A DNA stretch of 64,000 bases, taken from positions 310,001 through 374,000 of the forward strand of contig NZ_QGMY01000008.1 in NCBI RefSeq assembly GCF_003173355.1. Reading direction: 5' to 3'. A model generated the notes under the pieces. The model made no database searches. It was not told the origin of the DNA and worked only from the letters and a program-made list of their open reading frames with translations. The DNA comes from Methanospirillum lacunae (GTDB taxonomy: Archaea; Halobacteriota; Methanomicrobia; Methanomicrobiales; Methanospirillaceae). Positions 1 through 64,000 of the stretch are shown in pieces (positions within the stretch are counted from its first letter, which is position 1; every line of letters starts with the position of its first letter). Both the position numbers and the translations under genes were made by a program.

Positions 1-1321
1 TCTCAACTGGAATGATTTCACCATCATGTCTTCGATGAACAGATCTGACCCTGAAGGTTTCTTCTTCCTCTCTCTGAATCTCCCACATCGTCTGCCAGAT
101 TTCTGTGCTGATCTCTGGATTAATGTCAAAGACAGTGATCTGCTGAATCTCCTCAAGTGAATATCCAAGCAATTTACATGCGGTCTCATTTGCCCGATAC
201 ACTGCTCCAGTGCGATCAAAAAGGAGTATTGAGTCGGATGCCTGGTCAAAGACAAACCTGATGATTAAAAGTTCTCTTTCCAGCTTTTCCCGTCGCGTCA
301 TCTCTGCCATCAGGTCCTGATTTGCTGCCCTCATTTCCCGTGTTCTCTGTTTAATTACAGCTTCGAAGTTGGCATGGTAGATCTGCAGTTGTTCTTCAAG
401 GTGTTTGCGCTCTGAAATGTCTGTACCAATTGCCTGGATACTTCCAAGTATTCCATCACTTGTGAATATCCCCCTGTACTGCCACTCTTCCCATGCTACC
501 ATCCCGTCAGCCTGTATCGTTTTAAATGCAATCTTTGCAATCGAGTTTTTTGGTGTCAGATCAGCTCGTAGCCTTGTGAGTCTCTCAAGATCTTCATGTG
601 AGATAACGGGTTCATAGGGGAATCCTACTAGTTCATTCCTTTCTCTCTCCATCCTCCTGCAGAACGCATTATTGACATAGGTGAGTATTCCGTCAGGACG
701 TGATCTGAAGATGAACTCGTTCTGGTCTGCTGATAGGGTTTCAGCCTCTTTTCTATAGATTTCAGCCTGGTGGAGAGCTTCTTTCATTCTTGTCTCATCC
801 TTGAGGATGATTGCACATCCAGGACGCCCGTCATCACAGACCACGGGAATAATCGATATATCAAGCCACCGGTCAATACTTCTGACCCTTATGGTGAGAT
901 CAAGGTTGTCTTTCTGCCCCTGAACTGCTCGTTTGACTCTGAAGATCATATCGTTTTGCATGAGAAGGCTCAAACTGGGATCAGTGATCTGTTTACCTGT
1001 AGGATCGTCAGATAATCCGATGATCTCACAAAAACCGTTTCTGATAGCTCCCACGACCATCCGGCAGGTGATGAGAATGTAGGGATCACGTGTGCACACA
1101 GCAAGGGCTGAAGAGGGAATCCTATTTGAAAGATGGTATACTTTGGCTGTGCTCACAATCCGAAGATCTACTTCTCCTTTCATCTGCAGTCCGTCGAGGT
1201 ACTTAGCCACCGTTGTCCGGTGTATCCCAAGCACCTGCGAGATGTCGGTAATGGACATTCCACGTGGATGCTCTGCGAGTTGTTCCTTGATTCGCCTGAG
1301 TTCTTCAAGATCTCCGATCAT
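1..1321 (-). CDS. HTH and multi-PAS sensor/regulator protein (C-terminus beyond window edge)
   Basis: About 440 residues are readable on the minus strand from an ATG at 1321, preceded by a GGTGA ribosome site; the gene runs off the left edge. Residues about 8-60 form a winged-helix-like HTH (MSITDISQVLGIHRTTVAKY). They are followed by three PAS-like blocks at roughly 75-180, 190-310 and 350-440, with a charged coiled-coil linker near 315-350. This order is typical of methanogen PAS regulators that bind DNA through an N-terminal HTH; a histidine-kinase or output domain could lie beyond the edge. It is divergent from the acetyl-CoA synthetase operon and the shared intergenic region contains a 13-nt inverted repeat, so control of that operon is plausible but inferred. 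The signal sensed is unknown. Confidence 0.85.
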   Translation of the reverse strand, partial: MIGDLEELRRIKEQLAEHPRGMSITDISQVLGIHRTTVAKYLDGLQMKGEVDLRIVSTAKVYHLSNRIPSSALAVCTRDPYILITCRMVVGAIRNGFCEIIGLSDDPTGKQITDPSLSLLMQNDMIFRVKRAVQGQKDNLDLTIRVRSIDRWLDISIIPVVCDDGRPGCAIILKDETRMKEALHQAEIYRKEAETLSADQNEFIFRSRPDGILTYVNNAFCRRMERERNELVGFPYEPVISHEDLERLTRLRADLTPKNSIAKIAFKTIQADGMVAWEEWQYRGIFTSDGILGSIQAIGTDISERKHLEEQLQIYHANFEAVIKQRTREMRAANQDLMAEMTRREKLERELLIIRFVFDQASDSILLFDRTGAVYRANETACKLLGYSLEEIQQITVFDINPEISTEIWQTMWEIQREEEETFRVRSVHRRHDGEIIPVE

Positions 1322-1351
1322 CTTCCCTTCACCTCAATCAAATGTCCTTCT

Positions 1352-1519
1352 CATATGTCGTACATATTATACTATCATATTACTAATTAAACTGAAGTGA
1401 TCCATCTATTAGGTTTGACTCTCTTTTTGGAATTAAATTTTTGGGCCAATTGGCTCTCTAATTTATAAAAAGGATGAATTTCTGTCGAATAATTTCATTA
1501 CAAATATGTACGACAGATG
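1352..1519. promoter_or_regulatory. Divergent promoter region with an inverted 13-nt operator-like repeat
   Basis: The 13-mer AATATGTACGACA occurs on the plus strand at 1503-1515 and as its exact reverse complement at 1356-1368; the similarity extends to 16 of 17 positions. Each copy sits at or just downstream of a TATA-like box: TTTATAAAA at 1462-1470 for the rightward operon, and TATAATA on the minus strand at 1371-1365 for the leftward PAS gene. That placement suits a repressor or autoregulator. Assigning it to the adjacent HTH-PAS protein is inference. Confidence 0.5.
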
Positions 1520-1563
1520 CAACTCATTAAATATGGGGGTGTATAACTCCTGATCAGATGCTG

Positions 1564-1635
1564 CGTACACCTCAAATGGTGTACGTGGATCACCCTGTCC
1601 TTTGGTTGTACCAGACTTTGGTCAGAACAACAGGG
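1564..1635 (+). promoter_or_regulatory. Structured leader upstream of acetyl-CoA synthetase
   Basis: CGTACACC (1564-1571) and GGTGTACG (1578-1585) form a perfect 8-bp hairpin with a 6-nt loop. CCCTGT (1593-1598) can pair with ACAGGG (1630-1635) around a smaller TGGT/ACCA hairpin. With the TATA box near 1462 the mRNA leader would be about 170 nt, unusually long for an archaeal gene. It may be a regulatory leader or a binding site; it matches no riboswitch class I recognise. Confidence 0.35.
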
Positions 1636-1670
1636 ACATTCTTAACGATTAATCATGAAGGAGACATGTC

Positions 1671-3560
1671 ATGGCTGAAGACTTTGAAGTAAAGCTTGAG
1701 AAGAAAGCCTACATTCCTGCCCCTCACTACCTTGCAAATTCTGCGCTGGGTAATTACAAAGAGGCTTATAACAAGTTCACATCAGATCCGGATGGATTCT
1801 GGGATGAAAAAGCACGTGAACTGAAATGGATGCGCCCGTGGGAGAAGGTTAGGGAATGGAATCATCCGTATGCCCGCTGGTTTACTAGTGCCAAGCTGAA
1901 CATCACCGAGAACTGCCTGGATCGTCATGTGAACAATGGACGACGTAACAAACTCGCCATCATCTGGAGAGGTGAAGATGGAAGAGAAGAAGTCCTGACG
2001 TACAGGCAGCTGTACCGCTCTGTTATGAGGTTTGCAAACGCCCTGAAAAGTCTGGGGGTACAGAAGGGTGATCGCATCTGTTTCTATATGCCCTTTGTTC
2101 CAGAGCATGTGGTAGCAATACTGGCTTGTGCAAGGATCGGTGCTATCCACTCGATCGTCTATGCAGGGTTCGGAGCAGAAGCACTCCACTCTAGGATACG
2201 TGATGCTAATGCCAAGATTGTTATAACGGCCGATGTTGGTAAACGAAGAGGAAAGACGATCCCTCTCAAAAGTATTGTTGATGATGCTGTTCGCAATGCC
2301 CCCAGCGTTGAGAAGGTTATCGTGCTCTGCCGGGAGAAATGCCCACTGGAGTTGTACTCAGAATTAGAGGTTGATTTCTATGGGATCCAGGAAGGGATGT
2401 CGGATGAGTGTCCCGCTGAAGAGATGGATGCTGAAGATCCCCTTTTCATCCTTTATACAAGTGGGACCACTGGATCTGCCAAAGGGATTGTCCACGCATG
2501 TGGTGGGTACATGGTTGGAACCCATTACACCTGCAAGTACATCTTTGACATCAAGGAGAACGATGTCTACTGGTGCTCAGCTGATCCAGGCTGGATCACG
2601 GGGCACAGTTACATCGTTTACGGCCCGCTCTCAGTCGGTGCTACTGTTGTTATCACTGAAACAACGCCCGATTATCCTGATTACGGTGTCTGGTGGAGTA
2701 TCATCGAAGAATTTGGCGTATCGATCTTCTACACTGCTCCGACTGCAATCAGGATGTTTATGCGGGTAGGCGAAGAGTGGCCTAACAAGTATGACCTAAG
2801 TTCGCTCAGAATCATTGGTTCGGTCGGTGAACCCCTCAACCCTGAAGCCTTCGAATGGTACTATCGGGTTATCGGAAAGAACCGGTGCCCGATTCTGGAT
2901 ACCTGGTGGCAGACTGAAACTGGAATGCATATGATCACAACACCACTTGGAATGCCGATGAAACCGGGTTTCGCCGGGGTTCCAATTCCTGGAGTGTTTG
3001 CCGATGTGGTTGACAAGGATGGAAACCCGGTACCTGCTGGCCAGGGTGGTCTGTTGGTCATCAAGGGACCCTGGCCGTCGATGATGAGAACCGTGTATAA
3101 TAATGATGAGCGGTACCGGAAGTACTGGACCCAGATCAAGGATTATTATACAGTCGGCGATCTCGCGGTTAAGGATGATGACGGATACATTATGATCCTG
3201 GGGCGTTCTGATGACATTATCATCGTTGCAGGTCACAATCTCGGTACTGCAGAGGTGGAGTCTGCCCTTGTAGAGCACGAGGCTGTCGCAGAAGCAGCGG
3301 TTATCGGTGTTCCAGACGATATCAAGGGCCAGGCAGTCAAGGCATTCGTGACACTAGTCCAGGGATATGAGCCCAGTCAGAAGCTTGTGTCTGAACTGAC
3401 ATACCACGTGAGGATGAGTATCGGGCCAATAGCCATGCCAAATGCGATCGAGTTCATGGATAAATTGCCGAAGACAAGGAGTGGGAAGATCATGCGACGG
3501 CTTCTCAAGGCAAAAGAGATGGGCATAGATCCAGGGGATATTTCAACACTGGAAGAATAG
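1671..3560 (+). CDS. acs: Acetyl-CoA synthetase (AMP-forming)
   Basis: This is a 629-residue cytoplasmic ligase making acetyl-CoA from acetate, ATP and CoA through an acetyl-adenylate. The AMP-binding signature YTSGTTGSAKG lies near residues 261-271. The motif around DTWWQTETG and the C-terminal PKTRSGKIMRR, with its conserved catalytic lysine near 606, are both present. Length and an N-terminus that reads straight into the family's opening domain support full-length Acs. The ATG at 1671 follows AAGGAG at good spacing. Two genes behind it encode a DUF485-like membrane fusion and an ActP-like symporter, mirroring the bacterial acs-yjcH-actP operon. The likely role is uptake and activation of acetate as a carbon source; propionate activation is possible. 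Confidence 0.95.
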   Translation: MAEDFEVKLEKKAYIPAPHYLANSALGNYKEAYNKFTSDPDGFWDEKARELKWMRPWEKVREWNHPYARWFTSAKLNITENCLDRHVNNGRRNKLAIIWRGEDGREEVLTYRQLYRSVMRFANALKSLGVQKGDRICFYMPFVPEHVVAILACARIGAIHSIVYAGFGAEALHSRIRDANAKIVITADVGKRRGKTIPLKSIVDDAVRNAPSVEKVIVLCREKCPLELYSELEVDFYGIQEGMSDECPAEEMDAEDPLFILYTSGTTGSAKGIVHACGGYMVGTHYTCKYIFDIKENDVYWCSADPGWITGHSYIVYGPLSVGATVVITETTPDYPDYGVWWSIIEEFGVSIFYTAPTAIRMFMRVGEEWPNKYDLSSLRIIGSVGEPLNPEAFEWYYRVIGKNRCPILDTWWQTETGMHMITTPLGMPMKPGFAGVPIPGVFADVVDKDGNPVPAGQGGLLVIKGPWPSMMRTVYNNDERYRKYWTQIKDYYTVGDLAVKDDDGYIMILGRSDDIIIVAGHNLGTAEVESALVEHEAVAEAAVIGVPDDIKGQAVKAFVTLVQGYEPSQKLVSELTYHVRMSIGPIAMPNAIEFMDKLPKTRSGKIMRRLLKAKEMGIDPGDISTLEE

Positions 3561-3573
3561 AGAGACAGATTCC

Positions 3574-4332
3574 ATGACTGAAAAAGGATTGCATGGACAG
3601 GGGAAATCAAAATATGATCCAATTGTTCTCGCAACTGATGGTTCAGCTTCAGCACTAGCAGCAACGATAAGAGCAATAAATCATGCAAAACGGGAAGGAA
3701 AGATGGTGCATGTCATCACCGTCTCCGGTCCTTCCCCCCTTGTTGGGGTTGAAAAACTGGCAGAAGATTATGCAGTTGGCAGAACCTGCAAGGTTGATGG
3801 AGTCTGGTTTGCTGAAAATTACGCTGACGAGCAGGATGTTCAGATAACCGTTATCAGAAGGGATGGCCCGATAGCCGGAGTCATCGTCGGGTATGCTTCT
3901 GAGGTTGGAGCCGATCTCATCGCGATGGGGAGTTCAAATCTCCATGGTGTAGCAGGGTTCATGCTTGGTGATGTATCTGAAGCTGTACTCCGGTTATCTG
4001 GATGTACTGTCTGGGCAGTTAAACCCACACGAGAGGAGATGGAAAGGGTTGTTCAAAAGGTAAAAAAGTATGTTAAACCAATCAAAACGGAAAAATCTGT
4101 TGATCTGATACCCGATAAGAAACTTTGGAATATTGGAATGATCATGTTTACCCTCTATGTGGTTGCTTATGCTGTCTTTACAGTAGTTGGAACCTTTATG
4201 AGAGATATTCTTTCAATGAGGGTATTTGGTCTCAATCTCGCGATATTATCAGGAATGGGTATCATAATCGCTGCAATAGTAATTGCCCTTGCATACAACT
4301 GGTACGCCGGGACCAGGGCAGTTCTGGTATAG
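3574..4332 (+). CDS. Universal stress protein domain fused to a DUF485-like membrane domain
   Basis: This 252-residue protein joins two modules. Residues about 14-150 are a UspA-type nucleotide-binding fold, with the family's GSSNLHGVAG...LGDVSEAV motif. Residues about 180-240 hold two transmembrane helices (LYVVAYAVFTVVGTF and LSGMGIIIAAIVIALAYNWYAG) resembling YjcH/DUF485, the small partner of acetate permease. It lies 13 nt after acs and 12 nt before the symporter, the position occupied by a free-standing yjcH in bacteria. The USP part should face the cytoplasm. I infer that it senses ATP or energy state and modulates the symporter; this is not demonstrated. The DUF485 assignment rests on position, topology and residue pattern rather than a profile search. 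Confidence 0.75.
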   Translation: MTEKGLHGQGKSKYDPIVLATDGSASALAATIRAINHAKREGKMVHVITVSGPSPLVGVEKLAEDYAVGRTCKVDGVWFAENYADEQDVQITVIRRDGPIAGVIVGYASEVGADLIAMGSSNLHGVAGFMLGDVSEAVLRLSGCTVWAVKPTREEMERVVQKVKKYVKPIKTEKSVDLIPDKKLWNIGMIMFTLYVVAYAVFTVVGTFMRDILSMRVFGLNLAILSGMGIIIAAIVIALAYNWYAGTRAVLV

Positions 4333-4344
4333 AGGAGGGAGATA

Positions 4345-5853
4345 ATGGATTATAGTTTCAAACCACTCGCATTCACAATATTTGTGCTCATCACCCTGTC
4401 TACCCTTGCTCTCTCATTCTATGCAGCAAGGCGTGTTAGGACAGCAAGTCACTTTTATACTGCAGGAGGAGGCGTAAAGTGGTTTGTCAATGGCATTGCA
4501 TTTGCTGGAGATTACCTCTCGGCTGCCTCGTTCCTGGGTATCGCAGGAATGATCGCCTTCTCTGGATTTGATGGGTTTATGTACTCGATCGGATTTTTGG
4601 CTGGGTGGATTGTTGCCCTGTTGATTATCGCGGAACCACTTCGCAAGATCGGGAAGTTTACCTTCGGTGATGCCCTGGCCTGGAGGTTTGCAAGTAAGAA
4701 GATACGACTATGTGCTGCTCTTTCGGCATTGGTAGTTAGTATTTTTTACCTGATTCCTCAGATGGTTGGGGCCGGATCAATAATCCAGCCGCTCATTGGT
4801 CTTCCATATGAGGCTGGGGTCATCATCGTCGGTGCTGTTGTGATCCTGATTGTAGCAACAGCAGGTATGGTCTCAACAACCTATGTGCAGTTCATCAAGG
4901 GATTTCTCCTGTTGATTGCAGCCGGAGCCCTAACGGTTGGGGTACTTGCCGTAGCAGGAATGGGGCCATTAGAGTTTATCTCAACAGTCCTGAATAGTCC
5001 GGCGATCACGGTACCGGCAAGCAATGGAACAGTAACAGGTGATGTATTCATGACTCCGGGAATGAAGTTTAAAAATCCTCTCGACTTCGCCTCCCTGGCT
5101 CTTGGGCTGATCCTTGGGACTGCTGCATTGCCGCATATCCTGATCAGGTATTTCACTGTTCCAACCCCTGCAGACGCACGGAAATCTACCGTAGTAGCCA
5201 TTATTGCCATCGGGGTATTCTATGTCCTGACCCTGTTCCTGGGTCTTGGTGCTAATTACTTCATGACGGTGGATCCAAAGAACTCAAACCTCTCTGCTCC
5301 GCTTCTTGCAGAGTTTATCGGAGGGGAATGGTTCTTTGCGATCATCGCATCAATCGCGTTTGCAACCATCCTTGGAACTGTATCCGGGTTAATCATCGCG
5401 GCTGCGGGCGCAATTGCCCACGATATCTATACTGAAGTGATGGGGAGGAGATCTGATGACAAGAAAGCACTTCGGATATCCAAACTAACGGCGGTGACAG
5501 TTGGGGTGATTGCCATCATTCTGGGTATCATTTCCAAAGGACAGAATGTAGCCTTCCTTGTAGGGCTGGCCTTTGCCATAGCAGCATCAGCAAACATCCC
5601 TGCTCTGATATGCACGCTTTTCTGGAAGCGTAGCACCGAGCGGGGGATCATAGCTGGGATCCTGACCGGTTTACTACTCTCCGTCAGTTTAATCCTGATA
5701 AGTCCGACAGTAATGGGAAAAGCCGCGCTTTTTCCGCTTGAAAATCCCGGGATTATATCTATTCCGCTGGGTTTCCTGGTAACGATTCTGGTATCATTAA
5801 CAGGGAAAGAGAAAAAGAGACCAACCGGGATAGAGAACCCGGCTTCAATGTAA
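4345..5853 (+). CDS. actP: Sodium:solute symporter, ActP-like (probable acetate permease)
   Basis: The protein has 502 residues with about thirteen hydrophobic helices. Its SSS-family pattern includes the N-terminal YTAGGGVKWFVNGIAFAGDYLSAASFLG stretch (residues about 39-66), GMVSTTYVQFIKG near 174-186 and the LSAPLLAEFIGGEWFFAIIASIAFATILGTVSG segment in the second half. These match ActP-type cation/acetate symporters better than proline or pantothenate carriers. The ATG at 4345 follows GAGGGAG. As the third gene of the acs operon it probably imports acetate or another short carboxylate with a sodium ion. The substrate assignment rests on context. Confidence 0.88.
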   Translation: MDYSFKPLAFTIFVLITLSTLALSFYAARRVRTASHFYTAGGGVKWFVNGIAFAGDYLSAASFLGIAGMIAFSGFDGFMYSIGFLAGWIVALLIIAEPLRKIGKFTFGDALAWRFASKKIRLCAALSALVVSIFYLIPQMVGAGSIIQPLIGLPYEAGVIIVGAVVILIVATAGMVSTTYVQFIKGFLLLIAAGALTVGVLAVAGMGPLEFISTVLNSPAITVPASNGTVTGDVFMTPGMKFKNPLDFASLALGLILGTAALPHILIRYFTVPTPADARKSTVVAIIAIGVFYVLTLFLGLGANYFMTVDPKNSNLSAPLLAEFIGGEWFFAIIASIAFATILGTVSGLIIAAAGAIAHDIYTEVMGRRSDDKKALRISKLTAVTVGVIAIILGIISKGQNVAFLVGLAFAIAASANIPALICTLFWKRSTERGIIAGILTGLLLSVSLILISPTVMGKAALFPLENPGIISIPLGFLVTILVSLTGKEKKRPTGIENPASM

Positions 5854-5951
5854 TTTTTTCATAGATATTTATCTGGTTGTTCCTGCAATGTGTACTAATA
5901 TCTCCGGTTAAATCATGATTCAAACCGGACTTATTGGGTATATCTGATATT

Positions 5952-6191
5952 ATGTCTGAAATATGTGATGGAAAGAGCCGTGGATCGATCCACTCCGGTC
6001 TCTGTGTTGATATTATTCAAAAACAGGATCAACGATCCGGAAAGAAGACGCGTGGGGTGGTGAGTGAGATCCTGACTGGCTCGTCTTTTCATCCTCACGG
6101 CATCAAGGTGAGACTCAAAGATGGCACAGTCGGTAGGGTTTGCACAATAATTCAGGAAGAAACCTTTTCACTCAATCAGGCGCAGGATTAA
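5952..6191 (+). CDS. YwbE-like small protein (DUF2196 type)
   Basis: This 79-residue basic protein carries the family core: SGLCVDIIQKQDQRSGKKTRGVVSEILT followed by SSFHPHGIKVRLKDGTVGRV. YwbE homologues are small single-domain proteins of unknown function with a beta-rich, possibly nucleic-acid-binding fold. I chose the ATG at 5952; a TTG at 5934 would add six residues, and neither has a clear Shine-Dalgarno. It stands alone downstream of the acetate operon with no terminator visible between. Confidence 0.8.
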   Translation: MSEICDGKSRGSIHSGLCVDIIQKQDQRSGKKTRGVVSEILTGSSFHPHGIKVRLKDGTVGRVCTIIQEETFSLNQAQD

Positions 6192-6453
6192 ACCAGCGTA
6201 CCTGATATATTCATCCATTTCCCCTATGATGTGTTAAAATCGAAAAACCGAAATTATCTTTTCCCTTCCAAAGCACTCTCTTTTCTCTGAAGGGACTGGA
6301 ATATGCGCGGAGTGACAATCCTCTTTTTAACATATTATATCGTAGCAGGATAGGGGAGATAACTTATCCATTTGCTCTCTGCCCTGACTTGATGCGCGAA
6401 ACCTGATATGATTGCAACTGTCAGATACATACTGGATATCTGGAACAGGAGGA

Positions 6454-7218
6454 ATGGCTGGTACGATCTGCCCGCGAATAGTTCTGATGTCATTCATGTG
6501 TCTGGTACTTGTCAGTACTGCCACTATTGGTGATGAGATCAGAGAGAAACCTAACAACACTACTCATGATGGTCCGATTCAAGTGATTCTTGATTCTGAT
6601 TCTCGTATGGTAGAGATTGGTGATGAGATCCTTCTCAAGGGAATTATTGATAAATCGCTGATTGGAGGTGCTCCGTCAGACGTGGTTATCCTAATTTCGG
6701 CTCCTGAAGGTAGTCTTGCTGACACTTTCATTTTGTCTTCTCCTGATCAGCATGGGAAATTTTCCTATAAACTTCCTGCAGATGTGGGTGGAACATGGGG
6801 ATTTGAGGCATTATATAATGGAGTTAATAGCCCCAAAATTATGGTTGATGCGGTCCCATCAACCAAAGCTGGAAAAACCACTCTTACTTTATCGGGATGG
6901 CCTGCATACCCCCGGGTCGGTGATGAAGTAGTCTTTAAAGGCAGGCTCACCGATTCATCTGGGAAAGGTGTGCCAAATAGGGAGATTGGATACCAGTCAG
7001 AATCATCAGGTAAAAAATTAGGATCTAATGAGAGTGGTCCTGATAATTCTAATTGGGATGTCCTGGGCTTCGGTCAGACTGATCAGATGGGGGAATATAA
7101 TTTTAAAATTCCGGTCGTTCAGGATGGTGCGATAAATGTACGGGTTCTCTTCAATGGCGATGGGCAATACACTCCATCCGAGAGCAAAATAATCAGTTTA
7201 ATAGTGAAAAATCCTTAA
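6454..7218 (+). CDS. Secreted protein with two Ig-like repeats
   Basis: The 254-residue product begins with a hydrophobic signal segment (residues about 8-26, ending STATIG). Two similar beta-rich repeats follow: about 40-135 (VEIGDEILLKGIIDKS ... KFSYKLPAD) and about 140-250 (PRVGDEVVFKGRLTDSSGKGVPNREI ... GEYNFKIPVV). The recurring GDE-(V/I)-x-KG and a YNF/FSY strand resemble the Ig-like or bacterial surface-repeat folds used in archaeal adhesins. No enzyme motif is present. The ATG at 6454 lies one base after AGGAGG, closer than usual, so a TTG at 6412 or an ATG a few codons later may be the true start. It is probably displayed on the cell surface; the ligand is unknown. Confidence 0.7.
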   Translation: MAGTICPRIVLMSFMCLVLVSTATIGDEIREKPNNTTHDGPIQVILDSDSRMVEIGDEILLKGIIDKSLIGGAPSDVVILISAPEGSLADTFILSSPDQHGKFSYKLPADVGGTWGFEALYNGVNSPKIMVDAVPSTKAGKTTLTLSGWPAYPRVGDEVVFKGRLTDSSGKGVPNREIGYQSESSGKKLGSNESGPDNSNWDVLGFGQTDQMGEYNFKIPVVQDGAINVRVLFNGDGQYTPSESKIISLIVKNP

Positions 7219-7284
7219 ATCACTTTTCTTGTATTGTTAAATTTGGCTACGTTATTTCTCATCTTGTGTGCCTGTTTGTTCTCA

Positions 7285-7299
7285 TTTTTCTGAGAAAAA
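7285..7299. terminator. Short hairpin between convergent genes
   Basis: TTTTTC (7285-7290) and GAAAAA (7294-7299) pair across a 3-nt loop between the ends of the Ig-like gene and copA. T-rich tracts on both strands suit a bidirectional terminator, but the stem is almost all A-T. Confidence 0.35.
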
Positions 7300-7312
7300 A
7301 GTAATTAGTAAG

Positions 7313-9901
7313 TTATTTTTTTAGGAATTTTTCAGGTTCTTTTTTAAATGCGTCAAGGCATCCTTTACTGCAGAAATAAAAATTTTTGTTCTGGTATGTG
7401 GTTTTGAACTGAGCATTTGCCATCTTTACCTCCATTCCACATACCGGATCAATGGCGGTATCTTCAGATAGTGTCTGTGGATTTTTCATACGGATTGGTG
7501 GGGTGTACTTCCTTAAAAGTAATGATAATGATACTACTGTCACTGATGAGAGTGCCATGGCAAGGGCGCCATACTCTGGTCTGAAGATAATTACTGGGTA
7601 GAATAGGCCCGCTGCGAGAGGTATGAGAATAATATTGTATGCAAATGCCCAGAAGAGATTGAGTCTGATTCGTCCCATAACTTTTCTTGCCAGTTGAATA
7701 GCAGCAACGGCATCGGTTATCTCATCCCTTACAAGGATGATATCTGCACTTTCTATTGCAACATCAGTTCCGGATCCTATTGCAATACCTGTATCTGCTC
7801 TGGTGAGTGCAGGTGCATCATTGATCCCATCCCCGACAAAAGCGACTACTTCTTTCTGCTGCTGAAGCCTGGATACTTCATGTTCTTTCTCGTCAGGAAG
7901 CACATTGGCAATAACACGGTCTATCCCAACCATCTGTCCTACTGCCTGGGCTGTTCGTTGGTTATCACCGGTTACCATCCCTGAAGAGATATGCATCTGT
8001 CTCAGTTCAGCAATAGCAGATGAAGCTGATGGTTTCACTGAGTCGGCTACGGAGATAAGTCCAAGAAGTTGTTGGTCTCTGGATACAAGAATGGTAGTCT
8101 TTCCTTCCTCCTGTCTTTTTATTATCTTATGATTCGCATCTGATTCGACAGGGACACCGGCTTCAATGATGAAATGCTGATTTCCTGCCCTGATTATTCC
8201 TCCGGCGATCTCTCCCATCAGACCCTTCCCGGGTAGATAAGTAAACTGGTTGACATCTACCGGTTCTATTCCTTCTTCAGATGCTTTTGAGATAATTGCT
8301 TCACCGAGAGGATGAGTTGAAAGATGTTCAAGAGCCGCAACATAAGAGAGAAGAAGTGGGCGTGAACCGGTGAATACATCAATGTCGGTTACTACAGGTT
8401 TTCCTTGTGTAAGGGTTCCGGTCTTGTCGAAAAGTACCGTGGTCAGGCGATCTGAAATCTCAAGACTTTCACCATTTCTTATTAGTATTCCAAGCTCAGC
8501 TCCTCTTCCAACTCCAACAGTGATGGCAGTCGGTGTGGCAAGACCTAATGCACAGGGACAGGCGACCACCAAAATTGCGATCAGGGTTTGGAGTGCGAAT
8601 TGAAGCCCTGCATCAGCTACAAAGAACCAGAAGAAAAATGCTCCGATTGCAATTACTAAGACAACCGGGATGAACCATGTGACAGCAGTATCCGCTATCC
8701 GTTGAACGGAAGGTTTTGATCCCTGGGCATCTTCAACTAATCGTATGATCCGCGAGAGCATCGTGTCAGCACCGATCCGTCGTGCCTGAAATGTCAGACT
8801 TCCGGATGTTGCCAGAGTCCCGGCTACGACCTCATCCCCTTGTAATTTTTCAACAGGAAGAGGTTCACCTGTCACCATGGATTCATCAACAAAACTGGAT
8901 CCAGATATTACTGAGCCATCCACCGGGATTCTGTCGCCCGGTCTGATGACCACCATGTCACCCACGATCACATCCTCAATCGGGACTCTGATTTCTTCCT
9001 TATCCCTGATAACTGCAGCAGTATCAGCCTGTAGTCGCACCAAGGACTGAATTGCCGATGAGGTCCTTCCTTTTGCTCTCGTCTCCAGGTACCTCCCGAG
9101 CATGAGGAATGATGTCAGCATGATTGCAGTCTCGTACAGGATATAACTCATATCAAGCACTATGCCAAAAGTTCCAAGCACACTTGCAAGATAAGCAACA
9201 GTTGTACCCATTGCATACATGACATCCATATTCAGAGTCCGGTTTTTCAATGACGTGAAGGCAGCCCTGAATATCGGCATGCCAAGCCAGAAAAACGCTG
9301 GAGTCGCAATTAAAAACTGAAGGTAGATTAGTGGATACATCAGGTCTTTGGGTGCTGCCATTAAAGCCATGAGGATGGCTGATATTGCAAATCCTGCGAT
9401 TACCCGTGTAAGTTTGTCATGGAGGTCTGCCTGAAGTCCATTATCACCTGTCTTGAGGGTCCCTTCCTTATCTGTGCCTAGGTACTGGTATCCAGCCTTT
9501 GTGATAGCGTCCCTCATTTGAAATAGGGTGACAACATAGGGATTATAGGTTACATATGCCCGTTCTGAACCAAGATTTACGGTGGCCGTAATAACTCCAT
9601 CCAGTTTTTTAAGAGCGGTCTCTATTGTCTGTGCACAGATAGCACAGGTCATCCCTCCTATCCGTATGGTGACCTGTTCATTGATTACTCCAAAACCACT
9701 TTTTTCTACTTCTTTGGTTAGTGTTGCGTGGTCTGTAATTGCTGGGTTAAACTCTACAACTGCTTTTCCCGTTCCAAAGTTGACCTGTGCATTGGAAACC
9801 CCATCTGCAGAAGAGAGCCCTTTCTCTAGGTTGATAGCACAGCTGGCACAGTGCATTCCTGAAATTGCCAGTTCTATCTTCTTCTTTTTTTCATCTGCCA
9901 T
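7313..9901 (-). CDS. copA: Copper-exporting P1B-type ATPase with a C-terminal YHS domain
   Basis: This 862-residue membrane pump has two N-terminal heavy-metal-associated domains (GMHCASC near 14-20 and GMTCAIC near 83-89). Eight transmembrane helices follow, with the CPC metal-channel motif ([11 protein letters not shown] near 447), the phosphorylation site DKTGTLT near 493, and the YN and MxxSS signatures of Cu(+) pumps in the last helices. The C-terminus carries a YHS-type metal domain (DPVCGMEV ... [12 protein letters not shown], residues about 815-862), more often found at the N-terminus. It should export Cu(+) or Ag(+) using ATP. The start follows AGGAG. No CopY or CsoR-type repressor is adjacent. 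Confidence 0.95.
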
Positions 9902-10013
9902 TTTTACCCGAATTCTCCTGTTCTGATCTATTTACCTGCCGTTCTTTTGAAGTGAAAAATGCCTGATCGTATCTTCATTGTCGTTTCAAGTCGTTGAACA
10001 TTCCTGCCGTTTT

Positions 10014-10044
10014 CTTAAATAGAAAGAGATGATCACTATTCGAT
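10014..10044 (+). promoter_or_regulatory. TATA box for the nitrilase-family gene; likely leaderless transcript
   Basis: CTTAAATAG at 10014-10022 lies about 25 bases upstream of the expected transcription start, which falls almost exactly on the ATG at 10045. No Shine-Dalgarno is visible, so a leaderless mRNA is likely. Confidence 0.4.
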
Positions 10045-10830
10045 ATGATACTCTGTACCGCCCAGATATCACCCTGCTGGCAGAATCCTGAATGCACCCT
10101 GACCTCAATAAAAACCAGAATTGCTGAAGCAGTAGAATATGATGCGTCTTTTATTTCATTTCCTGAGCAGGTAATAACGGGTTGGGATCCATTGGATGGA
10201 AAGAATTTTGTCCAGACTGAAAGTGATGAAATTGTATCTGTCTTATGTGAATATGCCTGTGATTTTAGTATCGGAATTCTTGGTTCATACCGTGAAAAGT
10301 ATCAACCCCACCCACGTAACACAGCTATCGCGATTGCTCCGGATGGCCGTATTCTTGGCCGTTATTCAAAAATGCATCTCTTTTCACCTGGTCATGAGGA
10401 TCAGGCATATTGTCCTGGAGAAGAGATTGCGCTGTTCTCTTATGATGGCTGTAGGTGCGGAATAGCAATCTGCTATGACCTCAGGTTTGCTGATCTCTTC
10501 AGACTTTACCGTGATGCCGATGTAGATCTGGTAATGGTACCAAGTGCATGGCCGGCTTCCCGTATGCGATATTTTGAACTTTTTGCCACAGCCAGGGCAG
10601 CAGAATTTCAAATGTATGTGGCTGGGATTAACACAGTAGGAAGGACTCCAGTAGATCTCTATTCTGGCGGCTCACTTATTGCTGGTCCAGATGGGGCTGT
10701 GATCTGCAGAGGATCGGAAGTTGAAGAACTTCTCTTCTCTGATATTTGTCCTGATCTCGTTGCTGGTATTCGTGAAAGTTTTCCTGTTCATAGTGACCGG
10801 AGGAGTGAAGTCTATCAGAATCTTTCCTGA
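10045..10830 (+). CDS. Carbon-nitrogen hydrolase (nitrilase superfamily amidase)
   Basis: This 261-residue cytoplasmic hydrolase has the complete catalytic triad of the superfamily: Glu41 (SFPEQ), Lys109 (RYSKMHLF) and Cys143 (AICYDLRF). Length matches single-domain amidases of the omega-amidase/N-carbamoyl-amidase group. The substrate is probably a small amide or carbamoyl compound, but sequence alone cannot say which. It is divergent from copA, with a short promoter region between, and stands alone. A ureidopropionase or agmatine-type amidase role is possible. Confidence 0.88.
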   Translation: MILCTAQISPCWQNPECTLTSIKTRIAEAVEYDASFISFPEQVITGWDPLDGKNFVQTESDEIVSVLCEYACDFSIGILGSYREKYQPHPRNTAIAIAPDGRILGRYSKMHLFSPGHEDQAYCPGEEIALFSYDGCRCGIAICYDLRFADLFRLYRDADVDLVMVPSAWPASRMRYFELFATARAAEFQMYVAGINTVGRTPVDLYSGGSLIAGPDGAVICRGSEVEELLFSDICPDLVAGIRESFPVHSDRRSEVYQNLS

Positions 10831-10868
10831 TACTGTCTGGAAAAAGATGTAAGATTCCCCAAAAAAAA

Positions 10869-11627
10869 TTATGCCTTTTTTGTGATGTTTTGAGCCTGGC
10901 TTGTATTCTGTGTTGTATACTGAACATTTGGTTCAGAATAAAGGACATTGGTGATGTTCCTGTAGTATGTAAGTCCCTGTTCTGTAGTCATATTTGGCTG
11001 AAGTGAAACAAGTTGAAGGCCAGGCATACCATATGCTGTGTAATCTGTCATGACTGAAGCATGAATCGCAGCATTTGTGGTATTTGCATACACAAGCATA
11101 TCCTGTGTTGTGTGGAAAGCTGTCTGGTTATATTTGACAAACAGACCCCCGGATGTTGAAGTATTGCCTGCTGGTGGCGGTGAGGTGGTGGTGCTGTTCT
11201 GGCCCGATGCACTTGCAATCGAATAGATAGCATTCTTCTCAGCATATTTTACAGTTGGGAGACTCTGGTAATATGAGATTCCCTGTTCGATTGTCATTCC
11301 TGGTGGTAGAATGACTAGTTCAAGACCGGGTATGCCCTGTTGAGAATAATCAGTCTTCACAGTCGCACCAATCGCTGCATTTGCCTGCATTGAGTATGCC
11401 TGCATAGACTGGTTGTTTGGAAATGCTGAAGGGTTGAACTGAACCAGTAGTTCGCCCTGTACATACGAAGCCGTAGTAACATTTGGTTGCGGTGGGGGTG
11501 TGGTTTTATTATCTCCAGGTATTGCAGTGGTGTTATTGACTGCTTCAGATGGTGCAGTTTGGGCCAGGACGATCACCGCAAGAAAGAGACCTGCGATCAA
11601 GGTTAGCACGAGGGCTTTTTGTCTCAT
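10869..11627 (-). CDS. Secreted protein of two subtilase-prodomain-like repeats without a protease
   Basis: The protein has 252 residues: a signal peptide (about 1-25), a Thr/Pro-rich linker, then two homologous modules at about 52-137 and 162-245. Each reads as GELLVQF-type strand, NAAIGATVKTDY helix, PGLELV strand, a GMTIEQGISYYQSLPTVKYAE segment and a closing strand. This resembles the N-terminal propeptide or chaperone domain of subtilisin-like proteases (for example fervidolysin-type prodomains). No Asp-His-Ser protease domain follows here or in the neighbours. Free-standing prodomains can act as protease inhibitors or folding chaperones, which is the role I infer. Linkers rich in N-x-S/T suggest an exported glycoprotein. 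The family match is by eye. Confidence 0.7.
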   Translation of the reverse strand: MRQKALVLTLIAGLFLAVIVLAQTAPSEAVNNTTAIPGDNKTTPPPQPNVTTASYVQGELLVQFNPSAFPNNQSMQAYSMQANAAIGATVKTDYSQQGIPGLELVILPPGMTIEQGISYYQSLPTVKYAEKNAIYSIASASGQNSTTTSPPPAGNTSTSGGLFVKYNQTAFHTTQDMLVYANTTNAAIHASVMTDYTAYGMPGLQLVSLQPNMTTEQGLTYYRNITNVLYSEPNVQYTTQNTSQAQNITKKA

Positions 11628-11770
11628 ATCGTATGATGGTATTGTCTGAACTATTATTCAGGCTTTTGCTCAACCAATTGATCAATGTAATTCAAACGGG
11701 GTTTATTAACAATCTATTATCTGAGTTTCATCACAAGAGATTCATTTTTTCCGAACCAATAGTATTTTTT

Positions 11771-12967
11771 ATGGGCGACTCTGGATCATATCGCTTCTCC
11801 AAGCGTCTCTCCCATGTACCGGCCTCTTTTCTTGGTGAACTGTTTCGGGTTTCATCCCAGCCTGGTGTGATCTCTCTTGCCGGCGGCCTGCCTGATGCAG
11901 AACGATTTGATGTTGAAGGCATTAAAAACGCAGCAGTGGAAATATTCGCGCAGGAAGGAAAGACTGCTCTTCAGTATACAACAACAGACGGATATCTTCC
12001 ACTACGGACCTATATTGCACAAAGGTATCGCTCACGTCTTGGCCTGAATGCAGATCCCAATGATATTCAGATCGTAAACGGTTCACAACAATGTCTCGAC
12101 CTTCTCGCAAAAATTCTCATTAATCCTGGTGATCATGTTCTCATGGAACGACCCGGATATTTAGGGGCGATTGAGGCCTTTTCTTATTATGAACCAGTAA
12201 TTGATTCAGTTCAGACTCTTGATGAATCTGCAGGTCCTGACCTTGATGTTTTGCAGAAACAGATAGTAACTGATAATCCAGTACTCTGGTACGGAATTCC
12301 GAACTCTCAAAACCCGTCAGGAATAACCTGGTCATCTGGTGTTCGCAGGGATGTCGCTGATATTTTGGATGGTTCAGACACTCTCTTATATGAAGATGAT
12401 GCCTTTGGTGAACTCTTCTTTAATGGACGACCCAGGAGCCCGGTCAAAAAATGGCTCTCTCACCAGACTGTCATGACCGGTTCATTCTCAAAAACAATAT
12501 CTCCAGGGCTTCGGTGTGGATGGATATGGGCTCCTCATCCTGTAATTGAAGAATTTAACCGGGCTAAACAGGCTTCAGATTTGCATTCCAACCTGCTTTC
12601 GCAGATGATACTGACAAGATATCTGGAGAATAATAATGTAGATGAGCGCATCAGGGAGACAGCCAAAATTTATGGGGAACGTTGTTATCTCATGCAAGAG
12701 ATCATTGATGATCAGTTTCCGCCCGGCACTCATCATACCAGTCCTGAGGGTGGTATGTTCATGATGGTTACCCTTCCCTCTGGTATTGATTCAATGGAAC
12801 TCTTTAGGAAGGGGGTCAGTAATGGAGTTGCAGTAATGCCCGGGTTTCCTTTTTACATTGATGGAGGTGGGAGTGATACCATCAGGTTGAATTTCTCGGC
12901 AGTAGGTTTAGAACAGATCTCTGAAGGAATGGAGAGGTTATCACAGGTTCTTAGAACCCTGCTATGA
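11771..12967 (+). CDS. PLP-dependent class I/II aminotransferase (LysN / 2-aminoadipate type)
   Basis: The 398-residue product opens with MGDSGSYRFSKRLSHVP and has the fold-type I aminotransferase landmarks: ISLAGGLPDAERF near the N-terminus, the NPSG substrate-carboxylate motif (NSQNPSGITW), LLYEDDAFGEL, and the PLP lysine in SFSKTISPGLRCGW. The GGLPD and FSKTISPGLR patterns favour the broad-specificity LysN/ArAT-like group that transaminates aromatic or branched amino acids. The open frame extends upstream to 11549, but that part overlaps the divergent promoter and reads as non-protein, so I use the ATG at 11771. It stands alone. Confidence 0.88.
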   Translation: MGDSGSYRFSKRLSHVPASFLGELFRVSSQPGVISLAGGLPDAERFDVEGIKNAAVEIFAQEGKTALQYTTTDGYLPLRTYIAQRYRSRLGLNADPNDIQIVNGSQQCLDLLAKILINPGDHVLMERPGYLGAIEAFSYYEPVIDSVQTLDESAGPDLDVLQKQIVTDNPVLWYGIPNSQNPSGITWSSGVRRDVADILDGSDTLLYEDDAFGELFFNGRPRSPVKKWLSHQTVMTGSFSKTISPGLRCGWIWAPHPVIEEFNRAKQASDLHSNLLSQMILTRYLENNNVDERIRETAKIYGERCYLMQEIIDDQFPPGTHHTSPEGGMFMMVTLPSGIDSMELFRKGVSNGVAVMPGFPFYIDGGGSDTIRLNFSAVGLEQISEGMERLSQVLRTLL

Positions 12968-12980
12968 TTTGTAATTTTAT

Positions 12981-13035
12981 ATATCTCGAGATATGATGGG
13001 GCCTGTTATGGTTGTTGTCTCATCAGGACCATAAC
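12981..13035 (+). promoter_or_regulatory. Palindrome and hairpin upstream of the TPR gene
   Basis: A perfect 14-bp palindrome, ATATCTCGAGATAT, lies at 12981-12994 directly after a TATA-like TTTTATATATC stretch. It is followed by GTTATGG (13005-13011) pairing with CCATAAC (13029-13035). The first could be an operator at the transcription start, the second a leader hairpin just before the ATG at 13044. Confidence 0.3.
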
Positions 13036-13043
13036 CAAATAGG

Positions 13044-13646
13044 ATGCAGCCGTACAGTACCCCCAAGTGCATGCAGTCAGGAATGAACTCTGAAGGATCT
13101 AGTCCGGCAAAGCAGGCCTATATTATGGGCCTAAAAAAGTACCGCGATGGAGATCTGAAAGCGGCCTGCCCATATTTTTCTCAGGCTATTGATGGGGGTA
13201 TTGATGATTTTGACATTCTTTACTATAGAGGGATGTGTCATCTTGAAGCAGGAGATTATCAGTTAGCTTTAATCGATTTTGAAGTACTGGTCAGGCAACA
13301 GCCAGAAAATCCAGAATACCTCTTTCGACGAGGTTTTGTTCACTATAAACTAGGAATGAGTACAGAAGCGATTCGTGATCTGGCTCTGGTCCCTGAGGAT
13401 TTCGATGATTGTTCTATCAGATGGCATTACCTGGCTGTACTCTTTTATAAACTTGGTGATTATGAGGCAGCACTTGGTGCCATCGAAAAAGCTCTGACTA
13501 AATTCCCAACCATGCCCAAGATATGGTTCAATGCAGGAGTAATCCTTGCGGCTATGAACCTTAATGACCGTGCTGATCTTGCATTTGTTACAGCTTCCAA
13601 AATAGATAGTCGGCTCACCAATGCATCCCGTATGATTCTGGAGTGA
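13044..13646 (+). CDS. Tetratricopeptide-repeat protein
   Basis: The 200-residue product is mostly helical, with about four TPR units (for example LYYRGMCHLEAGDYQLALIDFEVLVRQQPENPEYLFRRG and WHYLAVLFYKLGDYEAALGAIEKALTKFP). No signal peptide or catalytic motif is present, so it is probably a cytoplasmic scaffold. It ends 4 nt before mntP and may be co-transcribed with it. The partner is unknown. ATGs at 13071 and 13083 are alternative starts. Confidence 0.8.
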   Translation: MQPYSTPKCMQSGMNSEGSSPAKQAYIMGLKKYRDGDLKAACPYFSQAIDGGIDDFDILYYRGMCHLEAGDYQLALIDFEVLVRQQPENPEYLFRRGFVHYKLGMSTEAIRDLALVPEDFDDCSIRWHYLAVLFYKLGDYEAALGAIEKALTKFPTMPKIWFNAGVILAAMNLNDRADLAFVTASKIDSRLTNASRMILE

Positions 13647-13650
13647 CAGT

Positions 13651-14211
13651 GTGGATTTTATCAGTCTACTCGCAATAGCTGTCGGCCTCGGGATGGACTG
13701 TTTCGCGGTCTCAATAGCTGCCGGAATAGCAGTTCGTGAGAGTCGATTATCGGTCATATCCAGAATTGCAATTTTATTTGGCCTGTTTCAGACAGGTATG
13801 ACACTGCTGGGATGGGCAGGAGGTTCATTCATCATCGCATGGATTGAACCTTTTGACCATTGGATCGCTGCAATTCTTCTGGGAATCATCGGGGGAAAAA
13901 TGATTCAGGAAGGTTTATCCGATTCTGATGAGAAAGGAATCGATTTTTACTCAGTATCAGTTCTACTTCTCCTAGCTGTTGCCACAAGCATTGACGCACT
14001 CGCTGTAGGACTCTCCTTGGCAGTATTGAAGGTTCAGATTCTGATCCCTGCTCTTATAATTGGGGTTTGCGCTGTTGTAATGTCTGGGGCCGGGTTTTTA
14101 ATCGGTGAGCGTTTTGGCGATCATATTGGCTCAAAAGCCGAGATAATTGGTGGGATTGTTCTGATCTTTATAGGTCTGAAGATCCTTGCTGAACATATTA
14201 TTGGAGGTTAA
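13651..14211 (+). CDS. mntP: MntP-family manganese efflux pump
   Basis: This 186-residue membrane protein has six predicted helices arranged as two repeats. Each repeat carries the conserved acidic motif in a helix: GMDCFAVSIAAG near the N-terminus and TSIDALAVGLSLA in the second half. Length and pattern match MntP, which exports Mn(2+) in bacteria. A GTG start follows GGAG. Downstream lies a solute-binding lipoprotein only 4 nt away. In bacteria mntP is often controlled by MntR; a DtxR/MntR-type regulator sits about 2.5 kb downstream on the other strand. Confidence 0.9.
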   Translation: MDFISLLAIAVGLGMDCFAVSIAAGIAVRESRLSVISRIAILFGLFQTGMTLLGWAGGSFIIAWIEPFDHWIAAILLGIIGGKMIQEGLSDSDEKGIDFYSVSVLLLLAVATSIDALAVGLSLAVLKVQILIPALIIGVCAVVMSGAGFLIGERFGDHIGSKAEIIGGIVLIFIGLKILAEHIIGG

Positions 14212-14215
14212 AACT

Positions 14216-15622
14216 ATGAATCAATCAAAAACAGACTCTGCAATATTTATATGCTCTTCAATATGGAAACGTATCTTGAAATGCAGACCATTTTTAATTC
14301 TCTCACCTTTTGTTATCCTTGTTTTTTTCCTGCTTATGTGCGGATGTACCACATCTCCAATATTATCTAATAATCCTAATAATACTGGTCTCACAATTCT
14401 TGTTGATGACCCTCATGCTTTGGGTATGGTACAGAATCTTGGTCGTGAGTATGAGAACAAGACTGGTGTTTCAGTTTCAATAAAACAGGTCCAAAGTACT
14501 GGCGATGATGGAGCATCTTATCAAAAAGGTGACCTCCTTATTGCTGGCATAAGTCGCATTCCTTTTTATGCCTCAGAAGACCGATTGGACTCACTTAATA
14601 CCTTTTTAAGCACCAACTCCACAGTCAATTGGAGTGTAATGGAAAGGCCGTCTCTCAATATGGTAGGTGAATATCCTGAGCATTCAGGCACAATTTATGC
14701 CCTTCCATTCAGCCAGGATGCGCTAGGTATTGTGTACAGGTCTGATCTACTGGATGATCCAAATGAGTCTGAATCTTTTTGTACAACCTATGGATACCCT
14801 CTCGGAGTACCGGGACGCTATAGTGAACTGAGAGACATCGCAGAATTTTTCTCCCGTAATTCTACAAATCTGTCTGGAATAGGATTTGCAGGTCTTGGTG
14901 GATCTGATCCCATTTCTTCTCCTTGGCTTAGTATTGTCACCTCATATGGATCTGATATATTCGGGGCTTCTTCTGGCAAGGCTGCAGGAACATGGAATAG
15001 CAGCAAGACTGTGATGGCTATGACTGCTATGCGTAATCTTTCCAGGTATGAACCTGTTGGGGCAGAGAAATGGGGGGACAAAGATGTTGCAAATGCTCTG
15101 AATTCAGGAACCATTGCTGTGGGTATCACATGGTTTTCACAGTTCCCTGATATTCAGACAGCTGCTGAAAAGCAAAATCTCTCATTTGGGTACATCCCCC
15201 TTCCTGGTGAGATCACTGCAGATGGATCCTTTAGAGCAATAACGGTACGGATTGACGGGATTGGACTTCTCAAAGGTGGATCGCAAGACCGTGCAAAAGA
15301 ATTTCTGACCTGGCTCTACTCTCCAGTAGTGCAATTTTCTATGGCAAAGTCTGGTCATCAGCCTGCCCTCCTTACTGTGCTTGACTCGTATCCATATCTC
15401 AATATGAATCCATTCAACCGTGCATTACCTGAAAGCATGCGGATCGGAGTGAGTGCTGAAAAGGGTCAGTATGCTAATGAGGTCCGAAATGTGACTGAAA
15501 ATGCTGTAAAGGCTATTATTTCACCCGAAGGAGACGTATCTCAAGACGAAATATTAAAAATTCTGAATACATCTGCAGCTTTGATCGATTCAATCAGACA
15601 AGACGGAGTATCCAAACCCTGA
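14216..15622 (+). CDS. ABC-type extracellular solute-binding lipoprotein
   Basis: This 468-residue exported protein has a hydrophobic segment (residues about 27-44) ending in a lipobox-like LLMCGC. Extracellular solute-binding family 1 traits follow: an early LTILVDDPHALGMVQNLGREYENKTGV strand-helix, YALPFSQDALGIVYRSDLL, and near the end AKEFLTWLYSPVVQFSMAKSGHQPAL. Such proteins deliver sugars or oligosaccharides to ABC permeases, but no permease or ATPase gene is adjacent, so it may be an orphan receptor. The ATG at 14216 follows GGAGG. Substrate unknown. Confidence 0.8.
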   Translation: MNQSKTDSAIFICSSIWKRILKCRPFLILSPFVILVFFLLMCGCTTSPILSNNPNNTGLTILVDDPHALGMVQNLGREYENKTGVSVSIKQVQSTGDDGASYQKGDLLIAGISRIPFYASEDRLDSLNTFLSTNSTVNWSVMERPSLNMVGEYPEHSGTIYALPFSQDALGIVYRSDLLDDPNESESFCTTYGYPLGVPGRYSELRDIAEFFSRNSTNLSGIGFAGLGGSDPISSPWLSIVTSYGSDIFGASSGKAAGTWNSSKTVMAMTAMRNLSRYEPVGAEKWGDKDVANALNSGTIAVGITWFSQFPDIQTAAEKQNLSFGYIPLPGEITADGSFRAITVRIDGIGLLKGGSQDRAKEFLTWLYSPVVQFSMAKSGHQPALLTVLDSYPYLNMNPFNRALPESMRIGVSAEKGQYANEVRNVTENAVKAIISPEGDVSQDEILKILNTSAALIDSIRQDGVSKP

Positions 15623-15691
15623 AACTTTTTTATCCGTTTTAATAATGATGGGCATGGGTATGTAGTGCGAACTTCAACCCCTATCTGAATC

Positions 15692-15850
15692 GGTGGTCGA
15701 GATAAAAATCTTTGATTTTTAAATACCGCTAGACAAAAATCATGCGTATTTTCCACGCATCCCATGTGTGTCTACGTAAAACCACCCGGTAAGGAGTGAA
15801 GCCGAATGGCAGTGGCTTTCTCGCAATACTGATATTATATCAGTATTTTT
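15692..15850 (+). ncRNA. Candidate structured RNA ending in an intrinsic-terminator-like hairpin
   Basis: In a gene-free gap, GGTGGT (15692-15697) can pair with ACCACC (15781-15786), closing a junction with two arms. Arm one is AAAAATC/GATTTTT (15704-15710 with 15714-15720). Arm two is TAGACA/TGTCTA (15730-15735 with 15769-15774), enclosing ATGCGT/ACGCAT (15742-15747 with 15755-15760). A fourth stem, AAGCC/GGCTT (15799-15803 with 15814-15818), is followed by a perfect 10-bp hairpin AATACTGATA/TATCAGTATT (15825-15847) running into T5. The T run fixes the plus strand. It matches no RNA family I know. It could also be a structured 3' UTR of the solute-binding gene or a remnant element end. Confidence 0.45.
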
Positions 15851-16677
15851 AACTTAAATCCAATTTAATATCTTATTTCTTAAAATGTAGGCATTATAAC
15901 ATATTTTCCTTGAACTCTCTGGACATTGGATGTTTTTTCTGAACCTGAATTGTGTGTTTCTTTTTTTCTCATAGCGAATCGTCGCTAAAATATCACTGTG
16001 TTTCAATAATTAACCCGAATAGGGCAAACTTTAACCCCCCATCTACTGACCATTGATTCAGAGGTCAATACCCCCGGATATCAGGAGTGTTGCCTCGAAG
16101 GTCTGTAAACAGGAATATCCGCATAAGATTCATCTCCTGAGTGGTATACGTGACGTCGGTTTCCGGATATACGATCCGGCCGGCAAAACCGGTCTCCATA
16201 ACAACTGTTGCATCGGGTGGTTCGACCCACGGGCCCCCGTTCTGCATTCATGGATCACCTACCAGACACATCAACCCCACCAGACAGCACGTGTCAGATC
16301 CGGATGACCCCCCGGCGTTCCATATGACCGTGGAGATGGATTACATCATTCCCATCCCCCCTGATTGCATCCCGTCAGGGATTCCTGTTTACAACCTTTC
16401 TCTTTACTGATATGTCCAGTTTCCACACCCGATAGTAACCCGGATTGTTCTCAGGAAGTGTTCGCCTGATTTCTGTACCGGATTTAATTCTGGGTTTTCT
16501 GTTTTCGGTATACCTTTAGTGCGTATCATCAAGCGGTTCAGGAAGTGTTTCAAAATTGTTTCCACTCTGATCTTTTTTAATCAAGATCTGATCCCTGTTC
16601 ACAACTCTGCAAAACGACGTGTATATGAAAAAAAAGGGTTCGATATCACTCTTTTGGCGATTTATGAGCGGCTTTTA
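15851..16677. other. Gene-poor gap with a locally GC-rich stretch
   Basis: No convincing long gene lies here. 15851-16020 is AT-rich and featureless. 16020-16420 is clearly richer in G+C, holds several small inverted repeats (for example CCGGC/GCCGG-type at about 16178-16192) and has open frames in several phases, which in GC-rich DNA is weak evidence. 16420-16677 shows nothing I can support. Confidence 0.5.
16065..16247 (-). CDS. Possible small protein (60 aa), unrecognised
   Basis: A minus-strand frame starts at ATG 16247, with GGTGAT about 9 nt upstream, and ends at TGA. The product (MQNGGPWVEPPDATVVMETGFAGRIVYPETDV...) has a protein-like composition and codon-third-position pattern, but no family I recognise. 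Two plus-strand frames overlap it, so it may be chance. It could also be a fragment of a decayed gene. Confidence 0.3.
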   Translation of the reverse strand: MQNGGPWVEPPDATVVMETGFAGRIVYPETDVTYTTQEMNLMRIFLFTDLRGNTPDIRGY

Positions 16678-17130
16678 TTAATGATTCATCGTATCTTTAG
16701 GATCCTTCATGATCTCCCTGAATCGATGATTCATTTTGCTATCAGATAGGCATTCTTCTATGAAAGTCACAACGCGGGTAAGTTTATCGCAAGAATCTGG
16801 GGAGAGTCCGTGTTCCATGATGCAGGCTTCACGGTCTGCTGTCTGAGCTTCCACTCCTGCAAGTTCGAGTAGTCTTCTGATGATGAGATGCGAATCTTTG
16901 GTCCTTCTGGCAATACGGGATCCTGCATCGGTAAGCGTAACACCCCCATATGGCTCGTAATTTACCAGACCTGCATCAGAAAGACGTTTAAAACCATCGG
17001 TTACCGTCGCTGGAGTTATCTGAAGGGCTGCTGCGATGTCACGTGATTTTGCATACCCCTTCTCCTGTACTATTTCAAAAATTACCTCGAGAAGATCCTC
17101 TTTTCGTTGTGATATTTTATCTTCTGCCAA
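16678..17130 (-). CDS. DtxR/MntR-family metal-dependent transcriptional regulator
   Basis: The 150-residue product has the family's N-terminal winged helix (residues about 8-70: EDLLEVIFEIVQEKGYAKSRDIAAALQITPATVTDGFKRLSDAGLVNYE, then YGGVTLTDAG). The dimerisation/metal-binding helices follow (ACIMEHGLSPDSCDKLTRVVTFIEEC), including the Cys, Glu and His expected of ligands. It lacks the C-terminal SH3-like domain of the longest members. The start is TTG at 17130 with GAGGAGAT 7 nt upstream. It probably represses metal transport genes when Fe(2+) or Mn(2+) is bound; mntP nearby is a candidate target, by inference. Confidence 0.88.
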   Translation of the reverse strand: MAEDKISQRKEDLLEVIFEIVQEKGYAKSRDIAAALQITPATVTDGFKRLSDAGLVNYEPYGGVTLTDAGSRIARRTKDSHLIIRRLLELAGVEAQTADREACIMEHGLSPDSCDKLTRVVTFIEECLSDSKMNHRFREIMKDPKDTMNH

Positions 17131-17232
17131 TTGATCTCCTCTGTGTCTCTTGTGACATGTTTATTAAGAACTGTGTAATATCTGGATCTTATTGATGATA
17201 TACTCTGGCTGTTTGAATTGATAATTAGACAT

Positions 17233-17808
17233 TTAAACAGGATCTAGATATTGTTCTTGTTTGCTGCAAATGTTCAGAAAGTTTGTGATAATCCATTCAT
17301 TCCTGACTTCTGGATGGAATAGAACACCGTACCAAGGACGGTCGTTGGTTCGTATCATCTGTATCCCTGCTTCAGACCTGGCGAGGACAGTTACATTCCC
17401 TGATATTTCAACACCTGAGCGGTGTAGTTCCCACCCGGTGAACTGTTCTTTTCCATCAAGGAGCTGATCTCCGTTTACACATCTTATCTCTGTCATTCCT
17501 ATCGCCTCTGACGGGATGAGCCTTCCCCCACTGGCTATTGTAATCAATTGCATCCCTGCACAAATTCCGAGTACAGGGCCGGCCCATTCCAATACCCATT
17601 CAGGGAGTCCTATGGTGAGGTAATGGTCATCCATCAGTGAAGTACCTGTTAGGATAATCCCCTTTAGGTTACTAGGTCTCTTGAGTGTAGCTAGCGGGAG
17701 AACAATAGTTCTAAATCCGGCGATCTGTGTTATGATTATAATCGGGCTTACAAATTCACGCTTAAGCAGGGAAAGATCCTGCCTAGTACAGTCAAGGATC
17801 GCGATCAT
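17233..17808 (-). CDS. Class I glutamine amidotransferase-like protein
   Basis: The 191-residue product is a stand-alone GATase domain with an intact triad: nucleophile Cys83 in GICAGMQ, and His165 and Glu167 in FHPEV. It should hydrolyse glutamine to release ammonia, or act as a gamma-glutamyl hydrolase. It is less similar to GuaA or PabA in its N-terminal half (TGTSLMDDHYLTIGLPEWV). The start overlaps the stop of the upstream Dph6-like gene by ATGA, implying translational coupling. The partner synthase is therefore probably that ATP-binding protein, but this is inferred. Confidence 0.82.
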   Translation of the reverse strand: MIAILDCTRQDLSLLKREFVSPIIIITQIAGFRTIVLPLATLKRPSNLKGIILTGTSLMDDHYLTIGLPEWVLEWAGPVLGICAGMQLITIASGGRLIPSEAIGMTEIRCVNGDQLLDGKEQFTGWELHRSGVEISGNVTVLARSEAGIQMIRTNDRPWYGVLFHPEVRNEWIITNFLNICSKQEQYLDPV

Positions 17809-18485
17809 TTAACCTCTAACTCAGCTCCAGTAATCAGGAATCTTCCGTTATGGTTTTTATAAATAATCTCTGATCCTGTTATAACGATACGCCGTTTGAA
17901 GAAGGGGGCATCACAGACAAAGCTTTCGTATTCTCCCCCTTCACCTGTGAGTGAGATACCATATCTATCCCTGATTGACATCAGCCGGGTTACAAATCTT
18001 GGGTCCATCCTTCTACCTAGCCAGGTTTCATCAAATGGTGCTGAGAAAACTCCTGCAATATATATCTCAAATTGGTTATCTATCAATTCCTGCAGGTATT
18101 CTTCCTGATTGCAGAGCCAGAGTGGATTGAATGACCAGAGTCCCAAATCGAGACAAATACGCTGAACACGTGCAGCCTGGTACACCGATTGAATAGCACC
18201 CGAAACAATTCCATTAATATCAAATCGGTTTACAGCCTCCTGAAGTGAAGCCTTGAGATCATCAAGTTCGACTTCTTCCTGACCATCTGTCTGATATTCG
18301 ATCAATGGAATTTCTGCTGCTTCTGCCTGGAGACGAGTCAGTTCGATGTTTGGGGTATGAAACATGTAACTGTCAGTGTTCTTTGATAGAATCGTAACAA
18401 GACAGACTACTTCATCAGTTTGCATTGCTTTCCAGCATGAGTATAATGAATCCTTCCCTCCTGAAAGAAGAACTGCCAGTCTCAT
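17805..18485 (-). CDS. Dph6-family ATP-pyrophosphatase (diphthine-ammonia ligase-like)
   Basis: The 226-residue protein opens with the PP-loop MRLAVLLSGGKDSLYSCW and has the family's signatures LVTILSKNTDSYMFHTPNIE and GEGGEYESFVCDAPFFKRRI. Dph6 converts diphthine on elongation factor 2 to diphthamide using ATP and ammonia; archaeal members carry only this domain. Stops and starts overlap by ATGA at both ends, with an acetyltransferase upstream and a glutamine amidotransferase downstream. The operon suggests that ammonia could be supplied from glutamine. EF-2 is not in the window. Confidence 0.88.
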   Translation of the reverse strand: MRLAVLLSGGKDSLYSCWKAMQTDEVVCLVTILSKNTDSYMFHTPNIELTRLQAEAAEIPLIEYQTDGQEEVELDDLKASLQEAVNRFDINGIVSGAIQSVYQAARVQRICLDLGLWSFNPLWLCNQEEYLQELIDNQFEIYIAGVFSAPFDETWLGRRMDPRFVTRLMSIRDRYGISLTGEGGEYESFVCDAPFFKRRIVITGSEIIYKNHNGRFLITGAELEVK

Positions 18486-19072
18486 GTCCTTTCTCCTGAA
18501 TAGTTGGCTCTTATCTCTTCAGAAAAGGATCTCCCATCACTTCTGAGTATACCTCTGATAATCACATCCTCTCTGATTCCATCTTTCAGAAGATGCTCTC
18601 TGAGTAGCCCTTCTTTTTTCATTCCGAGTTTCTCCAGTACTCTGCCAGATGCCAGGTTTCGTACAAAATGTGATGCGGTTATCCGGTGCAGAAGTAACTC
18701 ATCAAATGCGTATGTAATGACCGCTTCTGCTGCTTCGGTTGCATATCCATGGTTCCAGAATGGGAATCCTATCCAGTATCCAAGCTCGGCACGGGCATGT
18801 TCGGGCTCAAGCGTGAGTCCAACCGCACCGATTATCCATCCATCTTCTTTCCGTGTTACTGCAAAAACCACCTGTGATCCCTCAGAGTACCATATCTCAT
18901 GGGAGGCTATCCAGATCTCTGCCAAACCGGGCATATAAGGGTGAGGAATATTAATACAGCCGTGGGCAACCTCTTCTGACCCGGCAAGTTCCTTTACGAT
19001 ACATGCCTCTTCATAAAGAAATTTCCTTAGTACAAGCCTGGTGGTCTTTAGGATTGGATAGTTATCTATCAT
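18482..19072 (-). CDS. GNAT-family N-acetyltransferase (RimJ/RimL-like)
   Basis: The 196-residue enzyme matches the RimJ-type acetyltransferase layout: TTRLVLRKFLYEEA at the start, IIGAVGLTLEPEHARAELGYWIGFPFWNHGYATEAAEAVITYAFDEL with the acetyl-CoA pyrophosphate-binding turn, and LASGRVLEKLGMKKEGLLREHLLKDG at the end. It would acetylate an N-terminal amine or a small amine using acetyl-CoA. It is first in the three-gene operon with the Dph6-like and amidotransferase genes. A role with translation factors is possible but not shown. Confidence 0.88.
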   Translation of the reverse strand: MIDNYPILKTTRLVLRKFLYEEACIVKELAGSEEVAHGCINIPHPYMPGLAEIWIASHEIWYSEGSQVVFAVTRKEDGWIIGAVGLTLEPEHARAELGYWIGFPFWNHGYATEAAEAVITYAFDELLLHRITASHFVRNLASGRVLEKLGMKKEGLLREHLLKDGIREDVIIRGILRSDGRSFSEEIRANYSGERT

Positions 19073-19208
19073 CTTGATTTCTGGATATTGAAATGAAACG
19101 TCTGAAATACCTAATTATTTCTCCAGATTACAGGTTTTCCCAATTCAGAATATGAGGTGCCTATACAAAAAAAATGAGATCAACCCGGTTTTATAATAAA
19201 TTGAGATG

Positions 19209-19238
19209 AAAAGGGCATTAAGACATCTTTACCCTTTT
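19209..19238. terminator. Hairpin between the GNAT operon promoter and traB
   Basis: AAAAGGG (19209-19215) pairs with CCCTTTT (19232-19238), with further A-T pairing inside, just beyond the 3' end of the leftward traB gene. It is plausibly a terminator of that operon. Confidence 0.4.
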
Positions 19239-19249
19239 CTATTTTGGTA

Positions 19250-20455
19250 TCATGCGAACAGATTTGTGATTGCATGAGTCATATTTTCAAAACCGGTCGA
19301 TAGAAGGACGCCTGGATCAATCCCAAGGATCGGGAAGATGAAAATAAAGTATGCAAATGTACCGATACTGCTCCCGACATTTGCAAGTGCTGCGACAAGC
19401 ACCACCTTAAAGAGTGGAATCTTTCGCATCTCCGCAAATGACTCGGCTGAGAAGATCTTCTTCACATCTGATGGTCGTGGTTTTCTGATTTTTGCTTCAA
19501 CAATTGCTGAGAACCATCCTGCTGCGATAAGTGGATGTAGTGCAGAAATTGGTGAGACGAGAAATCCGGTTATAGCTGAGAGGGGATGCCCACCTGCGAG
19601 AAGAGTGCATGCCATTGTGGGGATTCCATGAATGACAACCCAGTACATAAGTGCAAGAATGAGCACATCAGTCCCGACTCCTGAGAAAACAATGGCCAGG
19701 ATGATCAGGGCGAAGACGATCATAACAGCAGTTGCAAATATCTTCCCCCATGGCCGTGTTTTTATAGTCTCTACCAAATTAGCCATTGGTGGAAGAGAGT
19801 TTGGTTCTTTAAGAAATCCTTCAATGCCTTTTCTGTGACCAGCACCTACAACAGCAAGAACCCGTTCATGAGTTTGTCCAAGTCTGATCAGATGATAAGA
19901 CATGTACGCATCACGCTCTGAAATTAAAGCGTATGCTCCCCTGGGAGAGAATTTGTGGAATTCATCCATTGCTACTGTGACAAAGTCCTCTTTTTTAAGT
20001 TCTTCTATGTCTATCATGTCACTTGCATCGTCAGCCACCACAAGCGACCCTGCAAGGGCATAAAACATCTTCAGTTTTTCCAGGATTGACATGGAAGCCC
20101 AGAACCGGTGAAGGGTCACCCTGATATCCCGATCAATCAGGGCAAGTTCAATTCCCTTTTCTTCTGTCTCTTTGATGGCCGCTTTCATCTCAGCGCCGGG
20201 CTCAACACCCACATCCATTCCAATTTTTCGCTGGATGTATGCCAGAACCCATTGAATAAGGAGTTGATTAAAGTTTTTTGCCTGTAGAATCTCTTCGATA
20301 TCTGGGTTCTGTTGTTGTTGTTTCAGGCCGTTGTATCTGCCCTGATCCAGTTCAATAGCAACTACGTCCGGGTTCCACTCCCCGATTGCTTCGACTACTT
20401 CGTCGACACTCTTCTGCGAGACATGTGCTGTCCCAATAATCCTGATCTCACCCAT
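19250..20455 (-). CDS. TraB/PrgY-family membrane protein
   Basis: The 401-residue product has the TraB domain in residues 1-220 (IIGTAHVSQKSVDEV, AIELDQGRYNGL, GAGHRKGIEGFL), with the conserved histidines and glutamates thought to form a metallo-active or binding site. Several transmembrane helices fill the C-terminal 180 residues. Family members occur in archaea, in pheromone-shutdown systems of Gram-positives and in eukaryotes (TRABD); the biochemical role is unsettled, with a metalloprotease-like function proposed. It overlaps the YkgJ-like gene upstream by 8 nt and is last in a four-gene leftward operon with CobT. Confidence 0.87.
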   Translation of the reverse strand: MGEIRIIGTAHVSQKSVDEVVEAIGEWNPDVVAIELDQGRYNGLKQQQQNPDIEEILQAKNFNQLLIQWVLAYIQRKIGMDVGVEPGAEMKAAIKETEEKGIELALIDRDIRVTLHRFWASMSILEKLKMFYALAGSLVVADDASDMIDIEELKKEDFVTVAMDEFHKFSPRGAYALISERDAYMSYHLIRLGQTHERVLAVVGAGHRKGIEGFLKEPNSLPPMANLVETIKTRPWGKIFATAVMIVFALIILAIVFSGVGTDVLILALMYWVVIHGIPTMACTLLAGGHPLSAITGFLVSPISALHPLIAAGWFSAIVEAKIRKPRPSDVKKIFSAESFAEMRKIPLFKVVLVAALANVGSSIGTFAYFIFIFPILGIDPGVLLSTGFENMTHAITNLFA

Positions 20456-21011
20456 TCATAATCCTCATACCTTCACCGTCGATGACCACCAGTTTTCCGG
20501 CCGGGATCTGCTCTCGGGTTAAAACTTCCGCAATATGCTCTTCTTCGGCTTTCTCTGCTTGTTGCCGGTCTATTAAATCTTGTACGAATCTGTTCACTAT
20601 CTCAGGATCCATTACATCTGTACCAGTCCCGATTCCACTACAGGGAGATACCATCAGATTTTCATTATCTATCATAAATGGATAAGTCCGGCATATCCAG
20701 GGGCGGGATTGGTAAATTAAACAACCATGTTCTCCAAGAAATTTGCATCTGTTGCCATCCCTTCGGATCGCCCATCCAAGGGTATATCTACGCTTCCCTT
20801 CGTGAATAAAATCCGGATAGGGTTCAGCAATCTCATCAAAGGTGAGTGATGTGGCAGCCATAATCACCCTGACTTCTGCCGGACTTACCAGGACAAGGTT
20901 AGATCCCGGTTCAATTTCCCTGCAACATGCACCGCACCTCATACAGGTGAAAGGGGTTTTTCTGATCTCTATGGATATGTTCTGGTCAGAAATTCTGTTC
21001 AACCCTGGCAA
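20448..21011 (-). CDS. YkgJ-family cysteine-cluster protein (zinc/iron-chelating type)
   Basis: The 187-residue product has the CxxC...CC pattern typical of the family: CMRCGACCREI near residues 18-28, and CKFLGEHGCLIYQSRPWICRTYPF near 90-115. It probably binds iron-sulfur or zinc; the function is unknown. The start is TTG at 21011, inside the end of the GuaA-N gene (13-nt overlap), so the frame is set by coupling. A second member of the family lies at 41438-42154. Confidence 0.8.
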   Translation of the reverse strand: MPGLNRISDQNISIEIRKTPFTCMRCGACCREIEPGSNLVLVSPAEVRVIMAATSLTFDEIAEPYPDFIHEGKRRYTLGWAIRRDGNRCKFLGEHGCLIYQSRPWICRTYPFMIDNENLMVSPCSGIGTGTDVMDPEIVNRFVQDLIDRQQAEKAEEEHIAEVLTREQIPAGKLVVIDGEGMRIMNG

Positions 21012-21553
21012 ATTTTTTCAAAATTCTCAAAAATTCGGTAACCTTCAAATGTATGACTTACCTCTGGATGCCACTGGACACCAAAAATGGGAAGATCCTG
21101 ATGTCTCAGTGCCTCATTTCCGCAGATATCAGACGTTGCAAGTCTGATAAATCCGGGCGGTGCTTTGACTACCTCATCAGCATGGGATGCCCATACCTGC
21201 ATAGATTCAGGATAGCCTTGAAGGATCTGATCCTGATCAATTACTGAAAGTGTGACTGCACCATACCCTCCCATGCGTCCGGGTTTCACTTCTCCTCCAA
21301 ATTTTGTAGCGATGATATGAAGCCCGAGACATATTCCAAGCACCGGTATTTGCAGGTCTAGATATTCAGCAGACCTACCTGCACGACTGATCTCGGGCCC
21401 TCCACCAAGTATTAGTCCACGAAATCTTGATGAGATCTCCTCTGGAGGGGTGGTATTTGGAATCAAGACTGATTCAATATCAAGATCTCGAAGGGCCCTT
21501 GAGATAAGATGGTTAAATTGACCATAATTATTGACCACAGCGATGGGGAGCAT
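20999..21553 (-). CDS. guaAA: GMP synthase glutaminase subunit (subunit A)
   Basis: The 184-residue stand-alone amidotransferase has Cys75 in GICLGLHI and His162 and Glu164 in QWHPEVSHT. Archaea split GMP synthase into this glutaminase and a separate ATP-pyrophosphatase subunit, whereas bacteria fuse them. It feeds ammonia to XMP amination in the last step of GMP synthesis. The PP-ATPase subunit gene is not in the window. It lies between CobT and YkgJ genes in a leftward operon with no obvious metabolic link beyond nucleotide use. Confidence 0.9.
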   Translation of the reverse strand: MLPIAVVNNYGQFNHLISRALRDLDIESVLIPNTTPPEEISSRFRGLILGGGPEISRAGRSAEYLDLQIPVLGICLGLHIIATKFGGEVKPGRMGGYGAVTLSVIDQDQILQGYPESMQVWASHADEVVKAPPGFIRLATSDICGNEALRHQDLPIFGVQWHPEVSHTFEGYRIFENFEKICQG

Positions 21554-21576
21554 CTCCTCATATTTTGGCGTGCTGA

Positions 21577-22608
21577 CTACAAAGGTTTTGAGGGGCAGTA
21601 TGTTGTGACAAACTTAAGGATAGCCTCTTTGATCTCTGGAAGCTGGTAGCCCAAAAGATGGGCAAGAAAGATCGCTCCTCCTGCTCCCATCCCTTCTTTT
21701 ACTTCTCCAATACAATATCGGACAAGACCTGAATGACCAATAGATCCGAAATCAGGGTTTACTATAGTGAGTGGTGCCCCGATTTGTGCAGCAATCTCTA
21801 TGCAATTTGCATCTTTATCATCTTGTACATAGATTGTCGTAACCACATCTGGAACAGATATTCCCAGTTCTTTTATAATTGAAGCCACTGCAAGCATTTG
21901 TGTTCCCCCTGCAAGATAGAGTTTACCTGAATATGTACTGGCTATACCAGTAACAACTGCCATCATCGGATCACCTGCTTCTGTGATTAGTTGAAGAGGA
22001 CTTTTTTCCCCAGATGTTTCAATTCTTCCTAGAACTGTTGCGACGATCTCTTCTTTGAGTTTCTTAGGGCTCTTTACTGCAGCACTGCTGACATGGGCCT
22101 GATACCCCCCTGCACGAAGTACACAGAGCGCTGTTGTGGTTCCTCCCGGGACACATTCTCCTATCACTAATGTATCACAGGTTTTTGAGAGAAGTGATCC
22201 AGCCCATTGACCCTGTGTATATAGTCGCTTTGCATCTGGAACTGCGGCTGTGACTCTGGGATCCTGTCCTGGTTGTGAATAGAAGTCAAGGCAGGGAACA
22301 GTAGGCCTGTGCATAAGGCCAGCATTTATGAATAGGACTGGAAACCCAGCGAGTTCTGCCATTGATCTGGTTATGGAAGCAGGGGTTGGGCATCCAGTTC
22401 CCGTGTTGGGGGTTATATTACAGCTCGTTATCTTTCCCTGTATGATCAGTTCTGCATCCAGATTTGGGACCATGAGGGATCCCTGTGGGTCTGGACCGGC
22501 ACCTGAAAGGCCCGGTACAGTTGATAAGAGAGTATTTGCAAGAACACCACAAAAAAGGGGTGATTTTGGGATGTGGTTATGTGATCTGGAGAGAAGTGTC
22601 ATGCTCAC
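21577..22608 (-). CDS. cobT: Archaeal CobT-like nicotinate mononucleotide phosphoribosyltransferase (TIGR00303 type)
   Basis: The 343-residue product resembles the archaeal CobT group (MLANTLLSTVPGLSGAGP-like start, GECVPGGTTTALCVLRA, MMAVVTGIASTYSGKLYLAGGTQMLA). The family activates the lower ligand base of cobamides as its alpha-ribotide. It is divergent from cobS, which uses that product, so the pair supports cobamide nucleotide-loop assembly. Methanogens need corrinoids for methyltransferases. The start ATG at 22608 gives MSMTLLSR. Confidence 0.85.
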   Translation of the reverse strand: MSMTLLSRSHNHIPKSPLFCGVLANTLLSTVPGLSGAGPDPQGSLMVPNLDAELIIQGKITSCNITPNTGTGCPTPASITRSMAELAGFPVLFINAGLMHRPTVPCLDFYSQPGQDPRVTAAVPDAKRLYTQGQWAGSLLSKTCDTLVIGECVPGGTTTALCVLRAGGYQAHVSSAAVKSPKKLKEEIVATVLGRIETSGEKSPLQLITEAGDPMMAVVTGIASTYSGKLYLAGGTQMLAVASIIKELGISVPDVVTTIYVQDDKDANCIEIAAQIGAPLTIVNPDFGSIGHSGLVRYCIGEVKEGMGAGGAIFLAHLLGYQLPEIKEAILKFVTTYCPSKPL

Positions 22609-22716
22609 GGGTTGGTATCATTGATTCATGAATCTGCCTGCATCAAGGACCTGTCATGATAAACCAGATACAAACAGTACTTCTATTCCTGTCAGGAATG
22701 ATAGGTACACAAGTTT

Positions 22717-23478
22717 ATGAATCTCCTGCATCCTTTTATCGCCCTGCTTCAGTTTACTACTGTTCTCCCTCTTGGAAAAATGGCTCCTTTTGAATCATTT
22801 TCCCGGAATGTCTGGATCTACCCGCTTGCCGGGTATGTAACTGGTGGGATTGCAGGTGCAGTTCTCTTCATCTTATCCGCTCCTCCTCTTGTTTCAGCAG
22901 GTGTCGGATTAGCTGTTCTACTCTTAATCACTGGCTGCAACCATCTGGATGGACTTCTTGATTTTGGCGACGGTCTTATGGCTCATGGCAGCCGCGAGAT
23001 CAGGATACGGGCACTCACTGATCGGACGATAGGTACCGGAGGAATAGCCCTTGGGCTAATGGTCACCCTGCTCTCCTGGGGATCCCTTGCATCTATCCAT
23101 CAGGCATATATTGCAATTCTTCTAGCTGAGGTTGGAGGAAAGTTTGGTATGGCTGTTATGACAATTTTTGGCAGACCGTTTCATGATGGACTTCATGCAA
23201 TGCTTCACAAGTATACTTCTCCTTGGTTTGCCATACTCTCAACCTTTCTTCTTCTCCCGCTTTTGCTCCTCCCCGTTTCAATCATATCCATAGGTCTTGC
23301 ATTTACGGTGATGGTGGCAATCCCGGCTGCACTTATTATCCTTGCAAACCGGATTTTTGGCGGAGTCAATGGAGATGTTACTGGTGCGGCTGGAGAGATA
23401 ACGCGTGCAGGTGTTCTGGTGATTTTTGCATGTTCTGCTGTAGTGCCCGCACCATCAGTCCTTGGATTCTTATTTTGA
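22717..23478 (+). CDS. cobS: Adenosylcobinamide-GDP ribazoletransferase (cobalamin synthase)
   Basis: This 253-residue integral membrane enzyme has the CobS signature NHLDGLLDFGDGLMAHGSREIRIRALTDRTIGTGGI near residues 70-105 and six or seven hydrophobic helices. The C-terminal FGGVNGDVTGAAGEITRAGVL block is also typical. It joins adenosylcobinamide-GDP with alpha-ribazole (or its phosphate) to make cobamide at the membrane. It faces cobT across a 108-bp divergent region. Confidence 0.93.
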   Translation: MNLLHPFIALLQFTTVLPLGKMAPFESFSRNVWIYPLAGYVTGGIAGAVLFILSAPPLVSAGVGLAVLLLITGCNHLDGLLDFGDGLMAHGSREIRIRALTDRTIGTGGIALGLMVTLLSWGSLASIHQAYIAILLAEVGGKFGMAVMTIFGRPFHDGLHAMLHKYTSPWFAILSTFLLLPLLLLPVSIISIGLAFTVMVAIPAALIILANRIFGGVNGDVTGAAGEITRAGVLVIFACSAVVPAPSVLGFLF

Positions 23479-23479
23479 C

Positions 23480-23785
23480 CTATTTGGATCTGAAACGAGG
23501 GGTGTATCCTGCATTTGCATCATCGTCACAAGCGATTTCAGTTCCATCTCTGACAAGGGTGTTGAATTGCATCGCTGCTTCCATCAACGCTTCGGGTGGC
23601 ATCACACCCGTTCGGATCTGACCTGCAATTATGTCATATGGAGAGGGCATTATCCGCGCTCCTACTTTTACCCCTTTGCAATGGATACACAGTCCGCATC
23701 TTGTATGCACTGCGAGTGTTCCTGAAGCGCATTCAACCTGAACTTTATCGCTGGATAATTCTCGGAGTATTGGGAGAGATTTCAT
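23480..23785 (-). CDS. Small cysteine-containing protein of unknown function
   Basis: The 101-residue product has a cluster of cysteines (ECASGTLAVHTRCGLCIHCKGVKVGARIMPSPYDIIAGQIRTG), of which CGLCIHC could bind a metal or iron-sulfur cluster. Unlike the plus-strand frames over the same DNA, it reads as a compact protein with a clear ATG at 23785. I do not recognise the family. It is convergent with cobS, with one base between, and divergent from tuf. Confidence 0.6.
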   Translation of the reverse strand: MKSLPILRELSSDKVQVECASGTLAVHTRCGLCIHCKGVKVGARIMPSPYDIIAGQIRTGVMPPEALMEAAMQFNTLVRDGTEIACDDDANAGYTPRFRSK

Positions 23786-23982
23786 GATATTGGATATCTA
23801 TTTTCAGGATCAGTATATATCAGTTCGTTCATCGGGCTCTAAATCATAATTGGTGTCCGAGAAAAGGAATGGGCGAGTATGAAAACTATTAAAAAGAACT
23901 TCTATCAAATATGTAATACTCGCATAAATGGACTGTGTTAGGCAGATCTGATATTTGCGGAGGTATTGGAGGATACTATACT

Positions 23983-25260
23983 ATGGCAGCTGAGAAGCCA
24001 CACATTAACCTCGCGGTCATCGGCCACATTGACCACGGCAAATCTACTACCGTCGGACGTCTTATGTATGAAGCAGGAGCAGTTCCTGCACATATTATTG
24101 AGCAGTACAAGAAAGAAGCAGAATCAAAGGGTAAGGGTTCCTTTGCATTTGCATGGGTTATGGACAACCTCAAGGAAGAGCGTGAGCGTGGTATCACCAT
24201 CGATATTGCTCACAAGAGGTTCGACACTGATAAGTACTACTTTACTGTCGTGGATTGTCCCGGACACCGTGATTTCGTCAAGAACATGATCACCGGTGCA
24301 TCACAGGCTGATGCAGCAATCATCATCGTTGCAGCACCTGATGGTGTAATGGAACAGACCAAGGAGCACGTATTCCTTGCAAAGACCCTTGGTATCAAGC
24401 AGCTCATCATTGGTATCAACAAGATGGATGCATCCAACTACGATGAGGCACGGTTCAACCAGGTTAAGACTGATGTTGGTAACCTCCTTAAGATGGTCGG
24501 AACCAACCCTGATGCTGTAAAGTTCATCCCAATCAGCGCATTCGAGGGTGACAACATCACCAAGATCAGCGACAAGATGCCCTGGTACAAGGGGAAGACA
24601 CTCTTTGCACTCCTTGATGAACTTGAAGTTCCAGAGAAACCAACCGACAAGCCACTTCGTATTCCAATTCAGGATGCATACTCAATCTCCGGTATCGGAA
24701 CTGTCCCTGTCGGCCGTGTTGAAACAGGTATCCTTAAGAAGGGTATGAACGTTGTTTTCATGCCAGCCAACAAGGGTGGGGAATGTAAGTCTATTGAGAT
24801 GCACCATGAAGAGCAGCCACAGGCACTGCCCGGTGACAACATTGGGTTCAACGTTCGTGGTATCGGTAAGGACGATGTCCGCCGTGGTGATGTATGTGGT
24901 GCCGCTGATGTTCCACCAGCAGTTGCAGAAGAATTCTCTGCACAGATTGTGGTTCTTCAGCACCCAAGTGCAATCACCGCAGGATATACTCCGGTGTTCC
25001 ACTGCCACACTGCACAGGTAGCATGCACCTTCATTGAGCTCGTCAAAAAGCTCGACCCACGGACTGGTCAGACCTCTGAGGAGAATCCGACCTTCCTGAA
25101 GGCAGGAGATGCAGCAGTTATCAAGTGCAAACCAACCAAACCCTTCTGCGTAGAAAGCGCAAAAGAATTCCCCCAGCTCGGTCGCTTTGCCATACGTGAT
25201 ATGGGTCAGACCATTGCAGCCGGAATGTGTATTGAAGTAGTCAAGAAACAATTCCGCTAA
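23983..25260 (+). CDS. tuf: Translation elongation factor 1-alpha
   Basis: The 425-residue GTPase carries the archaeal EF-1A sequence, with G1 [10 protein letters not shown]3 DCPGHRDF and G4 NKMD, and the usual three domains. It delivers aminoacyl-tRNA to the ribosome. The ATG at 23983 with GGAGG upstream gives the family's normal [15 protein letters not shown] start; a TTG 16 codons earlier is not used. Codon use is strongly biased, as in highly expressed genes. S10 follows after 26 nt, as at the end of the archaeal str operon, but EF-2, S7 and S12 are not upstream here. Confidence 0.98.
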
Positions 25261-25286
25261 CCCTAATTTTTTGGGTGTGTTTTATC

Positions 25287-25595
25287 ATGCAGAAAGCCCG
25301 TATCCGGCTCACCGGAACAGATTATCAGAAAGTCGAAGAGGTATGCGACAAGATTCGTGAGATCGCAGAACGCACAGGCGTAAACCTCGCAGGACCAATT
25401 CCGCTCCCTACCAGAAAACTCGTTGTTCCAATCCGGAAGAGCCCGGATGGCGAAGGTACCGCAACTTGGGACCGCTGGCAGATGCGTGTACACAAGCGCC
25501 TCATTGATATCGATGCAGATGAGCGTGCTCTGCGACAGCTGATGCGCACCCAGGTGCCAAAAGATATCGGTATCGAGATTGTTCTCGAGAGCTGA
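25287..25595 (+). CDS. rpsJ: Ribosomal protein S10
   Basis: The 102-residue product matches archaeal S10 (uS10) over its full length ([30 protein letters not shown] ... [35 protein letters not shown]). It is in an operon with tuf, and the GTG-rich leader supplies GGTG before the ATG at 25287. Two hairpins follow the stop codon. Confidence 0.97.
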
Positions 25596-25611
25596 AACTT
25601 CTTGGTACATA

Positions 25612-25685
25612 ACGTGCTAATGCACGTAATTTCCAATATCTATAACCGCACCTCCGCAAAGGCGGATCATGTTTCTTCTTTTTTA
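25612..25685 (+). terminator. Tandem hairpins and T-tract after rpsJ
   Basis: ACGTGC/GCACGT (25612-25617 with 25622-25627) forms a 6-bp stem. TCCGC/GCGGA (25653-25657 with 25662-25666) is followed by a T-rich run to about 25685. This suits termination of the tuf-rpsJ transcript. The rest of the gap, to 25971, is AT-rich and shows no gene. Confidence 0.5.
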
Positions 25686-25971
25686 GGTATGTTTAGTTTA
25701 ATCTAACGTTAATAATCGGCTTCTATGATAATTTAGAATATCTGGATTAGACCCAGTTATCCAGTAAGAAATCATATGAAACGAATTTCTCCAAGGTCAA
25801 AAAAACAGAAATATCGAATAATTACACTTTCTTTTCATGCGCGATGGATTGAAATAACGTTTATTCCGGTGGGTCTTATAAAAAAAAGCCTATTTCTTCT
25901 CCTTATTGGTTTCAACCCTGAAAATTCATGAGATGACTTTTTTTATTTAAGTCTAGAATGATCAGATATAC

Positions 25972-27564
25972 ATGTGCACATGCAGTCTGAAAGATCGTCT
26001 TTCTCTCTCTCCGACTAGGATATTTATTCTCATATTCCTTGTGGGACTCCTCGTCCGGATTATATTACCTGAAATCAAACTTCTTCATCATGATGAAGCG
26101 ATCCACGCCTGGTTTACCTATGATCTGATTACCAAGGGTACCTATTTGTATGACCCGATGTATCATGGTCCGCTTCTCTACTATATTACTGGAGCAGCAT
26201 TTCTGCTTTTCAAGGATTCCGATATTATTGTCAGATTTCTTCCCGGGCTTTTTGGAGCAGCGATCATTCCATTTTTCTGGATTTTATATCGGGAAGGATG
26301 GATAAAACGCAACCATGCCCTGGTCGGAGCATTATTCTTTGCAATATCTCCGTGTATGGTCTACTTTTCCCGTTTCCTTAGGCATGACATTTTTCAACTC
26401 TTCTTTACAGTGGCCTTGCTTGTTTTTCTCCTCATGTACTTTGACAAAGGGCGATGGCAACATGCAGTCGGTGCAGCAATATGTGCTGCATGTGGTCTCT
26501 GTTTAAAAGAGGATATGCCCTTTACACTTCTGATATTTGGTTTATTTTTCATGTTCATGCTCTGTAATGGGCGAATTGCCCTGCCATGCACATGGAGACG
26601 CGATCTCATTTCAAGCCTTTTGATCATGGTCGCAATCGGTGCGACTTGTTATACTACTTTTTTTATTCATCCAGAAATGTTTATTCAGGCTCCTTTCAAG
26701 GCAATTGAACACTGGATGGGAATCAATGGTCAATGCCGTCTTTGCGGAGGTCCATATTGGTATCTTCTTATTCTGGGTTTATACGAGGTTCCAATTGCTC
26801 TTCTTGCCGGCGTTGCAGTCTGGCAGTACGGTATCCGCGAGAGAGGGTTTTCAGAAATAAAAACCGGAATTGCCTCTTATCTGACATACCTGCAGAAGAA
26901 AAGTGGCTTATTTAAACCTTATGTGGGCATTGGAGATCGTTCCCGGTTTATTTTCCTTTTTGCCTTATATTGGACTGTTCTGTCTATGATTTTTTACGCG
27001 TATGTAGGTGAGAAAGTTCCCTGGCTTATTATACACCAACTCTTTCCGATTATCCTGCTTGCATCCTATGATATCCGATCCCGGGTTAAGTTCATCGCAG
27101 TTACTATTGCCTGTATCTTCCTGTTTGTGATGATGGTTCATGTTTGTTACACACCAACTGACATTAACGAACCGATTGTACAGGTACAAAATAGTGAGGA
27201 TATACGAGAGGTCATGAAACTTATCGATGATTCAAATTCTGTAGTTATCGCTACCGATAATTACTGGCCTCTACCCTGGTATTACCGCGGGGATAAATGG
27301 GACAAAATTTCATTCTATGGACAGAAAGTAGATCCCTCTGTCTTTGAATCAAAGCATCCAGATCTTGTAATCACTCACGACACTGAAAGTTATCCTACTC
27401 TCCCGGGTTATGAGAAAAGGCAGTATAAACTCAGTTACTGGTTCTCCTGGTTTGATAACAAGGATCGGATCCCTGAATACTATCTTTTTAGAGATGGGAA
27501 GATGGGAAGCATCAATCTTGATGTCTTTGTAAAAGAAAAACCGAATCTGGGTATTGCTCAATAA
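25972..27564 (+). CDS. Agl23-like (TIGR03663-type) membrane protein, GT39/PMT-like glycosyltransferase
   Basis: The 530-residue product has about ten transmembrane helices. Its GT-C-like opening, LLHHDEAIHAWFTYDLITKGTYLYDPMYHGPLLYYITGAAFLLF, includes the acidic pair after the first helix that is characteristic of dolichyl-phosphate-sugar-dependent transferases. The pattern fits the archaeal Agl23/TIGR03663 group linked to lipid-carrier flipping or protein glycosylation. A related GT-C-like protein (DUF2298 type) occurs at 33183. It stands alone with no clear Shine-Dalgarno at the ATG. Sugar and acceptor are unknown. Confidence 0.75.
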   Translation: MCTCSLKDRLSLSPTRIFILIFLVGLLVRIILPEIKLLHHDEAIHAWFTYDLITKGTYLYDPMYHGPLLYYITGAAFLLFKDSDIIVRFLPGLFGAAIIPFFWILYREGWIKRNHALVGALFFAISPCMVYFSRFLRHDIFQLFFTVALLVFLLMYFDKGRWQHAVGAAICAACGLCLKEDMPFTLLIFGLFFMFMLCNGRIALPCTWRRDLISSLLIMVAIGATCYTTFFIHPEMFIQAPFKAIEHWMGINGQCRLCGGPYWYLLILGLYEVPIALLAGVAVWQYGIRERGFSEIKTGIASYLTYLQKKSGLFKPYVGIGDRSRFIFLFALYWTVLSMIFYAYVGEKVPWLIIHQLFPIILLASYDIRSRVKFIAVTIACIFLFVMMVHVCYTPTDINEPIVQVQNSEDIREVMKLIDDSNSVVIATDNYWPLPWYYRGDKWDKISFYGQKVDPSVFESKHPDLVITHDTESYPTLPGYEKRQYKLSYWFSWFDNKDRIPEYYLFRDGKMGSINLDVFVKEKPNLGIAQ

Positions 27565-27731
27565 CTATCTGTTCCTTTTTCTTATGTTCTCTATATAAAT
27601 GGTACAACCTTAATACTGAATTAGATGTTCTAAATGACCCAGGAAAGGATCATAATCTAATGGTAATGATATCCACGTAGCCTAGGTTTATCCGAATAAA
27701 AAAGGATTGTTAATAGATTTTTCAGCAAAAA

Positions 27732-28964
27732 TTAAAAGAGCTCATCATACTGATGAGATTTCTTAGTTTTCGTAGATGAGCGTTTTTTCCATCCAAAGGA
27801 TCCTCCTCCACCTTTTCCACTTCCACCTTTACCTTTACCGCCGCCTCCACCACCACGCCTTTTTATGAACAGGACAGCACCGGCAATGATTGCGATAATG
27901 ACTACAACGATAATAACCTTGGGGAGAATGGATGATACTGTAGCACCTATGTCAGGCCCTGAGCTCACCGGTGTCTGGTTTAGATCATTATTGAGATTTT
28001 GGGTATCATTAAACACTTCTTTGGCTTTGGTAAATGCATCCTCTGCTTTCTGCTTTGCATCAGCATACTTACCCTGATCAAAGAGTTCCTGAGCATTAGT
28101 TGCATACTCGGCCGCAAATTCACGTTTGGTGATGATTGGCGACATACGTGGATCTGTTCCCATCTTCTTATCTGTCTTGAAGTACGTGATCCACTCATCA
28201 GTACGATCTATTGCTTCTTTTGCATCTGCAATCGTTTTCTGGGCAATACCCATATCCAGATAGGTGTATCCATCCTGAACATAGGTACCAGCATTCTCCA
28301 TGTATATTTTTGCATTGGCAAAAGTCTCCTTTGCTGCTGTATCAAGTGCAGCATTTGCATCTTTGACTTTTTGATCAGCTTTTGAAGTGTCAATACCGTC
28401 GGCTTTATATTTCGCGATATCTGTCTGCAATGTCTTGACTTTTGTTTTTACTGAACTAATGTCTCCAGTTAGTTCATTTGGATTTGTAACAAATGCAGAA
28501 ACGTTTTTTACTTGTTCTTTAACCTTGTTATTTGCACCTGTGGTACTTATACTCACTAACTCAATTTGCTTGGAAGAATTGACTTTAGGGGCATTTCCTT
28601 TCAGTGAAACCTTAACCTGTTCTTCCTTGTCTTTATAGGATAGTTCCCATCCTGTGAGGCTTAACTGGCTTTTGCTGGATGCAGGTCGGGGGTTCTCTAC
28701 ACCATCAAGTACGATAACATAGTTCCAGATTGGGTTATCAAGTTGGGTGGAGAGGAGGATATTTTCATCACTGGGAAAAGTTTCACCTGCAGTTGAAACG
28801 AAATCGATTTGAAAATCAGCAGTGACATTTGTCTTTCCAGATTCGAGGTCTCCAGCAGGTTTAACGTTGACATACCCGACATCAACCCCTGCCAGAACCG
28901 GGGAGATTGCAAGTCCAAACAGGACCAGCAGTGAGATAATGAGTGTTCCAGTCTTCATGCGCAT
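27732..28964 (-). CDS. Secreted, membrane-anchored coiled-coil protein coupled to CetZ
   Basis: The 410-residue product has a signal peptide (MRMKTGTLIISLLVLFGLAISPVLA), a beta-rich domain to about residue 150, and a long alpha-helical coiled-coil region (about 160-330, rich in Ala, Lys and Asp). A C-terminal transmembrane helix (VIIVVVIIAIIAGAVLFI) and a cytoplasmic tail of Gly/Lys/Ser repeats ending HQYDELF complete it. The ATG at 28964 lies one base after the CetZ stop, so translation is coupled. The overall shape is a surface sensor or scaffold linked to the cytoskeleton. I do not recognise a named family. The positively charged tail could contact CetZ, DNA or the membrane face; this is inference. 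Confidence 0.8.
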   Translation of the reverse strand: MRMKTGTLIISLLVLFGLAISPVLAGVDVGYVNVKPAGDLESGKTNVTADFQIDFVSTAGETFPSDENILLSTQLDNPIWNYVIVLDGVENPRPASSKSQLSLTGWELSYKDKEEQVKVSLKGNAPKVNSSKQIELVSISTTGANNKVKEQVKNVSAFVTNPNELTGDISSVKTKVKTLQTDIAKYKADGIDTSKADQKVKDANAALDTAAKETFANAKIYMENAGTYVQDGYTYLDMGIAQKTIADAKEAIDRTDEWITYFKTDKKMGTDPRMSPIITKREFAAEYATNAQELFDQGKYADAKQKAEDAFTKAKEVFNDTQNLNNDLNQTPVSSGPDIGATVSSILPKVIIVVVIIAIIAGAVLFIKRRGGGGGGKGKGGSGKGGGGSFGWKKRSSTKTKKSHQYDELF

Positions 28965-28965
28965 C

Positions 28966-30147
28966 TCATTCAAACAATGGTTCAATACTCTCATCGAGTT
29001 TTATCTTGTTCTCAACATCAATTCGTTCTGAGGTTGCCTTTGTCTCCTTGGCAATCTCGAGAAGATTTGTGACCCGTGGTGCGTCTGCAATTGATGCGAG
29101 AAGAACAACTGCGGCAACAAACCTGCTCTGTGCAGGGAAGTCTCCACCTCTCACTTCAACACCTGCAATGTTTTCCTCAACCCAACTCTTAGCTTTTTCG
29201 ATCCCCTTTCGATCTAGTTCATCTGGTGGCCCGGCTACCAACACAAGGGCACGACTTGCCGTGGAGTACTCGCAGGGGAGAGTAAGCCGTCCGAGCATTG
29301 CCCTTCGGACAAGAGAAAGAACACGCGAAGTCCGGTCTTCTCCCATCAATTTATCTTCTGGGCGGCGCTCTTCTACTTGATTCCGTCGTAGCATCCGTCC
29401 TAGAAGTCCTACTTCAGGTTCAGGAGTTTGCCCTCCAACTTCACTGATGGCATACCCGACCGAACTAATGCCCCCGCCTTTGAGTGTATTGATTATTTCA
29501 CTCGAGTCAACTACCATTTCTCCTACATGGCCCAGTGATCCAACTTCACCAGCCCTGAAGAGAAGGCCAAACCTACGGACAATTTCTTCGTTAAGCCTGT
29601 CAAAAGCTCCTTTAATACTTTCGCCTTCATTTTTCCACGCACTGTTGTCAAAGAGAATTACATTATCTGCTTCTTTAACCAGTGTGGCAAGGCTTCGTGC
29701 CGCATTGTATGAATATAGCCTTCCTTCTTCAGGGGCAGGAAGAATTGCAAGTACATAGACCGGTTCTGTATAGATTTTTTTGAGGTGCCGGGCAAGAACA
29801 GGGGCACCTCCGGATCCGGTTCCACCTCCTAGTCCTGCCACAATAATGAACGCTTCTGTCTCACCGATCCCTTTGCGATCGATAGCGTTCATAACGATAT
29901 CGATCTCATCAAAGGTTATCTGGGCTCCGGTGTCGTTATCTGTTCCTACTCCATGCCCTTTTACTGTAGTCTGACCAATTAGAACCCGATCTTCGAAATC
30001 GAGGTTCTGAAGTCCCATGAGATCAGTGCGGGCGGTATTGACTGCAATAGCACGGAAACTTCCTCCCGATGCTCTTTGGTCAAATTCGATGAACTTGTCA
30101 ACGATTTTGCCTCCTGCCTGACCGAATCCTATAAAGAATACTTTCAT
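28966..30147 (-). CDS. CetZ-type FtsZ/tubulin-superfamily GTPase
   Basis: The 393-residue protein has the tubulin signature GGGTGSG at residues 107-113, the N-terminal FFIGFGQAGGKIVDKF nucleotide-binding turn, and helices following the T7-like region. The sequence is closer to archaeal CetZ (FtsZ3-like) than to FtsZ1/FtsZ2 in its spacing and its lack of a C-terminal FtsZ tail. CetZ proteins control cell shape in haloarchaea; methanogen members are less studied. It forms a tight pair with the coiled-coil membrane gene downstream, and is divergent from the glycan operon at 30278. Confidence 0.88.
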   Translation of the reverse strand: MKVFFIGFGQAGGKIVDKFIEFDQRASGGSFRAIAVNTARTDLMGLQNLDFEDRVLIGQTTVKGHGVGTDNDTGAQITFDEIDIVMNAIDRKGIGETEAFIIVAGLGGGTGSGGAPVLARHLKKIYTEPVYVLAILPAPEEGRLYSYNAARSLATLVKEADNVILFDNSAWKNEGESIKGAFDRLNEEIVRRFGLLFRAGEVGSLGHVGEMVVDSSEIINTLKGGGISSVGYAISEVGGQTPEPEVGLLGRMLRRNQVEERRPEDKLMGEDRTSRVLSLVRRAMLGRLTLPCEYSTASRALVLVAGPPDELDRKGIEKAKSWVEENIAGVEVRGGDFPAQSRFVAAVVLLASIADAPRVTNLLEIAKETKATSERIDVENKIKLDESIEPLFE

Positions 30148-30277
30148 TGTGGTTACACCAGTTGCCCTGAGATTATTAGGAACCTTGATATTGCGTACAT
30201 TTTACGTGTGTATACTCAAAAAGCTTCTTCAATAAGCGCGAAGGGATTAACTAAGGAAGAATGAGCGGAGATTTCAG

Positions 30278-31513
30278 ATGAGGATAGGGATCATAGGCGG
30301 AGGTCTTGCCGGTCTTGTCGCCGGGTATTCGCTTGCTGAGGTCCATGATGTCGTTATATTTGAGCAGGAATCAGATCTTGGTGGTCTTCTCTCCTCTTAT
30401 AGGATCGGTAATTATTCCATCGAGCGGTTTTATCATCACTTCTTCTCTGGTGATACAACTCTGATGACTTTGCTTGATGAATTAGGACTTTCAAGTGAGA
30501 TAATCTGGTTATCGGGCTCCACTGGTTCCTTTACTGATGGCGCGATACACCCCCTTACAACTCCGTTTGAGATTCTTCGCTATCCATACCTGAACCTCCT
30601 TGAAAAAGCAAGGCTAGGTCTCTTTACCAAACAAGCCTCGCATATTGATATGGCTCCCCTCGATGCCATATCAGCTCATGATTTTATCATTTCCAACCTT
30701 GGAGAAAGGATATATCATTCATTCTTCGAGCCACTTCTCAAATCGAAGTTTGGTCAGAATTCAGATCTTGTTTCAGCAGCATGGCTCATTAGCCGTGTGG
30801 CTATAAGGTCAAATCGTGGAGTTGCTGGAGAACGTTTAGGTTACATTAAAGGTGGGTTTTCTGTTTTTATCGATTGCCTCTCTGATGCGGCCCGTAATAA
30901 CGGGTGTACAATCCGAACTGAAGTCCCGGCAAAGTCCGTTATTCAGGTCACTACATCCACTCAACCTGGATGGAAGATCAATGATGAGTTTTTTGATCTG
31001 GTAATTGGAACTGTAAGCCCTCGCATACTTCAGAGCCTTGGCGTGCCTAATATCCCATCAATTCCATACCAGGGAGCAGCATGTCTGACCCTCGCGCTCT
31101 CCCGTGATGTTACTAAAGGTACGTACTGGCTGAATATCACGGATCCAGCCCCTTATGGTGCTGTTGTTTCTCATACAAACTTCGCCCCGTTTGAGTGGTA
31201 CGGGGAGCATCTCGTGTATCTAGCTTCATATTTTTCTGGAGATCCTGATCCTAATCTCAAGGAAAAGATGCTATCTGATTTCTGCACAAAATTTTCTGTA
31301 GATCCGAGCGAAATACACTGGAGTAGGATCGCAATTGATCGCGATGCCGGTCCTCTGTATCTCACTGGATATAGGGATCATCTTACCGATCCGGCTGTAC
31401 CTGGACTATACCTTGCAGGGATGTTCTCACCTGAAAACTACCCTGAACGGAGTATTGAAGGCTCTGTAAAGGCAGCCCGGCGAGTCGTGGAGGGTATTCG
31501 AAACCGTGAGTAA
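30278..31513 (+). CDS. FAD-dependent amine-oxidase/protoporphyrinogen-oxidase-like protein
   Basis: The 411-residue product opens with the Rossmann motif MRIGIIGGGLAGLVAGYSLAE, followed by FEQESDLGGLLSSYRIGNYSIERFYHHFF. It ends with PGLYLAGMFSPENYPERSIEGSVKAARRVVEG, the C-terminal FAD contact. The layout matches NAD(P)-binding oxidoreductases used in surface glycan and polysaccharide loci as well as carotenoid and heme oxidases. It overlaps by 8 nt a GT2 glycosyltransferase, so a role in sugar or lipid-carrier modification is more likely than heme synthesis. Substrate unknown. Confidence 0.8.
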   Translation: MRIGIIGGGLAGLVAGYSLAEVHDVVIFEQESDLGGLLSSYRIGNYSIERFYHHFFSGDTTLMTLLDELGLSSEIIWLSGSTGSFTDGAIHPLTTPFEILRYPYLNLLEKARLGLFTKQASHIDMAPLDAISAHDFIISNLGERIYHSFFEPLLKSKFGQNSDLVSAAWLISRVAIRSNRGVAGERLGYIKGGFSVFIDCLSDAARNNGCTIRTEVPAKSVIQVTTSTQPGWKINDEFFDLVIGTVSPRILQSLGVPNIPSIPYQGAACLTLALSRDVTKGTYWLNITDPAPYGAVVSHTNFAPFEWYGEHLVYLASYFSGDPDPNLKEKMLSDFCTKFSVDPSEIHWSRIAIDRDAGPLYLTGYRDHLTDPAVPGLYLAGMFSPENYPERSIEGSVKAARRVVEGIRNRE

Positions 31514-32225
31514 TATAATTCAATCATTCATCTCCGTGGTTATTCCCGTCTATAATGATCTGCCAGCCCTGAAAGAAGCGGTTCCTCTTACCCTCAAGAT
31601 GATGGATGACGTTTTTTCCGGGTTTGAAATTATTATTGCTGAAGATGCAAGTACTGATGGTTCCACTGAATGTGCAGCGTCATGGCAGGAAAAGGACTCA
31701 AGAATAATTCACCTACACCGTGATCAGCGACTTGGTCGTGGATCCGCTCTGACTACTGCAGCCTTACAGGCAAAAGGTGATATATTCTGTTACTTTGACG
31801 TTGATCTCGCAACTGATATGTCATACCTTCCTCAACTTATCAGAGCAGTCACCGATGGTGCGGATATTGCAACCGGCTCGCGTCTTTTATCAGATAGTAA
31901 TATCACCCGTAGCCTGGGTCGTGAGGTTAAGAGTCGTGGATATAACTGGCTTGTCAGGTTCATTCTTCGAAGCAGGCTGAAAGATCATCAGTGCGGGTTT
32001 AAGGCTTTTAATAAAGACAAACTGCTTTCACTCCTTCCAGAAATTAAAGATACGCATTGGTTTTGGGATACTGAAGTGCTGGTTCGTGCACAACGAAAAG
32101 GGTATGTGATTGAGGAGATCCCGGTCATATGGCGGGAAGGACCGGGAACTACAGTCAAGTCACAGGATATCTGGAAAATGGGTCGCTCAATACTAAATCT
32201 CTGGTGGAAACTTCATGTACCGTAA
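31506..32225 (+). CDS. Family 2 glycosyltransferase, dolichyl-phosphate sugar synthase-like
   Basis: The 239-residue enzyme has the GT-A signature FISVVIPVYND, IIAEDASTDGS and the DxD-like YFDVDLATDM, plus SRLLSDSNITRS and GFKAFNK typical of dolichyl-phosphate glucose/mannose synthases. It probably transfers a sugar from a nucleotide sugar to a polyprenyl phosphate on the cytoplasmic face. It overlaps its upstream neighbour by 8 nt and its downstream flippase-like gene by 11 nt. Together these genes look like a small N-glycan or glycolipid pathway. Confidence 0.87.
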   Translation: MSNIIQSFISVVIPVYNDLPALKEAVPLTLKMMDDVFSGFEIIIAEDASTDGSTECAASWQEKDSRIIHLHRDQRLGRGSALTTAALQAKGDIFCYFDVDLATDMSYLPQLIRAVTDGADIATGSRLLSDSNITRSLGREVKSRGYNWLVRFILRSRLKDHQCGFKAFNKDKLLSLLPEIKDTHWFWDTEVLVRAQRKGYVIEEIPVIWREGPGTTVKSQDIWKMGRSILNLWWKLHVP

Positions 32226-33186
32226 AATATTTGCCCTAATTTTGTCCCTCCTCTTGGCTGTTGGTATCATCGGCGTCATGCTTTGGCGTGTTTGGGGTGA
32301 TTTGAATGCAGCACTTCAGTATCTGCACCCTGTTTATCTTGTTCCGGCTGTACTGATCTGTGTAGTTGCCTGGTTCTCCCGTGGATGGCGTTACAAGGTC
32401 ATTCTTGCCCGGCTTAGTGTAATAGTACCGACGGTCTTTGCCACTGCCTGTATCTATCTCTCACAAACCGTTAATCTGCTTGTTCCTGCCAGATTGGGTG
32501 ATTTGATCAGGATTATTCTTGTTAAGCATGAGTATGATGCTACAGTCTCACAAGGGCTCTCCTCAATTGTTGTGGAACGTGTTTTTGATATCATCACGGT
32601 TGCATTTCTGGGTCTCATCTCCGTCCTCTTTGTTCTGAATGTCCCTGAATGGGCACTCTCTCTTATTGTAATCCCATTGGTTCTTGGTGCATTATTCTTT
32701 GGTGTTCTCCTCTTTATGGGGCGCTTTTCATCAGAAAATAAGTACCTCGGCTACCTCCTGACTATGCTCAATGAGGTAAAAGAAGCCTCTCTTACTCCTT
32801 CCACTGCGATAATTCTCTTCTTCTCATCGGTGGGTATCTGGATCATGGATACGATAATCTGCGTATCTGTGTCAGCGATGTTTAACCAGGAAATCCCTTT
32901 GGCAGTTGTCCTTCTTGCGATTGTTGCTGGAAATCTGGTAAAAGCTGTTCCGGTAACTCCTGGAGGTCTTGGGACGTATGAAGCCTCTCTGGCAATAATT
33001 TTTGAATTGTCGGGTGTTGCCCCTGCTACTGCGACGTTAATTGCGGTGATTGATCATCTCATTAAAAACCTAATAACTGTTATCGGTGGAGTTGCATCAA
33101 TTTTCTATTTTGGGAACTGGGTAGTCCCTGAAATGATGGCAAGTATAAAACGTCGCCTGTCAGATAGTGGAGAGGAAGATGTATGA
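32215..33186 (+). CDS. Lysylphosphatidylglycerol-synthase-TM-like (UPF0104) membrane protein
   Basis: The 323-residue product has about eight hydrophobic helices and the family motif ARLGDLIRIILV, followed by VVERVFDIITVAFLGL and a later KAVPVTPGGLGTYEASLAIIF. The family is often listed as flippase-like or AglD-C-terminal-like and accompanies GT2 enzymes that load lipid carriers. It may translocate or help transfer the lipid-linked sugar. It overlaps the genes on both sides (11 nt and 4 nt), indicating one transcript. Confidence 0.85.
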   Translation: MYRKIFALILSLLLAVGIIGVMLWRVWGDLNAALQYLHPVYLVPAVLICVVAWFSRGWRYKVILARLSVIVPTVFATACIYLSQTVNLLVPARLGDLIRIILVKHEYDATVSQGLSSIVVERVFDIITVAFLGLISVLFVLNVPEWALSLIVIPLVLGALFFGVLLFMGRFSSENKYLGYLLTMLNEVKEASLTPSTAIILFFSSVGIWIMDTIICVSVSAMFNQEIPLAVVLLAIVAGNLVKAVPVTPGGLGTYEASLAIIFELSGVAPATATLIAVIDHLIKNLITVIGGVASIFYFGNWVVPEMMASIKRRLSDSGEEDV

Positions 33187-35306
33187 TTTCTCCTGGGGAT
33201 ATTACCCTCATCCTTGCATGGATAGTTCTCTTGTTTTTTCTTCACTTCTCACTCATCCCTTTTCTTCAGCCTCACTTTAAAAAAATATTCATTCCTCTTG
33301 CTTTCAGCCTTTCACTGCTTCTTTACACCCTTATAAGTTTCTGGAGTGCATTCTTCCATCTTCCTGTTCAACTGGCACTGTTCCCCTTCGTTCTTGGAAT
33401 TGGTTATTCATATGTGAAGATCGGGAGAAAAAACGGATTAAGAGGATTTTTCACATGTTACTCGGTTGTAACATCGGAATGGAGGTACTACCTTCTTTTC
33501 ATTGTTGTCTTCCTGGCCATGTTATCCCTCCGAATTTACAGCCCTGACATAAGTTCTGCTGAAAAGTTCATGGATCATGGGTTCATCTCCTCAATGATGC
33601 GAATGCCAGTTATCCCTCCTCTTGACCCTTGGTTTGCTGGAGGTGATCTCTCTGTTTATTATTATCTCGGTCATTGGATGCTTGCATCTCTTGGTCTTAC
33701 AGCGGGCATTCCTTCAACAGTCCTCTTTACCATGGCACTGCCGACGATAGCTGCCTATACTGCTGTCAATATGTATGGAATTGGTCATCTTCTCCTCCCC
33801 CGTCTTCGTCTCATTCCGGTGGTGCTCCTTTTTTTAATGAATCCTGCTTTTGTTCATCTTGCTTTAGCAGGTACTGAATGGAGTAAACTTCTCTGGGATA
33901 GTACTCGGGTTATTGACGGGACCATAAATGAATACCCGCTGTTTTCTTTCATTTTCGGAGATGTACATGCCCATGTTCTGGATTTTTTTCCCCAGACTAC
34001 TCTGATTCTTCTTATCACTCTTGCAATAACGTGTTGGAAGGAGATGCATCCAGTATCGCGTCTCGTTTTGATACTGTCTTCAGGTCTTGCACTAGGTTCG
34101 ATCCCTCCCACAAATACATGGGATATTCTTATCCAGGCCCCCCTGGTTCTTATTACCGGGGCTATCCTGCTGTTTCATTCAACCAGTATCTATCCTGTAC
34201 AAGATCGGTCCCTTTCACTTGTAAGCGGACTCATACAGAAGGTCAGACAACCTGAACCTGGGAGAAGGATCATCAGACACTTTTCAGAGGGAAGAGGGGC
34301 ATTTCTATACCTTCTGCTGGTACCCCTGATTGGTGTTCTTTGTTATCTTCCCTATTATGTGACGTTGAAAGCACAGGGTATAGAAGGGATTGGGATAGTT
34401 CCTCTTCCATCTTCGCTCTCTGAATTTTTACTCGTGAACGGATGGTTCATTCTTATACTTGTCATCTCACTTCTTCCGATATTCAGACGGTCACCCTGGC
34501 TTCTTATCATTGCTGTCCCGTTTCTTGTCACCGGTTATATTGCTGCAGCAATACCCGCGGTGCTTCTTTGTGCAATACTTGTCAGACATAAGGGTGCTTG
34601 TGATCTCCTGGCCGGGGCAGGTCTTGTTATCCTTCTATTCTGTGAGATCTTCTATCTGAAGGATAACATGGGGGACCAGTACTTTCGGATGAATACAGTT
34701 TTTAAACTCTATATTACTGCCTGGATTCTCTTTAGTGCAGCAACAGCCGGTATGCTCGGAAGGCTCCTTCTCCCCTTGGTCAGTAAACCATCCTGGTCAG
34801 CCCGAATTATTGATGGAGCAATCCCATTGATCCTTCTCCTCCTGCTTGTCCTGCCTGTCATGGTAACAGCAACTCATGCAGGACCGCATACCCCGACGTT
34901 GGATGGGCTTGCATGGCTTTCGGTATCGCATCCTGACGATCTTGCAGCAGTTACGTGGCTTCGAAGCCAAGAAGGAAACCTTACGCTGGTGGAGGCTGAA
35001 GGTGGTGACTATGGGTATTACTCACGAGTTTCTGCGTTCACCGGGATACCGGCATTTCTCGGATGGCCGTTCCATGAATCAATGTGGCGTAATGATACAC
35101 CCTCTGGTTGGTATAATCAGAGGGTAACGGCTATTCGGGCAATCTATGAAGAGCCATCAAAGTTGGTAAATCTTATGAAGATGTATCATATTGACCTCCT
35201 GTATGTTGGACCTACAGAAGGTGAAAAATATAATGTTACCCTTCCTGAAACTGGTCTTTCACCGGTGTTCCATCAGGGTACTGTCACGATATACCGTGTT
35301 GCCTGA
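33183..35306 (+). CDS. DUF2298 (Chlor_Arch_YYY-type) membrane protein
   Basis: The 707-residue product has a dozen or more transmembrane helices and the eponymous YYY motif in DLSVYYYLGHWMLASLG near residue 160. It also has the periplasm-facing acidic stretch FIFGDVHAHVLDFFPQ and a soluble C-terminal region (TWLRSQEGNLTLVEAEGGDYGYYSRVSAFTGIPAFLGWPFHE). The family co-occurs with Agl23-like proteins such as the one at 25972 and is thought to be a GT-C glycosyltransferase. It ends the four-gene operon from 30278. Confidence 0.88.
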   Translation: MISPGDITLILAWIVLLFFLHFSLIPFLQPHFKKIFIPLAFSLSLLLYTLISFWSAFFHLPVQLALFPFVLGIGYSYVKIGRKNGLRGFFTCYSVVTSEWRYYLLFIVVFLAMLSLRIYSPDISSAEKFMDHGFISSMMRMPVIPPLDPWFAGGDLSVYYYLGHWMLASLGLTAGIPSTVLFTMALPTIAAYTAVNMYGIGHLLLPRLRLIPVVLLFLMNPAFVHLALAGTEWSKLLWDSTRVIDGTINEYPLFSFIFGDVHAHVLDFFPQTTLILLITLAITCWKEMHPVSRLVLILSSGLALGSIPPTNTWDILIQAPLVLITGAILLFHSTSIYPVQDRSLSLVSGLIQKVRQPEPGRRIIRHFSEGRGAFLYLLLVPLIGVLCYLPYYVTLKAQGIEGIGIVPLPSSLSEFLLVNGWFILILVISLLPIFRRSPWLLIIAVPFLVTGYIAAAIPAVLLCAILVRHKGACDLLAGAGLVILLFCEIFYLKDNMGDQYFRMNTVFKLYITAWILFSAATAGMLGRLLLPLVSKPSWSARIIDGAIPLILLLLLVLPVMVTATHAGPHTPTLDGLAWLSVSHPDDLAAVTWLRSQEGNLTLVEAEGGDYGYYSRVSAFTGIPAFLGWPFHESMWRNDTPSGWYNQRVTAIRAIYEEPSKLVNLMKMYHIDLLYVGPTEGEKYNVTLPETGLSPVFHQGTVTIYRVA

Positions 35307-35409
35307 ACCGGTTTTTCTGACCGGTTCTGCTTTTCATAATCTCTAGATTTCAAAACCTTTATTGACTCTGATCCCATACTTGTATGGCACATTCGTCATG
35401 TACTGATGA

Positions 35410-35448
35410 GTGATGACGGAGAGACCGAAGCTCTCCTGAATGAGGTGT
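35410..35448 (+). promoter_or_regulatory. Possible K-turn in the L7Ae mRNA leader
   Basis: GGAGAG (35418-35423) pairs with CTCTCC (35431-35436) across loop ACCGAAG. The 5' flank ends in GA-C (35415-35417) and the 3' flank reads TGA (35437-35439), giving the tandem GA pairs and C/U mismatch of a box C/D-type K-turn. The ribosome site GAGGTG (35443-35448) follows directly. L7Ae binds K-turns and is known to repress its own mRNA this way in some archaea. The outer stem is weak, so this is a candidate only. Confidence 0.5.
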
Positions 35449-35451
35449 AAT

Positions 35452-35820
35452 ATGGCAAACTACGTTACCTTTGAAGTTTCTGACGAGATTCAGAACAAGG
35501 CACTTGAGGCAGTCGAAACGGCCCGAGAGACCGGCAAGATCAAGAAGGGCTCCAACGAGGCAACCAAGGCAGTCGAGCGCGGGATCGCCCAACTCGTCCT
35601 TATTGGTGCTGACGTTGAGCCTGCTGAAATTGTGATGCACCTTGGCCCACTCTGCGAAGAGAAGAAGGTTCCGTACATCTTCGTCACTAAACAGAACGAT
35701 ATCGGGGCTGCATGTGGCCTCGAGGTTGGATCTGCTGCTGCTGCCGTCATTAAACCCGGCAAGGCGAAGGAGATCGTTGACGAGATTGCAGGACAGATTG
35801 CTGCGCTTAAGGCCGAGTGA
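35452..35820 (+). CDS. rpl7ae: Ribosomal protein L7Ae
   Basis: The 122-residue RNA-binding protein has the archaeal L7Ae core ([68 protein letters not shown]). It binds K-turns in 23S rRNA, box C/D and H/ACA guide RNAs and RNase P RNA. The ATG at 35452 follows GAGGTG. It starts the usual archaeal L7Ae-S28e-L24e-Ndk cluster; the S28e frame begins 5 nt after its stop. Confidence 0.97.
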
Positions 35821-35825
35821 GTCTC

Positions 35826-36032
35826 ATGTCTGACGCAACGCCCGCCGAAGTGATCGAGGTGATCGGCTCTACGGGTATGCATGGCGAAGCCATGCAGGTC
35901 AAGTGCCGGATACTCGATGGTCCAAACAAGGGACGAATTATTACCAGGAACACGGTTGGCCCCATCCGAGAAGGGGATGTTCTTATGCTCCTTGAGACAG
36001 AGCGTGAGGCAAAGAAGCTCTCCCGGAGGTGA
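35826..36032 (+). CDS. rps28e: Ribosomal protein S28e
   Basis: The 68-residue protein matches archaeal/eukaryotic eS28 ([60 protein letters not shown]). The ATG at 35826 gives the usual length; a GTG overlapping the L7Ae stop would add three residues. It is a small-subunit protein near the mRNA exit site. Confidence 0.97.
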
Positions 36033-36040
36033 AAGCGGTG

Positions 36041-36229
36041 ATGCAATCACACGTTTGTTCGTTTTGTGGTGAGGGTATGGAGCCAGGAACCGGAAAGATG
36101 TTTGTCCGTAAGGATGGATCTATCTTCTACTTCTGCAGCACAAAGTGCCAGAAGAATTACAAACTCGGACGTATTCCACGTCGGGTTACCTGGACTGCAG
36201 CCGGCCGCAAGGCATTGGGTAAGGAGTAA
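36041..36229 (+). CDS. rpl24e: Ribosomal protein L24e
   Basis: The 62-residue zinc-ribbon protein has CSFCG and CSTKCQKNY as paired metal ligands and the [17 protein letters not shown] tail. The ATG at 36041 follows GGAGGTGA, which also contains a spurious in-frame GTG. It is a large-subunit protein specific to archaea and eukaryotes. Confidence 0.96.
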
Positions 36230-36232
36230 TCA

Positions 36233-36682
36233 ATGGAACAGACCTTCCTGATGGTCAAACCAGACGGGGTACAACGTGGCCTCGTCGGTGAGATCATCTC
36301 CCGTTTTGAACGTCGCGGATTTAAACTCGTGGCAGCAAAGTTCGAACGGCTTCCTGATGCCCGTGTAATGGAGCACTATGCAGAGCATGTGCAGAAACCA
36401 TTCTTCCCAGGTCTGAAAGCTTACATCACGAGCGGACCATGTTTCCTGATGGTGTTTGCAGGGAAGAATATTGTAAAGATCAGCAGAGACATGATCGGTG
36501 CCACGAACCCGGCCGGGGCTGCTCCCGGTACAATTCGTGGAGATCTGGCTCTTGAGATTGGGATGAATGTCATCCATGGATCAGACTCAGTAGAGACTGC
36601 AGCCCGTGAGATTGGAATTCATTTTAAACCTGAAGAACTTGCATCCTACACTCGTATAGACGAGCAGTATCTTTACGAATAA
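36233..36682 (+). CDS. ndk: Nucleoside diphosphate kinase
   Basis: The 149-residue enzyme has the family pattern [33 protein letters not shown] and the catalytic histidine in NVIHGSDS near residue 115. It equilibrates NDPs and NTPs with a phosphohistidine intermediate. It follows L24e by 3 nt, the classic archaeal arrangement. infB, often next in the cluster, is not adjacent here; a TPR gene follows instead. Confidence 0.97.
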
Positions 36683-36758
36683 CTACCTTTTTTGTCAGGC
36701 TTTCTGAGTCATGCTCATATGCGCCGCAGATCTAAATGAGTGAGAGTACCTGGTATCT

Positions 36759-37520
36759 ATGATCCCTTCCTGTTTATCACTTCGAATCTTCCATGCTGCT
36801 GCTTTGGTCTGGCTGATCCTGCTTTTGCTGGTTCTGCTTACCGGATGTATGAGTACTGGTGAGTGGAAAGAGAAAGGACAGAAGGATTTTCAGAATGGCA
36901 AATACCCTGATGCAATATCTGCATATGATCGGGCAATAGCAATCACTCCCAATGACAGTGAACTCTACTATCTCAAAGGACTGTCGCTATATGAGATGGT
37001 GCGGTATAAAGATGCCATCGACGCTTTTACTGATGCCATACGGCAGAATGGAAACTATTCACTGGCCTGGTTCTGGAAAGGTCGAACCAGTTATATGATG
37101 GGTGATTATGATGAAGCAGTTCGATCATTCTTTAAAGCAATTGAGATAGAACCTGCAAACACTGAATACTGGTATTATCGCGGGATGGCTCTCTCCAGTC
37201 GCGGTCAGTATGACATGGCGATTCAACACTTTGACAAGGCTTTGCTTATCGACAAGAATAATGAGAAGGTCTGGAGTGCCCGTGGATTTGCATATAACAT
37301 GAAGAAGCAATTTGAACCTGCGCTGTATTCCTATGAACAGGCGATCGTTGTCAATCCACAGAATGCCGAAAATTGGATCAATAAAGCGTCTGTTCTTAAG
37401 GCCATGGGAAAAGAAGCAGAGGCTAATGTGGCGATTGATAAAGCAAACCTTCTCTATAAAGAACAGGAGAAGGATATCAGTAAGAAGATCCCAAAAACTC
37501 CTCTTCAATTTTCATCCTGA
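36759..37520 (+). CDS. TPR-repeat lipoprotein
   Basis: The 253-residue protein has an N-terminal hydrophobic segment ending in a lipobox-like LLTGCMS (Cys near residue 31). About six TPR units follow (KGLSLYEMVRYKDAIDAFTDAIRQNGNYSLAWFWKGRTSYMMGDYDEAVRSFFKAIEIEP and similar). It is probably an exported, lipid-anchored scaffold. A paralogue of the same layout starts 97 nt downstream, suggesting a tandem duplication. The role is unknown. Confidence 0.8.
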   Translation: MIPSCLSLRIFHAAALVWLILLLLVLLTGCMSTGEWKEKGQKDFQNGKYPDAISAYDRAIAITPNDSELYYLKGLSLYEMVRYKDAIDAFTDAIRQNGNYSLAWFWKGRTSYMMGDYDEAVRSFFKAIEIEPANTEYWYYRGMALSSRGQYDMAIQHFDKALLIDKNNEKVWSARGFAYNMKKQFEPALYSYEQAIVVNPQNAENWINKASVLKAMGKEAEANVAIDKANLLYKEQEKDISKKIPKTPLQFSS

Positions 37521-37616
37521 AAATCTTTTTTTGGGTAATGTAGAGGAAGACATTTCCCCGTTCTTATCAAATCTGTTCTTCACTCGTGCCCTCTGGCATG
37601 TCACAGGTGATATCAG

Positions 37617-38342
37617 GTGTCTTCTCAGGAAATATTTCGGACTTTCATCCCTCTGGGTATTCTTATCCTTTGTATCTCTGTGTTCATTTCGGGTTGTGTT
37701 GGAACACAATGGACTGCTGCTGACTGGCTTGAAAAAGGGAATCAGTATGCAAATGAAGGTATGTACAAAAGTGCCGTTGATGCATATAACCAGTCATTGC
37801 AACTTGATTCCAGAAACTCTAAAGTCTATACCTATCGTGGGGTTGCTCTGGAACACATGGGCAGTTACGATGCTGCGATGAATGATTTTGAACAGGCACT
37901 CAGTATCAATCCAAATGAGAGTGGGGCATGGCAGGGTAAGGCAGCAACCTATATTGACACCAACGAATATCGTCAGGCAGTGAAAGCTGCCGATCGTGCT
38001 ATTGAATTAGCCAAAAACCCCGCTGATAAAGCTGAAAATGCCTACCTTCTTCGTGGGTTTGCATTAAATCGGCTTGAGGATTATGATACTGCCCTTCAGG
38101 CGTTTGACAAAGCTATTGAGATTGATCCAAAGCGGTTGGATCTCTGGCAGAATAAGGCATACTCGCTGACAAAACTGGGACGGTTTGTTGAAGTACTCAA
38201 ATGTTATGAAGTAATGACTGGTATCGAGCCTAATAATGCTGAAATCTGGAGTAAGAAAGGAGAGATCCATCTGGCTCTCGGACAAATTAACGAAGCAAAT
38301 GAGGCTTTTTCGATAGCGAAAAATCTCATAAAATCGAATTAA
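37617..38342 (+). CDS. TPR-repeat lipoprotein, paralogue of the upstream gene
   Basis: The 241-residue product has a hydrophobic leader with a lipobox-like FISGCVG (Cys near 27), then TPR units (EKGNQYANEGMYKSAVDAYNQSLQLDSRNSKVYTYRGVALEHMGSYDAAMNDFEQALSINP ...). A GTG at 37617 with GGTGAT upstream is the best start. Together with the gene upstream it forms a tandem pair; the intervening 96 nt have no clear terminator. Confidence 0.78.
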   Translation: MSSQEIFRTFIPLGILILCISVFISGCVGTQWTAADWLEKGNQYANEGMYKSAVDAYNQSLQLDSRNSKVYTYRGVALEHMGSYDAAMNDFEQALSINPNESGAWQGKAATYIDTNEYRQAVKAADRAIELAKNPADKAENAYLLRGFALNRLEDYDTALQAFDKAIEIDPKRLDLWQNKAYSLTKLGRFVEVLKCYEVMTGIEPNNAEIWSKKGEIHLALGQINEANEAFSIAKNLIKSN

Positions 38343-38534
38343 TGATTGGTGACCTGTTCGGATTCATCAGGATTTTCTCTTTTTACAGACTCTGATGGGG
38401 TAACAATCATTCATAAGCTTCAATACATTGACAAAAAAATTCAAGATATTATTCACGTTCCCATTGGTTCTCATGTTTCATAGTATGGGTGATGGCCCTG
38501 TGAAAAAAAGGGTTATGTTTGCCAAGGTTTCGGT

Positions 38535-39320
38535 CTATCCGAAGTGATAAATAAAGTAAACGATGACTACGACACCTATGAAAATCAATGAGAAACTGTC
38601 AATCCTGTGGAATTCAAGTTCATGAAATGGAAGGGTCTTTTTGCTTCGGTATCCTCTCAAATCAAGGGTCAGTCCAAGGACCTGTGTTTTGGCAAGTGAA
38701 TTTGCGACAAGTGGAATAATAATCGGCCTAAGACTCTTTACTTTCCCTATCGCACCTGTTCCCGGATTATATCCACGGGAAAGTTGCGCTTCATGAATTC
38801 TGGTCGCTTCGAGCTGAAGACTTGGGATAAACCTGAGTGCTATGAGAAACATCAGGATGTAATCCACAGGCATATGGAATGCGAGAAGTGCTGTAACCAG
38901 TTCACTTGGTTTTGTTGTGACGATGAAGAGATGGAATGAGAGGATCATCACGATAAATCGGAATGTGAAGAGGAGACCAAGTCCGAACCCACCTTCTGTA
39001 ATGGGTAACATCCCTCCTATCAATGGAACTGATGCAGGAATTAGAGTAAAGTATGTCACTCCTTGTTGAACGGTAAGGGTGGTTACAAGCAGAAGAAATA
39101 CTCCTAGCATAATAAGAAAGGGGATCTGTTTGCTGATCTCGCGGTACATCCCTGACACAGATGCACCAATGGCGATGACCAGAATCAACCCCGCAAGAAA
39201 GATTGCACTTGGAGTAAGCACACTCATGCCTACGATTAACACGACGATGATCAGTTTTGTTACTGGATTGAGTCTGTGGAGTATCCCCTTTCCTGGAATG
39301 TATTGGAGGATCTCTGTCAT
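38535..39320 (-). CDS. ecfT: ECF transporter transmembrane component EcfT
   Basis: The 261-residue membrane protein has about five helices and the EcfT signatures near its C-terminal half (LQLEATRIHEAQLSRGYNPGTG, then QVLGLTLDLRGY with the second charged ARG-like segment). It couples the ATPase to the substrate-binding S component. It overlaps EcfA by 4 nt in a three-gene leftward operon. Confidence 0.9.
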   Translation of the reverse strand: MTEILQYIPGKGILHRLNPVTKLIIVVLIVGMSVLTPSAIFLAGLILVIAIGASVSGMYREISKQIPFLIMLGVFLLLVTTLTVQQGVTYFTLIPASVPLIGGMLPITEGGFGLGLLFTFRFIVMILSFHLFIVTTKPSELVTALLAFHMPVDYILMFLIALRFIPSLQLEATRIHEAQLSRGYNPGTGAIGKVKSLRPIIIPLVANSLAKTQVLGLTLDLRGYRSKKTLPFHELEFHRIDSFSLIFIGVVVIVYFIYHFG

Positions 39321-40750
39321 GCCTTTACCCTCTGGTTTGAGTAATCACCACTAACAGCCCCGTTCTTCATCACAATAATCCGTTCTGCATTCTCTTCTGC
39401 AATCCTCATATTGTGGGTGACCATAATGATAGTGTGCCCCTGATTCTGGAGTGACTTCATCAGTGTCATCATCCTGTCTGACTCAACCTCGTCAAGTCCG
39501 GTTGTCGGTTCATCAAGGATAATGATCTCTGGCTCCATAGCAAGGATACAGGATACTGCAAGCCGTTGTCTCTCACCACGAGAAAGGTGGCGAGGGTAAG
39601 TTTTTTCCTGTTCCTCTAACCTCACCATCGTCAGAACGTTCTTTATACGGTCATCGGGATCAGAAGCCTGTATGTTATTCAATCCAAACCGGATCTCTTC
39701 GTCAACAGTATCTGCAAATAGCATGGTGTCAGGGTTCTGAAACACTAGTCCAGTATGACGAACCAGAGTCATTACCGGCTCTGCGGTTGCATCTAGATCA
39801 AGTACCTTAATAATACCAGTGTCAGGCCTGAGAAGACCGTTCAGGTGCTTGACAAGTGTCGTCTTTCCTGATCCATTCTCTCCAAGTAGAGCGACGAATT
39901 CACCTGGGAAGATTGAGATGCTAACACTGTTGAGAGCCGCAATGTTACCGTACTTATGGTATACGTTTTCAATCCTGATGATTGGATCTAATTTAGGTGG
40001 CAGGAATGGGGAAAGATCCGGATCTTCATACAGTGCTGTTAGTGTTCCCTGGGTATGGGGGAAGAGCTCATCAAAGGTTCCCTGTCTGGAGATTTTTCCA
40101 TGGTTAAGTTCAATAACACGATCTGCCACCCCTCGGTACCCTTCAAGGGAATGATCTACAACAATGACCGTTTTTCCTTCAGCCTTGAGTCCTTTTAGAA
40201 CCTCGATTATTTTTCCAGTGGCCCGGACATCCAGTTCTGATGTTGGTTCATCAAGAATCAGGACCTGTGTGTCCATGGCTAAAGCGGCTGCTATCGCGAC
40301 ACGTTGTTTCTGCCCTCCGGATAAAGCATATGGTGGTCGCTCACGGAGATGGGCTATCTCGCATAGGTCCATCACATGGTTGATTCTTTCCCGTCGCTCT
40401 GTAGTTGTTGCCAACCGGGTCTCAAGGCCTGATGCAATCTCCTCTTCAACACTGGTAAAAATAAGCTGGGCATCAGCGTCATCAAAAACCATGCTGATAT
40501 ACTGGTTGAGCTGGCTCATTCCCTCGTAATCTGCAATGGGACGACCCAGAAAAGAGAGGTGACCAGCTAGTGTCCCACCAAACTCATGTTGCAGAATTCC
40601 TGCAAGGGCAAGGCAGAGGGTTGTTTTCCCAGCTGCCGTAGGACCTGTGATGAGGATTAATTCTCCAGGGCCTATAGAGAGTGTGACATCTTTAAGTGCC
40701 GGTTTTGTGCTTAAGGGGTAGGTGTAACTCAAATTTGTTGCTAGAATCAT
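39317..40750 (-). CDS. Fused double ATP-binding ECF transporter protein (EcfA1-EcfA2-like)
   Basis: The 477-residue protein holds two complete ABC ATPase domains. Domain 1 has GPTAAGKTTLC, LSGGQKQRVAIA and ILDEPTSELD; domain 2 has GENGSGKTTLVKH, LSRGERQRLAVS and ILDEPTTGLDE. Bacteria usually encode two separate ATPases; here they are one chain, as in several archaea. It powers vitamin or metal uptake with EcfT and the S component. It overlaps the genes on both sides by 4 nt. Confidence 0.92.
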   Translation of the reverse strand: MILATNLSYTYPLSTKPALKDVTLSIGPGELILITGPTAAGKTTLCLALAGILQHEFGGTLAGHLSFLGRPIADYEGMSQLNQYISMVFDDADAQLIFTSVEEEIASGLETRLATTTERRERINHVMDLCEIAHLRERPPYALSGGQKQRVAIAAALAMDTQVLILDEPTSELDVRATGKIIEVLKGLKAEGKTVIVVDHSLEGYRGVADRVIELNHGKISRQGTFDELFPHTQGTLTALYEDPDLSPFLPPKLDPIIRIENVYHKYGNIAALNSVSISIFPGEFVALLGENGSGKTTLVKHLNGLLRPDTGIIKVLDLDATAEPVMTLVRHTGLVFQNPDTMLFADTVDEEIRFGLNNIQASDPDDRIKNVLTMVRLEEQEKTYPRHLSRGERQRLAVSCILAMEPEIIILDEPTTGLDEVESDRMMTLMKSLQNQGHTIIMVTHNMRIAEENAERIIVMKNGAVSGDYSNQRVKA

Positions 40751-41301
40751 GCCCTGCCCCGGGAAAGGACGCGTGCTGCTGGAATATAAAGAATCTGGGC
40801 AACCACCGTGTTGAGAATGGCTGTCGGAAGAACGATTGTTACCATCATCAGCGAGAAGAATGCATACAGGCTTGTTGCAGTAAAGGCCTTGTACAACATT
40901 CCCGGAGCAATCATTACCAGAATCATAACGATTGCGACAAATACCAGACCACTTACAACCGTTGCAACGAGAGTTGAAAGTGCTGGTGCAAATTTGATAC
41001 GTTCTTTTGTGGCTAGGAACACGGCGAGACAGACAATGGCTCCGAGTGGTTCACTGATTAGGTTTGCTGGAGGGAAGAGTGAATGACTGATTAACGCACT
41101 AATGATTCCTCCGACAATTCCTATCCCAAGTGCCTCTTTAAATCTGGGAGCGATGAGCATGATCGCCAGACAGTAAAAAATGATCACAAAGTTTGGGACG
41201 ATGGGTGAGGGTACAAGGGCGGTTGCAATCAGACGGGCAATGGCTCCCACAGCAAGGAGGATTCCAACAATAGCGATATCCTGTGACTTCATATTTTTCA
41301 C
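40747..41301 (-). CDS. ECF transporter substrate-specificity (S) component
   Basis: The 184-residue protein has six hydrophobic helices and an N-terminal DIAIVGILLAVGAIARLIATALVPSPIVPNFVIIFYCLAIMLIAPRFKEALGIGIVGGIISAL pattern typical of S components (the Ala-rich helix that docks on EcfT). It sits first in the EcfS-EcfA-EcfT operon. The sequence does not let me name the substrate; a vitamin, tryptophan-like compound or metal are all possible. ATGs at 41301 and 41292 compete as the start. Confidence 0.82.
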   Translation of the reverse strand: MKNMKSQDIAIVGILLAVGAIARLIATALVPSPIVPNFVIIFYCLAIMLIAPRFKEALGIGIVGGIISALISHSLFPPANLISEPLGAIVCLAVFLATKERIKFAPALSTLVATVVSGLVFVAIVMILVMIAPGMLYKAFTATSLYAFFSLMMVTIVLPTAILNTVVAQILYIPAARVLSRGRA

Positions 41302-41437
41302 TCAATGATTTCTTAGTCAAACTTGTTAGATGTGTGAGCAATGAACACTATCTCATGATAGTAAATTCATATGACAACATAATGCATCTATGTACTTAAT
41401 TGTTCAATTTGCCATATATAGATTCTTACTTCCTGAT

Positions 41438-42154
41438 CTAGATGATTCCTCCATAATCTTGTAAACATACAGTATGCCGAATGAATTCTCCCTCATAGAA
41501 AACAAAAACATTCACCGTTTCACCTTTTGCAAATTCCCTCATTTTTTGATCATAGATCTTCCTTACATGTCGTTCGCCTGATTTTGCGAAGAGATCTATC
41601 AACGCCCGGTAAAATCCGATCATCTGGCTGAGCCAATCCATTTCGTATACCTTGGTTTCTTGTGCCAGGGTAATGCTCTCATTATCACTGATTTGAGTAT
41701 TATATTCACCATGTTCGTTCAGACCGCTGATCTGTCTGAATGTCAGGATCCCTTTTTCATCTGGTTCGCGGTGGAGCATGTAAGGATATACCCGGCATAT
41801 GGAGAATCGTTCATTGTAAATTCTGCATTTTCCATCAATAAGATGAACACACAATCCTTCCATAGTTGTTCGAAGGGCATATCCTGAAACATAAAAATTC
41901 CCCTTTCTGTCGCAGATCTCAAAAAAAGGGGCTGGGATAATTGCCTCGGGGCAGATTTCCATCGCTCTCCGGGTATCCTGGTCCAGCAAGAATACATGCC
42001 CATTCTGAGCGGTCATACAACAGTTCCCGCATCTTGTACAGGAAAACCCGACTTCCCTGATAATTACAGCAAGGTCTTTTACCGGAAAATTTTGCAGGAG
42101 TTCACGTTCTTCTGAAAATCGTGTTAGTTCCCTGTTCAGGAAAGGATCTGTCAT
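41438..42154 (-). CDS. YkgJ-family cysteine-cluster protein (second copy)
   Basis: The 238-residue protein has the CTRCGNCCMTAQNG motif near residues 35-48 and CRIYNERFSICRVYPYML near 110-127, like the member at 20448. A longer C-terminal region (KIYDQKMREFAKGETVNVFVFYEGEF) is specific to this copy. It probably binds an iron-sulfur cluster or zinc; function unknown. It is divergent from the PPK2-like gene. Confidence 0.8.
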   Translation of the reverse strand: MTDPFLNRELTRFSEERELLQNFPVKDLAVIIREVGFSCTRCGNCCMTAQNGHVFLLDQDTRRAMEICPEAIIPAPFFEICDRKGNFYVSGYALRTTMEGLCVHLIDGKCRIYNERFSICRVYPYMLHREPDEKGILTFRQISGLNEHGEYNTQISDNESITLAQETKVYEMDWLSQMIGFYRALIDLFAKSGERHVRKIYDQKMREFAKGETVNVFVFYEGEFIRHTVCLQDYGGII

Positions 42155-42258
42155 TCCTCAATAAGATGTGAGGCATACAGGCTTATCTTTGGCGGAGGTT
42201 TGAACTATTGATTCAGGTTCCCCAATGTATAACCGTAATAACTGCAGAAAGGAGGTAC

Positions 42259-43764
42259 ATGCTTGAGACATTTGATCTCTCAATAAAGATACCCAAGGAC
42301 GATTACGCCTCAATTGCTGATCCCCTGAGCATTGGAACTGGAGAACTGCAGCGGGAGGTTCGAAAGCGTGGAAAATCAGTAATTATTGTTTTTGAAGGAT
42401 GGCGAGGATCCGGTATTTCTCAGGTTATCAATAAATTGCTCCATGCATTTGATCCACGTGGTGTACGGGTGTATGCGACAGACGAACCAGATGATATAGA
42501 GCGGGATCACTCTCTGATGTGGCGTTTCTGGACAAAAGTTCCACCATATGGGCAGATAGCCATTTTTGACAGGAGTTGGTATACCTCAATGCTTGTTGAA
42601 AGGGTAGAGAGAATGCATGAGGACGAAATACCATCGCACTGTATTTCGGATATCATAGGGTTTGAAGAACAGATAACAGGTGATGGTAATCTCATCATCA
42701 AGTTTTTCCTACACATCAGCAAGCAGGAACAGAAGAAACGGTTGTCAGACCTGGAGGATGATCCATTCACATACCAGGCGAGATACCTCAGGCGAAAAGA
42801 AGGCATGTATCAATATAATCTGTTCCTTCCTGTCATTGAGAAGATGCTCATGAAAACTGATCTGCCTACAAGTCCCTGGATAATCGTAGAAGCAGAGCAA
42901 CTTAAGTACGCCCATGTAAAAATCCTCCGGACCGTCAATTCGATGATCGAAGGCTGGCTGGCAAATCGTGATGAAGATTCATCTGATAATTCCCAGTTTT
43001 TTGCAGTACAGGGAGTCATGAAAAACATCGGAGAAACTAGTATCCTGGATACTGTTGATCTATCAAAGTCATATACAAAAGATGAGTATAAGCCGCTTCT
43101 TGAGCAATACCAGGAAGACCTAAAACGGATTCAGTTTATTACTTATCGCCAGGGTATCCCTGTGGTAATAGTTTTCGAGGGTTGGGATGCAGCAGGAAAA
43201 GGTGGTTGCATTATAAGGCTTACTAACCCGCTAAATCCGAGAGGGTATGTTGTGGAGCCGATAGGTTCACCTAATGATTACGAGAAACTTCATCATTATC
43301 TCTGGAGATTTTATCCGAAATTTCCACGTAAAGGTCATATCACGATTTTTGACCGCTCATGGTATGGCAGGGTTCTTGTGGAACGCGTGGAAAAATTCTG
43401 TCGCGAGGATGAATGGCAGAGAGCATATCATGAGATCAATGCCATGGAAGAACAACTGGCGAGGAATGGTGTAGTAATTGTCAAGTTCTGGCTTCATATC
43501 GATCAGGATGAGCAATTGAAACGGTTTAATGAACGTGAAAACAGTGAGTACAAGCGGTATAAGATTACTGATGAGGACTGGCGAAATCGAAAAAGGTGGG
43601 ATGAGTATGAACTTGCGGTCAATGCCATGATTCGCAGGACAAGCACACCCGAGGCTCCATGGACAATCATTCCCGCGAATAATAAATATTATGCCCGGAT
43701 TATGACAATAAAAACTGTAATCGAAGCAATAGAAAAGAAGATTGGAGAGAAGGGTTTACTCTAA
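42259..43764 (+). CDS. Two-domain PPK2-family polyphosphate:nucleotide phosphotransferase
   Basis: The 501-residue product has two homologous PPK2 domains. Domain 2 keeps the family Walker A (EGWDAAGKGG near 307) and Walker B region (IFDRSWYGRVLVERVE). In domain 1 the loop is GWRGSGIS (47-54), so the catalytic lysine is missing, although DRSWYTSMLVERVE remains. Two-domain (class II) members mainly phosphorylate AMP to ADP using polyphosphate. The degenerate first loop suggests a structural or regulatory N-terminal half. The ATG at 42259 follows AAGGAGGT; an upstream TTG at 42208 is rejected. Confidence 0.88.
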   Translation: MLETFDLSIKIPKDDYASIADPLSIGTGELQREVRKRGKSVIIVFEGWRGSGISQVINKLLHAFDPRGVRVYATDEPDDIERDHSLMWRFWTKVPPYGQIAIFDRSWYTSMLVERVERMHEDEIPSHCISDIIGFEEQITGDGNLIIKFFLHISKQEQKKRLSDLEDDPFTYQARYLRRKEGMYQYNLFLPVIEKMLMKTDLPTSPWIIVEAEQLKYAHVKILRTVNSMIEGWLANRDEDSSDNSQFFAVQGVMKNIGETSILDTVDLSKSYTKDEYKPLLEQYQEDLKRIQFITYRQGIPVVIVFEGWDAAGKGGCIIRLTNPLNPRGYVVEPIGSPNDYEKLHHYLWRFYPKFPRKGHITIFDRSWYGRVLVERVEKFCREDEWQRAYHEINAMEEQLARNGVVIVKFWLHIDQDEQLKRFNERENSEYKRYKITDEDWRNRKRWDEYELAVNAMIRRTSTPEAPWTIIPANNKYYARIMTIKTVIEAIEKKIGEKGLL

Positions 43765-43778
43765 TTCACGTTCCCTTT

Positions 43779-44408
43779 TTATTCCAACAGGATTTTATGC
43801 AGTTCCCGGCATCGTTTCCGCTCTTCTTCAAATCGGTTGATGATATCATGTAACTCTGGCATGTCAAAATCCGTTTCTATGGTGCCATCAGTTCTGATTG
43901 GATAAATTCGCCCTAATATTGTAATTAAACGCTTTCCAATGAGTGTCCTGTGTCGGACATTTGAATACTCAACAATGAGATTAGAATCTCCTCCTTTTGC
44001 AGTTGCCTGATCCATCTCTCTGCTGATCATCTCCTTTCGTTCCCTGACACCTTCTACTGATTTCACAAGGTCTGGCAGACGAACCGGTTTAATCAGATAG
44101 TCTTCTATCTGGTCTCCGTATTTCATTACATCCTTTATGGTGAGGCTTTTACCGGTCTGCATGATGATAGGAACGTGCCGGGTTTCTTCATTATTTTTAA
44201 TATGCGACAGTGTTTCCCAACCATCCATTGGTTTCATCATTACATCAAGGATAATAATGTCTGGAATTTCTGCATCTATTAGTTCAAGAGCTTCCTTTCC
44301 TGATATCGCTCCCCGTGCATCGTACCCCTGCTGTTTAAGCGTCTCAACAAACGCCATCTTTAGCAGCGCCTCATCATCAATGTACAGGACTTTCAAACCG
44401 GTAGTCAT
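43779..44408 (-). CDS. Response regulator with a C-terminal helical domain
   Basis: The 209-residue product has a REC domain in residues 1-125 with Asp11/12, phospho-acceptor Asp55 (ILDVMMKP) and the conserved Lys near 107 (YLIKPV). A helical C-terminal region follows (EYSNVRHRTLIGKRLITILGRIY, then a charged helix). The paralogue at 47647-48276 has the same two-part layout. No DNA-binding domain is evident. The cognate kinase is not adjacent. Confidence 0.85.
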   Translation of the reverse strand: MTTGLKVLYIDDEALLKMAFVETLKQQGYDARGAISGKEALELIDAEIPDIIILDVMMKPMDGWETLSHIKNNEETRHVPIIMQTGKSLTIKDVMKYGDQIEDYLIKPVRLPDLVKSVEGVRERKEMISREMDQATAKGGDSNLIVEYSNVRHRTLIGKRLITILGRIYPIRTDGTIETDFDMPELHDIINRFEEERKRCRELHKILLE

Positions 44409-44475
44409 TACCCTCTCCCTTATAACCGGATATTATCCCTCTGTATCCGGTCCAAATGGTATGATGTAGTGTGAG

Positions 44476-45567
44476 TCATTCTAATATCAGTTTTTTCTCG
44501 ACTACTACATCTTTCTCGTTGATCTCCATCCCTGAAGCCTGGCCTTCTTTAATTATGGCCTTTGTTTCGTCCTCTATTGACTTTACAACCTCTGCGATAT
44601 GCTCTGCGGATGGAATATCGCCAAGAAGGCTGTCATCCAGATTTACTGAAGAGGATTCACTTTCATCAAGTTCTTCAGTAGCTCCGAGGAACTTTGCACC
44701 CTGACGAATCAGACTTGAAATTTCGAATGGGAAAATAATCTTGGTCGCCTGTCCAGCTGACATTGTTTTCAATGCATCAAGTGAAAGGACAGTGATAGCC
44801 CGTTTATCCAGAGCACGGGCACCAAGTGATAGAACCCTGAGCCCCTGTGCCTCACCCTGGGATCGAAGGATCTGGGACATTCTCTCACCATCAGCCTTGA
44901 GGATTTTACTCTGCCTCTCTCCTTCTGCTTCAAGGATCATACTCTTTTTAAGTCCTTCAGCCTTCAGGATTGCAGATCTTTTCTCTCCATCAGCCCTCAG
45001 AATGGCAGCCCGACGTTCTCGTTCTGCAGCAGTCTGTTCGGTCATTGCCTGCTTTACAGCACCTACAGGATCTACTTCTTTGATCTCCACCCGCTCAACT
45101 TTCACACCCCACTGATCAGTCTCACGATCAAGGATATCCCTGAGCCGGGTGTTGATGGACTCGCGGTTATAGAGCACCTCATCAAGTTCCATATCACCGA
45201 TGATCCCTCGAAGTGAGGTCTGGGCAAGTGCGACTGTTGCCATCCGGTAGTTAGCAACCTCGAAAAAGGCCTTTTCCGGATCGATAACTCTGATGTAAAC
45301 GATTGCATCCACATTGGTTGGTGAATTATCTTTGGTTATGACTTCCTGTGATGGGATGTCAATGACCAGTGTCCTGAGATCCAGTTTTACAACCTGGGTT
45401 ATGAATGGAACCACCCAACGGAACCCCTGGTTCATTCTTCCAATATATTGTCCGAGTCTGATCTGGAGACCCTGTTCGTACGGCTGGATAATGACTACCC
45501 CCCGTGCAAAGATGATCAGGATGATAATGATCAGAATAATTGTAATAAAAGTCTCAATAAATGCCAT
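44476..45567 (-). CDS. SPFH/Band 7 stomatin-like membrane protein
   Basis: The 363-residue protein has an N-terminal membrane helix (residues 5-25), a Band 7/SPFH domain to about 190, and a coiled coil carrying five near-perfect 11-residue units (ILRADGEKRSA, ILKAEGLKKSM, ILEAEGERQSK, ILKADGERMSQ, ILRSQGEAQG). Stomatin/paraslipin proteins oligomerise at membranes. It overlaps by one base the NfeD-like gene upstream, the usual partner pair. Confidence 0.93.
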   Translation of the reverse strand: MAFIETFITIILIIIILIIFARGVVIIQPYEQGLQIRLGQYIGRMNQGFRWVVPFITQVVKLDLRTLVIDIPSQEVITKDNSPTNVDAIVYIRVIDPEKAFFEVANYRMATVALAQTSLRGIIGDMELDEVLYNRESINTRLRDILDRETDQWGVKVERVEIKEVDPVGAVKQAMTEQTAAERERRAAILRADGEKRSAILKAEGLKKSMILEAEGERQSKILKADGERMSQILRSQGEAQGLRVLSLGARALDKRAITVLSLDALKTMSAGQATKIIFPFEISSLIRQGAKFLGATEELDESESSSVNLDDSLLGDIPSAEHIAEVVKSIEDETKAIIKEGQASGMEINEKDVVVEKKLILE

Positions 45568-46052
45568 TACAAAACCTCCTCAACAACAATATGCACACCC
45601 TTTGAAGAGATAACTCTTATCCTTGCCCCTGCCTGAATAGTACCACTGCTTGATTTTGCACTCCAGACCTGTCCTTCGATGGTTGCTTTTCCATCCAGCG
45701 ACTGTTCATCAGCCGCTGTTGTGAGAACTCCTTCTCTTCCGATCAGTGAGTCCATGCTTATAGTATAGGGTTTCTGGTCAGGCGGGGTCATTCTACTGTA
45801 GACAAAAACAGTTCCAAGGGCTGCCACTATCGCAATGCCAACTCCTGCAAGAATACCTATGTTTGTACTGAAGATATCAATCCCAAGCAGAAGTAACATC
45901 CCGATGATGATGAGAACCGTTCCGGGAACAAGCAGGAAAAATCCTGGGGAGAATACTTCAAGAGCTATAAGAAATGTCCCCGCAAGAATTACAAGCCACC
46001 CATATGAAAATCCCTCAACGGCCATATGGAGTAATCTGACGTATGAGATCAA
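45567..46052 (-). CDS. NfeD-like membrane protein
   Basis: The 161-residue product has three or four N-terminal transmembrane helices and a C-terminal OB-fold-like domain (GREGVLTTAADEQSLDGKATIEGQVWSAKSSSGTIQAGARIRVIS). This is the short form of NfeD, without the serine-protease part. It pairs with the SPFH gene, and the two probably form a membrane complex for stress or lipid-domain organisation. Confidence 0.9.
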   Translation of the reverse strand: MISYVRLLHMAVEGFSYGWLVILAGTFLIALEVFSPGFFLLVPGTVLIIIGMLLLLGIDIFSTNIGILAGVGIAIVAALGTVFVYSRMTPPDQKPYTISMDSLIGREGVLTTAADEQSLDGKATIEGQVWSAKSSSGTIQAGARIRVISSKGVHIVVEEVL

Positions 46053-46063
46053 AAAGATGATGA

Positions 46064-46921
46064 CTAACTAATTCTGAGTGCTGCCAATTTGGCCCCGCGG
46101 GGAACACCTAATTCTTCAGCGATTGGTTCGCACTTAGCTGCCAACAGGTATGCAATTGGAGGAAGTCCTGTCTCTTCTCTGAGGCTCTCATAGTTTGCCA
46201 TTCCTTTTGATATGATGAGAGTACAGGAGTCAAGTTCATGCTGTACATAAGAAGGAAGCAGATCAAAACGAATTCCAATCTCAGCTCCTGCCCCGTTAGT
46301 GTAAACATTATCAGCTATTGTATCCAGCCCCATCTCATTTGCATCAGTCAATGTTGCATCATTGAGGATAGGCGCATCTCGCACCACAACGGTGACATAG
46401 GATCCCTGGTTTTTAAGAAACTCAATAAGTTGTTTGTCAAATACGAGTTCTCCACAGTTATCTGTGAGATACACCACGTGTTTTGTCATCGGGAGGATCT
46501 TGTCTGTATCGTCAATATACAACCCTGAAGCAAATTCTTTACTGAAGAACGTGGCAAAGTCATCACTGATGGTGTGTCCCTTTACACCATAATCAAAGAT
46601 ATTTCCGATAACTGCAGCGGTAACCAGACTTCTGAAATCGGTTAGGTGTTCTCTGACAAGAGCCAGTGCTTTTGCAGCTTCCCTGTTTGACTGCTTTTTG
46701 AGCTTAAGAAAGGGATCTGTTGTCCCAAGTTGAAAGTAAACTGATCGATGGAGAAGACTTGCTACCACCGGATGAGTGTACGGTGTAGCCTGAAGAAATG
46801 TTAGTAGTTTGGTAGCGTGCTCTATAATTGGTTCAAACTTTTCAGATTGCACCCCTACGAGTTCTGTTTCAAGTCGTACACGTGATAACAGACAGTCAAA
46901 ACAGCGATCATCATGATGCAT
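46064..46921 (-). CDS. DUF89/ARMT1-family damage-control phosphatase-like protein
   Basis: The 285-residue product has the family opening CFDCLLSRVRLETELVG and the later blocks VVYLTDNCGELVFDKQLIEFL and VTVVVRDAPILNDATLTDANEMG. These contain the conserved Asp and Asn residues that bind metal and phosphate. DUF89 proteins hydrolyse damaged or over-phosphorylated sugar-phosphate metabolites. Context (tRNA-Pro upstream, NfeD downstream) gives no substrate. Confidence 0.88.
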   Translation of the reverse strand: MHHDDRCFDCLLSRVRLETELVGVQSEKFEPIIEHATKLLTFLQATPYTHPVVASLLHRSVYFQLGTTDPFLKLKKQSNREAAKALALVREHLTDFRSLVTAAVIGNIFDYGVKGHTISDDFATFFSKEFASGLYIDDTDKILPMTKHVVYLTDNCGELVFDKQLIEFLKNQGSYVTVVVRDAPILNDATLTDANEMGLDTIADNVYTNGAGAEIGIRFDLLPSYVQHELDSCTLIISKGMANYESLREETGLPPIAYLLAAKCEPIAEELGVPRGAKLAALRIS

Positions 46922-46943
46922 AAAAACACCTTAAAAAAGGGTA

Positions 46944-47016
46944 TGGGGCCATCGAGATTCGAACTCGAGTCAGAAGACCCCCAGTCTCCTAGGATGCCAG
47001 GCTACCCTATGGCCCC
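46944..47016 (-). tRNA. tRNA-Pro (anticodon GGG)
   Basis: On the minus strand GGGGCCA pairs with TGGCCCC; the T arm is CTCGAGTTCGAATCTCG. The anticodon stem GGAGA/TCTTC encloses loop CTGGGGG, giving anticodon GGG. The length is 73 nt, and CCA is not encoded (TAC follows the discriminator A). No intron. Confidence 0.95.
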
Positions 47017-47287
47017 GAGTCCATACTATTTTCTCACATCTGACATATGTACTTACCCGTTTTATTCTATCCTGACTGATATGCGTTTCTGAAGGTAGTA
47101 ATGATAATCTTTCTGTATTCAGTTCACTACGTAACAGGTTCATATAAACAGATTATTTATGAGGATGGTCATTCAGAATCTGAACTATAAATCAAGCAGT
47201 ACCTCCTGATGAGAAAAAAAAGGACAAAATATTATATATCTACGTCGGAGATTATACCGTAGTTACTGCATAATACGGGTCCCAGAC

Positions 47288-47647
47288 ATGCTCAAGGAGA
47301 AGATAGCCGGTATCATTGAGGATATCACAAAGGTAGGTGGGGTACGGCTCTGTGCTCTCGTTTCACGGGACGGGATAATGCTTGGGAAGCATGCCGCGGG
47401 AGATTTTAATGAGGCGTGGTTTGCAGCGATGTGTGCAACTCTTCTCGCCTCGGCGGAGTCTGCGGCAGTTATCATCAAGATCCAGTCACCGGAGATGGTG
47501 ACAATTCAGACGTCTGATGGTGTACTGATCATCATGGGAGCGGGCGATAAAATCCTCCTCACTACTTTGATAGATCCCTCTGCAGACATGGAGGCAGTCA
47601 CTACATCCCTGCGAGATATAGCAGAGGAAGTTGGGGGGAGTTTCTGA
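47288..47647 (+). CDS. Roadblock/LC7-domain protein
   Basis: The 119-residue product is a single Roadblock fold (IIEDITKVGGVRLCALVSRDGIMLG ... AAMCATLLASAESAAVIIKI ... VLIIMGAGDKILLTTLID). In bacteria and archaea such proteins act with small GTPases (MglB-like) or in signalling. Its stop codon overlaps the start of a response regulator by one base, so the two are coupled. A TATA-like ATATTATATATC lies near 47229. Confidence 0.88.
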   Translation: MLKEKIAGIIEDITKVGGVRLCALVSRDGIMLGKHAAGDFNEAWFAAMCATLLASAESAAVIIKIQSPEMVTIQTSDGVLIIMGAGDKILLTTLIDPSADMEAVTTSLRDIAEEVGGSF

Positions 47648-48276
47648 TGGCCACCATAATGGTAATCGATGATAGTCCATTCATCGTGGATATCTTTGTG
47701 ACAATGCTTGAACGAGGAGGTTATACTGTTTATTCTGCAAACAGTGGGCCTGAAGGAATTGAACTTCTCAAGAGCGTCACACCTGATCTCATTCTTCTTG
47801 ATATCATGATGGAGCCGATGGACGGGTGGGAGACACTCGTTGCTGTCAAGCAGAATTTAGCAACCAAAGATATTCCTGTCATGATGCTCACGGCCAAGCA
47901 ACTTACACCCCAGGAGGCGCAGGAGTATGGGATGTATATCGAGGATTACATCCTTAAACCGGTCACCCATTCTGAACTTTATTCTGCGATTGAAGGTGTC
48001 ATCAAAAGGAGGCAGCGGATTCAGGATGACATGAAGAAAGCAAAGGAGGGCGGGTTTGATGAGTTGCTTATCAATGAATATGGCCGCCTGGTTAAAAGTG
48101 TTGAGATAACCAAGCGACTCCTCAAACTTCTATCTGCTACATATGATCTTTCTGATCCTTCAATGAAATTATCAGATGATATCAACATCGCTATCAGGAG
48201 TATGGAGACAAATCTGAAGTTTCAGGAGATACGTGTCTCTGAAATCAGGGAAGAGTTCTCTGGTAAACCTGCCTGA
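47647..48276 (+). CDS. Response regulator with a C-terminal helical domain, coupled to Roadblock
   Basis: The 209-residue product is a REC domain (phospho-acceptor Asp52 in LLDIMMEPMDGWETL, and Lys in YILKPVTHSEL) followed by a helical tail (GGFDELLINEYGRLVKSVEITKRLLKLLSATYD) shared with the regulator at 43779. There is no HTH. Overlap with the Roadblock gene suggests that the pair signals through protein-protein contacts rather than DNA binding. Confidence 0.88.
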   Translation: MATIMVIDDSPFIVDIFVTMLERGGYTVYSANSGPEGIELLKSVTPDLILLDIMMEPMDGWETLVAVKQNLATKDIPVMMLTAKQLTPQEAQEYGMYIEDYILKPVTHSELYSAIEGVIKRRQRIQDDMKKAKEGGFDELLINEYGRLVKSVEITKRLLKLLSATYDLSDPSMKLSDDINIAIRSMETNLKFQEIRVSEIREEFSGKPA

Positions 48277-48369
48277 CTCTTTTTTCTACATCTCAGTCAG
48301 AGCTCATCATGTGGTCAGGGAGTTTTCTCCCTACAATATGAAGTAGATCAAGCACTAACCTCATGAACC

Positions 48370-49578
48370 ATGTTTGATCTCGTATGTGTCAAATGCGGAG
48401 AAACATATCCGGCTGACACAGTTCTTTATTCCTGCAGGAAATGTGGTCATCTTCTTGAAGTCAGGTATGATCTCGCATCTATCAATATCACACGTAGAGA
48501 TTGGCTCTCCCGTCCCCTATCCGTGTGGCGGTACCGTGAACTCCTGCCTGTAAAACGCGAACCGGTTTCTCTTTGTGAAGGGGGAACTCCCCTGTATCAT
48601 CTGAAACGTATCGGTGAAGAGCTTGGGATGAAGGAACTTTATGCCAAACATGAAGGAATGAACCCGTCAGGCTCTTTTAAAGACAGGGGCATGACAGTTG
48701 GTGTCTCCATGGCTCTTCAACTTGGGATGAGTTCGGTTGCCTGTGCAAGTACTGGTAACACATCAGCCTCTCTTGCAGTTTACGGAGCAAAAGCAGGTAT
48801 TCCTACCATTGTGCTATTACCAGCCGGGAAAGTTGCCCTAGGAAAGGTGGCTCAGGCCCTGATGCATGGGGCGCGGGTTATCTCAATTAACGGGAACTTT
48901 GACCGGGCACTCGAGATGGTTCGTGACCTCTGTGAAAGCAAGGGGATCTACCTGCTCAATTCAATTAATCCGTACCGCCTTGAAGGCCAGAAGACAATTG
49001 GGTTTGAGGTGATTGATCAGCTGGATGGGAAGGTACCTGACCGGATGGTACTGCCAGTAGGCAATGCCGGAAATATCTCTGCGGTCTATAAAGGGATTCT
49101 GGAGCTGAAGGCTTTAGGTTTTGTTGATAAGATGCCGATGATGACCGGTATTCAGGCAGCCGGCTCCCAGCCAGTCGTCCGGGCCATTAATGAAGGACTT
49201 GCTGAAGTAATACCTGATGAAAACCCTGAGACGGTTGCAACTGCTATCAGGATTGGAGCTCCTGTGAATGCAGAGAAAGTCCTCACAGCCATCAGGGGAA
49301 GTGGCGGGACTGCTGCCTCAGTTACGGATGAAGAGATCCTTTCCATGCAATGTGACCTTGCCCGCAAGGAAGGAATTGGTGTTGAGCCTGCATCTGCTGC
49401 CTCGGTAGCAGGTGTCAAGAAACTCGTAGAGTCCGGGGTTATTGATCGAGATGAGCAGGTAGTTTGTGTGGTTACCGGTCATCTCCTCAAAGACCCAGAA
49501 ACGGTGATTAAACAGTGTGCCCCTCCAATCGAATGCGAAGCAACACTAGAGTCATTACTGGCTGCATTACAGCTCTGA
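48370..49578 (+). CDS. thrC: Threonine synthase
   Basis: The 402-residue PLP enzyme has an N-terminal zinc ribbon (CVKCGETYPADTVLYSCRKCG), then the PLP lysine in GMNPSGSFKDRGM and the phosphate-binding CASTGNTSASLAVYGAKAG. It converts O-phosphohomoserine to threonine. The ATG at 48370 is used. The 3' end overlaps the start of the downstream membrane gene by 46 nt in another frame. Confidence 0.94.
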   Translation: MFDLVCVKCGETYPADTVLYSCRKCGHLLEVRYDLASINITRRDWLSRPLSVWRYRELLPVKREPVSLCEGGTPLYHLKRIGEELGMKELYAKHEGMNPSGSFKDRGMTVGVSMALQLGMSSVACASTGNTSASLAVYGAKAGIPTIVLLPAGKVALGKVAQALMHGARVISINGNFDRALEMVRDLCESKGIYLLNSINPYRLEGQKTIGFEVIDQLDGKVPDRMVLPVGNAGNISAVYKGILELKALGFVDKMPMMTGIQAAGSQPVVRAINEGLAEVIPDENPETVATAIRIGAPVNAEKVLTAIRGSGGTAASVTDEEILSMQCDLARKEGIGVEPASAASVAGVKKLVESGVIDRDEQVVCVVTGHLLKDPETVIKQCAPPIECEATLESLLAALQL

Positions 49579-50135
49579 TTCTGGTTATTCTTGCAATTCC
49601 AGTGACAGCTCTGAATGTAACATACCAGATCGCTGATGACGGGACAGGATACCATGCAGTGGCCGCCGTAAATGCCACGGATAGATATGAATTCATGCAG
49701 AGCGGAGCGCTTGGTGAGCAGGTTCCACTTAAGGTAACCAATATCACCCTCCTTGAGAATGGTGTGAATAAAACATATACAGAGGAAAGGGGTGGTATCC
49801 GATTTGCATCAGGAAATTATTCGATCACCTTTGATGGTGCAATATCAGGAAATACATTCCAGAGTCAGTTGCCGGAGCCAGGTTCTGTCTCTATTATCCT
49901 CCCTGAACATTACAAGGTGGACAATCCGCTCCTGACATCCATTCAGCCGGGTGGGTCACGAGTGAATAAAAGTATGAATCAGACTGTTGTTACCTGGGAT
50001 AAAACCAGGTATTTTGATATCAGATTTTATGATGCCAACCAGGAGAATCTACTCGGAATATTTACTCAGTTCTGGCTTATCATCGCGGTTATGCTTCTTC
50101 TTCCGTTTCTGTTTTCAAGAGGACGTCAGGGATAA
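49533..50135 (+). CDS. Exported membrane-anchored protein of unknown function
   Basis: The 200-residue product has an N-terminal signal-like helix (residues about 8-26), a beta-rich extracytoplasmic region with many N-x-S/T sites (KVTNITLLENGVNKTYTEERGGIRF, PEPGSVSIILPEHYKVDNPLL), and a C-terminal transmembrane helix (FTQFWLIIAVMLLLPFLFSRGRQG). I do not recognise a named family with certainty; similar proteins of this layout occur in Methanomicrobiales. A GTG at 49515 is an alternative start. Confidence 0.7.
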   Translation: MRSNTRVITGCITALILVILAIPVTALNVTYQIADDGTGYHAVAAVNATDRYEFMQSGALGEQVPLKVTNITLLENGVNKTYTEERGGIRFASGNYSITFDGAISGNTFQSQLPEPGSVSIILPEHYKVDNPLLTSIQPGGSRVNKSMNQTVVTWDKTRYFDIRFYDANQENLLGIFTQFWLIIAVMLLLPFLFSRGRQG

Positions 50136-50158
50136 CCCCCTGAGTTCTATTCTTGTGT

Positions 50159-50295
50159 GGTGCCGCAATAACGTCTTGAGTCGTTGATGGTATGTGCGGC
50201 ACCTCTGGTGCATCAACATCAGATAGACTCTTGATCTTCTTCTGATATGTTGTGCAGGTGACCATTCTGAAAAAAAGGCAGAATTCGGGTTTTTT
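50159..50295 (+). ncRNA. Structured intergenic element of three hairpins ending in a T-tract
   Basis: Stem 1 is GGTGCCGCA/TGCGGCACC (50159-50167 with 50195-50203), 9 bp perfect. Stem 2 is CAACATCAGA with TCTGATATGTTG (50214-50223 with 50241-50252), a paired arm with a 2-nt bulge. Stem 3 is ATTCTG/CAGAAT (50264-50269 with 50279-50284), followed by T6 at 50290-50295, terminator-like. It could be the 3' end of the membrane-protein mRNA or a separate small RNA. No known family is recognised. Confidence 0.45.
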
Positions 50296-50427
50296 CTTTC
50301 CTGGTAAAATTCTCGTAAAATCGCCAATTTAGACTAAATATGAATTATATGTGATATTTCTTCACTCCGGCAACGCAAAATTGCCTCTAGTGCCGCGCCT
50401 CTGTCAAAAACGGCATGATTTTGATTC

Positions 50428-50495
50428 TCTCGATTTTGCATAGAAATCAAAAAACCAGATCTTCCGTTTTTTCTTATTTTGAGGCAAAATCGAGA
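50428..50495. promoter_or_regulatory. 12-bp inverted repeat upstream of the SpeD homologue
   Basis: TCTCGATTTTGC (50428-50439) and GCAAAATCGAGA (50484-50495) are exact reverse complements 44 nt apart. Further AAAATCG/CGATTTT-like units lie around 50302-50309 and 50514-50521. The region 50296-50637 is AT-rich with no gene I trust. The repeats could be binding sites controlling the gene at 50638. Confidence 0.35.
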
Positions 50496-50637
50496 TTTTC
50501 TGTTTGTTTCGTTCAAAATCGGCTTAAATTCAAAATCAAAGACCAAAAACGTCCTATTCATGATTTGGCATGTTTTGTACTGCATAAATCTTAAATGCTG
50601 AGGGATACACGTGATACAGTATACAGGAGACACAATC

Positions 50638-51078
50638 ATGATAGACGTACTTGTTCCGACTAGAGAAGGAATGGCAACTGTCCCGCCAAAGTCAGATCAG
50701 GAGACTATGGAAGAGTTTAAGGCCCGTAATGCATGGGGCCTTTACATGAGTGTGGATCTAAGAAACTGCAACCCAGAAAGTATCCGCGATGCAGGTAAGA
50801 TCCGCGAATTCGTAGTTGACCTCTGTGACTTGATCAAGATGAATCGGTTTGGTGAGCCTCAGATCATCAACTTTGGCCCTTGTGAGCGCGTAGCAGGATA
50901 CTCAATGACTCAATTAATAGAGACCTCATGTATCACTGCTCACTTTGCAAACGAGACGAACACTGCATATATCGATATATTCTCCTGCAAAGAGTATGCA
51001 CCACAGCTCACTGCAGATTTCTGCCGTGAATTTTTCGGTGCAGACTCAATGGATGTTCACATCTCGTTCCGCAACTAA
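50638..51078 (+). CDS. S-adenosylmethionine decarboxylase (SpeD) family protein
   Basis: The 146-residue product aligns by eye with small prokaryotic AdoMet decarboxylases. Ser97 corresponds to the self-cleaved, pyruvoyl-forming serine; His102 lies five residues and Cys117 twenty residues later, as in the Thermotoga enzyme. The residue after the serine is Cys98 instead of the usual histidine, and Thr96 replaces the usual glutamate. It may be an active decarboxylase for polyamine synthesis or a diverged homologue with another substrate. The ATG at 50638 follows GGAG; an in-frame start at 50611 is less likely. Confidence 0.75.
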   Translation: MIDVLVPTREGMATVPPKSDQETMEEFKARNAWGLYMSVDLRNCNPESIRDAGKIREFVVDLCDLIKMNRFGEPQIINFGPCERVAGYSMTQLIETSCITAHFANETNTAYIDIFSCKEYAPQLTADFCREFFGADSMDVHISFRN

Positions 51079-51112
51079 AATCAACTCCTCTCTTTTTTTA
51101 GTCACAAAAAGA

Positions 51113-51128
51113 TGCCATGATAATGGCA
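51113..51128. terminator. Hairpin between convergent genes
   Basis: TGCCAT (51113-51118) pairs with ATGGCA (51123-51128) across loop GATA in the short gap between the SpeD homologue and the DJ-1 gene. A T7 run precedes it at 51092-51098. A terminator or attenuation role is possible. Confidence 0.35.
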
Positions 51129-51151
51129 ATTGTCAAGATTAAACGCTGTGT

Positions 51152-51691
51152 TTACAGGTTTTTCACTGATACTGCAACTTTTTCTCCAAATGCTGCGGCA
51201 GCAGTTGGTCCGTTGGCAGTTATTATCTTCCCATCAACAACAACCGGGCTACTGGTGAAGATTCCTCCTCCTTTACGAATTTCTTCAATAGCCTGATCAT
51301 CATTCCATACTGTCGCCTTTTTACCTTTCAGGACTCCAGCCTGTCCCAGGACTGCGGGAGCAAGGCAGATGGCACTTACAATACTATTCTGTTTATCAAA
51401 CTTTTGTATCAATTCAAGAAGTGGCCGGTAGTTCCAGAGATACTCAGGTGCGCCATTGCCGCCGACGATCAGAATTGCATTGTACTGGGCGATATCTCCT
51501 TCATTGAGATCACTAATCGTATGTTCGACCGGCATCTCTCCACCCATCATCCCAATTGCCAATCCACACGTGGTCGAGATTACATCATAGGAGATCCCGG
51601 CCTGCATCAGGTAATTGATCGGTTCAGTAAGTTCTTCGTCCCTAAAGTTACGAGGAGCGATGACTATCAGGACCTTTTTTTCATCTGCCAT
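51152..51691 (-). CDS. DJ-1/PfpI-family protein
   Basis: The 179-residue product has the glutamine-amidotransferase-like fold with the nucleophile elbow AICLAPAVLG (Cys near 105) and the conserved early Glu in NFRDEELTEP. Family members act as proteases, chaperones, glyoxalases or deglycases. Downstream of the elbow, AVLGQAGVLKGKKATVW is typical. It stands alone between convergent and co-directional genes. The activity cannot be chosen from sequence. Confidence 0.87.
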   Translation of the reverse strand: MADEKKVLIVIAPRNFRDEELTEPINYLMQAGISYDVISTTCGLAIGMMGGEMPVEHTISDLNEGDIAQYNAILIVGGNGAPEYLWNYRPLLELIQKFDKQNSIVSAICLAPAVLGQAGVLKGKKATVWNDDQAIEEIRKGGGIFTSSPVVVDGKIITANGPTAAAAFGEKVAVSVKNL

Positions 51692-51792
51692 ATATCTCTG
51701 ATCTGCAATAGGGGATGAATGGTAATAAGATATCTGTATAAGAAATCGGTTCTATTTCTGGCCGCCGGAAGATTATAAAAAAGAGTAAAAAA

Positions 51793-52227
51793 TTAGTGGA
51801 TTGTTGAAGACGCGATAATATTGAAATGATTACCAAGGAGCAGACGGACCGCTTCTTCCACCTGATCAACACGGAGTATTAACACTGCCCGGTCTTTTCC
51901 AGAGTATGCATATGAATACTCAATGTTGATCTTTGCATCTGCGAGTTTTGATGCGATCTCATACAGACCTCCGGGTTCATCTTTCATCTCAACCCCAATC
52001 ACATGAGTGAATGCAACATTGAATCCGAGTTCTGTTAGTTTCTTGTGAGCAAGATCTGGTTTATCCACAAGTGCCCTGATGACACCAAACCCGTCTGCTT
52101 CAGCAATCGAAAATGCGAGGATATTAATTCCCTCTTCCTGGCATGCCTTAGCCATGGAAGCTAGTCTGCCCGGTTTGTTCTCAGAGAAGAGCGAGATCTG
52201 TCTGATGATGTACTTTTCACAGTTCAT
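51793..52227 (-). CDS. Tandem ACT-domain protein
   Basis: The 144-residue product has two ACT-like domains (IIRQISLFSENKPGRLASMAKACQEEGINILAFSIAEADGFGVIRALVD and VIGVEMKDEPGGLYEIASKLADAKINIEYSYAYSGKDRAVLILRVD). Such proteins bind amino acids and regulate partner enzymes. It abuts the two PaaK ligases with no gap, and this trio often associates with indolepyruvate oxidoreductase in methanogens. It is likely a feedback sensor for aromatic amino acids. Confidence 0.88.
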   Translation of the reverse strand: MNCEKYIIRQISLFSENKPGRLASMAKACQEEGINILAFSIAEADGFGVIRALVDKPDLAHKKLTELGFNVAFTHVIGVEMKDEPGGLYEIASKLADAKINIEYSYAYSGKDRAVLILRVDQVEEAVRLLLGNHFNIIASSTIH

Positions 52228-53529
52228 TCACAACTTCCTCCTGTCAATTACCCGTTTTGCCTTACCTTCAAATCTGGGCAGTGAACCTGCCTCTACCAGT
52301 TCCACCTTCACTGCCACGTTTAGAGCATTATGAAGGGCCCGCTCGACTTTAGTTCTGACCTTCATTAGATCGGTGATCTTGTCTGAGAATGAATCTCCTG
52401 CGATCTCCACTTTGACGAGCATATCATCCAGAGCACCGGTTCGATCTACCTCGATCATAAAGTGCTTACCGATCTCCGGGATTCCAAGCAGGGTATGTTC
52501 TATCTGGGAGGGGAAGACATTAATCCCTCTGATGATGAGCATATCATCAACCCGCCCGGTAAGCCGCTCAAGCCTTGGAGATGTTCTCCCACATGTACAG
52601 AGATCATAGTTCAGGGCAGCGATATCCCCTGTCCGATATCTGATGATGGGAAGCCCTTCTTTCTGAAGCATGGTCACCACGAGTTCACCTTTCTCTCCTG
52701 GAGGAAGTGGCTCGTGTGTATCTGGGTCGAGGATTTCAGGGTAAATCAGATCTCCCCAGAGATGTGCTCCCTGCTGCTGTTCGCATTCAGTAAACAGAGG
52801 GCCTGATAGTTCACTTGTCCCGTAAATATCGTATGCTTCAACACCAAGCCAGTCCCTGATTCTGATTCGCATCTGCTCTGTCCAGGGTTCAGCACCAACG
52901 ACTGCCTTTCTGAGCAGGGTGTCATTCTTAATTGAGATACCCATCTTCTCTGCTACTTCGCCTATGTGTATCAGATAGGATGGAGTACAAGCAATAGATG
53001 TGACCTGTAAATCACGCATCAGTTCAACCTGGCGTTCAGTGTTGCCTACTGATGTAGGAAGAACAGTTGCACCAACACGTTCTGCCCCGTAATGGGCCCC
53101 AAGTCCTCCGGTAAAAAGGCCGTATCCATAACTGATCTGCATCACATCGCCGCGACCTATTCCAGCTGAAGCAAGGCCACGGGCGACTGATTCGGCCCAG
53201 TTATTGATATCTTTCTGGGTATATCCCACAACAGTTGGTTTGCCTGTTGTGCCTGAAGAGACGTGATACCTGACGAGTTCTTCCCTGTCACTAACAATCA
53301 AACCGTCAGGGTAATTGTCCCTGAGGTTTTTCTTCTCCATGAATGGAAGTTTTCTGATATCTTCGAGTGATGAGATGTCATCAGGATGAACACCTGCGGC
53401 GTTGAGCAGATTTTTGTAAAACGGGGAAAAACTATACACTCTGTATATGAGCATCTTGAGAAGTTTGTATTGCAGTTTCCTCAAATCCTCAAGTGGCATC
53501 TCCTCGATTCTTGGATCTCTGCAATGCAT
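52228..53529 (-). CDS. Phenylacetate-CoA ligase family protein (downstream copy)
   Basis: The 433-residue adenylate-forming enzyme has HVSSGTTGKPTVVGYT, AYDIYGTSELSGP and YRTGDIAALNYDLCTCGRTSPRLERLTGRVDDMLIIRG, and the PRFEGKAKRVIDRR C-terminus. It activates phenylacetate or another aryl acetate with ATP and CoA. In methanogens such ligases serve aromatic amino acid synthesis from aryl acids, via indolepyruvate:ferredoxin oxidoreductase. It overlaps its paralogue upstream by one base and is followed directly by the ACT gene. Confidence 0.9.
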   Translation of the reverse strand: MHCRDPRIEEMPLEDLRKLQYKLLKMLIYRVYSFSPFYKNLLNAAGVHPDDISSLEDIRKLPFMEKKNLRDNYPDGLIVSDREELVRYHVSSGTTGKPTVVGYTQKDINNWAESVARGLASAGIGRGDVMQISYGYGLFTGGLGAHYGAERVGATVLPTSVGNTERQVELMRDLQVTSIACTPSYLIHIGEVAEKMGISIKNDTLLRKAVVGAEPWTEQMRIRIRDWLGVEAYDIYGTSELSGPLFTECEQQQGAHLWGDLIYPEILDPDTHEPLPPGEKGELVVTMLQKEGLPIIRYRTGDIAALNYDLCTCGRTSPRLERLTGRVDDMLIIRGINVFPSQIEHTLLGIPEIGKHFMIEVDRTGALDDMLVKVEIAGDSFSDKITDLMKVRTKVERALHNALNVAVKVELVEAGSLPRFEGKAKRVIDRRKL

Positions 53530-54830
53530 CAGAATACCTCCCTCTGATCAACTACCCGTTTTGCCTTACCTTCAAACCTGGGAAGAGTCCCTGGCTCTAC
53601 AAGCCTGACAGTTGTTCTGAGCTCGAGAACATCCCTTAAGGTTTTCACGACCCGGTTCTGCAGATTCTTGAGATCAGCAAGTTCACCCTTGAAGTATCCG
53701 GGTGCTACTTCCACATCGATCGTCATCTCATCCATATGGTTTACCCGGTTCACATATACCATATAGTGATTACCAACCTCGGGGATCTCCAGAAGCACAT
53801 GTTCTATCTGACTTGGGAAGACGTTGATACCCCTGATAACAAGCATGTCATCACTTCTTCCGGTAAATCTTGCGAGTTTCGGGCCACGTCCACACGGGCA
53901 CTCATCATCTAGAAGCATGGTGATGTCACCGGTCCGGTACCTGACAAGTGGCATGGCTTCTTTTACCAGGGGCGTTACTACCAGTTCTCCTCTCTCACCC
54001 GGACCCAGTTGTTCACCTGTCTTTGGATCGATGATTTCTACCAGATAACTGTCGTGCCATATATGCAGGCCGTTGTGTTCCTGACACTCAAAGGCAACAC
54101 CCGGACCATACAACTCGCTCATCCCATAGCTGTCAAATGCTTCAACACCAAGTTTAGCCTCTAGATCATGGCGCATTGCATCTGACCAGGGCTCAGCTCC
54201 GAACATTCCTACCTTCAGCGCTGACAGATCTGCATTCATCTCTTCTGCTGCTTCAGCGAGATGAAGGGCATAACTTGGGGTACAGTGTATGGCAGTAACA
54301 CCGAAGTCCTGGATCATCTCAATCTGTCGTCTTGTGTTCCCGGTTGCACTGGGTATGGTGGTCATTCCGATCTTCTCAGAACCGTAATGAAACCCGAGAC
54401 CTCCGGTGAACATTCCATAATTGACCATGTTCTGAAAGACATCATCAGAGGTCAGTCCAACCATGGTCAGGTTGCGTGCAATAAGACTCGACCACTTGTC
54501 TAGATCTCCTCTGGTGTATCCAACCACGGTTGGTTTTCCAGTAGTTCCCGATGTGGTATGAATCCTGACAACCTCACGTCTGGGAACGGCAAAAAATCCG
54601 AATGGATAACCCGCCCTGAGATCTGTCTTTCTGGTAAAGGGAAGTTTCTGAAGATCTTCCAGACTCTTGATACTATCAGGTCCAACCCCCGTTTCCCTGA
54701 ATTTATCTTTAAAAAAACCGATCTGCCCGCACCGTTCTACTGTCTCCCGTAGTCGTTTTAACTGCAGGGTCTGTAGGTCGGCCTGACTGATCGTCTCCAT
54801 TGCTTTATCCCAGAACATATCAGGCACCAT
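53529..54830 (-). CDS. Phenylacetate-CoA ligase family protein (upstream copy)
   Basis: The 433-residue paralogue has the same length and motifs as the next gene (HTTSGTTGKPTVVGYT, SYGMSELYGPGVAFECQ, YRTGDITMLLDDECPCGRGPKLARFTGRSDDMLVIRG, PRFEGKAKRVVDQRE). The two are clearly diverged, suggesting different acyl substrates. ATGs at 54830 and 54818 both fit; neither has a clear Shine-Dalgarno, and a TATAAAAT stretch lies immediately before. It begins the PaaK-PaaK-ACT operon. Confidence 0.9.
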   Translation of the reverse strand: MVPDMFWDKAMETISQADLQTLQLKRLRETVERCGQIGFFKDKFRETGVGPDSIKSLEDLQKLPFTRKTDLRAGYPFGFFAVPRREVVRIHTTSGTTGKPTVVGYTRGDLDKWSSLIARNLTMVGLTSDDVFQNMVNYGMFTGGLGFHYGSEKIGMTTIPSATGNTRRQIEMIQDFGVTAIHCTPSYALHLAEAAEEMNADLSALKVGMFGAEPWSDAMRHDLEAKLGVEAFDSYGMSELYGPGVAFECQEHNGLHIWHDSYLVEIIDPKTGEQLGPGERGELVVTPLVKEAMPLVRYRTGDITMLLDDECPCGRGPKLARFTGRSDDMLVIRGINVFPSQIEHVLLEIPEVGNHYMVYVNRVNHMDEMTIDVEVAPGYFKGELADLKNLQNRVVKTLRDVLELRTTVRLVEPGTLPRFEGKAKRVVDQREVF

Positions 54831-55031
54831 ATTTTATACCCGCCCACCAGCAGGTGTCCGGAGTATCTGGCCTATTATTATGTCCTAAAACTCATAACCC
54901 TTGTTATTCTGTAACATGGGTCGGTTTCTCTATCATCATTTCTATGAAATCAACCAGGTGTGTAACCTTGGTGGTGTAGAACTGGTGAATGGGTATATTT
55001 ACACTCGTTTTCTTAAAAAAAAGAGAATTTA

Positions 55032-56747
55032 TTATGCGGTTTTGATATGTGCCACTGATTCCAGCCCGAGCATCTCGATTGCCATCTCTTTCATTTTGAA
55101 CTTTTGAATCTTCCCTGTCACACTCATCGGAACAGATTCAACAAAGGAAATATACCTGGGTATTTTATATCTGGCAATCTTTCCAGTGCAGTGATCCCTG
55201 ACGTCCTGTTCAGTAAGGGTAGCGTCTTTTTCAAGTACGATCCATGCCATTAGTTCCTCACCATATTTCTCATCAGGAACACCGATAACATATACATCGG
55301 CAATCTTTGGATGTTGGTGCAGGAACTCCTCAATCTCACGTGGGTAAATATTCTCACCGCCACGGATAACCATGTCCTTGAGTCTTCCTTCAATGTGGAC
55401 AAATTCTTCCTGGTCGAATGAGCCCAGATCACCTGTATGTATCCACCCGTTTTCGTCCTTGGTTTGCCTGGTTGCAGTCGGATTATTGTAGTAACACCGC
55501 ATTGCCATGTATCCCCTGGCGCAGATCTCCCCAATCTCTCCTTTTGGTACAATCTTTTTGGTCTCTGGATCGACGATCTTAAGTTCTGTATGAGGAAAAA
55601 CACGACCAACAGTTGTCACCCGTTTTTCAAGGGGGTCTTTTGTTGTGGTCATGGTTACACCTGGGGAGGTCTCAGTCTGCCCGTAGACGATGACCACTTC
55701 TGACATGTGCATCTTGGTTGCTACCTCTTTCATGACCTCGATGGGACATGGCGATCCTGCCATGATCCCGGTTCTGAGTGATCTGAGATCATACTTGGCA
55801 AAGTCAGGGTGCCGCAGTTCGGCGATGAACATGGTGGGCACTCCATGGACTGCTGTGCACCGTTCTGCTTCAATGGTCTTGAGAACCTCTTCAGGATCAA
55901 ATGTCGGGGCAGGAATGACCATTGTTGCTCCGTTTGTGGCACATGCCATATTTGAGAGCACCATTCCGAAGCAGTGATAAAAGGGAACCGGGATACAGAG
56001 TCGGTCTTTTTCAGTAAAGCCCATACCCTTCCCGATCATGTACCCGTTATTCATCACTCCATGATGGGTGAGAACAACTCCCTTGGGGTATCCTGTTGTT
56101 CCTGATGTATACTGGATATTGATTGGGTCATCAAAGGTAAGGGATGCGGCACGCTCCTCAAGTTCCTCAGGGCTTATCGATTCTCCGCGTCTGAGCAGTT
56201 CACTCCAGCTGTACATGCCGTTGTAGGGAATTTCTCCCATAAATATTATTGTCTTGAGGAATGGGAACTTCTCAGATAAAAGCCGTCCAGGCCGTGATTC
56301 GTATGCTTCCGGGCAGGCTTCATAAAACATTCCGACATAATCTGATGTTTTGAACCGTCCCTGGAGTATGAGTAATTTAACCTCAGACTGTTTCAGGCAG
56401 TAATCAAGTTCAAATGTCCGGTATGCCGGATTAATGTTCACCATGATCGCTCCGATCTTCGCGGTTGCGAACTGGACCATGGTCCATTCGGCATAGTTCA
56501 TCGCCCAGATGCCGACCCGGTCACCTTTATTGATATCCATTGCCATGAGGCCACGGGCGATCCGGTCAACCTCATTCCTGAACTGACGATATGTAAGACG
56601 AACGTTCTGGAATGGCGCCACCAGTGCCTCAACATCAGGTTGTCTGGCACAGACCTGATCCAGCATCTCTCCGATAGTTGCTCCCATCAACGGGAAGTCA
56701 GCTGTTCCGCATGAGTAACTTAGCTCAGGCGCTTTTTGCTCAGCCAT
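55032..56747 (-). CDS. Long- or medium-chain acyl-CoA synthetase (AMP-forming)
   Basis: The 571-residue enzyme has YTSGTTGYPKGVVLTHHGVMNNG, YGQTETSPGVTMT, IHTGDLGSFDQEEFVHIEGRLKDMVIRGGENIYPREIEEFL and TGKIQKFKMKE, the standard AMP-binding family set. It resembles FadD-type or 2-methylbutanoate-CoA ligases seen in methanogens. It is not in an operon with the PaaK pair and is divergent from tRNA-Trp. The natural acid is uncertain. Confidence 0.9.
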   Translation of the reverse strand: MAEQKAPELSYSCGTADFPLMGATIGEMLDQVCARQPDVEALVAPFQNVRLTYRQFRNEVDRIARGLMAMDINKGDRVGIWAMNYAEWTMVQFATAKIGAIMVNINPAYRTFELDYCLKQSEVKLLILQGRFKTSDYVGMFYEACPEAYESRPGRLLSEKFPFLKTIIFMGEIPYNGMYSWSELLRRGESISPEELEERAASLTFDDPINIQYTSGTTGYPKGVVLTHHGVMNNGYMIGKGMGFTEKDRLCIPVPFYHCFGMVLSNMACATNGATMVIPAPTFDPEEVLKTIEAERCTAVHGVPTMFIAELRHPDFAKYDLRSLRTGIMAGSPCPIEVMKEVATKMHMSEVVIVYGQTETSPGVTMTTTKDPLEKRVTTVGRVFPHTELKIVDPETKKIVPKGEIGEICARGYMAMRCYYNNPTATRQTKDENGWIHTGDLGSFDQEEFVHIEGRLKDMVIRGGENIYPREIEEFLHQHPKIADVYVIGVPDEKYGEELMAWIVLEKDATLTEQDVRDHCTGKIARYKIPRYISFVESVPMSVTGKIQKFKMKEMAIEMLGLESVAHIKTA

Positions 56748-56852
56748 TGCATAGTACTAAACAGTGCGGAGATTTATCCCTCGCGCCAGAGGGTATGACA
56801 AGAGATGATCATAAGTCTTAAGTGAGTTGATGAATTACCTATACGAGCACAC

Positions 56853-57018
56853 GGGGTCGTGGCCTAGTCCGGCATGGCGACAGGCTCCAGCGGTCTTTGT
56901 ATTCCGGCAGATGATGACAAATGGGTCTTCTGATTCAGTGATGATCCGTTGGAGCACTGATGCTCGGGAGCATAACGGAGAGACCTGTCGATCGTGAGTT
57001 CAAATCTCACCGACCCCA
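56853..57018 (+). tRNA. tRNA-Trp (anticodon CCA) with a 92-nt intron
   Basis: Exon 1 (56853-56890) and exon 2 (56983-57018) assemble a 74-nt tRNA: acceptor GGGGTCG/CGACCCC, T arm GTGAG-TTCAAAT-CTCAC, and anticodon stem ACAGG/CCTGT around CTCCAGA (anticodon CCA). The intron lies between positions 37 and 38, the canonical archaeal site. CCA is not encoded. The intron contains a C/D-box guide, annotated separately. Confidence 0.96.
56891..56982 (+). ncRNA. C/D-box guide RNA inside the tRNA-Trp intron
   Basis: Box C ATGATGA (56911-56917), D' CTGA (56930-56933), C' GTGATGA (56938-56944) and D CTGA (56957-56960) are all present. The guide before D pairs with GCTCCA so that the fifth base addresses C34. 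The guide before D' pairs across A38-C39 (with G-U pairs) and addresses position 39. This matches the known self-guiding pre-tRNA-Trp of euryarchaea, here as Cm34 and Cm39. Confidence 0.93.
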
Positions 57019-57144
57019 CGTTTTTGAATCAATTCGGTTGTTTTTTCTGAAATTTTTAGATTTATCTGAATATTATTATCTGGTTTTTTCCGGCGACAGG
57101 TGTCTTATAGATCATTCGCTGATATATACGCGGAAGGAATACAG

Positions 57145-58326
57145 ATGTATCTCATAGGCGAAGCACTCATAGGTGACGGTGCTGAACTGGCTCATATCGA
57201 CCTCCTTATCGGGGATAAGAACGGCCCAGTCGGTACAGCGTTTGCCAACTCACTCTCACAGTTATCAGCAGGACACACCCCTCTCCTCGCGGTTGTCAGG
57301 CCGAACCTGCTCACGAAGCCCGCAACACTGGTTATCCCGAAGGTGACCCTGAAGTCCGGTGCCCAGGTTACCCAGATGTTTGGTCCTGTTCAGGCTGCAG
57401 TCGCCAAGGCGGTTGCAGACTGTGTCGAAGAAGGTGTCTTTGCCGGGCAGGATCTCAATGATCTCGTCATCCTGGCAAGTGCGTTTCTGAGTCCAGAAGC
57501 AAAAGACTACAACAGGATCTACCGGTTTAATTATGGGGCAGTCAAACTTGCATTGAACCGTGCATTTGAGCAGTTCCCTGATGAAAAGACTCTCATTCAT
57601 GAGAAGGACCGTGCAGCTCATGCAGTCATGGGATTCAAGGTTCCAAGGCTTTGGGATCCACCATACCTTCAGGTTGCCCTTGATATTGTCGATCTTGGCA
57701 AGCTGAAATCTGTTCTCTCGGCACTGCCTGAAAATGATCACCTGATCATTGAGGCTGGAACGCCACTCATCAAGAAGTTCGGCCTCAATGTGCTCAATGA
57801 GATTCGGGCCGTCAAGCCGAATTCATTCATTGTTGCAGATATGAAGATTCTTGATACCGGGAACCTTGAGGCAAGGATGGCAGCAGATGCCTCTGCAGAT
57901 GCAGTGGTGATGTCAGGACTTGCTCCTAAAAGCACTATTGAGAAAGCAATTGAGGAAGCCCGTAAGACTGGTATCTACTCAGTCATTGATATGCTCAATG
58001 TTTCAGATCCGGTTGGTCTCATTAAGAGCCTGGCTGTTAAGCCCGATATTGTGGAACTTCACAGGGCAATTGATGCTGAGTCCTCAGCACATGCATGGGG
58101 TAACATCAAGGATATGAAAGCAGCAGCCGGTGGGAAACTTCTGGTAGCAACTGCCGGAGGTATCCGAGTACCGGTTGTTAAGGAAGCACTGAAGTCAGGT
58201 GCAGATATTCTTGTCGTTGGTCGGGCAATTACTGCAAGCAAGGATGTTCACCATGCAGCTGAAGAATTCCTTGAGCAGCTGAACAAGGAAGAGATTGATC
58301 AGTTCAGAATTATGACCGATTTCTAA
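57145..58326 (+). CDS. fae-hps: Bifunctional formaldehyde-activating enzyme / 3-hexulose-6-phosphate synthase
   Basis: The 393-residue fusion has an N-terminal Fae domain (MYLIGEALIGDGAELAHIDLLIGDKNGPVGTAFANSLSQLSAGHTPLLAVVRPN, with catalytic His17) and a C-terminal Hps barrel (from about 165; DMKILDTGN, VVELHRAID-like and VAGGI segments). Fae condenses formaldehyde with tetrahydromethanopterin; Hps links it to ribulose-5-phosphate. In methanogens the fusion mainly runs in reverse to supply ribulose phosphate. The ATG at 57145, not 57100, gives the family start. An AT hairpin follows the stop. Confidence 0.96.
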   Translation: MYLIGEALIGDGAELAHIDLLIGDKNGPVGTAFANSLSQLSAGHTPLLAVVRPNLLTKPATLVIPKVTLKSGAQVTQMFGPVQAAVAKAVADCVEEGVFAGQDLNDLVILASAFLSPEAKDYNRIYRFNYGAVKLALNRAFEQFPDEKTLIHEKDRAAHAVMGFKVPRLWDPPYLQVALDIVDLGKLKSVLSALPENDHLIIEAGTPLIKKFGLNVLNEIRAVKPNSFIVADMKILDTGNLEARMAADASADAVVMSGLAPKSTIEKAIEEARKTGIYSVIDMLNVSDPVGLIKSLAVKPDIVELHRAIDAESSAHAWGNIKDMKAAAGGKLLVATAGGIRVPVVKEALKSGADILVVGRAITASKDVHHAAEEFLEQLNKEEIDQFRIMTDF

Positions 58327-58333
58327 ACAAAAA

Positions 58334-58360
58334 GTTTAGAAATCTAACACCTTTTTCTTT
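58334..58360 (+). terminator. Hairpin with T-tract after fae-hps
   Basis: TTAGA/TCTAA pairing within 58334-58348 is followed at once by CTTTTTCTTT. A short but plausible archaeal terminator. Confidence 0.5.
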
Positions 58361-58512
58361 AGTTGAGGAAACGATCTCTTCTCTCTCCCCATATAACTGA
58401 TAGCAAGAGACTTCATGGAAATCCGAGTAAAAAGCCGGATTCATTATCTCTTGCTTTATCCTCTGGGACAGTAAATTAACGCGATAAATTATGGTATAAC
58501 CTCTTCATCTCT

Positions 58513-58823
58513 TGGGCGGCGGGGCGGGAGAGATCTCCCTAATCCTTCCTTTGGGCGGAAACCCGCCGCCCACTTTTAAGCCCATCTCTCTCGTAATAAT
58601 TAAAAATATTATTAATCTATTATTATTACCAATTCAGGGCGGCGAAATATGGGTGCACAGAAACCTCTTTCATCTCCTCATCCCCCATTCCGTGTGTCTG
58701 TGTTTTCCGCTTTGCCGCCCAGATTAGAAACCAAGCTTATAAATCACCACTTATGGCAATCCGGTCAAATATCTCCTGAGAAATTCTCCCGCCCAATGTT
58801 GATTTCTGCCGCTCTGCCGCCCA
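58513..58823. repeat. Array of GC-rich motifs in opposed orientation around an AT-rich core
   Basis: GGGCGG-type motifs on the plus strand (58514, 58522, 58553, 58637) and CCGCCC or CCCGCCC-type motifs (58562-58571, 58714-58720, 58788-58794, 58816-58822) stand out from an AT-rich background. Exact inverse pairs include TGGGCGGCGGG/CCCGCCGCCCA (58513-58523 with 58562-58572) and GGGCGGGAGA/TCTCCCGCCC (58522-58531 with 58785-58794). 58594-58628 is almost pure A/T. CCGCCC at 58566 can pair with GGGCGG at 58553 or with the copy at 58514, so alternative hairpins are possible. There is no gene here; the gap continues to 59035. It could be an origin-like, regulatory or transposition-related element. 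Confidence 0.6.
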
Positions 58824-59035
58824 ACGATCGAACACTTATGATCCATATGTCATTGGTTACGGTAAGGTGTAACACTAATAATACCATCAAATAGTGATCG
58901 AATATCCCATTAGGGGAAGAGAATTAGTGGTTTTGACAATTTTGTGACCTGCACATCAGGTTTCGGTCATGATAATCCTTACAACGTAAAACGCTGATGA
59001 ACAAAACCTATTTAAAACCCCAATGGCGACCAGGG

Positions 59036-59161
59036 ATGACTAGTGAAAAGGACTTGTTCATACAAAAGACAGATAACAGGGTGTCATGGTATGTTCGAAA
59101 TCAGTTTGTATCAGATAACCCATACGTGATGCAGTGTACTTTCGGGAAATTAATTCCGTAA
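59036..59161 (+). CDS. Possible small leaderless protein (41 aa)
   Basis: ATG at 59036 to TAA at 59161 encodes MTSEKDLFIQKTDNRVSWYV..., a protein-like sequence too short for most gene finders. TATTTAAA about 25 nt upstream would place transcription start on the ATG, so a leaderless mRNA fits. It precedes the 65-residue ORF at 59187 in the same direction. No family is recognised. Confidence 0.45.
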   Translation: MTSEKDLFIQKTDNRVSWYVRNQFVSDNPYVMQCTFGKLIP

Positions 59162-59186
59162 TTGAAAAGTTTCAGGTGGAGCAGAA

Positions 59187-59384
59187 ATGAGTATCATCAG
59201 TGACTGGATTAGTGAAGAGGAGATTGTACAGCATCCTGAAACATATCTCCTTTTGGGACAACTGTGTGTAATTTCTCTACGTATGATACTCTCTGAAATT
59301 GCAGATCATAGACCTGATGCTCATATCTCGGGGGAAATGCCTGGGAGGCTTGTGTATGAACCATGCGATCCGGTTGGTGCTTGA
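59187..59384 (+). CDS. Small protein of unknown function (65 aa)
   Basis: The ATG at 59187 follows GGTGGAG. The product MSIISDWISEEEIVQHPETYLLLGQLCVISLRMILSEIADHRPDAH... is acidic, with one helical hydrophobic stretch, and is not recognised. It lies between the tiny ORF at 59036 and the exonuclease gene, and the three may share a transcript. Confidence 0.6.
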   Translation: MSIISDWISEEEIVQHPETYLLLGQLCVISLRMILSEIADHRPDAHISGEMPGRLVYEPCDPVGA

Positions 59385-59452
59385 TCTTCGCTCTGGCACC
59401 TCCCCTTCCATATTTCATTGATGATCGTTAGGATGATTTTGATTGAGGAATT

Positions 59453-60058
59453 ATGAAACCTGATTTACTGTTATTTTTCGATACAGAGACGACCGGGACT
59501 GATCCACGTCTCGCCAGGGCTGTTGAGATTGCCTGGATTGTCTGCACCAGTGACGGGCAGATTGTGAAAGAGGAGACCCATCTTGTCAAACCGAAGGGGT
59601 TCACGATCCCGGATCAGGCGGCTGCGATCCATGGTATCACGACCGAGATAGCAGAAACGGAGGGTCTTGATCTGTCTGTGATTCTGAAGGAACTTCTCGC
59701 TGATGTATCTCGCACCGGTCTTCTTGTCGGTCACAATGTGGCGTATGACCTGGATATTATCGCTCATGAATGCAGTCGTGAGAAGATTGACTCTCTAAAG
59801 TTCAGGGAGAAGCCGAGTTTCTGTACGATGAAGAGTCTGACGAGTTTTTGTAAGATTCCCTTCCCATCCGGTACAGAATTCAAGTATCCTAAACTCGGTG
59901 AGGCATATGAGAAACTGTTAGGTGAGTCTCTGCTTGATGCTCATGATGCATTGATTGATACGGATGCGTGCAAGATGATTTTTTTCAAGGCGATTGAAAT
60001 GGATATTTTCCGGTTTAACGAGTCACCACGTCCGGATGTTGAGGTCCGGATTTGTTAG
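59453..60058 (+). CDS. DnaQ-like 3'-5' exonuclease (DEDDh family)
   Basis: The 201-residue product has the exonuclease I motif FFDTETTGTD (Asp10, Glu12), motif II LLVGHNVAYDLDII and motif III DAHDALIDTDACKMIFF with the catalytic histidine. It resembles stand-alone epsilon-type or RNase T-type nucleases. Archaeal chromosomes carry few of these; the gene sits beside the GC-motif array and a group II intron, so it may belong to the accessory region. Substrate (DNA or RNA) unknown. Confidence 0.85.
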   Translation: MKPDLLLFFDTETTGTDPRLARAVEIAWIVCTSDGQIVKEETHLVKPKGFTIPDQAAAIHGITTEIAETEGLDLSVILKELLADVSRTGLLVGHNVAYDLDIIAHECSREKIDSLKFREKPSFCTMKSLTSFCKIPFPSGTEFKYPKLGEAYEKLLGESLLDAHDALIDTDACKMIFFKAIEMDIFRFNESPRPDVEVRIC

Positions 60059-60360
60059 AATAATTAAAGATCGGGGTTGTGATGGGGGGCCCGATCTGGT
60101 GAAAAAGATGAACGCTGGGGATAGTTCTGTGTTTTGTGTTAGGTTAGATGTGCAGGGGATTTACCCATACTAAAACGTGTCCTAGGTGATTGTAGGACAA
60201 CAGTTCATTAGTGTTTTGTAATTTAAGTGTGTCGAAATGTTTCTGTTAATTAGGTTTGTTAATTTGCGCATAATTTAAGAATAATTTTTTATTGAAAAGA
60301 TATTTAGAGACTTCACAGGGTTAAATATGATCTGGGAGAGACGACTATTGTGAATGTGAT

Positions 60361-61083
60361 CGGGCTCTATTTCATGTACAGGCAGTACATGAAACTGGCC
60401 GGCAAAAGGCGAAAGAGACTAAATGACGCCTTCACCAAAAGGTAAGAAGTCAGGTTTTGGTGGTTTCATTGACATCAAAATGAATAGACATCGAACTTCC
60501 GGTCCATGAGCAGCTCCTAAAGCATCATAATTATCCTGATTACGGAACTTGGAAACCCCAATACGCTCCCTAATGGGTAAGAACTGCGTGAGCAGAACTA
60601 TAAGTGTAGTGGGAATAGGAAACTGCAAGAAGCGAATAGGCCGCCTATAATGGGTGTGGATAAAGGCTCGTTCCCCAACCCGAAAGGGTGCAGACGTGCA
60701 GTTGGCCAATCACGACGAAATTTGAGGTAACTCTATGAATGTGAGAAGTTCAAATACGCATATTAGCGAGGACCTTACTAACAGGGAGTTAGCCAAACAA
60801 TGGAAAAATCTTCCATTAGATGAAGCACGATCCCATGTGAATAGACTCCAGAAAAGAATCCCGAAAGCTGTTAAAGAAGGAAAGTATCGACTAGCGAAAA
60901 GATTACAGTATTTAGTTACTCACTCTTTTTATGCTAAAACTCTTGCAGTCAAAAAAGTAGTTGAGAACACTGGACAAAGGACCACCGGTGTTGATGGAGT
61001 TAAATGGACTCTTCCCCATGAGAAGATGAAAGCAGCCCTCTCACTGACGAACAAAGGGTACAAAGCACAGCCACTCAAGTGTA
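60361..61083 (+). mobile_element. Truncated group II intron (5' RNA part and start of the maturase)
   Basis: Upstream of a maturase-like ORF the DNA has folded-RNA traits: TTCATGTAC/GTACATGAA (60371-60393), AAGGC/GCCTT, and a conserved-looking run of short stems ending CGAAAGGGTGCAGACGTGCAG before the ORF. The exact 5' end is not certain. The maturase stops at about 61080, and no domain V/VI hairpin or exon junction is seen beyond, so the 3' two-thirds are missing. 60059-60360 holds nothing I recognise. Confidence 0.7.
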
Positions 61084-61112
61084 TCGTAATACTTGACTAC
61101 TTGTTGTTCTGA
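60735..61112 (+). pseudogene. Group II intron reverse transcriptase/maturase, N-terminal fragment
   Basis: The first 115 residues match the N-terminal (RT0) region of group II intron proteins (KQWKNLPLDEARSHVNRLQKRIPKAVKEGKYRLAKRLQYLVTHSFYAKTLAVKKVVENTGQRTTGVDGVKW ... NKGYKAQPLK). Homologues continue through the RT palm and thumb, for a total of roughly 400-600 residues. Here the similarity ends at PLK (about 61080) and ten unrelated residues lead to a stop. No YADD active site is present, so it cannot be functional. Confidence 0.82.
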
Positions 61113-61151
61113 ATATTATCGCCAAAAAATATGAACGTAAAAAATTAAAAT

Positions 61152-61177
61152 TGGATTTTGAGTGAATCCATTTTTTT
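61152..61177 (+). terminator. Strong intrinsic-type terminator
   Basis: TGGATT (61152-61157) pairs with AATCCA (61165-61170) and is followed by T7 (61171-61177). It ends any transcript from the intron side and insulates the AT-rich operon downstream. Confidence 0.6.
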
Positions 61178-61219
61178 GATATCCGAATTAATATAACTAA
61201 TAGAAAAAAATATAGATCA

Positions 61220-62410
61220 ATGGATTATCTGGATGAAATTAAAGACGGAGTAGAAAATTTTTTAGTGAAGTGCCTCCAAATCGTAAAAGGAGAAAGTATA
61301 TTAGTAATATATACCCCCTCCTCAAATTATAAAGATACGATAGCATATTCAGGTTCAAAAGGTATTCATCGTTTTTGGAGAGATTGGCAATCTGTTTTTG
61401 AAGATAAAGAATATGATGAACAAATAAAAATATCAATTAGAGAGCATCGAGAAATAATTCACGCTATTTCTGATGTTTCAGATTCATTAAATTGTTCTAT
61501 TTGTCTGTTTCCATTAAATATTAGCAATAAAAATAAGCTCGAAATTTTGAACACTGATGTTGTTGGATTAAAAAATAAACTAAAAACTGCGGATATTATA
61601 ATTGATTTAACATTAATTGGTTTGGATAGTTATTTTATCCCTAATAAATTTAAAATTGGAACACATAACCTCAAATCAATATTTTATAAATCGAATTTAA
61701 GAGGAGCGGATTTACATAATTTAACAACAGATTCTCTAATTGACGGTGCCATGTGTGAAAATTTCAAAGAAATGGATACAAGGATTAAGCAATATTATGA
61801 ACTAATTAAGGGAGTAAAATCTGTAAGAATTACTGACAATCGACAAGAAACTAATCTAACTCTTCCGATAATGCACGGAGATATGCCAACTATGGGAACG
61901 GGAATAATTGGAATGAAAGAATGGCATTTCTTACCTAATGGGATTATTTCATTATGTGTTGATCATGAACAAGTAGAAGGTTCAGTCGTTTTAAATGGAC
62001 CTATTTGGGGAGGTGATTCTTTGAATCATGACCCTGTTAAACTAAGAGTATGTAATGGAGTTGTATCAATAAATTCTGGTGATAATACTCTAGTCAATAC
62101 GATATTAAATCAAGATGGTGGCAAATATTTTGGTGAAATTGTATTTGGGTTTAATAAAAGGGCAGATAAATTAAATGAAAGTCCATATGAATTTTATGTT
62201 GCTGATGGAAGTGTATCCCTAGCCTTTGGAAGAAATGATCATATAGGAGGCAACTGCGGAAAAAATTGTGGTATTGGACATCAATATAATAATAACCACC
62301 AAGTTATTCATTCACACGCTGCAGTTAAAGTAGACAATATAGTTTTAGATATGCAGGATGACAGAAAACTAGAACTAATGAAGGATGGTAAATGGATGGA
62401 GGTAGAATGA
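61220..62410 (+). CDS. M29/NicX-like metallo-enzyme (aminopeptidase T or hydroxypyridine-dioxygenase fold)
   Basis: The 396-residue product is AT-rich in codon use. Its C-terminal half reads like the M29/NicX fold: EGSVVLNGPIWGGDSLNHDPVKLRVCNGVV, KYFGEIVFGFNKRAD, and DGSVSLAFGRNDHIGG followed by VIHSHAAVKVDNIVLDMQ, with Glu and His positions expected of metal ligands. The N-terminal half is divergent. Either a peptidase or an iron-dependent ring-opening dioxygenase is possible; I cannot choose. Its stop overlaps the next gene by ATGA. Confidence 0.6.
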   Translation: MDYLDEIKDGVENFLVKCLQIVKGESILVIYTPSSNYKDTIAYSGSKGIHRFWRDWQSVFEDKEYDEQIKISIREHREIIHAISDVSDSLNCSICLFPLNISNKNKLEILNTDVVGLKNKLKTADIIIDLTLIGLDSYFIPNKFKIGTHNLKSIFYKSNLRGADLHNLTTDSLIDGAMCENFKEMDTRIKQYYELIKGVKSVRITDNRQETNLTLPIMHGDMPTMGTGIIGMKEWHFLPNGIISLCVDHEQVEGSVVLNGPIWGGDSLNHDPVKLRVCNGVVSINSGDNTLVNTILNQDGGKYFGEIVFGFNKRADKLNESPYEFYVADGSVSLAFGRNDHIGGNCGKNCGIGHQYNNNHQVIHSHAAVKVDNIVLDMQDDRKLELMKDGKWMEVE

Positions 62411-62706
62411 GTATGAGGTTGAGTAGTTATCTCGCTGAATCAACTTCCTTGCCTGGAAAAATATTTGAAATATCATTTTTAAACTCATATACATATTATT
62501 GGTTACATCCGTCTGAAATTATGAAAGGATTACTATACGGTATAATACCTCCTTATCTATTTACAGTTTTCATGGATAGTAGACCATTATTTGAAAAATT
62601 AGATGTAATAATATATGGACTTTTAGCGATAATTATATTTTATCATGGAATTTTATTTATTTTAGTATATCGGGATACTAAACAGGGAACAAAAAAGAAT
62701 CAATGA
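62407..62706 (+). CDS. Small two-helix membrane protein of unknown function
   Basis: The 99-residue product has two or three hydrophobic helices (IMKGLLYGIIPPYLFTVFM and LDVIIYGLLAIIIFYHGILFILVY) and a charged tail. The ATG at 62407 follows GGAGGT, overlapping the stop of the upstream gene. It is probably a transport or anchoring partner. No family is recognised. Confidence 0.65.
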   Translation: MSMRLSSYLAESTSLPGKIFEISFLNSYTYYWLHPSEIMKGLLYGIIPPYLFTVFMDSRPLFEKLDVIIYGLLAIIIFYHGILFILVYRDTKQGTKKNQ

Positions 62707-62716
62707 GATGTAAAAA

Positions 62717-64000
62717 ATGAATTCCAATATTGGCCAATCTAAAGCAATATTATTACATGAAAAATATTGTGGGAAAATAGGTATCCATTCTAAAATAAGG
62801 ATGGATGGCAATTTACCGTATGTATATACTCCAGGTATAGCAGATGTAGCACAAAAAATAAATGAAAATCCTGAATATGCATTTAAAAGTACAATTAAGA
62901 AAAATTCAGTGGCTATTGTAAGTGATTGTTCACGTGTGTTGGGGTTAGGACCGATAAAACCAGCAGCAGGACTAGCAGTCATGGAAGGAAAAGCAGTTTT
63001 ATTTAAAAAAATTGCAGACATTGATGCATTCCCTATTTGTTTAGATACTACTGATGAAGATGAAATTGTCAGAACGGTCTGCAATATAGCTCCTGCATTT
63101 GGTGGTATAAATTTAGAGGATATAGCATCAGTAGGTGGGAAAAGTTTTAATGTTGAAGATAAATGTAAAAAATTGATCAAAACCAAAGAAAATCCAATAC
63201 CAATATGTCATGATGATCAACATGGGACTGCAGTGGTTGTTCTAGCAGCGATGAAAAATGCTCTTCGTATAGCGAATAAAGATATTCGAAGCGCTAAATT
63301 TGTTTTTATTGGATGTGGTAGTGCTGGCTATGCGTGTTATGATCTCTTTAAAAAAGCAAAAATGAATCCCAATAATGCAGATGTCTTCCACAAGATTATG
63401 GATAAAAATAATCACGCCGAATTAGTAACTAATATTTATAAAAATCGTGATGATTTTGATCTTTTAAATTGTAAAGAAAAAATTGTCGCTGAAGATTCAG
63501 CGAGAAAGGAAAAAATGACATTGTTAGAGGCTATGAATGACGCCGACGCGGTCATTGGTTTGTCTGAATCTAAGAAGGACGGTAATGTTATATCTGAAGA
63601 AATGATTCAAGTAATGAATCCGGAAACTCCTATCGTTTTTGCCCTAGCAAACCCGTACCCTGAAATTAGTTATCAAAAAGCAAAAAAGGCTGGCGCAGAA
63701 ATAGTTGCAACAGCGCTTTCTGGAACGCCTAATCAAGTCAATGATATTATCAGCATGCCTGCTATTTTTCGAGGAGCTCTAGATGTGGGAGCGACTGAAA
63801 TTTCAACAAATATGTTATTAGCAGCTACAGAAGCATTAAGATCTTCAGTTCCACAAGTAAATGATGTAAATCATATTATCTCATTACCTGGAAGAGTTGA
63901 AGCAGTAGCTGAAATGGCGTATCAAGTTGCAATAGTTGCAAAAAGAGATAACCTAATAAGAAATCATGAATGGGATAAAGATAGGTACAAGGATGAAGTT
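62717..64000 (+). CDS. Malic enzyme (oxaloacetate-decarboxylating), runs off the right edge
   Basis: At least 428 residues are readable from ATG 62717. Malic-enzyme traits are YTPGIADVAQ, SDCSRVLGLG, MEGKAVLFKKIADIDAFPICLDTT, APAFGGINLEDIA, CHDDQHGTAVVVLAAMKNAL and the Rossmann GCGSAGYACYDLF, then FALANPYPEISY. It should convert malate to pyruvate and CO2 with NAD(P). The codon use is AT-rich, like the two genes before it, and it starts 10 nt after the membrane protein. The C-terminus is outside the window; methanogens seldom need this enzyme, so it may be acquired. Confidence 0.92.
   Translation, partial: MNSNIGQSKAILLHEKYCGKIGIHSKIRMDGNLPYVYTPGIADVAQKINENPEYAFKSTIKKNSVAIVSDCSRVLGLGPIKPAAGLAVMEGKAVLFKKIADIDAFPICLDTTDEDEIVRTVCNIAPAFGGINLEDIASVGGKSFNVEDKCKKLIKTKENPIPICHDDQHGTAVVVLAAMKNALRIANKDIRSAKFVFIGCGSAGYACYDLFKKAKMNPNNADVFHKIMDKNNHAELVTNIYKNRDDFDLLNCKEKIVAEDSARKEKMTLLEAMNDADAVIGLSESKKDGNVISEEMIQVMNPETPIVFALANPYPEISYQKAKKAGAEIVATALSGTPNQVNDIISMPAIFRGALDVGATEISTNMLLAATEALRSSVPQVNDVNHIISLPGRVEAVAEMAYQVAIVAKRDNLIRNHEWDKDRYKDEV

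Follow-up and report, generated by a model that had tools for sequence, protein, structure and literature searches.

The division anchors ZipA and FtsA recognise a C-terminal peptide carried by FtsZ, the binding pocket lying on the anchor; the actin-family filament MreB has in RodZ a transmembrane partner, a single-pass linker running from the filament to the extracytoplasmic side with its N terminus in the cytoplasm; and in eukaryotes, integrin tails link to actin. In archaeal division, FtsZ likewise bears a conserved C-terminal peptide and its anchor SepF the binding pocket, as described in the covered part of PMC8178401. For the tubulin-family CetZ proteins, the study closest to the present work is the survey of cetZ gene neighbourhoods by Brown and Duggin 2023 (PMC9856176). 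In the parts covered, this survey notes the Halobacteria-like CetZs of Methanomicrobiales and Archaeoglobales as uncharacterised, bases its non-haloarchaeal analysis on 27 cetZs outside the Halobacteria branch with few similarities found for these orders, and draws uncharacterised neighbours as grey arrows in a figure, its main text naming no membrane partner. The covered parts of PMC11621097, PMC10869688, PMC8178401, PMC7617429 and PMC10606840 likewise yielded no description of the protein reported here or of any CetZ membrane anchor, and neither did the searches made of the open-access literature. Within that scope, the preliminary description of this locus, which had called the gene pair undescribed, is in agreement with the literature. 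As far as the covered parts of these papers go, they leave unexplained how CetZ filaments reach the membrane or act on it.

Here we describe a gene lying directly behind a Halobacteria-like cetZ, whose product we read, on a modest balance of the evidence, as a membrane anchor or envelope linker of CetZ1-type filaments acting through a short motif at the end of its tail. With SepF, FtsA and ZipA this partner has in common the proposed membrane tethering of a tubulin-family filament and recognition through a short peptide, but no sequence family, and the conserved peptide sits here on the membrane protein instead of on the filament protein. RodZ differs from it by an opposite topology, unrelated domains and an actin-family filament. 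Integrin- and dystroglycan-type linkers share with its predicted plan an Ig-like ectodomain, one helix and a short cytoplasmic tail; the likeness in fold is generic, with a Z near the common level, and no homology is claimed.

The window, a stretch of 64,000 nucleotides from Methanospirillum lacunae (contig NZ_QGMY01000008.1), carries on its minus strand a cetZ gene (28966..30147) encoding a Halobacteria-like (CetZ1-like) tubulin-family GTPase of 393 aa. This protein scores above the Pfam cut-offs for both CetZ_C (E=1e-71) and Tubulin (E=1.1e-31). Among solved structures, 4b46 is its best match with 424 bits, against 78 bits for 3zid, another methanogen CetZ which we take to be the deep-branching CetZ of Methanosaeta/Methanothrix; judged by these bit scores, the window CetZ appears to belong to the Halobacteria-like (CetZ1-type) group, closer to haloarchaeal CetZ1. 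According to the covered part of PMC9856176, 4b46 is the CetZ1 of H. volcanii. The partner gene (27732..28964, minus strand) is an open reading frame for a predicted type I membrane protein of 410 aa, whose ATG (28964-28962) is separated by a single base from the cetZ TGA (28968-28966), just as first noted in the preliminary description; translation might instead begin in frame further upstream, at 28994, or at another Met two codons into the ORF. A short inverted repeat, CTCATCA...TGATGAG, overlaps the final codons of the partner gene (27741-27757) and gives a terminator-like match on both strands. Behind the other, non-Halobacteria-like CetZ of the same genome (L002/L004), the fetched stretch contains no ORF of more than 110 aa directly following on the same strand.

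The partner begins with a signal-peptide-like N terminus, MRMKTGTLIISLLVLFGLAISPVLA (residues 1-25; 28890..28964, minus strand as for all partner features below), and an N-terminal hydrophobic segment is also seen in the partners of other clades. AlphaFold2, run with a 50-sequence alignment (mean pLDDT 86.5), predicted this signal helix, then an Ig-like beta-sandwich ectodomain (residues 27-160; 28485..28886) and a helical ectodomain (residues 162-329; 27978..28481; pLDDT mostly >94) made of five helices spanning residues 162-188, 194-212, 215-265, 274-296 and 300-329, that is 27, 19, 51, 23 and 30 residues. A membrane helix (residues 347-370; 27855..27926) is predicted from both the sequence and the model, and is followed by a presumably cytoplasmic Gly/Lys-rich tail (residues 371-410; 27735..27854) that is disordered in the model and ends in the peptide YDELF (27735..27749). 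The signal peptide, the single membrane helix and the basic tail had all been recognised in the preliminary description; the helix lies near the C terminus, and the tail is also rich in Gly. The earlier reading of the ectodomain as one long coiled coil gave way to a beta-sandwich followed by five helices, the putative coiled coil corresponding in the predicted structure to the helical half, and so to only part of the ectodomain. The tail is ~40 residues long in the window partner versus ~5-10 in most other genera, a Gly-rich spacer of 30-odd residues preceding the C-terminal peptide in Methanospirillum.

Fold searches, which effectively covered the beta domain only, retrieved by VIA-align the Ig-like domains of pilins, adhesins and integrins, with a best Z of 9.2 that the tool qualifies as slightly above common; the match to an integrin ectodomain domain reached Z 8.1 over 117 residues, and many pilins and adhesins scored alike. 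Foldseek gave 3 matches at E<=0.001, all of them bacterial adhesins or pilins. Searched up to E of 1, the window partner matched no Pfam or NCBIfam family, SepF and ZipA included. A haloarchaeal partner was predicted by AlphaFold2 (mean pLDDT 76.2) to be built alike, with a smaller number of helices, and the profiles of the methanogen and haloarchaeal partners aligned with each other over 107 beta-domain columns (probability 99.2%, E=1.6e-19). This domain also occurs in L122 (G160:C60:122541), L126 (G157:C1:1476274) and L152 (G503), proteins held in the membrane at their C terminus by a PGF-CTERM-like or other anchor; their PGF-CTERM-like label comes from inspection of the sequences, and the domain would be a shared surface module. 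Its presence at the N terminus of surface-type, membrane-anchored proteins such as L122 and L126 supports an outside placement of the partner ectodomain. The window partner itself shows an N-terminal domain in common with some of these PGF-CTERM (archaeosortase) proteins and no sign of being an archaeosortase substrate, with no PGF-type site before the helix, no family match in Pfam or NCBIfam, and its conserved residues placed after the helix. Taken together, the signal peptide, ectodomain, helix, basic cluster and conserved end would describe a surface protein that presents the cytoplasm with a short ligand.

Within Methanomicrobiales, window-type CetZ was found in 219 of 232 genomes and partner homologs in 216, both reaching 134 of the 135 good genomes. 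Among the matches listed, the two genes were adjacent on one strand in 124 of the 126 genomes showing both, with a spacing by match ends of 2-174 nt (median 32); in the two remaining genomes, G014 has a second CetZ beside its partner, and the partner of G128 begins at nt 197 of its contig. In Methanocalculus-type genus g24 (L183, L184; also L290), a second Halobacteria-like cetZ copy has no partner behind it. The pair is bordered in the window by a convergent PMT-type glycosyltransferase-like gene (25972..27564, plus strand; Pfam PMT_2 3.5e-12) and by a divergent block (30278..35306, plus strand; Pfam) of amine-oxidase-like, glycosyltransferase 2, LPG_synthase_TM and DUF2298 genes, a setting that hints at an envelope or glycan theme. 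Across 60 fetched loci, the members of this block lie beside the pair in 33, 25, 31 and 33 of 38 genera, respectively. These divergent neighbours stay in place about as often as the pair does: conserved synteny is a general feature of Methanomicrobiales, and adjacency there proves little by itself. Since glycan-type genes too are kept beside the pair in 25-33 of the 38 genera, adjacency within the order was rejected as sole proof; what carries the argument is the evidence from other classes and the tail motif.

The partner profile finds relatives in Archaeoglobaceae and other families, and the fetched loci revealed a predicted type I membrane protein behind cetZ in Archaeoglobi, ANME-1/Methanophagales, Alkanophagales, Syntrophoarchaeum, Methanocellales-labelled MAGs, some further groups and haloarchaea. 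Of 80 named loci, 68 carry the partner directly behind cetZ, either in full (62) or truncated at a contig end (6); in 2 the sequence stops at cetZ, and the 10 without a partner comprise 7 from Archaeoglobaceae/Archaeoglobales/Geoglobus/Archaeoglobi and one each from Methanocalculus, Syntrophoarchaeum and Methanophagales. In the Archaeoglobi JdFR-42 (L128; G410:C2), the Halobacteria-like cetZ and its partner are immediately preceded by another CetZ-like gene of shorter length, making three consecutive genes. All 30 partners in the fetched haloarchaeal loci are directly behind cetZ, the match starting inside the cetZ ORF, 26 nt short of its end. One of these pairs belongs to a Haloferax locus (L223) whose CetZ1 is ~99% identical to 4b46, which shows that the genus Haloferax has the pair. 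The preliminary description had left the conservation of the pair to be checked, and the pair turned out not to be confined to this genome, spanning Methanomicrobiales, Archaeoglobi, ANME-1 with related groups, and haloarchaea; conserved with its tail across a phylum, it is not a product of chance.

The distribution among haloarchaea is uneven. The haloarchaeal partner profile has a match in 40 of 77 CetZ-bearing genomes, distributed over our families f13 (10/10), f17 (13/13), f23 (12/30), f27 (1/1), f29 (3/3) and f33 (1/1), with none in f21 (0/18) and f35 (0/1) despite their CetZ. In loci L171, L172 and L180-L182, from this partnerless part of the haloarchaea, the gene after cetZ is presumably cofC. 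The 37 genomes in which this profile found no partner imply that a CetZ1-type CetZ either dispenses with the partner or uses another anchor.

The last peptide of the partner, of which YDELF in the window is the local form, follows right after the membrane helix and the basic cluster. The first homologs collected all end in [WY]DEL plus one residue (30/30), and neither the 19- nor the 50-sequence alignment shows any change at D, E or L, while the remainder of the protein has diverged to ~30% identity. Extended to an aromatic residue, D, one of E, K or R, and L, with at most three further residues, the motif closes 154 of 184 distinct complete cetZ-adjacent partners versus 1 of 4,536 other ORFs, a tally made on chosen loci with background ORFs of at least 100 aa, ORFs cut by contig ends being dropped and duplicates removed by their last 150 residues. 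The 30 exceptions come from ANME-1, Alkanophagales, Mnemosynella and Methanocellales-type genomes, one Syntrophoarchaeum and eight haloarchaeal partners; Alkanophagales end in PPLG, Mnemosynella and Methanocellales-type partners in [FW]xRL, and the haloarchaeal variants in forms such as YSKL or FSKL. In the ANME-1/Methanophagales partners (L162-L164, L168-L170, L302, L305, L307-L310), the pair is kept and the proteins end in RRKRG[VI]Y, RRKRGIF or the like, none of which contains aromatic-D-x-L.

At the DNA level, a pattern for WDELG followed by a stop occurs in 188 of 231 whole Methanomicrobiales genomes, compared with 4 of 231 for the reversed control, although it misses other forms such as WDELA or the YDELF of the window genus. 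In all 115 genomes checked, out of 122 taken from the 188 matching, it follows the end of cetZ at a distance of 1,093-1,232 nt and in the same orientation; among the matches listed only G224 has it twice. Its codons vary synonymously, indicating that the peptide itself is what is kept. A corresponding haloarchaeal pattern of the YD[KR]LG type, TAYGAYMRRYTNGGNTRR, occurs in 22 of 77 genomes, and 20 of its 23 matches read as partner ends from their coordinates, the three others, one each in G516, G532 and G336, reading as unrelated.

Away from cetZ, all 18 paralogs within the order lack the motif, including two full-length copies with a membrane helix (L131, ending RWEDN, and L132, ending RWSEY). 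Two motif-bearing copies counted as non-adjacent (L026 and L096) are both at contig ends. Furthermore, where Archaeoglobaceae partners lie distant from cetZ on one contig (G359, G269, G342; L130) or on other contigs than cetZ (G386, G310, G406), they still end in [WF]DELK. The motif, on which the preliminary description is silent, is new here and, read from sequence, is the strongest hint of a receptor in the cytoplasm. Its WDEL/YDEL forms recall the KDEL retention signal, which was considered on account of this resemblance. KDEL acts at the lumenal side of the eukaryotic ER; the motif belongs to what is predicted to be the cytoplasmic terminus, and a genome has essentially one copy of it. The likeness was judged superficial and a KDEL-like role rejected.

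The receptor need not be CetZ. The two genes may simply be co-expressed as parts of a shared envelope-growth programme, the tail binding some other conserved protein such as a MinD-type ATPase, a protease or an export component, a reading that we hold to be unlikely. It would sit well with junctions that look translationally coupled in all clades, with the many CetZ-bearing haloarchaea that lack the partner and with the unlinked genes of some Archaeoglobaceae; it is at odds with a pairing that persists across classes and with motif-bearing copies that follow CetZ when the motif-less paralogs do not. A little less likely still, in our estimation, is that the ectodomain senses the state of the S-layer or its glycans and that the tail acts on CetZ to control its assembly or turnover, no filament being held at all. 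The resemblance in fold of the Ig-like ectodomain to adhesin and pilin domains, the glycan-type genes adjoining the pair in Methanomicrobiales and the shortness of the tail in most genera are compatible with such a sensor, in which, nevertheless, neither a signalling domain nor any further cytoplasmic part can be recognised, and which accounts for the motif no better than an anchor does. That the peptide has no bearing on CetZ and serves generically for membrane insertion, sorting or degradation is very hard to believe: its place immediately behind a membrane helix and basic cluster is one where signals for topology or turnover may be found, but such a signal should recur on other membrane proteins, and the motif is met in that single background ORF, with WDELG-stop essentially single-copy per genome and at the partner gene wherever checked.

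On the CetZ side, the protein ends in SIEPLFE (28969..28989, minus strand) after a variable linker, as seen in the alignment and in the list of CetZ C termini, and [IL]xPLF is the conserved form of this end in related CetZs. An acidic residue precedes PLF in 149 CetZs whose partner has the motif and in 8 whose partner has none, versus 2 and 22 for a basic residue (mostly cases of motif loss), three rows being unclassified in this tally, among them L187, which truly reads IEPL. This CetZ peptide was considered as the docking site of the partner and rejected: the sequences compared are related, and CetZs without an adjacent partner retain the same end, which is therefore probably not where the partner docks. 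The partner system is not obligatory for CetZ, given that no partner was detected in nearly half of the haloarchaea examined, that the motif has been lost in several anaerobic lineages still carrying the pair and that partnerless CetZs keep their end.

Under the preferred reading of the partner as an anchor or linker of CetZ1-type filaments, the protein would be exported by its signal peptide and cross the membrane once, exposing its Ig-like domain and helical stalk outside and displaying to CetZ, on a short basic cytoplasmic tail, the terminal aromatic-D-[E/K/R]-L. CetZ, or an adaptor bound to it, would recognise this last peptide; filaments would thereby be held at the membrane and the ectodomain would touch or sense the S-layer or sheath, the partner acting like RodZ for MreB, or like ZipA or SepF for FtsZ. 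What we infer here is that the tail binds CetZ, that the ectodomain meets the S-layer, and which way the effect runs. The trans-envelope link first proposed in the preliminary description fares well as to topology, the required one being predicted in every clade examined, and less well as to its coiled coil, which would make up only part of the ectodomain. At 1.5 A per residue, the 51-residue helix alone would span ~7.7 nm. In M. hungatei, a 12-nm gap lies below the S-layer, according to the covered part of PMC11641113; as modelled, this helix together with the beta domain could cross much of such a gap.

A broader reading, to which we would give somewhat less than an even chance, is that of an old transmembrane linker coupling a tubulin-family cytoskeleton directly to the S-layer or sheath via a five-residue peptide, in an integrin-like manner. 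Just as tentatively, this linker may have served methanogens, Archaeoglobi, ANME-related groups and many haloarchaea alike, the sheath-building Methanospirillum having gained a Gly-rich spacer and kept the peptide. A Haloferax with a CetZ1 near-identical to that of the genetic model H. volcanii carries the candidate behind its cetZ1, which makes the question of how CetZ filaments reach the membrane directly testable. If the proposed role is true, a tubulin-family system would own a transmembrane, surface-contacting partner, and the control of archaeal cell shape would be tied to the S-layer; the protein encoded behind cetZ is a good candidate for this missing link between cytoskeleton and envelope.

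Follow-up and report, generated by a model that had tools for sequence, protein, structure and literature searches.

The active sites of related proteins form the background to the locus described here. The iron ion of NicX is bound by His265, Ser302, His318, and Asp320 (PMC7910607), and the catalytic set of the M29 peptidases is EEHYHD (PMC7023490). The crocagin protein CgnE is derived from the M29 fold, has lost the metal site, and binds a precursor peptide (PMC10070186). Malic enzymes are regarded as a closed, well-understood family, from which the foreign, operon-bound copy found here departs through an altered loop. The operon is located at the end of the analysed stretch of 64,000 nucleotides (the window), which corresponds to positions 310001–374000 of contig C8 (560,696 bases) in a genome of 3.74 Mb (25 contigs, 99.94% complete). 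The features discussed below are:

60337–64845, no strand: lineage-specific segment (blastn against the sister genome G451, locus L046, and its ORFs)
60735–61112, plus strand: fragment of a group II intron reverse transcriptase, truncated to its N-terminal RVT_N domain (PF13655, E 1.8e-27, residues 23–104 of 125)
61220–62410, plus strand: gene 1, a 396-aa protein of the M29/NicX fold with an altered metal site
62252–62317, plus strand: codons of the Cys/His-rich loop of gene 1, NCGKNCGIGHQYNNNHQVIHSH (residues 345–366, from the alignment)
62399–62404, plus strand: Shine-Dalgarno-like sequence GGAGGT for gene 2
62407–62706, plus strand: gene 2, a 99-aa orphan membrane protein
62717–64027, plus strand: gene 3, a 436-aa divergent malic-type enzyme, with its stop 27 nt beyond the window end (64000)
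63710–63745, plus strand: codons of the substrate loop of gene 3, TALSGTPNQVND (residues 332–343, from the motif table)

A closed three-gene operon

Genes 1 and 2 overlap by the four bases ATGA at 62407–62410, which combine the stop of the former with the start of the latter, and a gap of 10 nt separates gene 2 from gene 3. The start of gene 2 at 62407 is the most plausible one, since the ATG is preceded by GGAGGT; an alternative reading from 62392 would give 104 aa. The GC content falls from codon position 1 through 2 to 3 in each of the three genes, which supports real coding. Third-position GC (GC3) is 0.187, 0.182, and 0.206 in genes 1, 2, and 3, respectively, whereas the 71 other ORFs of at least 150 aa in the surrounding 100 kb average 0.425 (SD 0.064). 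Both the tight packing and the far more AT-rich codon use had been pointed out in a sequence-only reading of the window, and both hold. That reading had also placed the remainder of a larger module past the window edge; only the last 27 bases of gene 3 lie there, and the next ORF (64066–64506) is on the opposite strand. Therefore, the operon consists of three genes only and is closed at 61220–64027. The ORF at 64066–64506 (minus strand) is convergent with the operon, has 24% GC, and encodes 146 residues with an N-terminal hydrophobic segment; no family was found for it.

The gene 2 product is, as expected from the earlier reading, a small membrane protein. Hydropathy indicates one clear transmembrane segment at approximately residues 60–91 and a weaker one at approximately residues 36–56. 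The protein has no family match in Pfam, NCBIfam, or PHROG, and no relatives were found in plasmids, in viral contigs, or among the 231 other genomes of the order.

Insertion at a variable locus

The sister genome G451, the closest congener, is collinear with the window until position 60336 and resumes at 64846 in the blastn comparison. Between these flanks, G451 has 2.55 kb of unrelated DNA, including HicA/HicB-like genes. The operon therefore represents a lineage-specific insertion; the locus is variable, and host DNA of the 560-kb contig flanks the operon on either side. None of the 11 congeners has gene 1, nor does any of the 231 other genomes in the order. Together with GC3 and the insertion relative to G451, this absence bears out the proposed horizontal acquisition, which is well shown.

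The low GC content had been attributed to genes 1–3; this is correct for the genes, but the AT-rich block starts inside the truncated reverse-transcriptase fragment at 60735–61112 and runs to approximately 64846. The fragment, which adjoins the block on the left, is broken off at approximately 61080. Within 60419–61112, the part upstream of the fragment resembles the 5' portion of a group II intron. No intron RNA match was obtained in Rfam for this region, and the genome contains no second copy of it apart from a 58-bp piece.

A gene for a Doc/Fic-like toxin (PF02661; Doc-like toxin in PHROG) is located just right of the insertion, at 65667–66038 (L004:5667-6038). The equivalent locus of G451 contains a HicA/HicB-like pair and an AT-rich ORF of 104 aa (L046:5985-6451 and 7458-7772); the HicA/HicB-like call was made by reading the sequences. 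The toxin-antitoxin-like and AT-rich ORFs of G451 at the same position suggest that the locus is an integration hotspot. A gene for a DnaQ-like exonuclease is intact at 59453–60058 and is split by a transposase-like ORF in G451 (L046:8626-10970). A second AT-rich block is found approximately 20 kb past the window, at C8:394539-396943 (L005:4539-6943), with a GC of 0.28 and GC3 of 0.21–0.25; its ORFs of 157 and 644 aa have no Pfam match at E 0.01. A Fae-Hps gene is located at 57100–58326, and we infer that the host is a Methanospirillum-like, strictly anaerobic methanogen.

Folds and active-site residues of the gene 1 and gene 3 proteins

The AlphaFold2 model of the gene 1 protein (pTM 0.73, mean pLDDT 68) is most similar to NicX (PDB: 7cn3/7cup), with a Foldseek E of 3.7e-15 and a VIA Z of 26.0 over 310 residues at 16% identity. 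The M29 aminopeptidases AmpT, PepS, and AmpS follow (Foldseek approximately 1e-12, Z 22–23), then the crocagin proteins CgnE and CgnB (Z 13.2 and 11.7), and unrelated folds appear from Z of approximately 8 down. The predicted structure thus agrees with the M29/NicX fold that had been read from the sequence. No meaningful match was found for gene 1 in the Pfam, NCBIfam, PHROG, or PADLOC families; a hit to DUF3258 (E 0.003) is below the cut-off and was judged to be due to chance. PF02073 (Peptidase_M29) is not matched at threshold by the gene 1 protein or by its genome. Archaeal proteins that do match PF02073 align weakly with gene 1 (E approximately 1e-8, 21–24% identity). No relatives of gene 1 were found in plasmids, phages, or viral contigs. 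Single-protein scans of genome contigs with genes 1 and 3 returned no relative either and, as exact 8-residue peptides are needed, exclude close relatives only. A degenerate pattern of the Cys/His-rich loop had 13 matches in viral contigs, none of which encodes a relative.

The metal-binding positions of the fold are largely replaced in gene 1. In an alignment at 21–24% identity, H265, S302, H318, and D320 of NicX correspond to E306, A335, H364, and H366 of gene 1, with one of the four ligands kept. In this alignment, NicX His265 falls at the position where the AELG motif has its conserved Glu. Approximately two of the six residues of the M29 set EEHYHD are kept (E306 and H364), the Tyr of the set not being mapped with confidence: LPNGII lacks the first Glu, Ser replaces the His, and His replaces the last Asp. 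The Cys/His-rich loop lies in place of these residues; most of it is inserted in comparison with the M29/NicX relatives, and it ends in HSH where the relatives have HxD. Structure prediction, which had been suggested as a check of the metal site, provided a model of the fold, but this region is modelled with low confidence (pLDDT below 50 for residues 340–363). To judge from the aligned residues, neither the canonical M29 di-metal site nor the NicX iron site is kept in gene 1.

The identification of gene 3 as a malic enzyme stands. Its product matches the malic (PF00390; E 1.1e-20, 74.6 bits against a cut-off of 23.1) and Malic_M (PF03949; E 7.1e-18, 65.3 bits against a cut-off of 23.5) domains, and its homology to short malic enzymes is full-length (PDB: 5cee, E 5.9e-79). 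It is about equally close to archaeal and bacterial malic enzymes, mostly at 35–47% identity. The core motifs YTPG (37), EGKA (90), NLEDI (132), HDDQHGT (from 164), and LANP (310) are kept and supply the Tyr, Lys, Glu-Asp, Asp, and Asn motifs of the catalytic core. In contrast, the substrate loop contains ALSGTPNQVND in place of the [TS]GRSDx[PQ]NQxNN found in every other enzyme scored, so that GRSD and the final NN, kept in all the others, are lost. The last Asn of the motif, which is changed to Asp in gene 3, presumably corresponds to Asn467 in the human malic enzyme, a residue that binds the substrate.

In a tree of 37 sequences, the terminal branch of gene 3 is the longest, at 5.66 against a median of 0.18 (approximately 30-fold), and therefore neither its placement nor its donor can be read from the tree. 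Such a long branch could also stem from decay or from the lack of a sister lineage in the tree, with no new function involved. The host also has a native, ordinary malic enzyme (G000:C16:82862-84028) that is 42–45% identical to gene 3, and thus the acquired copy is not needed for malate.

Possible functions and comparison with described systems

The combination of an M29-fold gene and a malic enzyme gene is provisionally unique. No second example was found in whole genomes of the host phylum or in the bacterial collections, which were covered by plasmid and phage searches and by two peptide-pattern scans; these two scans are estimated to miss relatives below approximately 80% identity. The literature search returned no paper on a gene cluster of this kind, and the collections searched thus agree with the initial impression of an unusual pairing. 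On plasmids of Legionella anisa, Legionella adelaidensis, Sulfurovum, Peptoclostridium, and Priestia, the malic enzyme genes examined lie among ordinary genes, with no M29 partner. Co-function of genes 1–3 rests on one genome, relatives of the operon being absent from the data.

Because the active sites of both genes 1 and 3 are altered, these two familiar folds probably serve an undescribed small-molecule or peptide chemistry, different from ordinary peptide or malate breakdown. From the acquisition, the folds, the layout, and the motif changes described above, we infer a substrate class, an order of steps, and a role for gene 2. Our preferred reading, held tentatively and as somewhat short of probable, is that of an acquired, self-contained operon in which gene 3 acts on a substrate other than free malate, gene 1 supplies or presents that substrate, and gene 2 has a role at the membrane. 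Gene 3 would catalyse the NAD(P)-dependent oxidation and decarboxylation of a malate-like 2-hydroxy acid; since its substrate loop is changed, a non-malate 2-hydroxy acid is the most likely substrate. Gene 1 may release it from a precursor as a hydrolase whose Cys/His site has been rebuilt, or present it in the role of a binding protein, and gene 2 may anchor the products of genes 1 and 3 at the membrane or handle the substrate there. A more specific version is rather unlikely: a biosynthetic or degradative module of an anaerobic archaeon, which would combine an M29/NicX fold that has a rebuilt Cys/His metal site or presents a peptide with a malic-type enzyme that has evolved to oxidatively decarboxylate a compound other than malate, perhaps a residue resembling beta-hydroxyaspartate.

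The operon might instead perform ordinary functions, with a divergent but working M29 aminopeptidase or amidase, a second malic enzyme, and a membrane protein engaged in scavenging of C4 acids or peptides. This is unlikely, even though the family-level homology, the M29 fold of gene 1, and the intact core motifs of gene 3 are consistent with it, as only about a third of the M29 catalytic residues are kept, the substrate-loop motif of gene 3 is lost, and its function would be redundant with that of the native malic enzyme. Amide degradation and C4-acid use had been put forward in the sequence-only reading; ordinary forms of either, including ordinary peptide hydrolysis, are doubtful, since genes 1 and 3 each diverge from their family at active-site positions that are otherwise conserved. 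The same reading had offered hydroxypyridine degradation, in which gene 1 would open the pyridine ring and gene 3 would turn the resulting C4 acid into pyruvate. NicX is indeed the closest solved structure to gene 1, and a malic enzyme following a C4 acid is a chemically sensible order. However, no NicD, NicF, or NicE partners are present nearby, and ring cleavage of the NicX type is highly improbable, the least likely of the readings, because it needs O2, whereas the host is apparently a strictly anaerobic methanogen, and three of the four iron ligands (H265, S302, and D320) are missing from gene 1 by alignment.

The position of CgnE and CgnB as the next structural neighbours of gene 1 after NicX and M29 would fit a peptide-natural-product module, in which gene 1 would be a CgnB/CgnE-like peptide binder derived from M29 peptidases and gene 3 would oxidatively decarboxylate a residue of the bound peptide that resembles malate, for instance beta-hydroxyaspartate. 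CgnE binds its precursor peptide without a metal site (PMC10070186), and gene 1 likewise departs from that site. Such a module is nevertheless quite unlikely, as NicX and M29 outscore both crocagin proteins, no plausible precursor-peptide ORF lies beside the operon, and oxygenase (including the dioxygenase CgnC), methyltransferase, and glycosyltransferase partners are absent. A role of the orphan operon in defence or conflict, with gene 2 as a small membrane effector, would suit a locus with a Doc-like toxin at 65667–66038 and HicA/HicB-like small genes at the equivalent site in G451. It is similarly improbable: genes 1–3 have no match in PADLOC-DB at E up to 1, and the malic core is metabolically plausible. 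To our knowledge, no defence system uses a pair of an M29-fold protein and a malic enzyme. Finally, the truncated intron fragment adjoining the operon and the extreme divergence of gene 3 would be expected of decaying, functionless foreign DNA. This is very unlikely, given that all three ORFs are full-length and show coding periodicity, that the operon is tightly spaced and has a Shine-Dalgarno sequence, and that the core malic motifs of gene 3 are intact.

The altered malic loop, next to an M29-fold protein whose metal site is also altered, suggests that both folds have been put to a changed use. It also provides concrete, testable residues in a methanogen, a setting in which little is known of natural-product and peptide-modifying chemistry. 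Gene 1 shares the whole-protein fold with NicX (Z 26), but differs from it in three of the four Fe ligands by alignment, in its Cys/His-rich insertion, and in its methanogen host. It resembles AmpT, AmpS, and PepS (PF02073) in fold, in one bridging Glu and one His, and in weak homology to archaeal PF02073 proteins, whereas it lacks the first Glu, the His, and the Asp of EEHYHD as well as a PF02073 match of its own. With CgnB and CgnE it has in common an M29-derived fold in which the metal site is altered or lost; however, the structural score is lower, and gene 1 is longer and is accompanied neither by a precursor peptide nor by a CgnC partner. Gene 3 is homologous over its full length to the short-form NAD(P) malic enzymes (PF00390 and PF03949; PDB: 5cee, 1ww8), with 41–47% identity and intact core motifs, and differs from them in its ALSGTPNQVND loop, which replaces GRSDxPNQxNN, in additional residues after LEDIAS, in a very long branch, and in its operon context.
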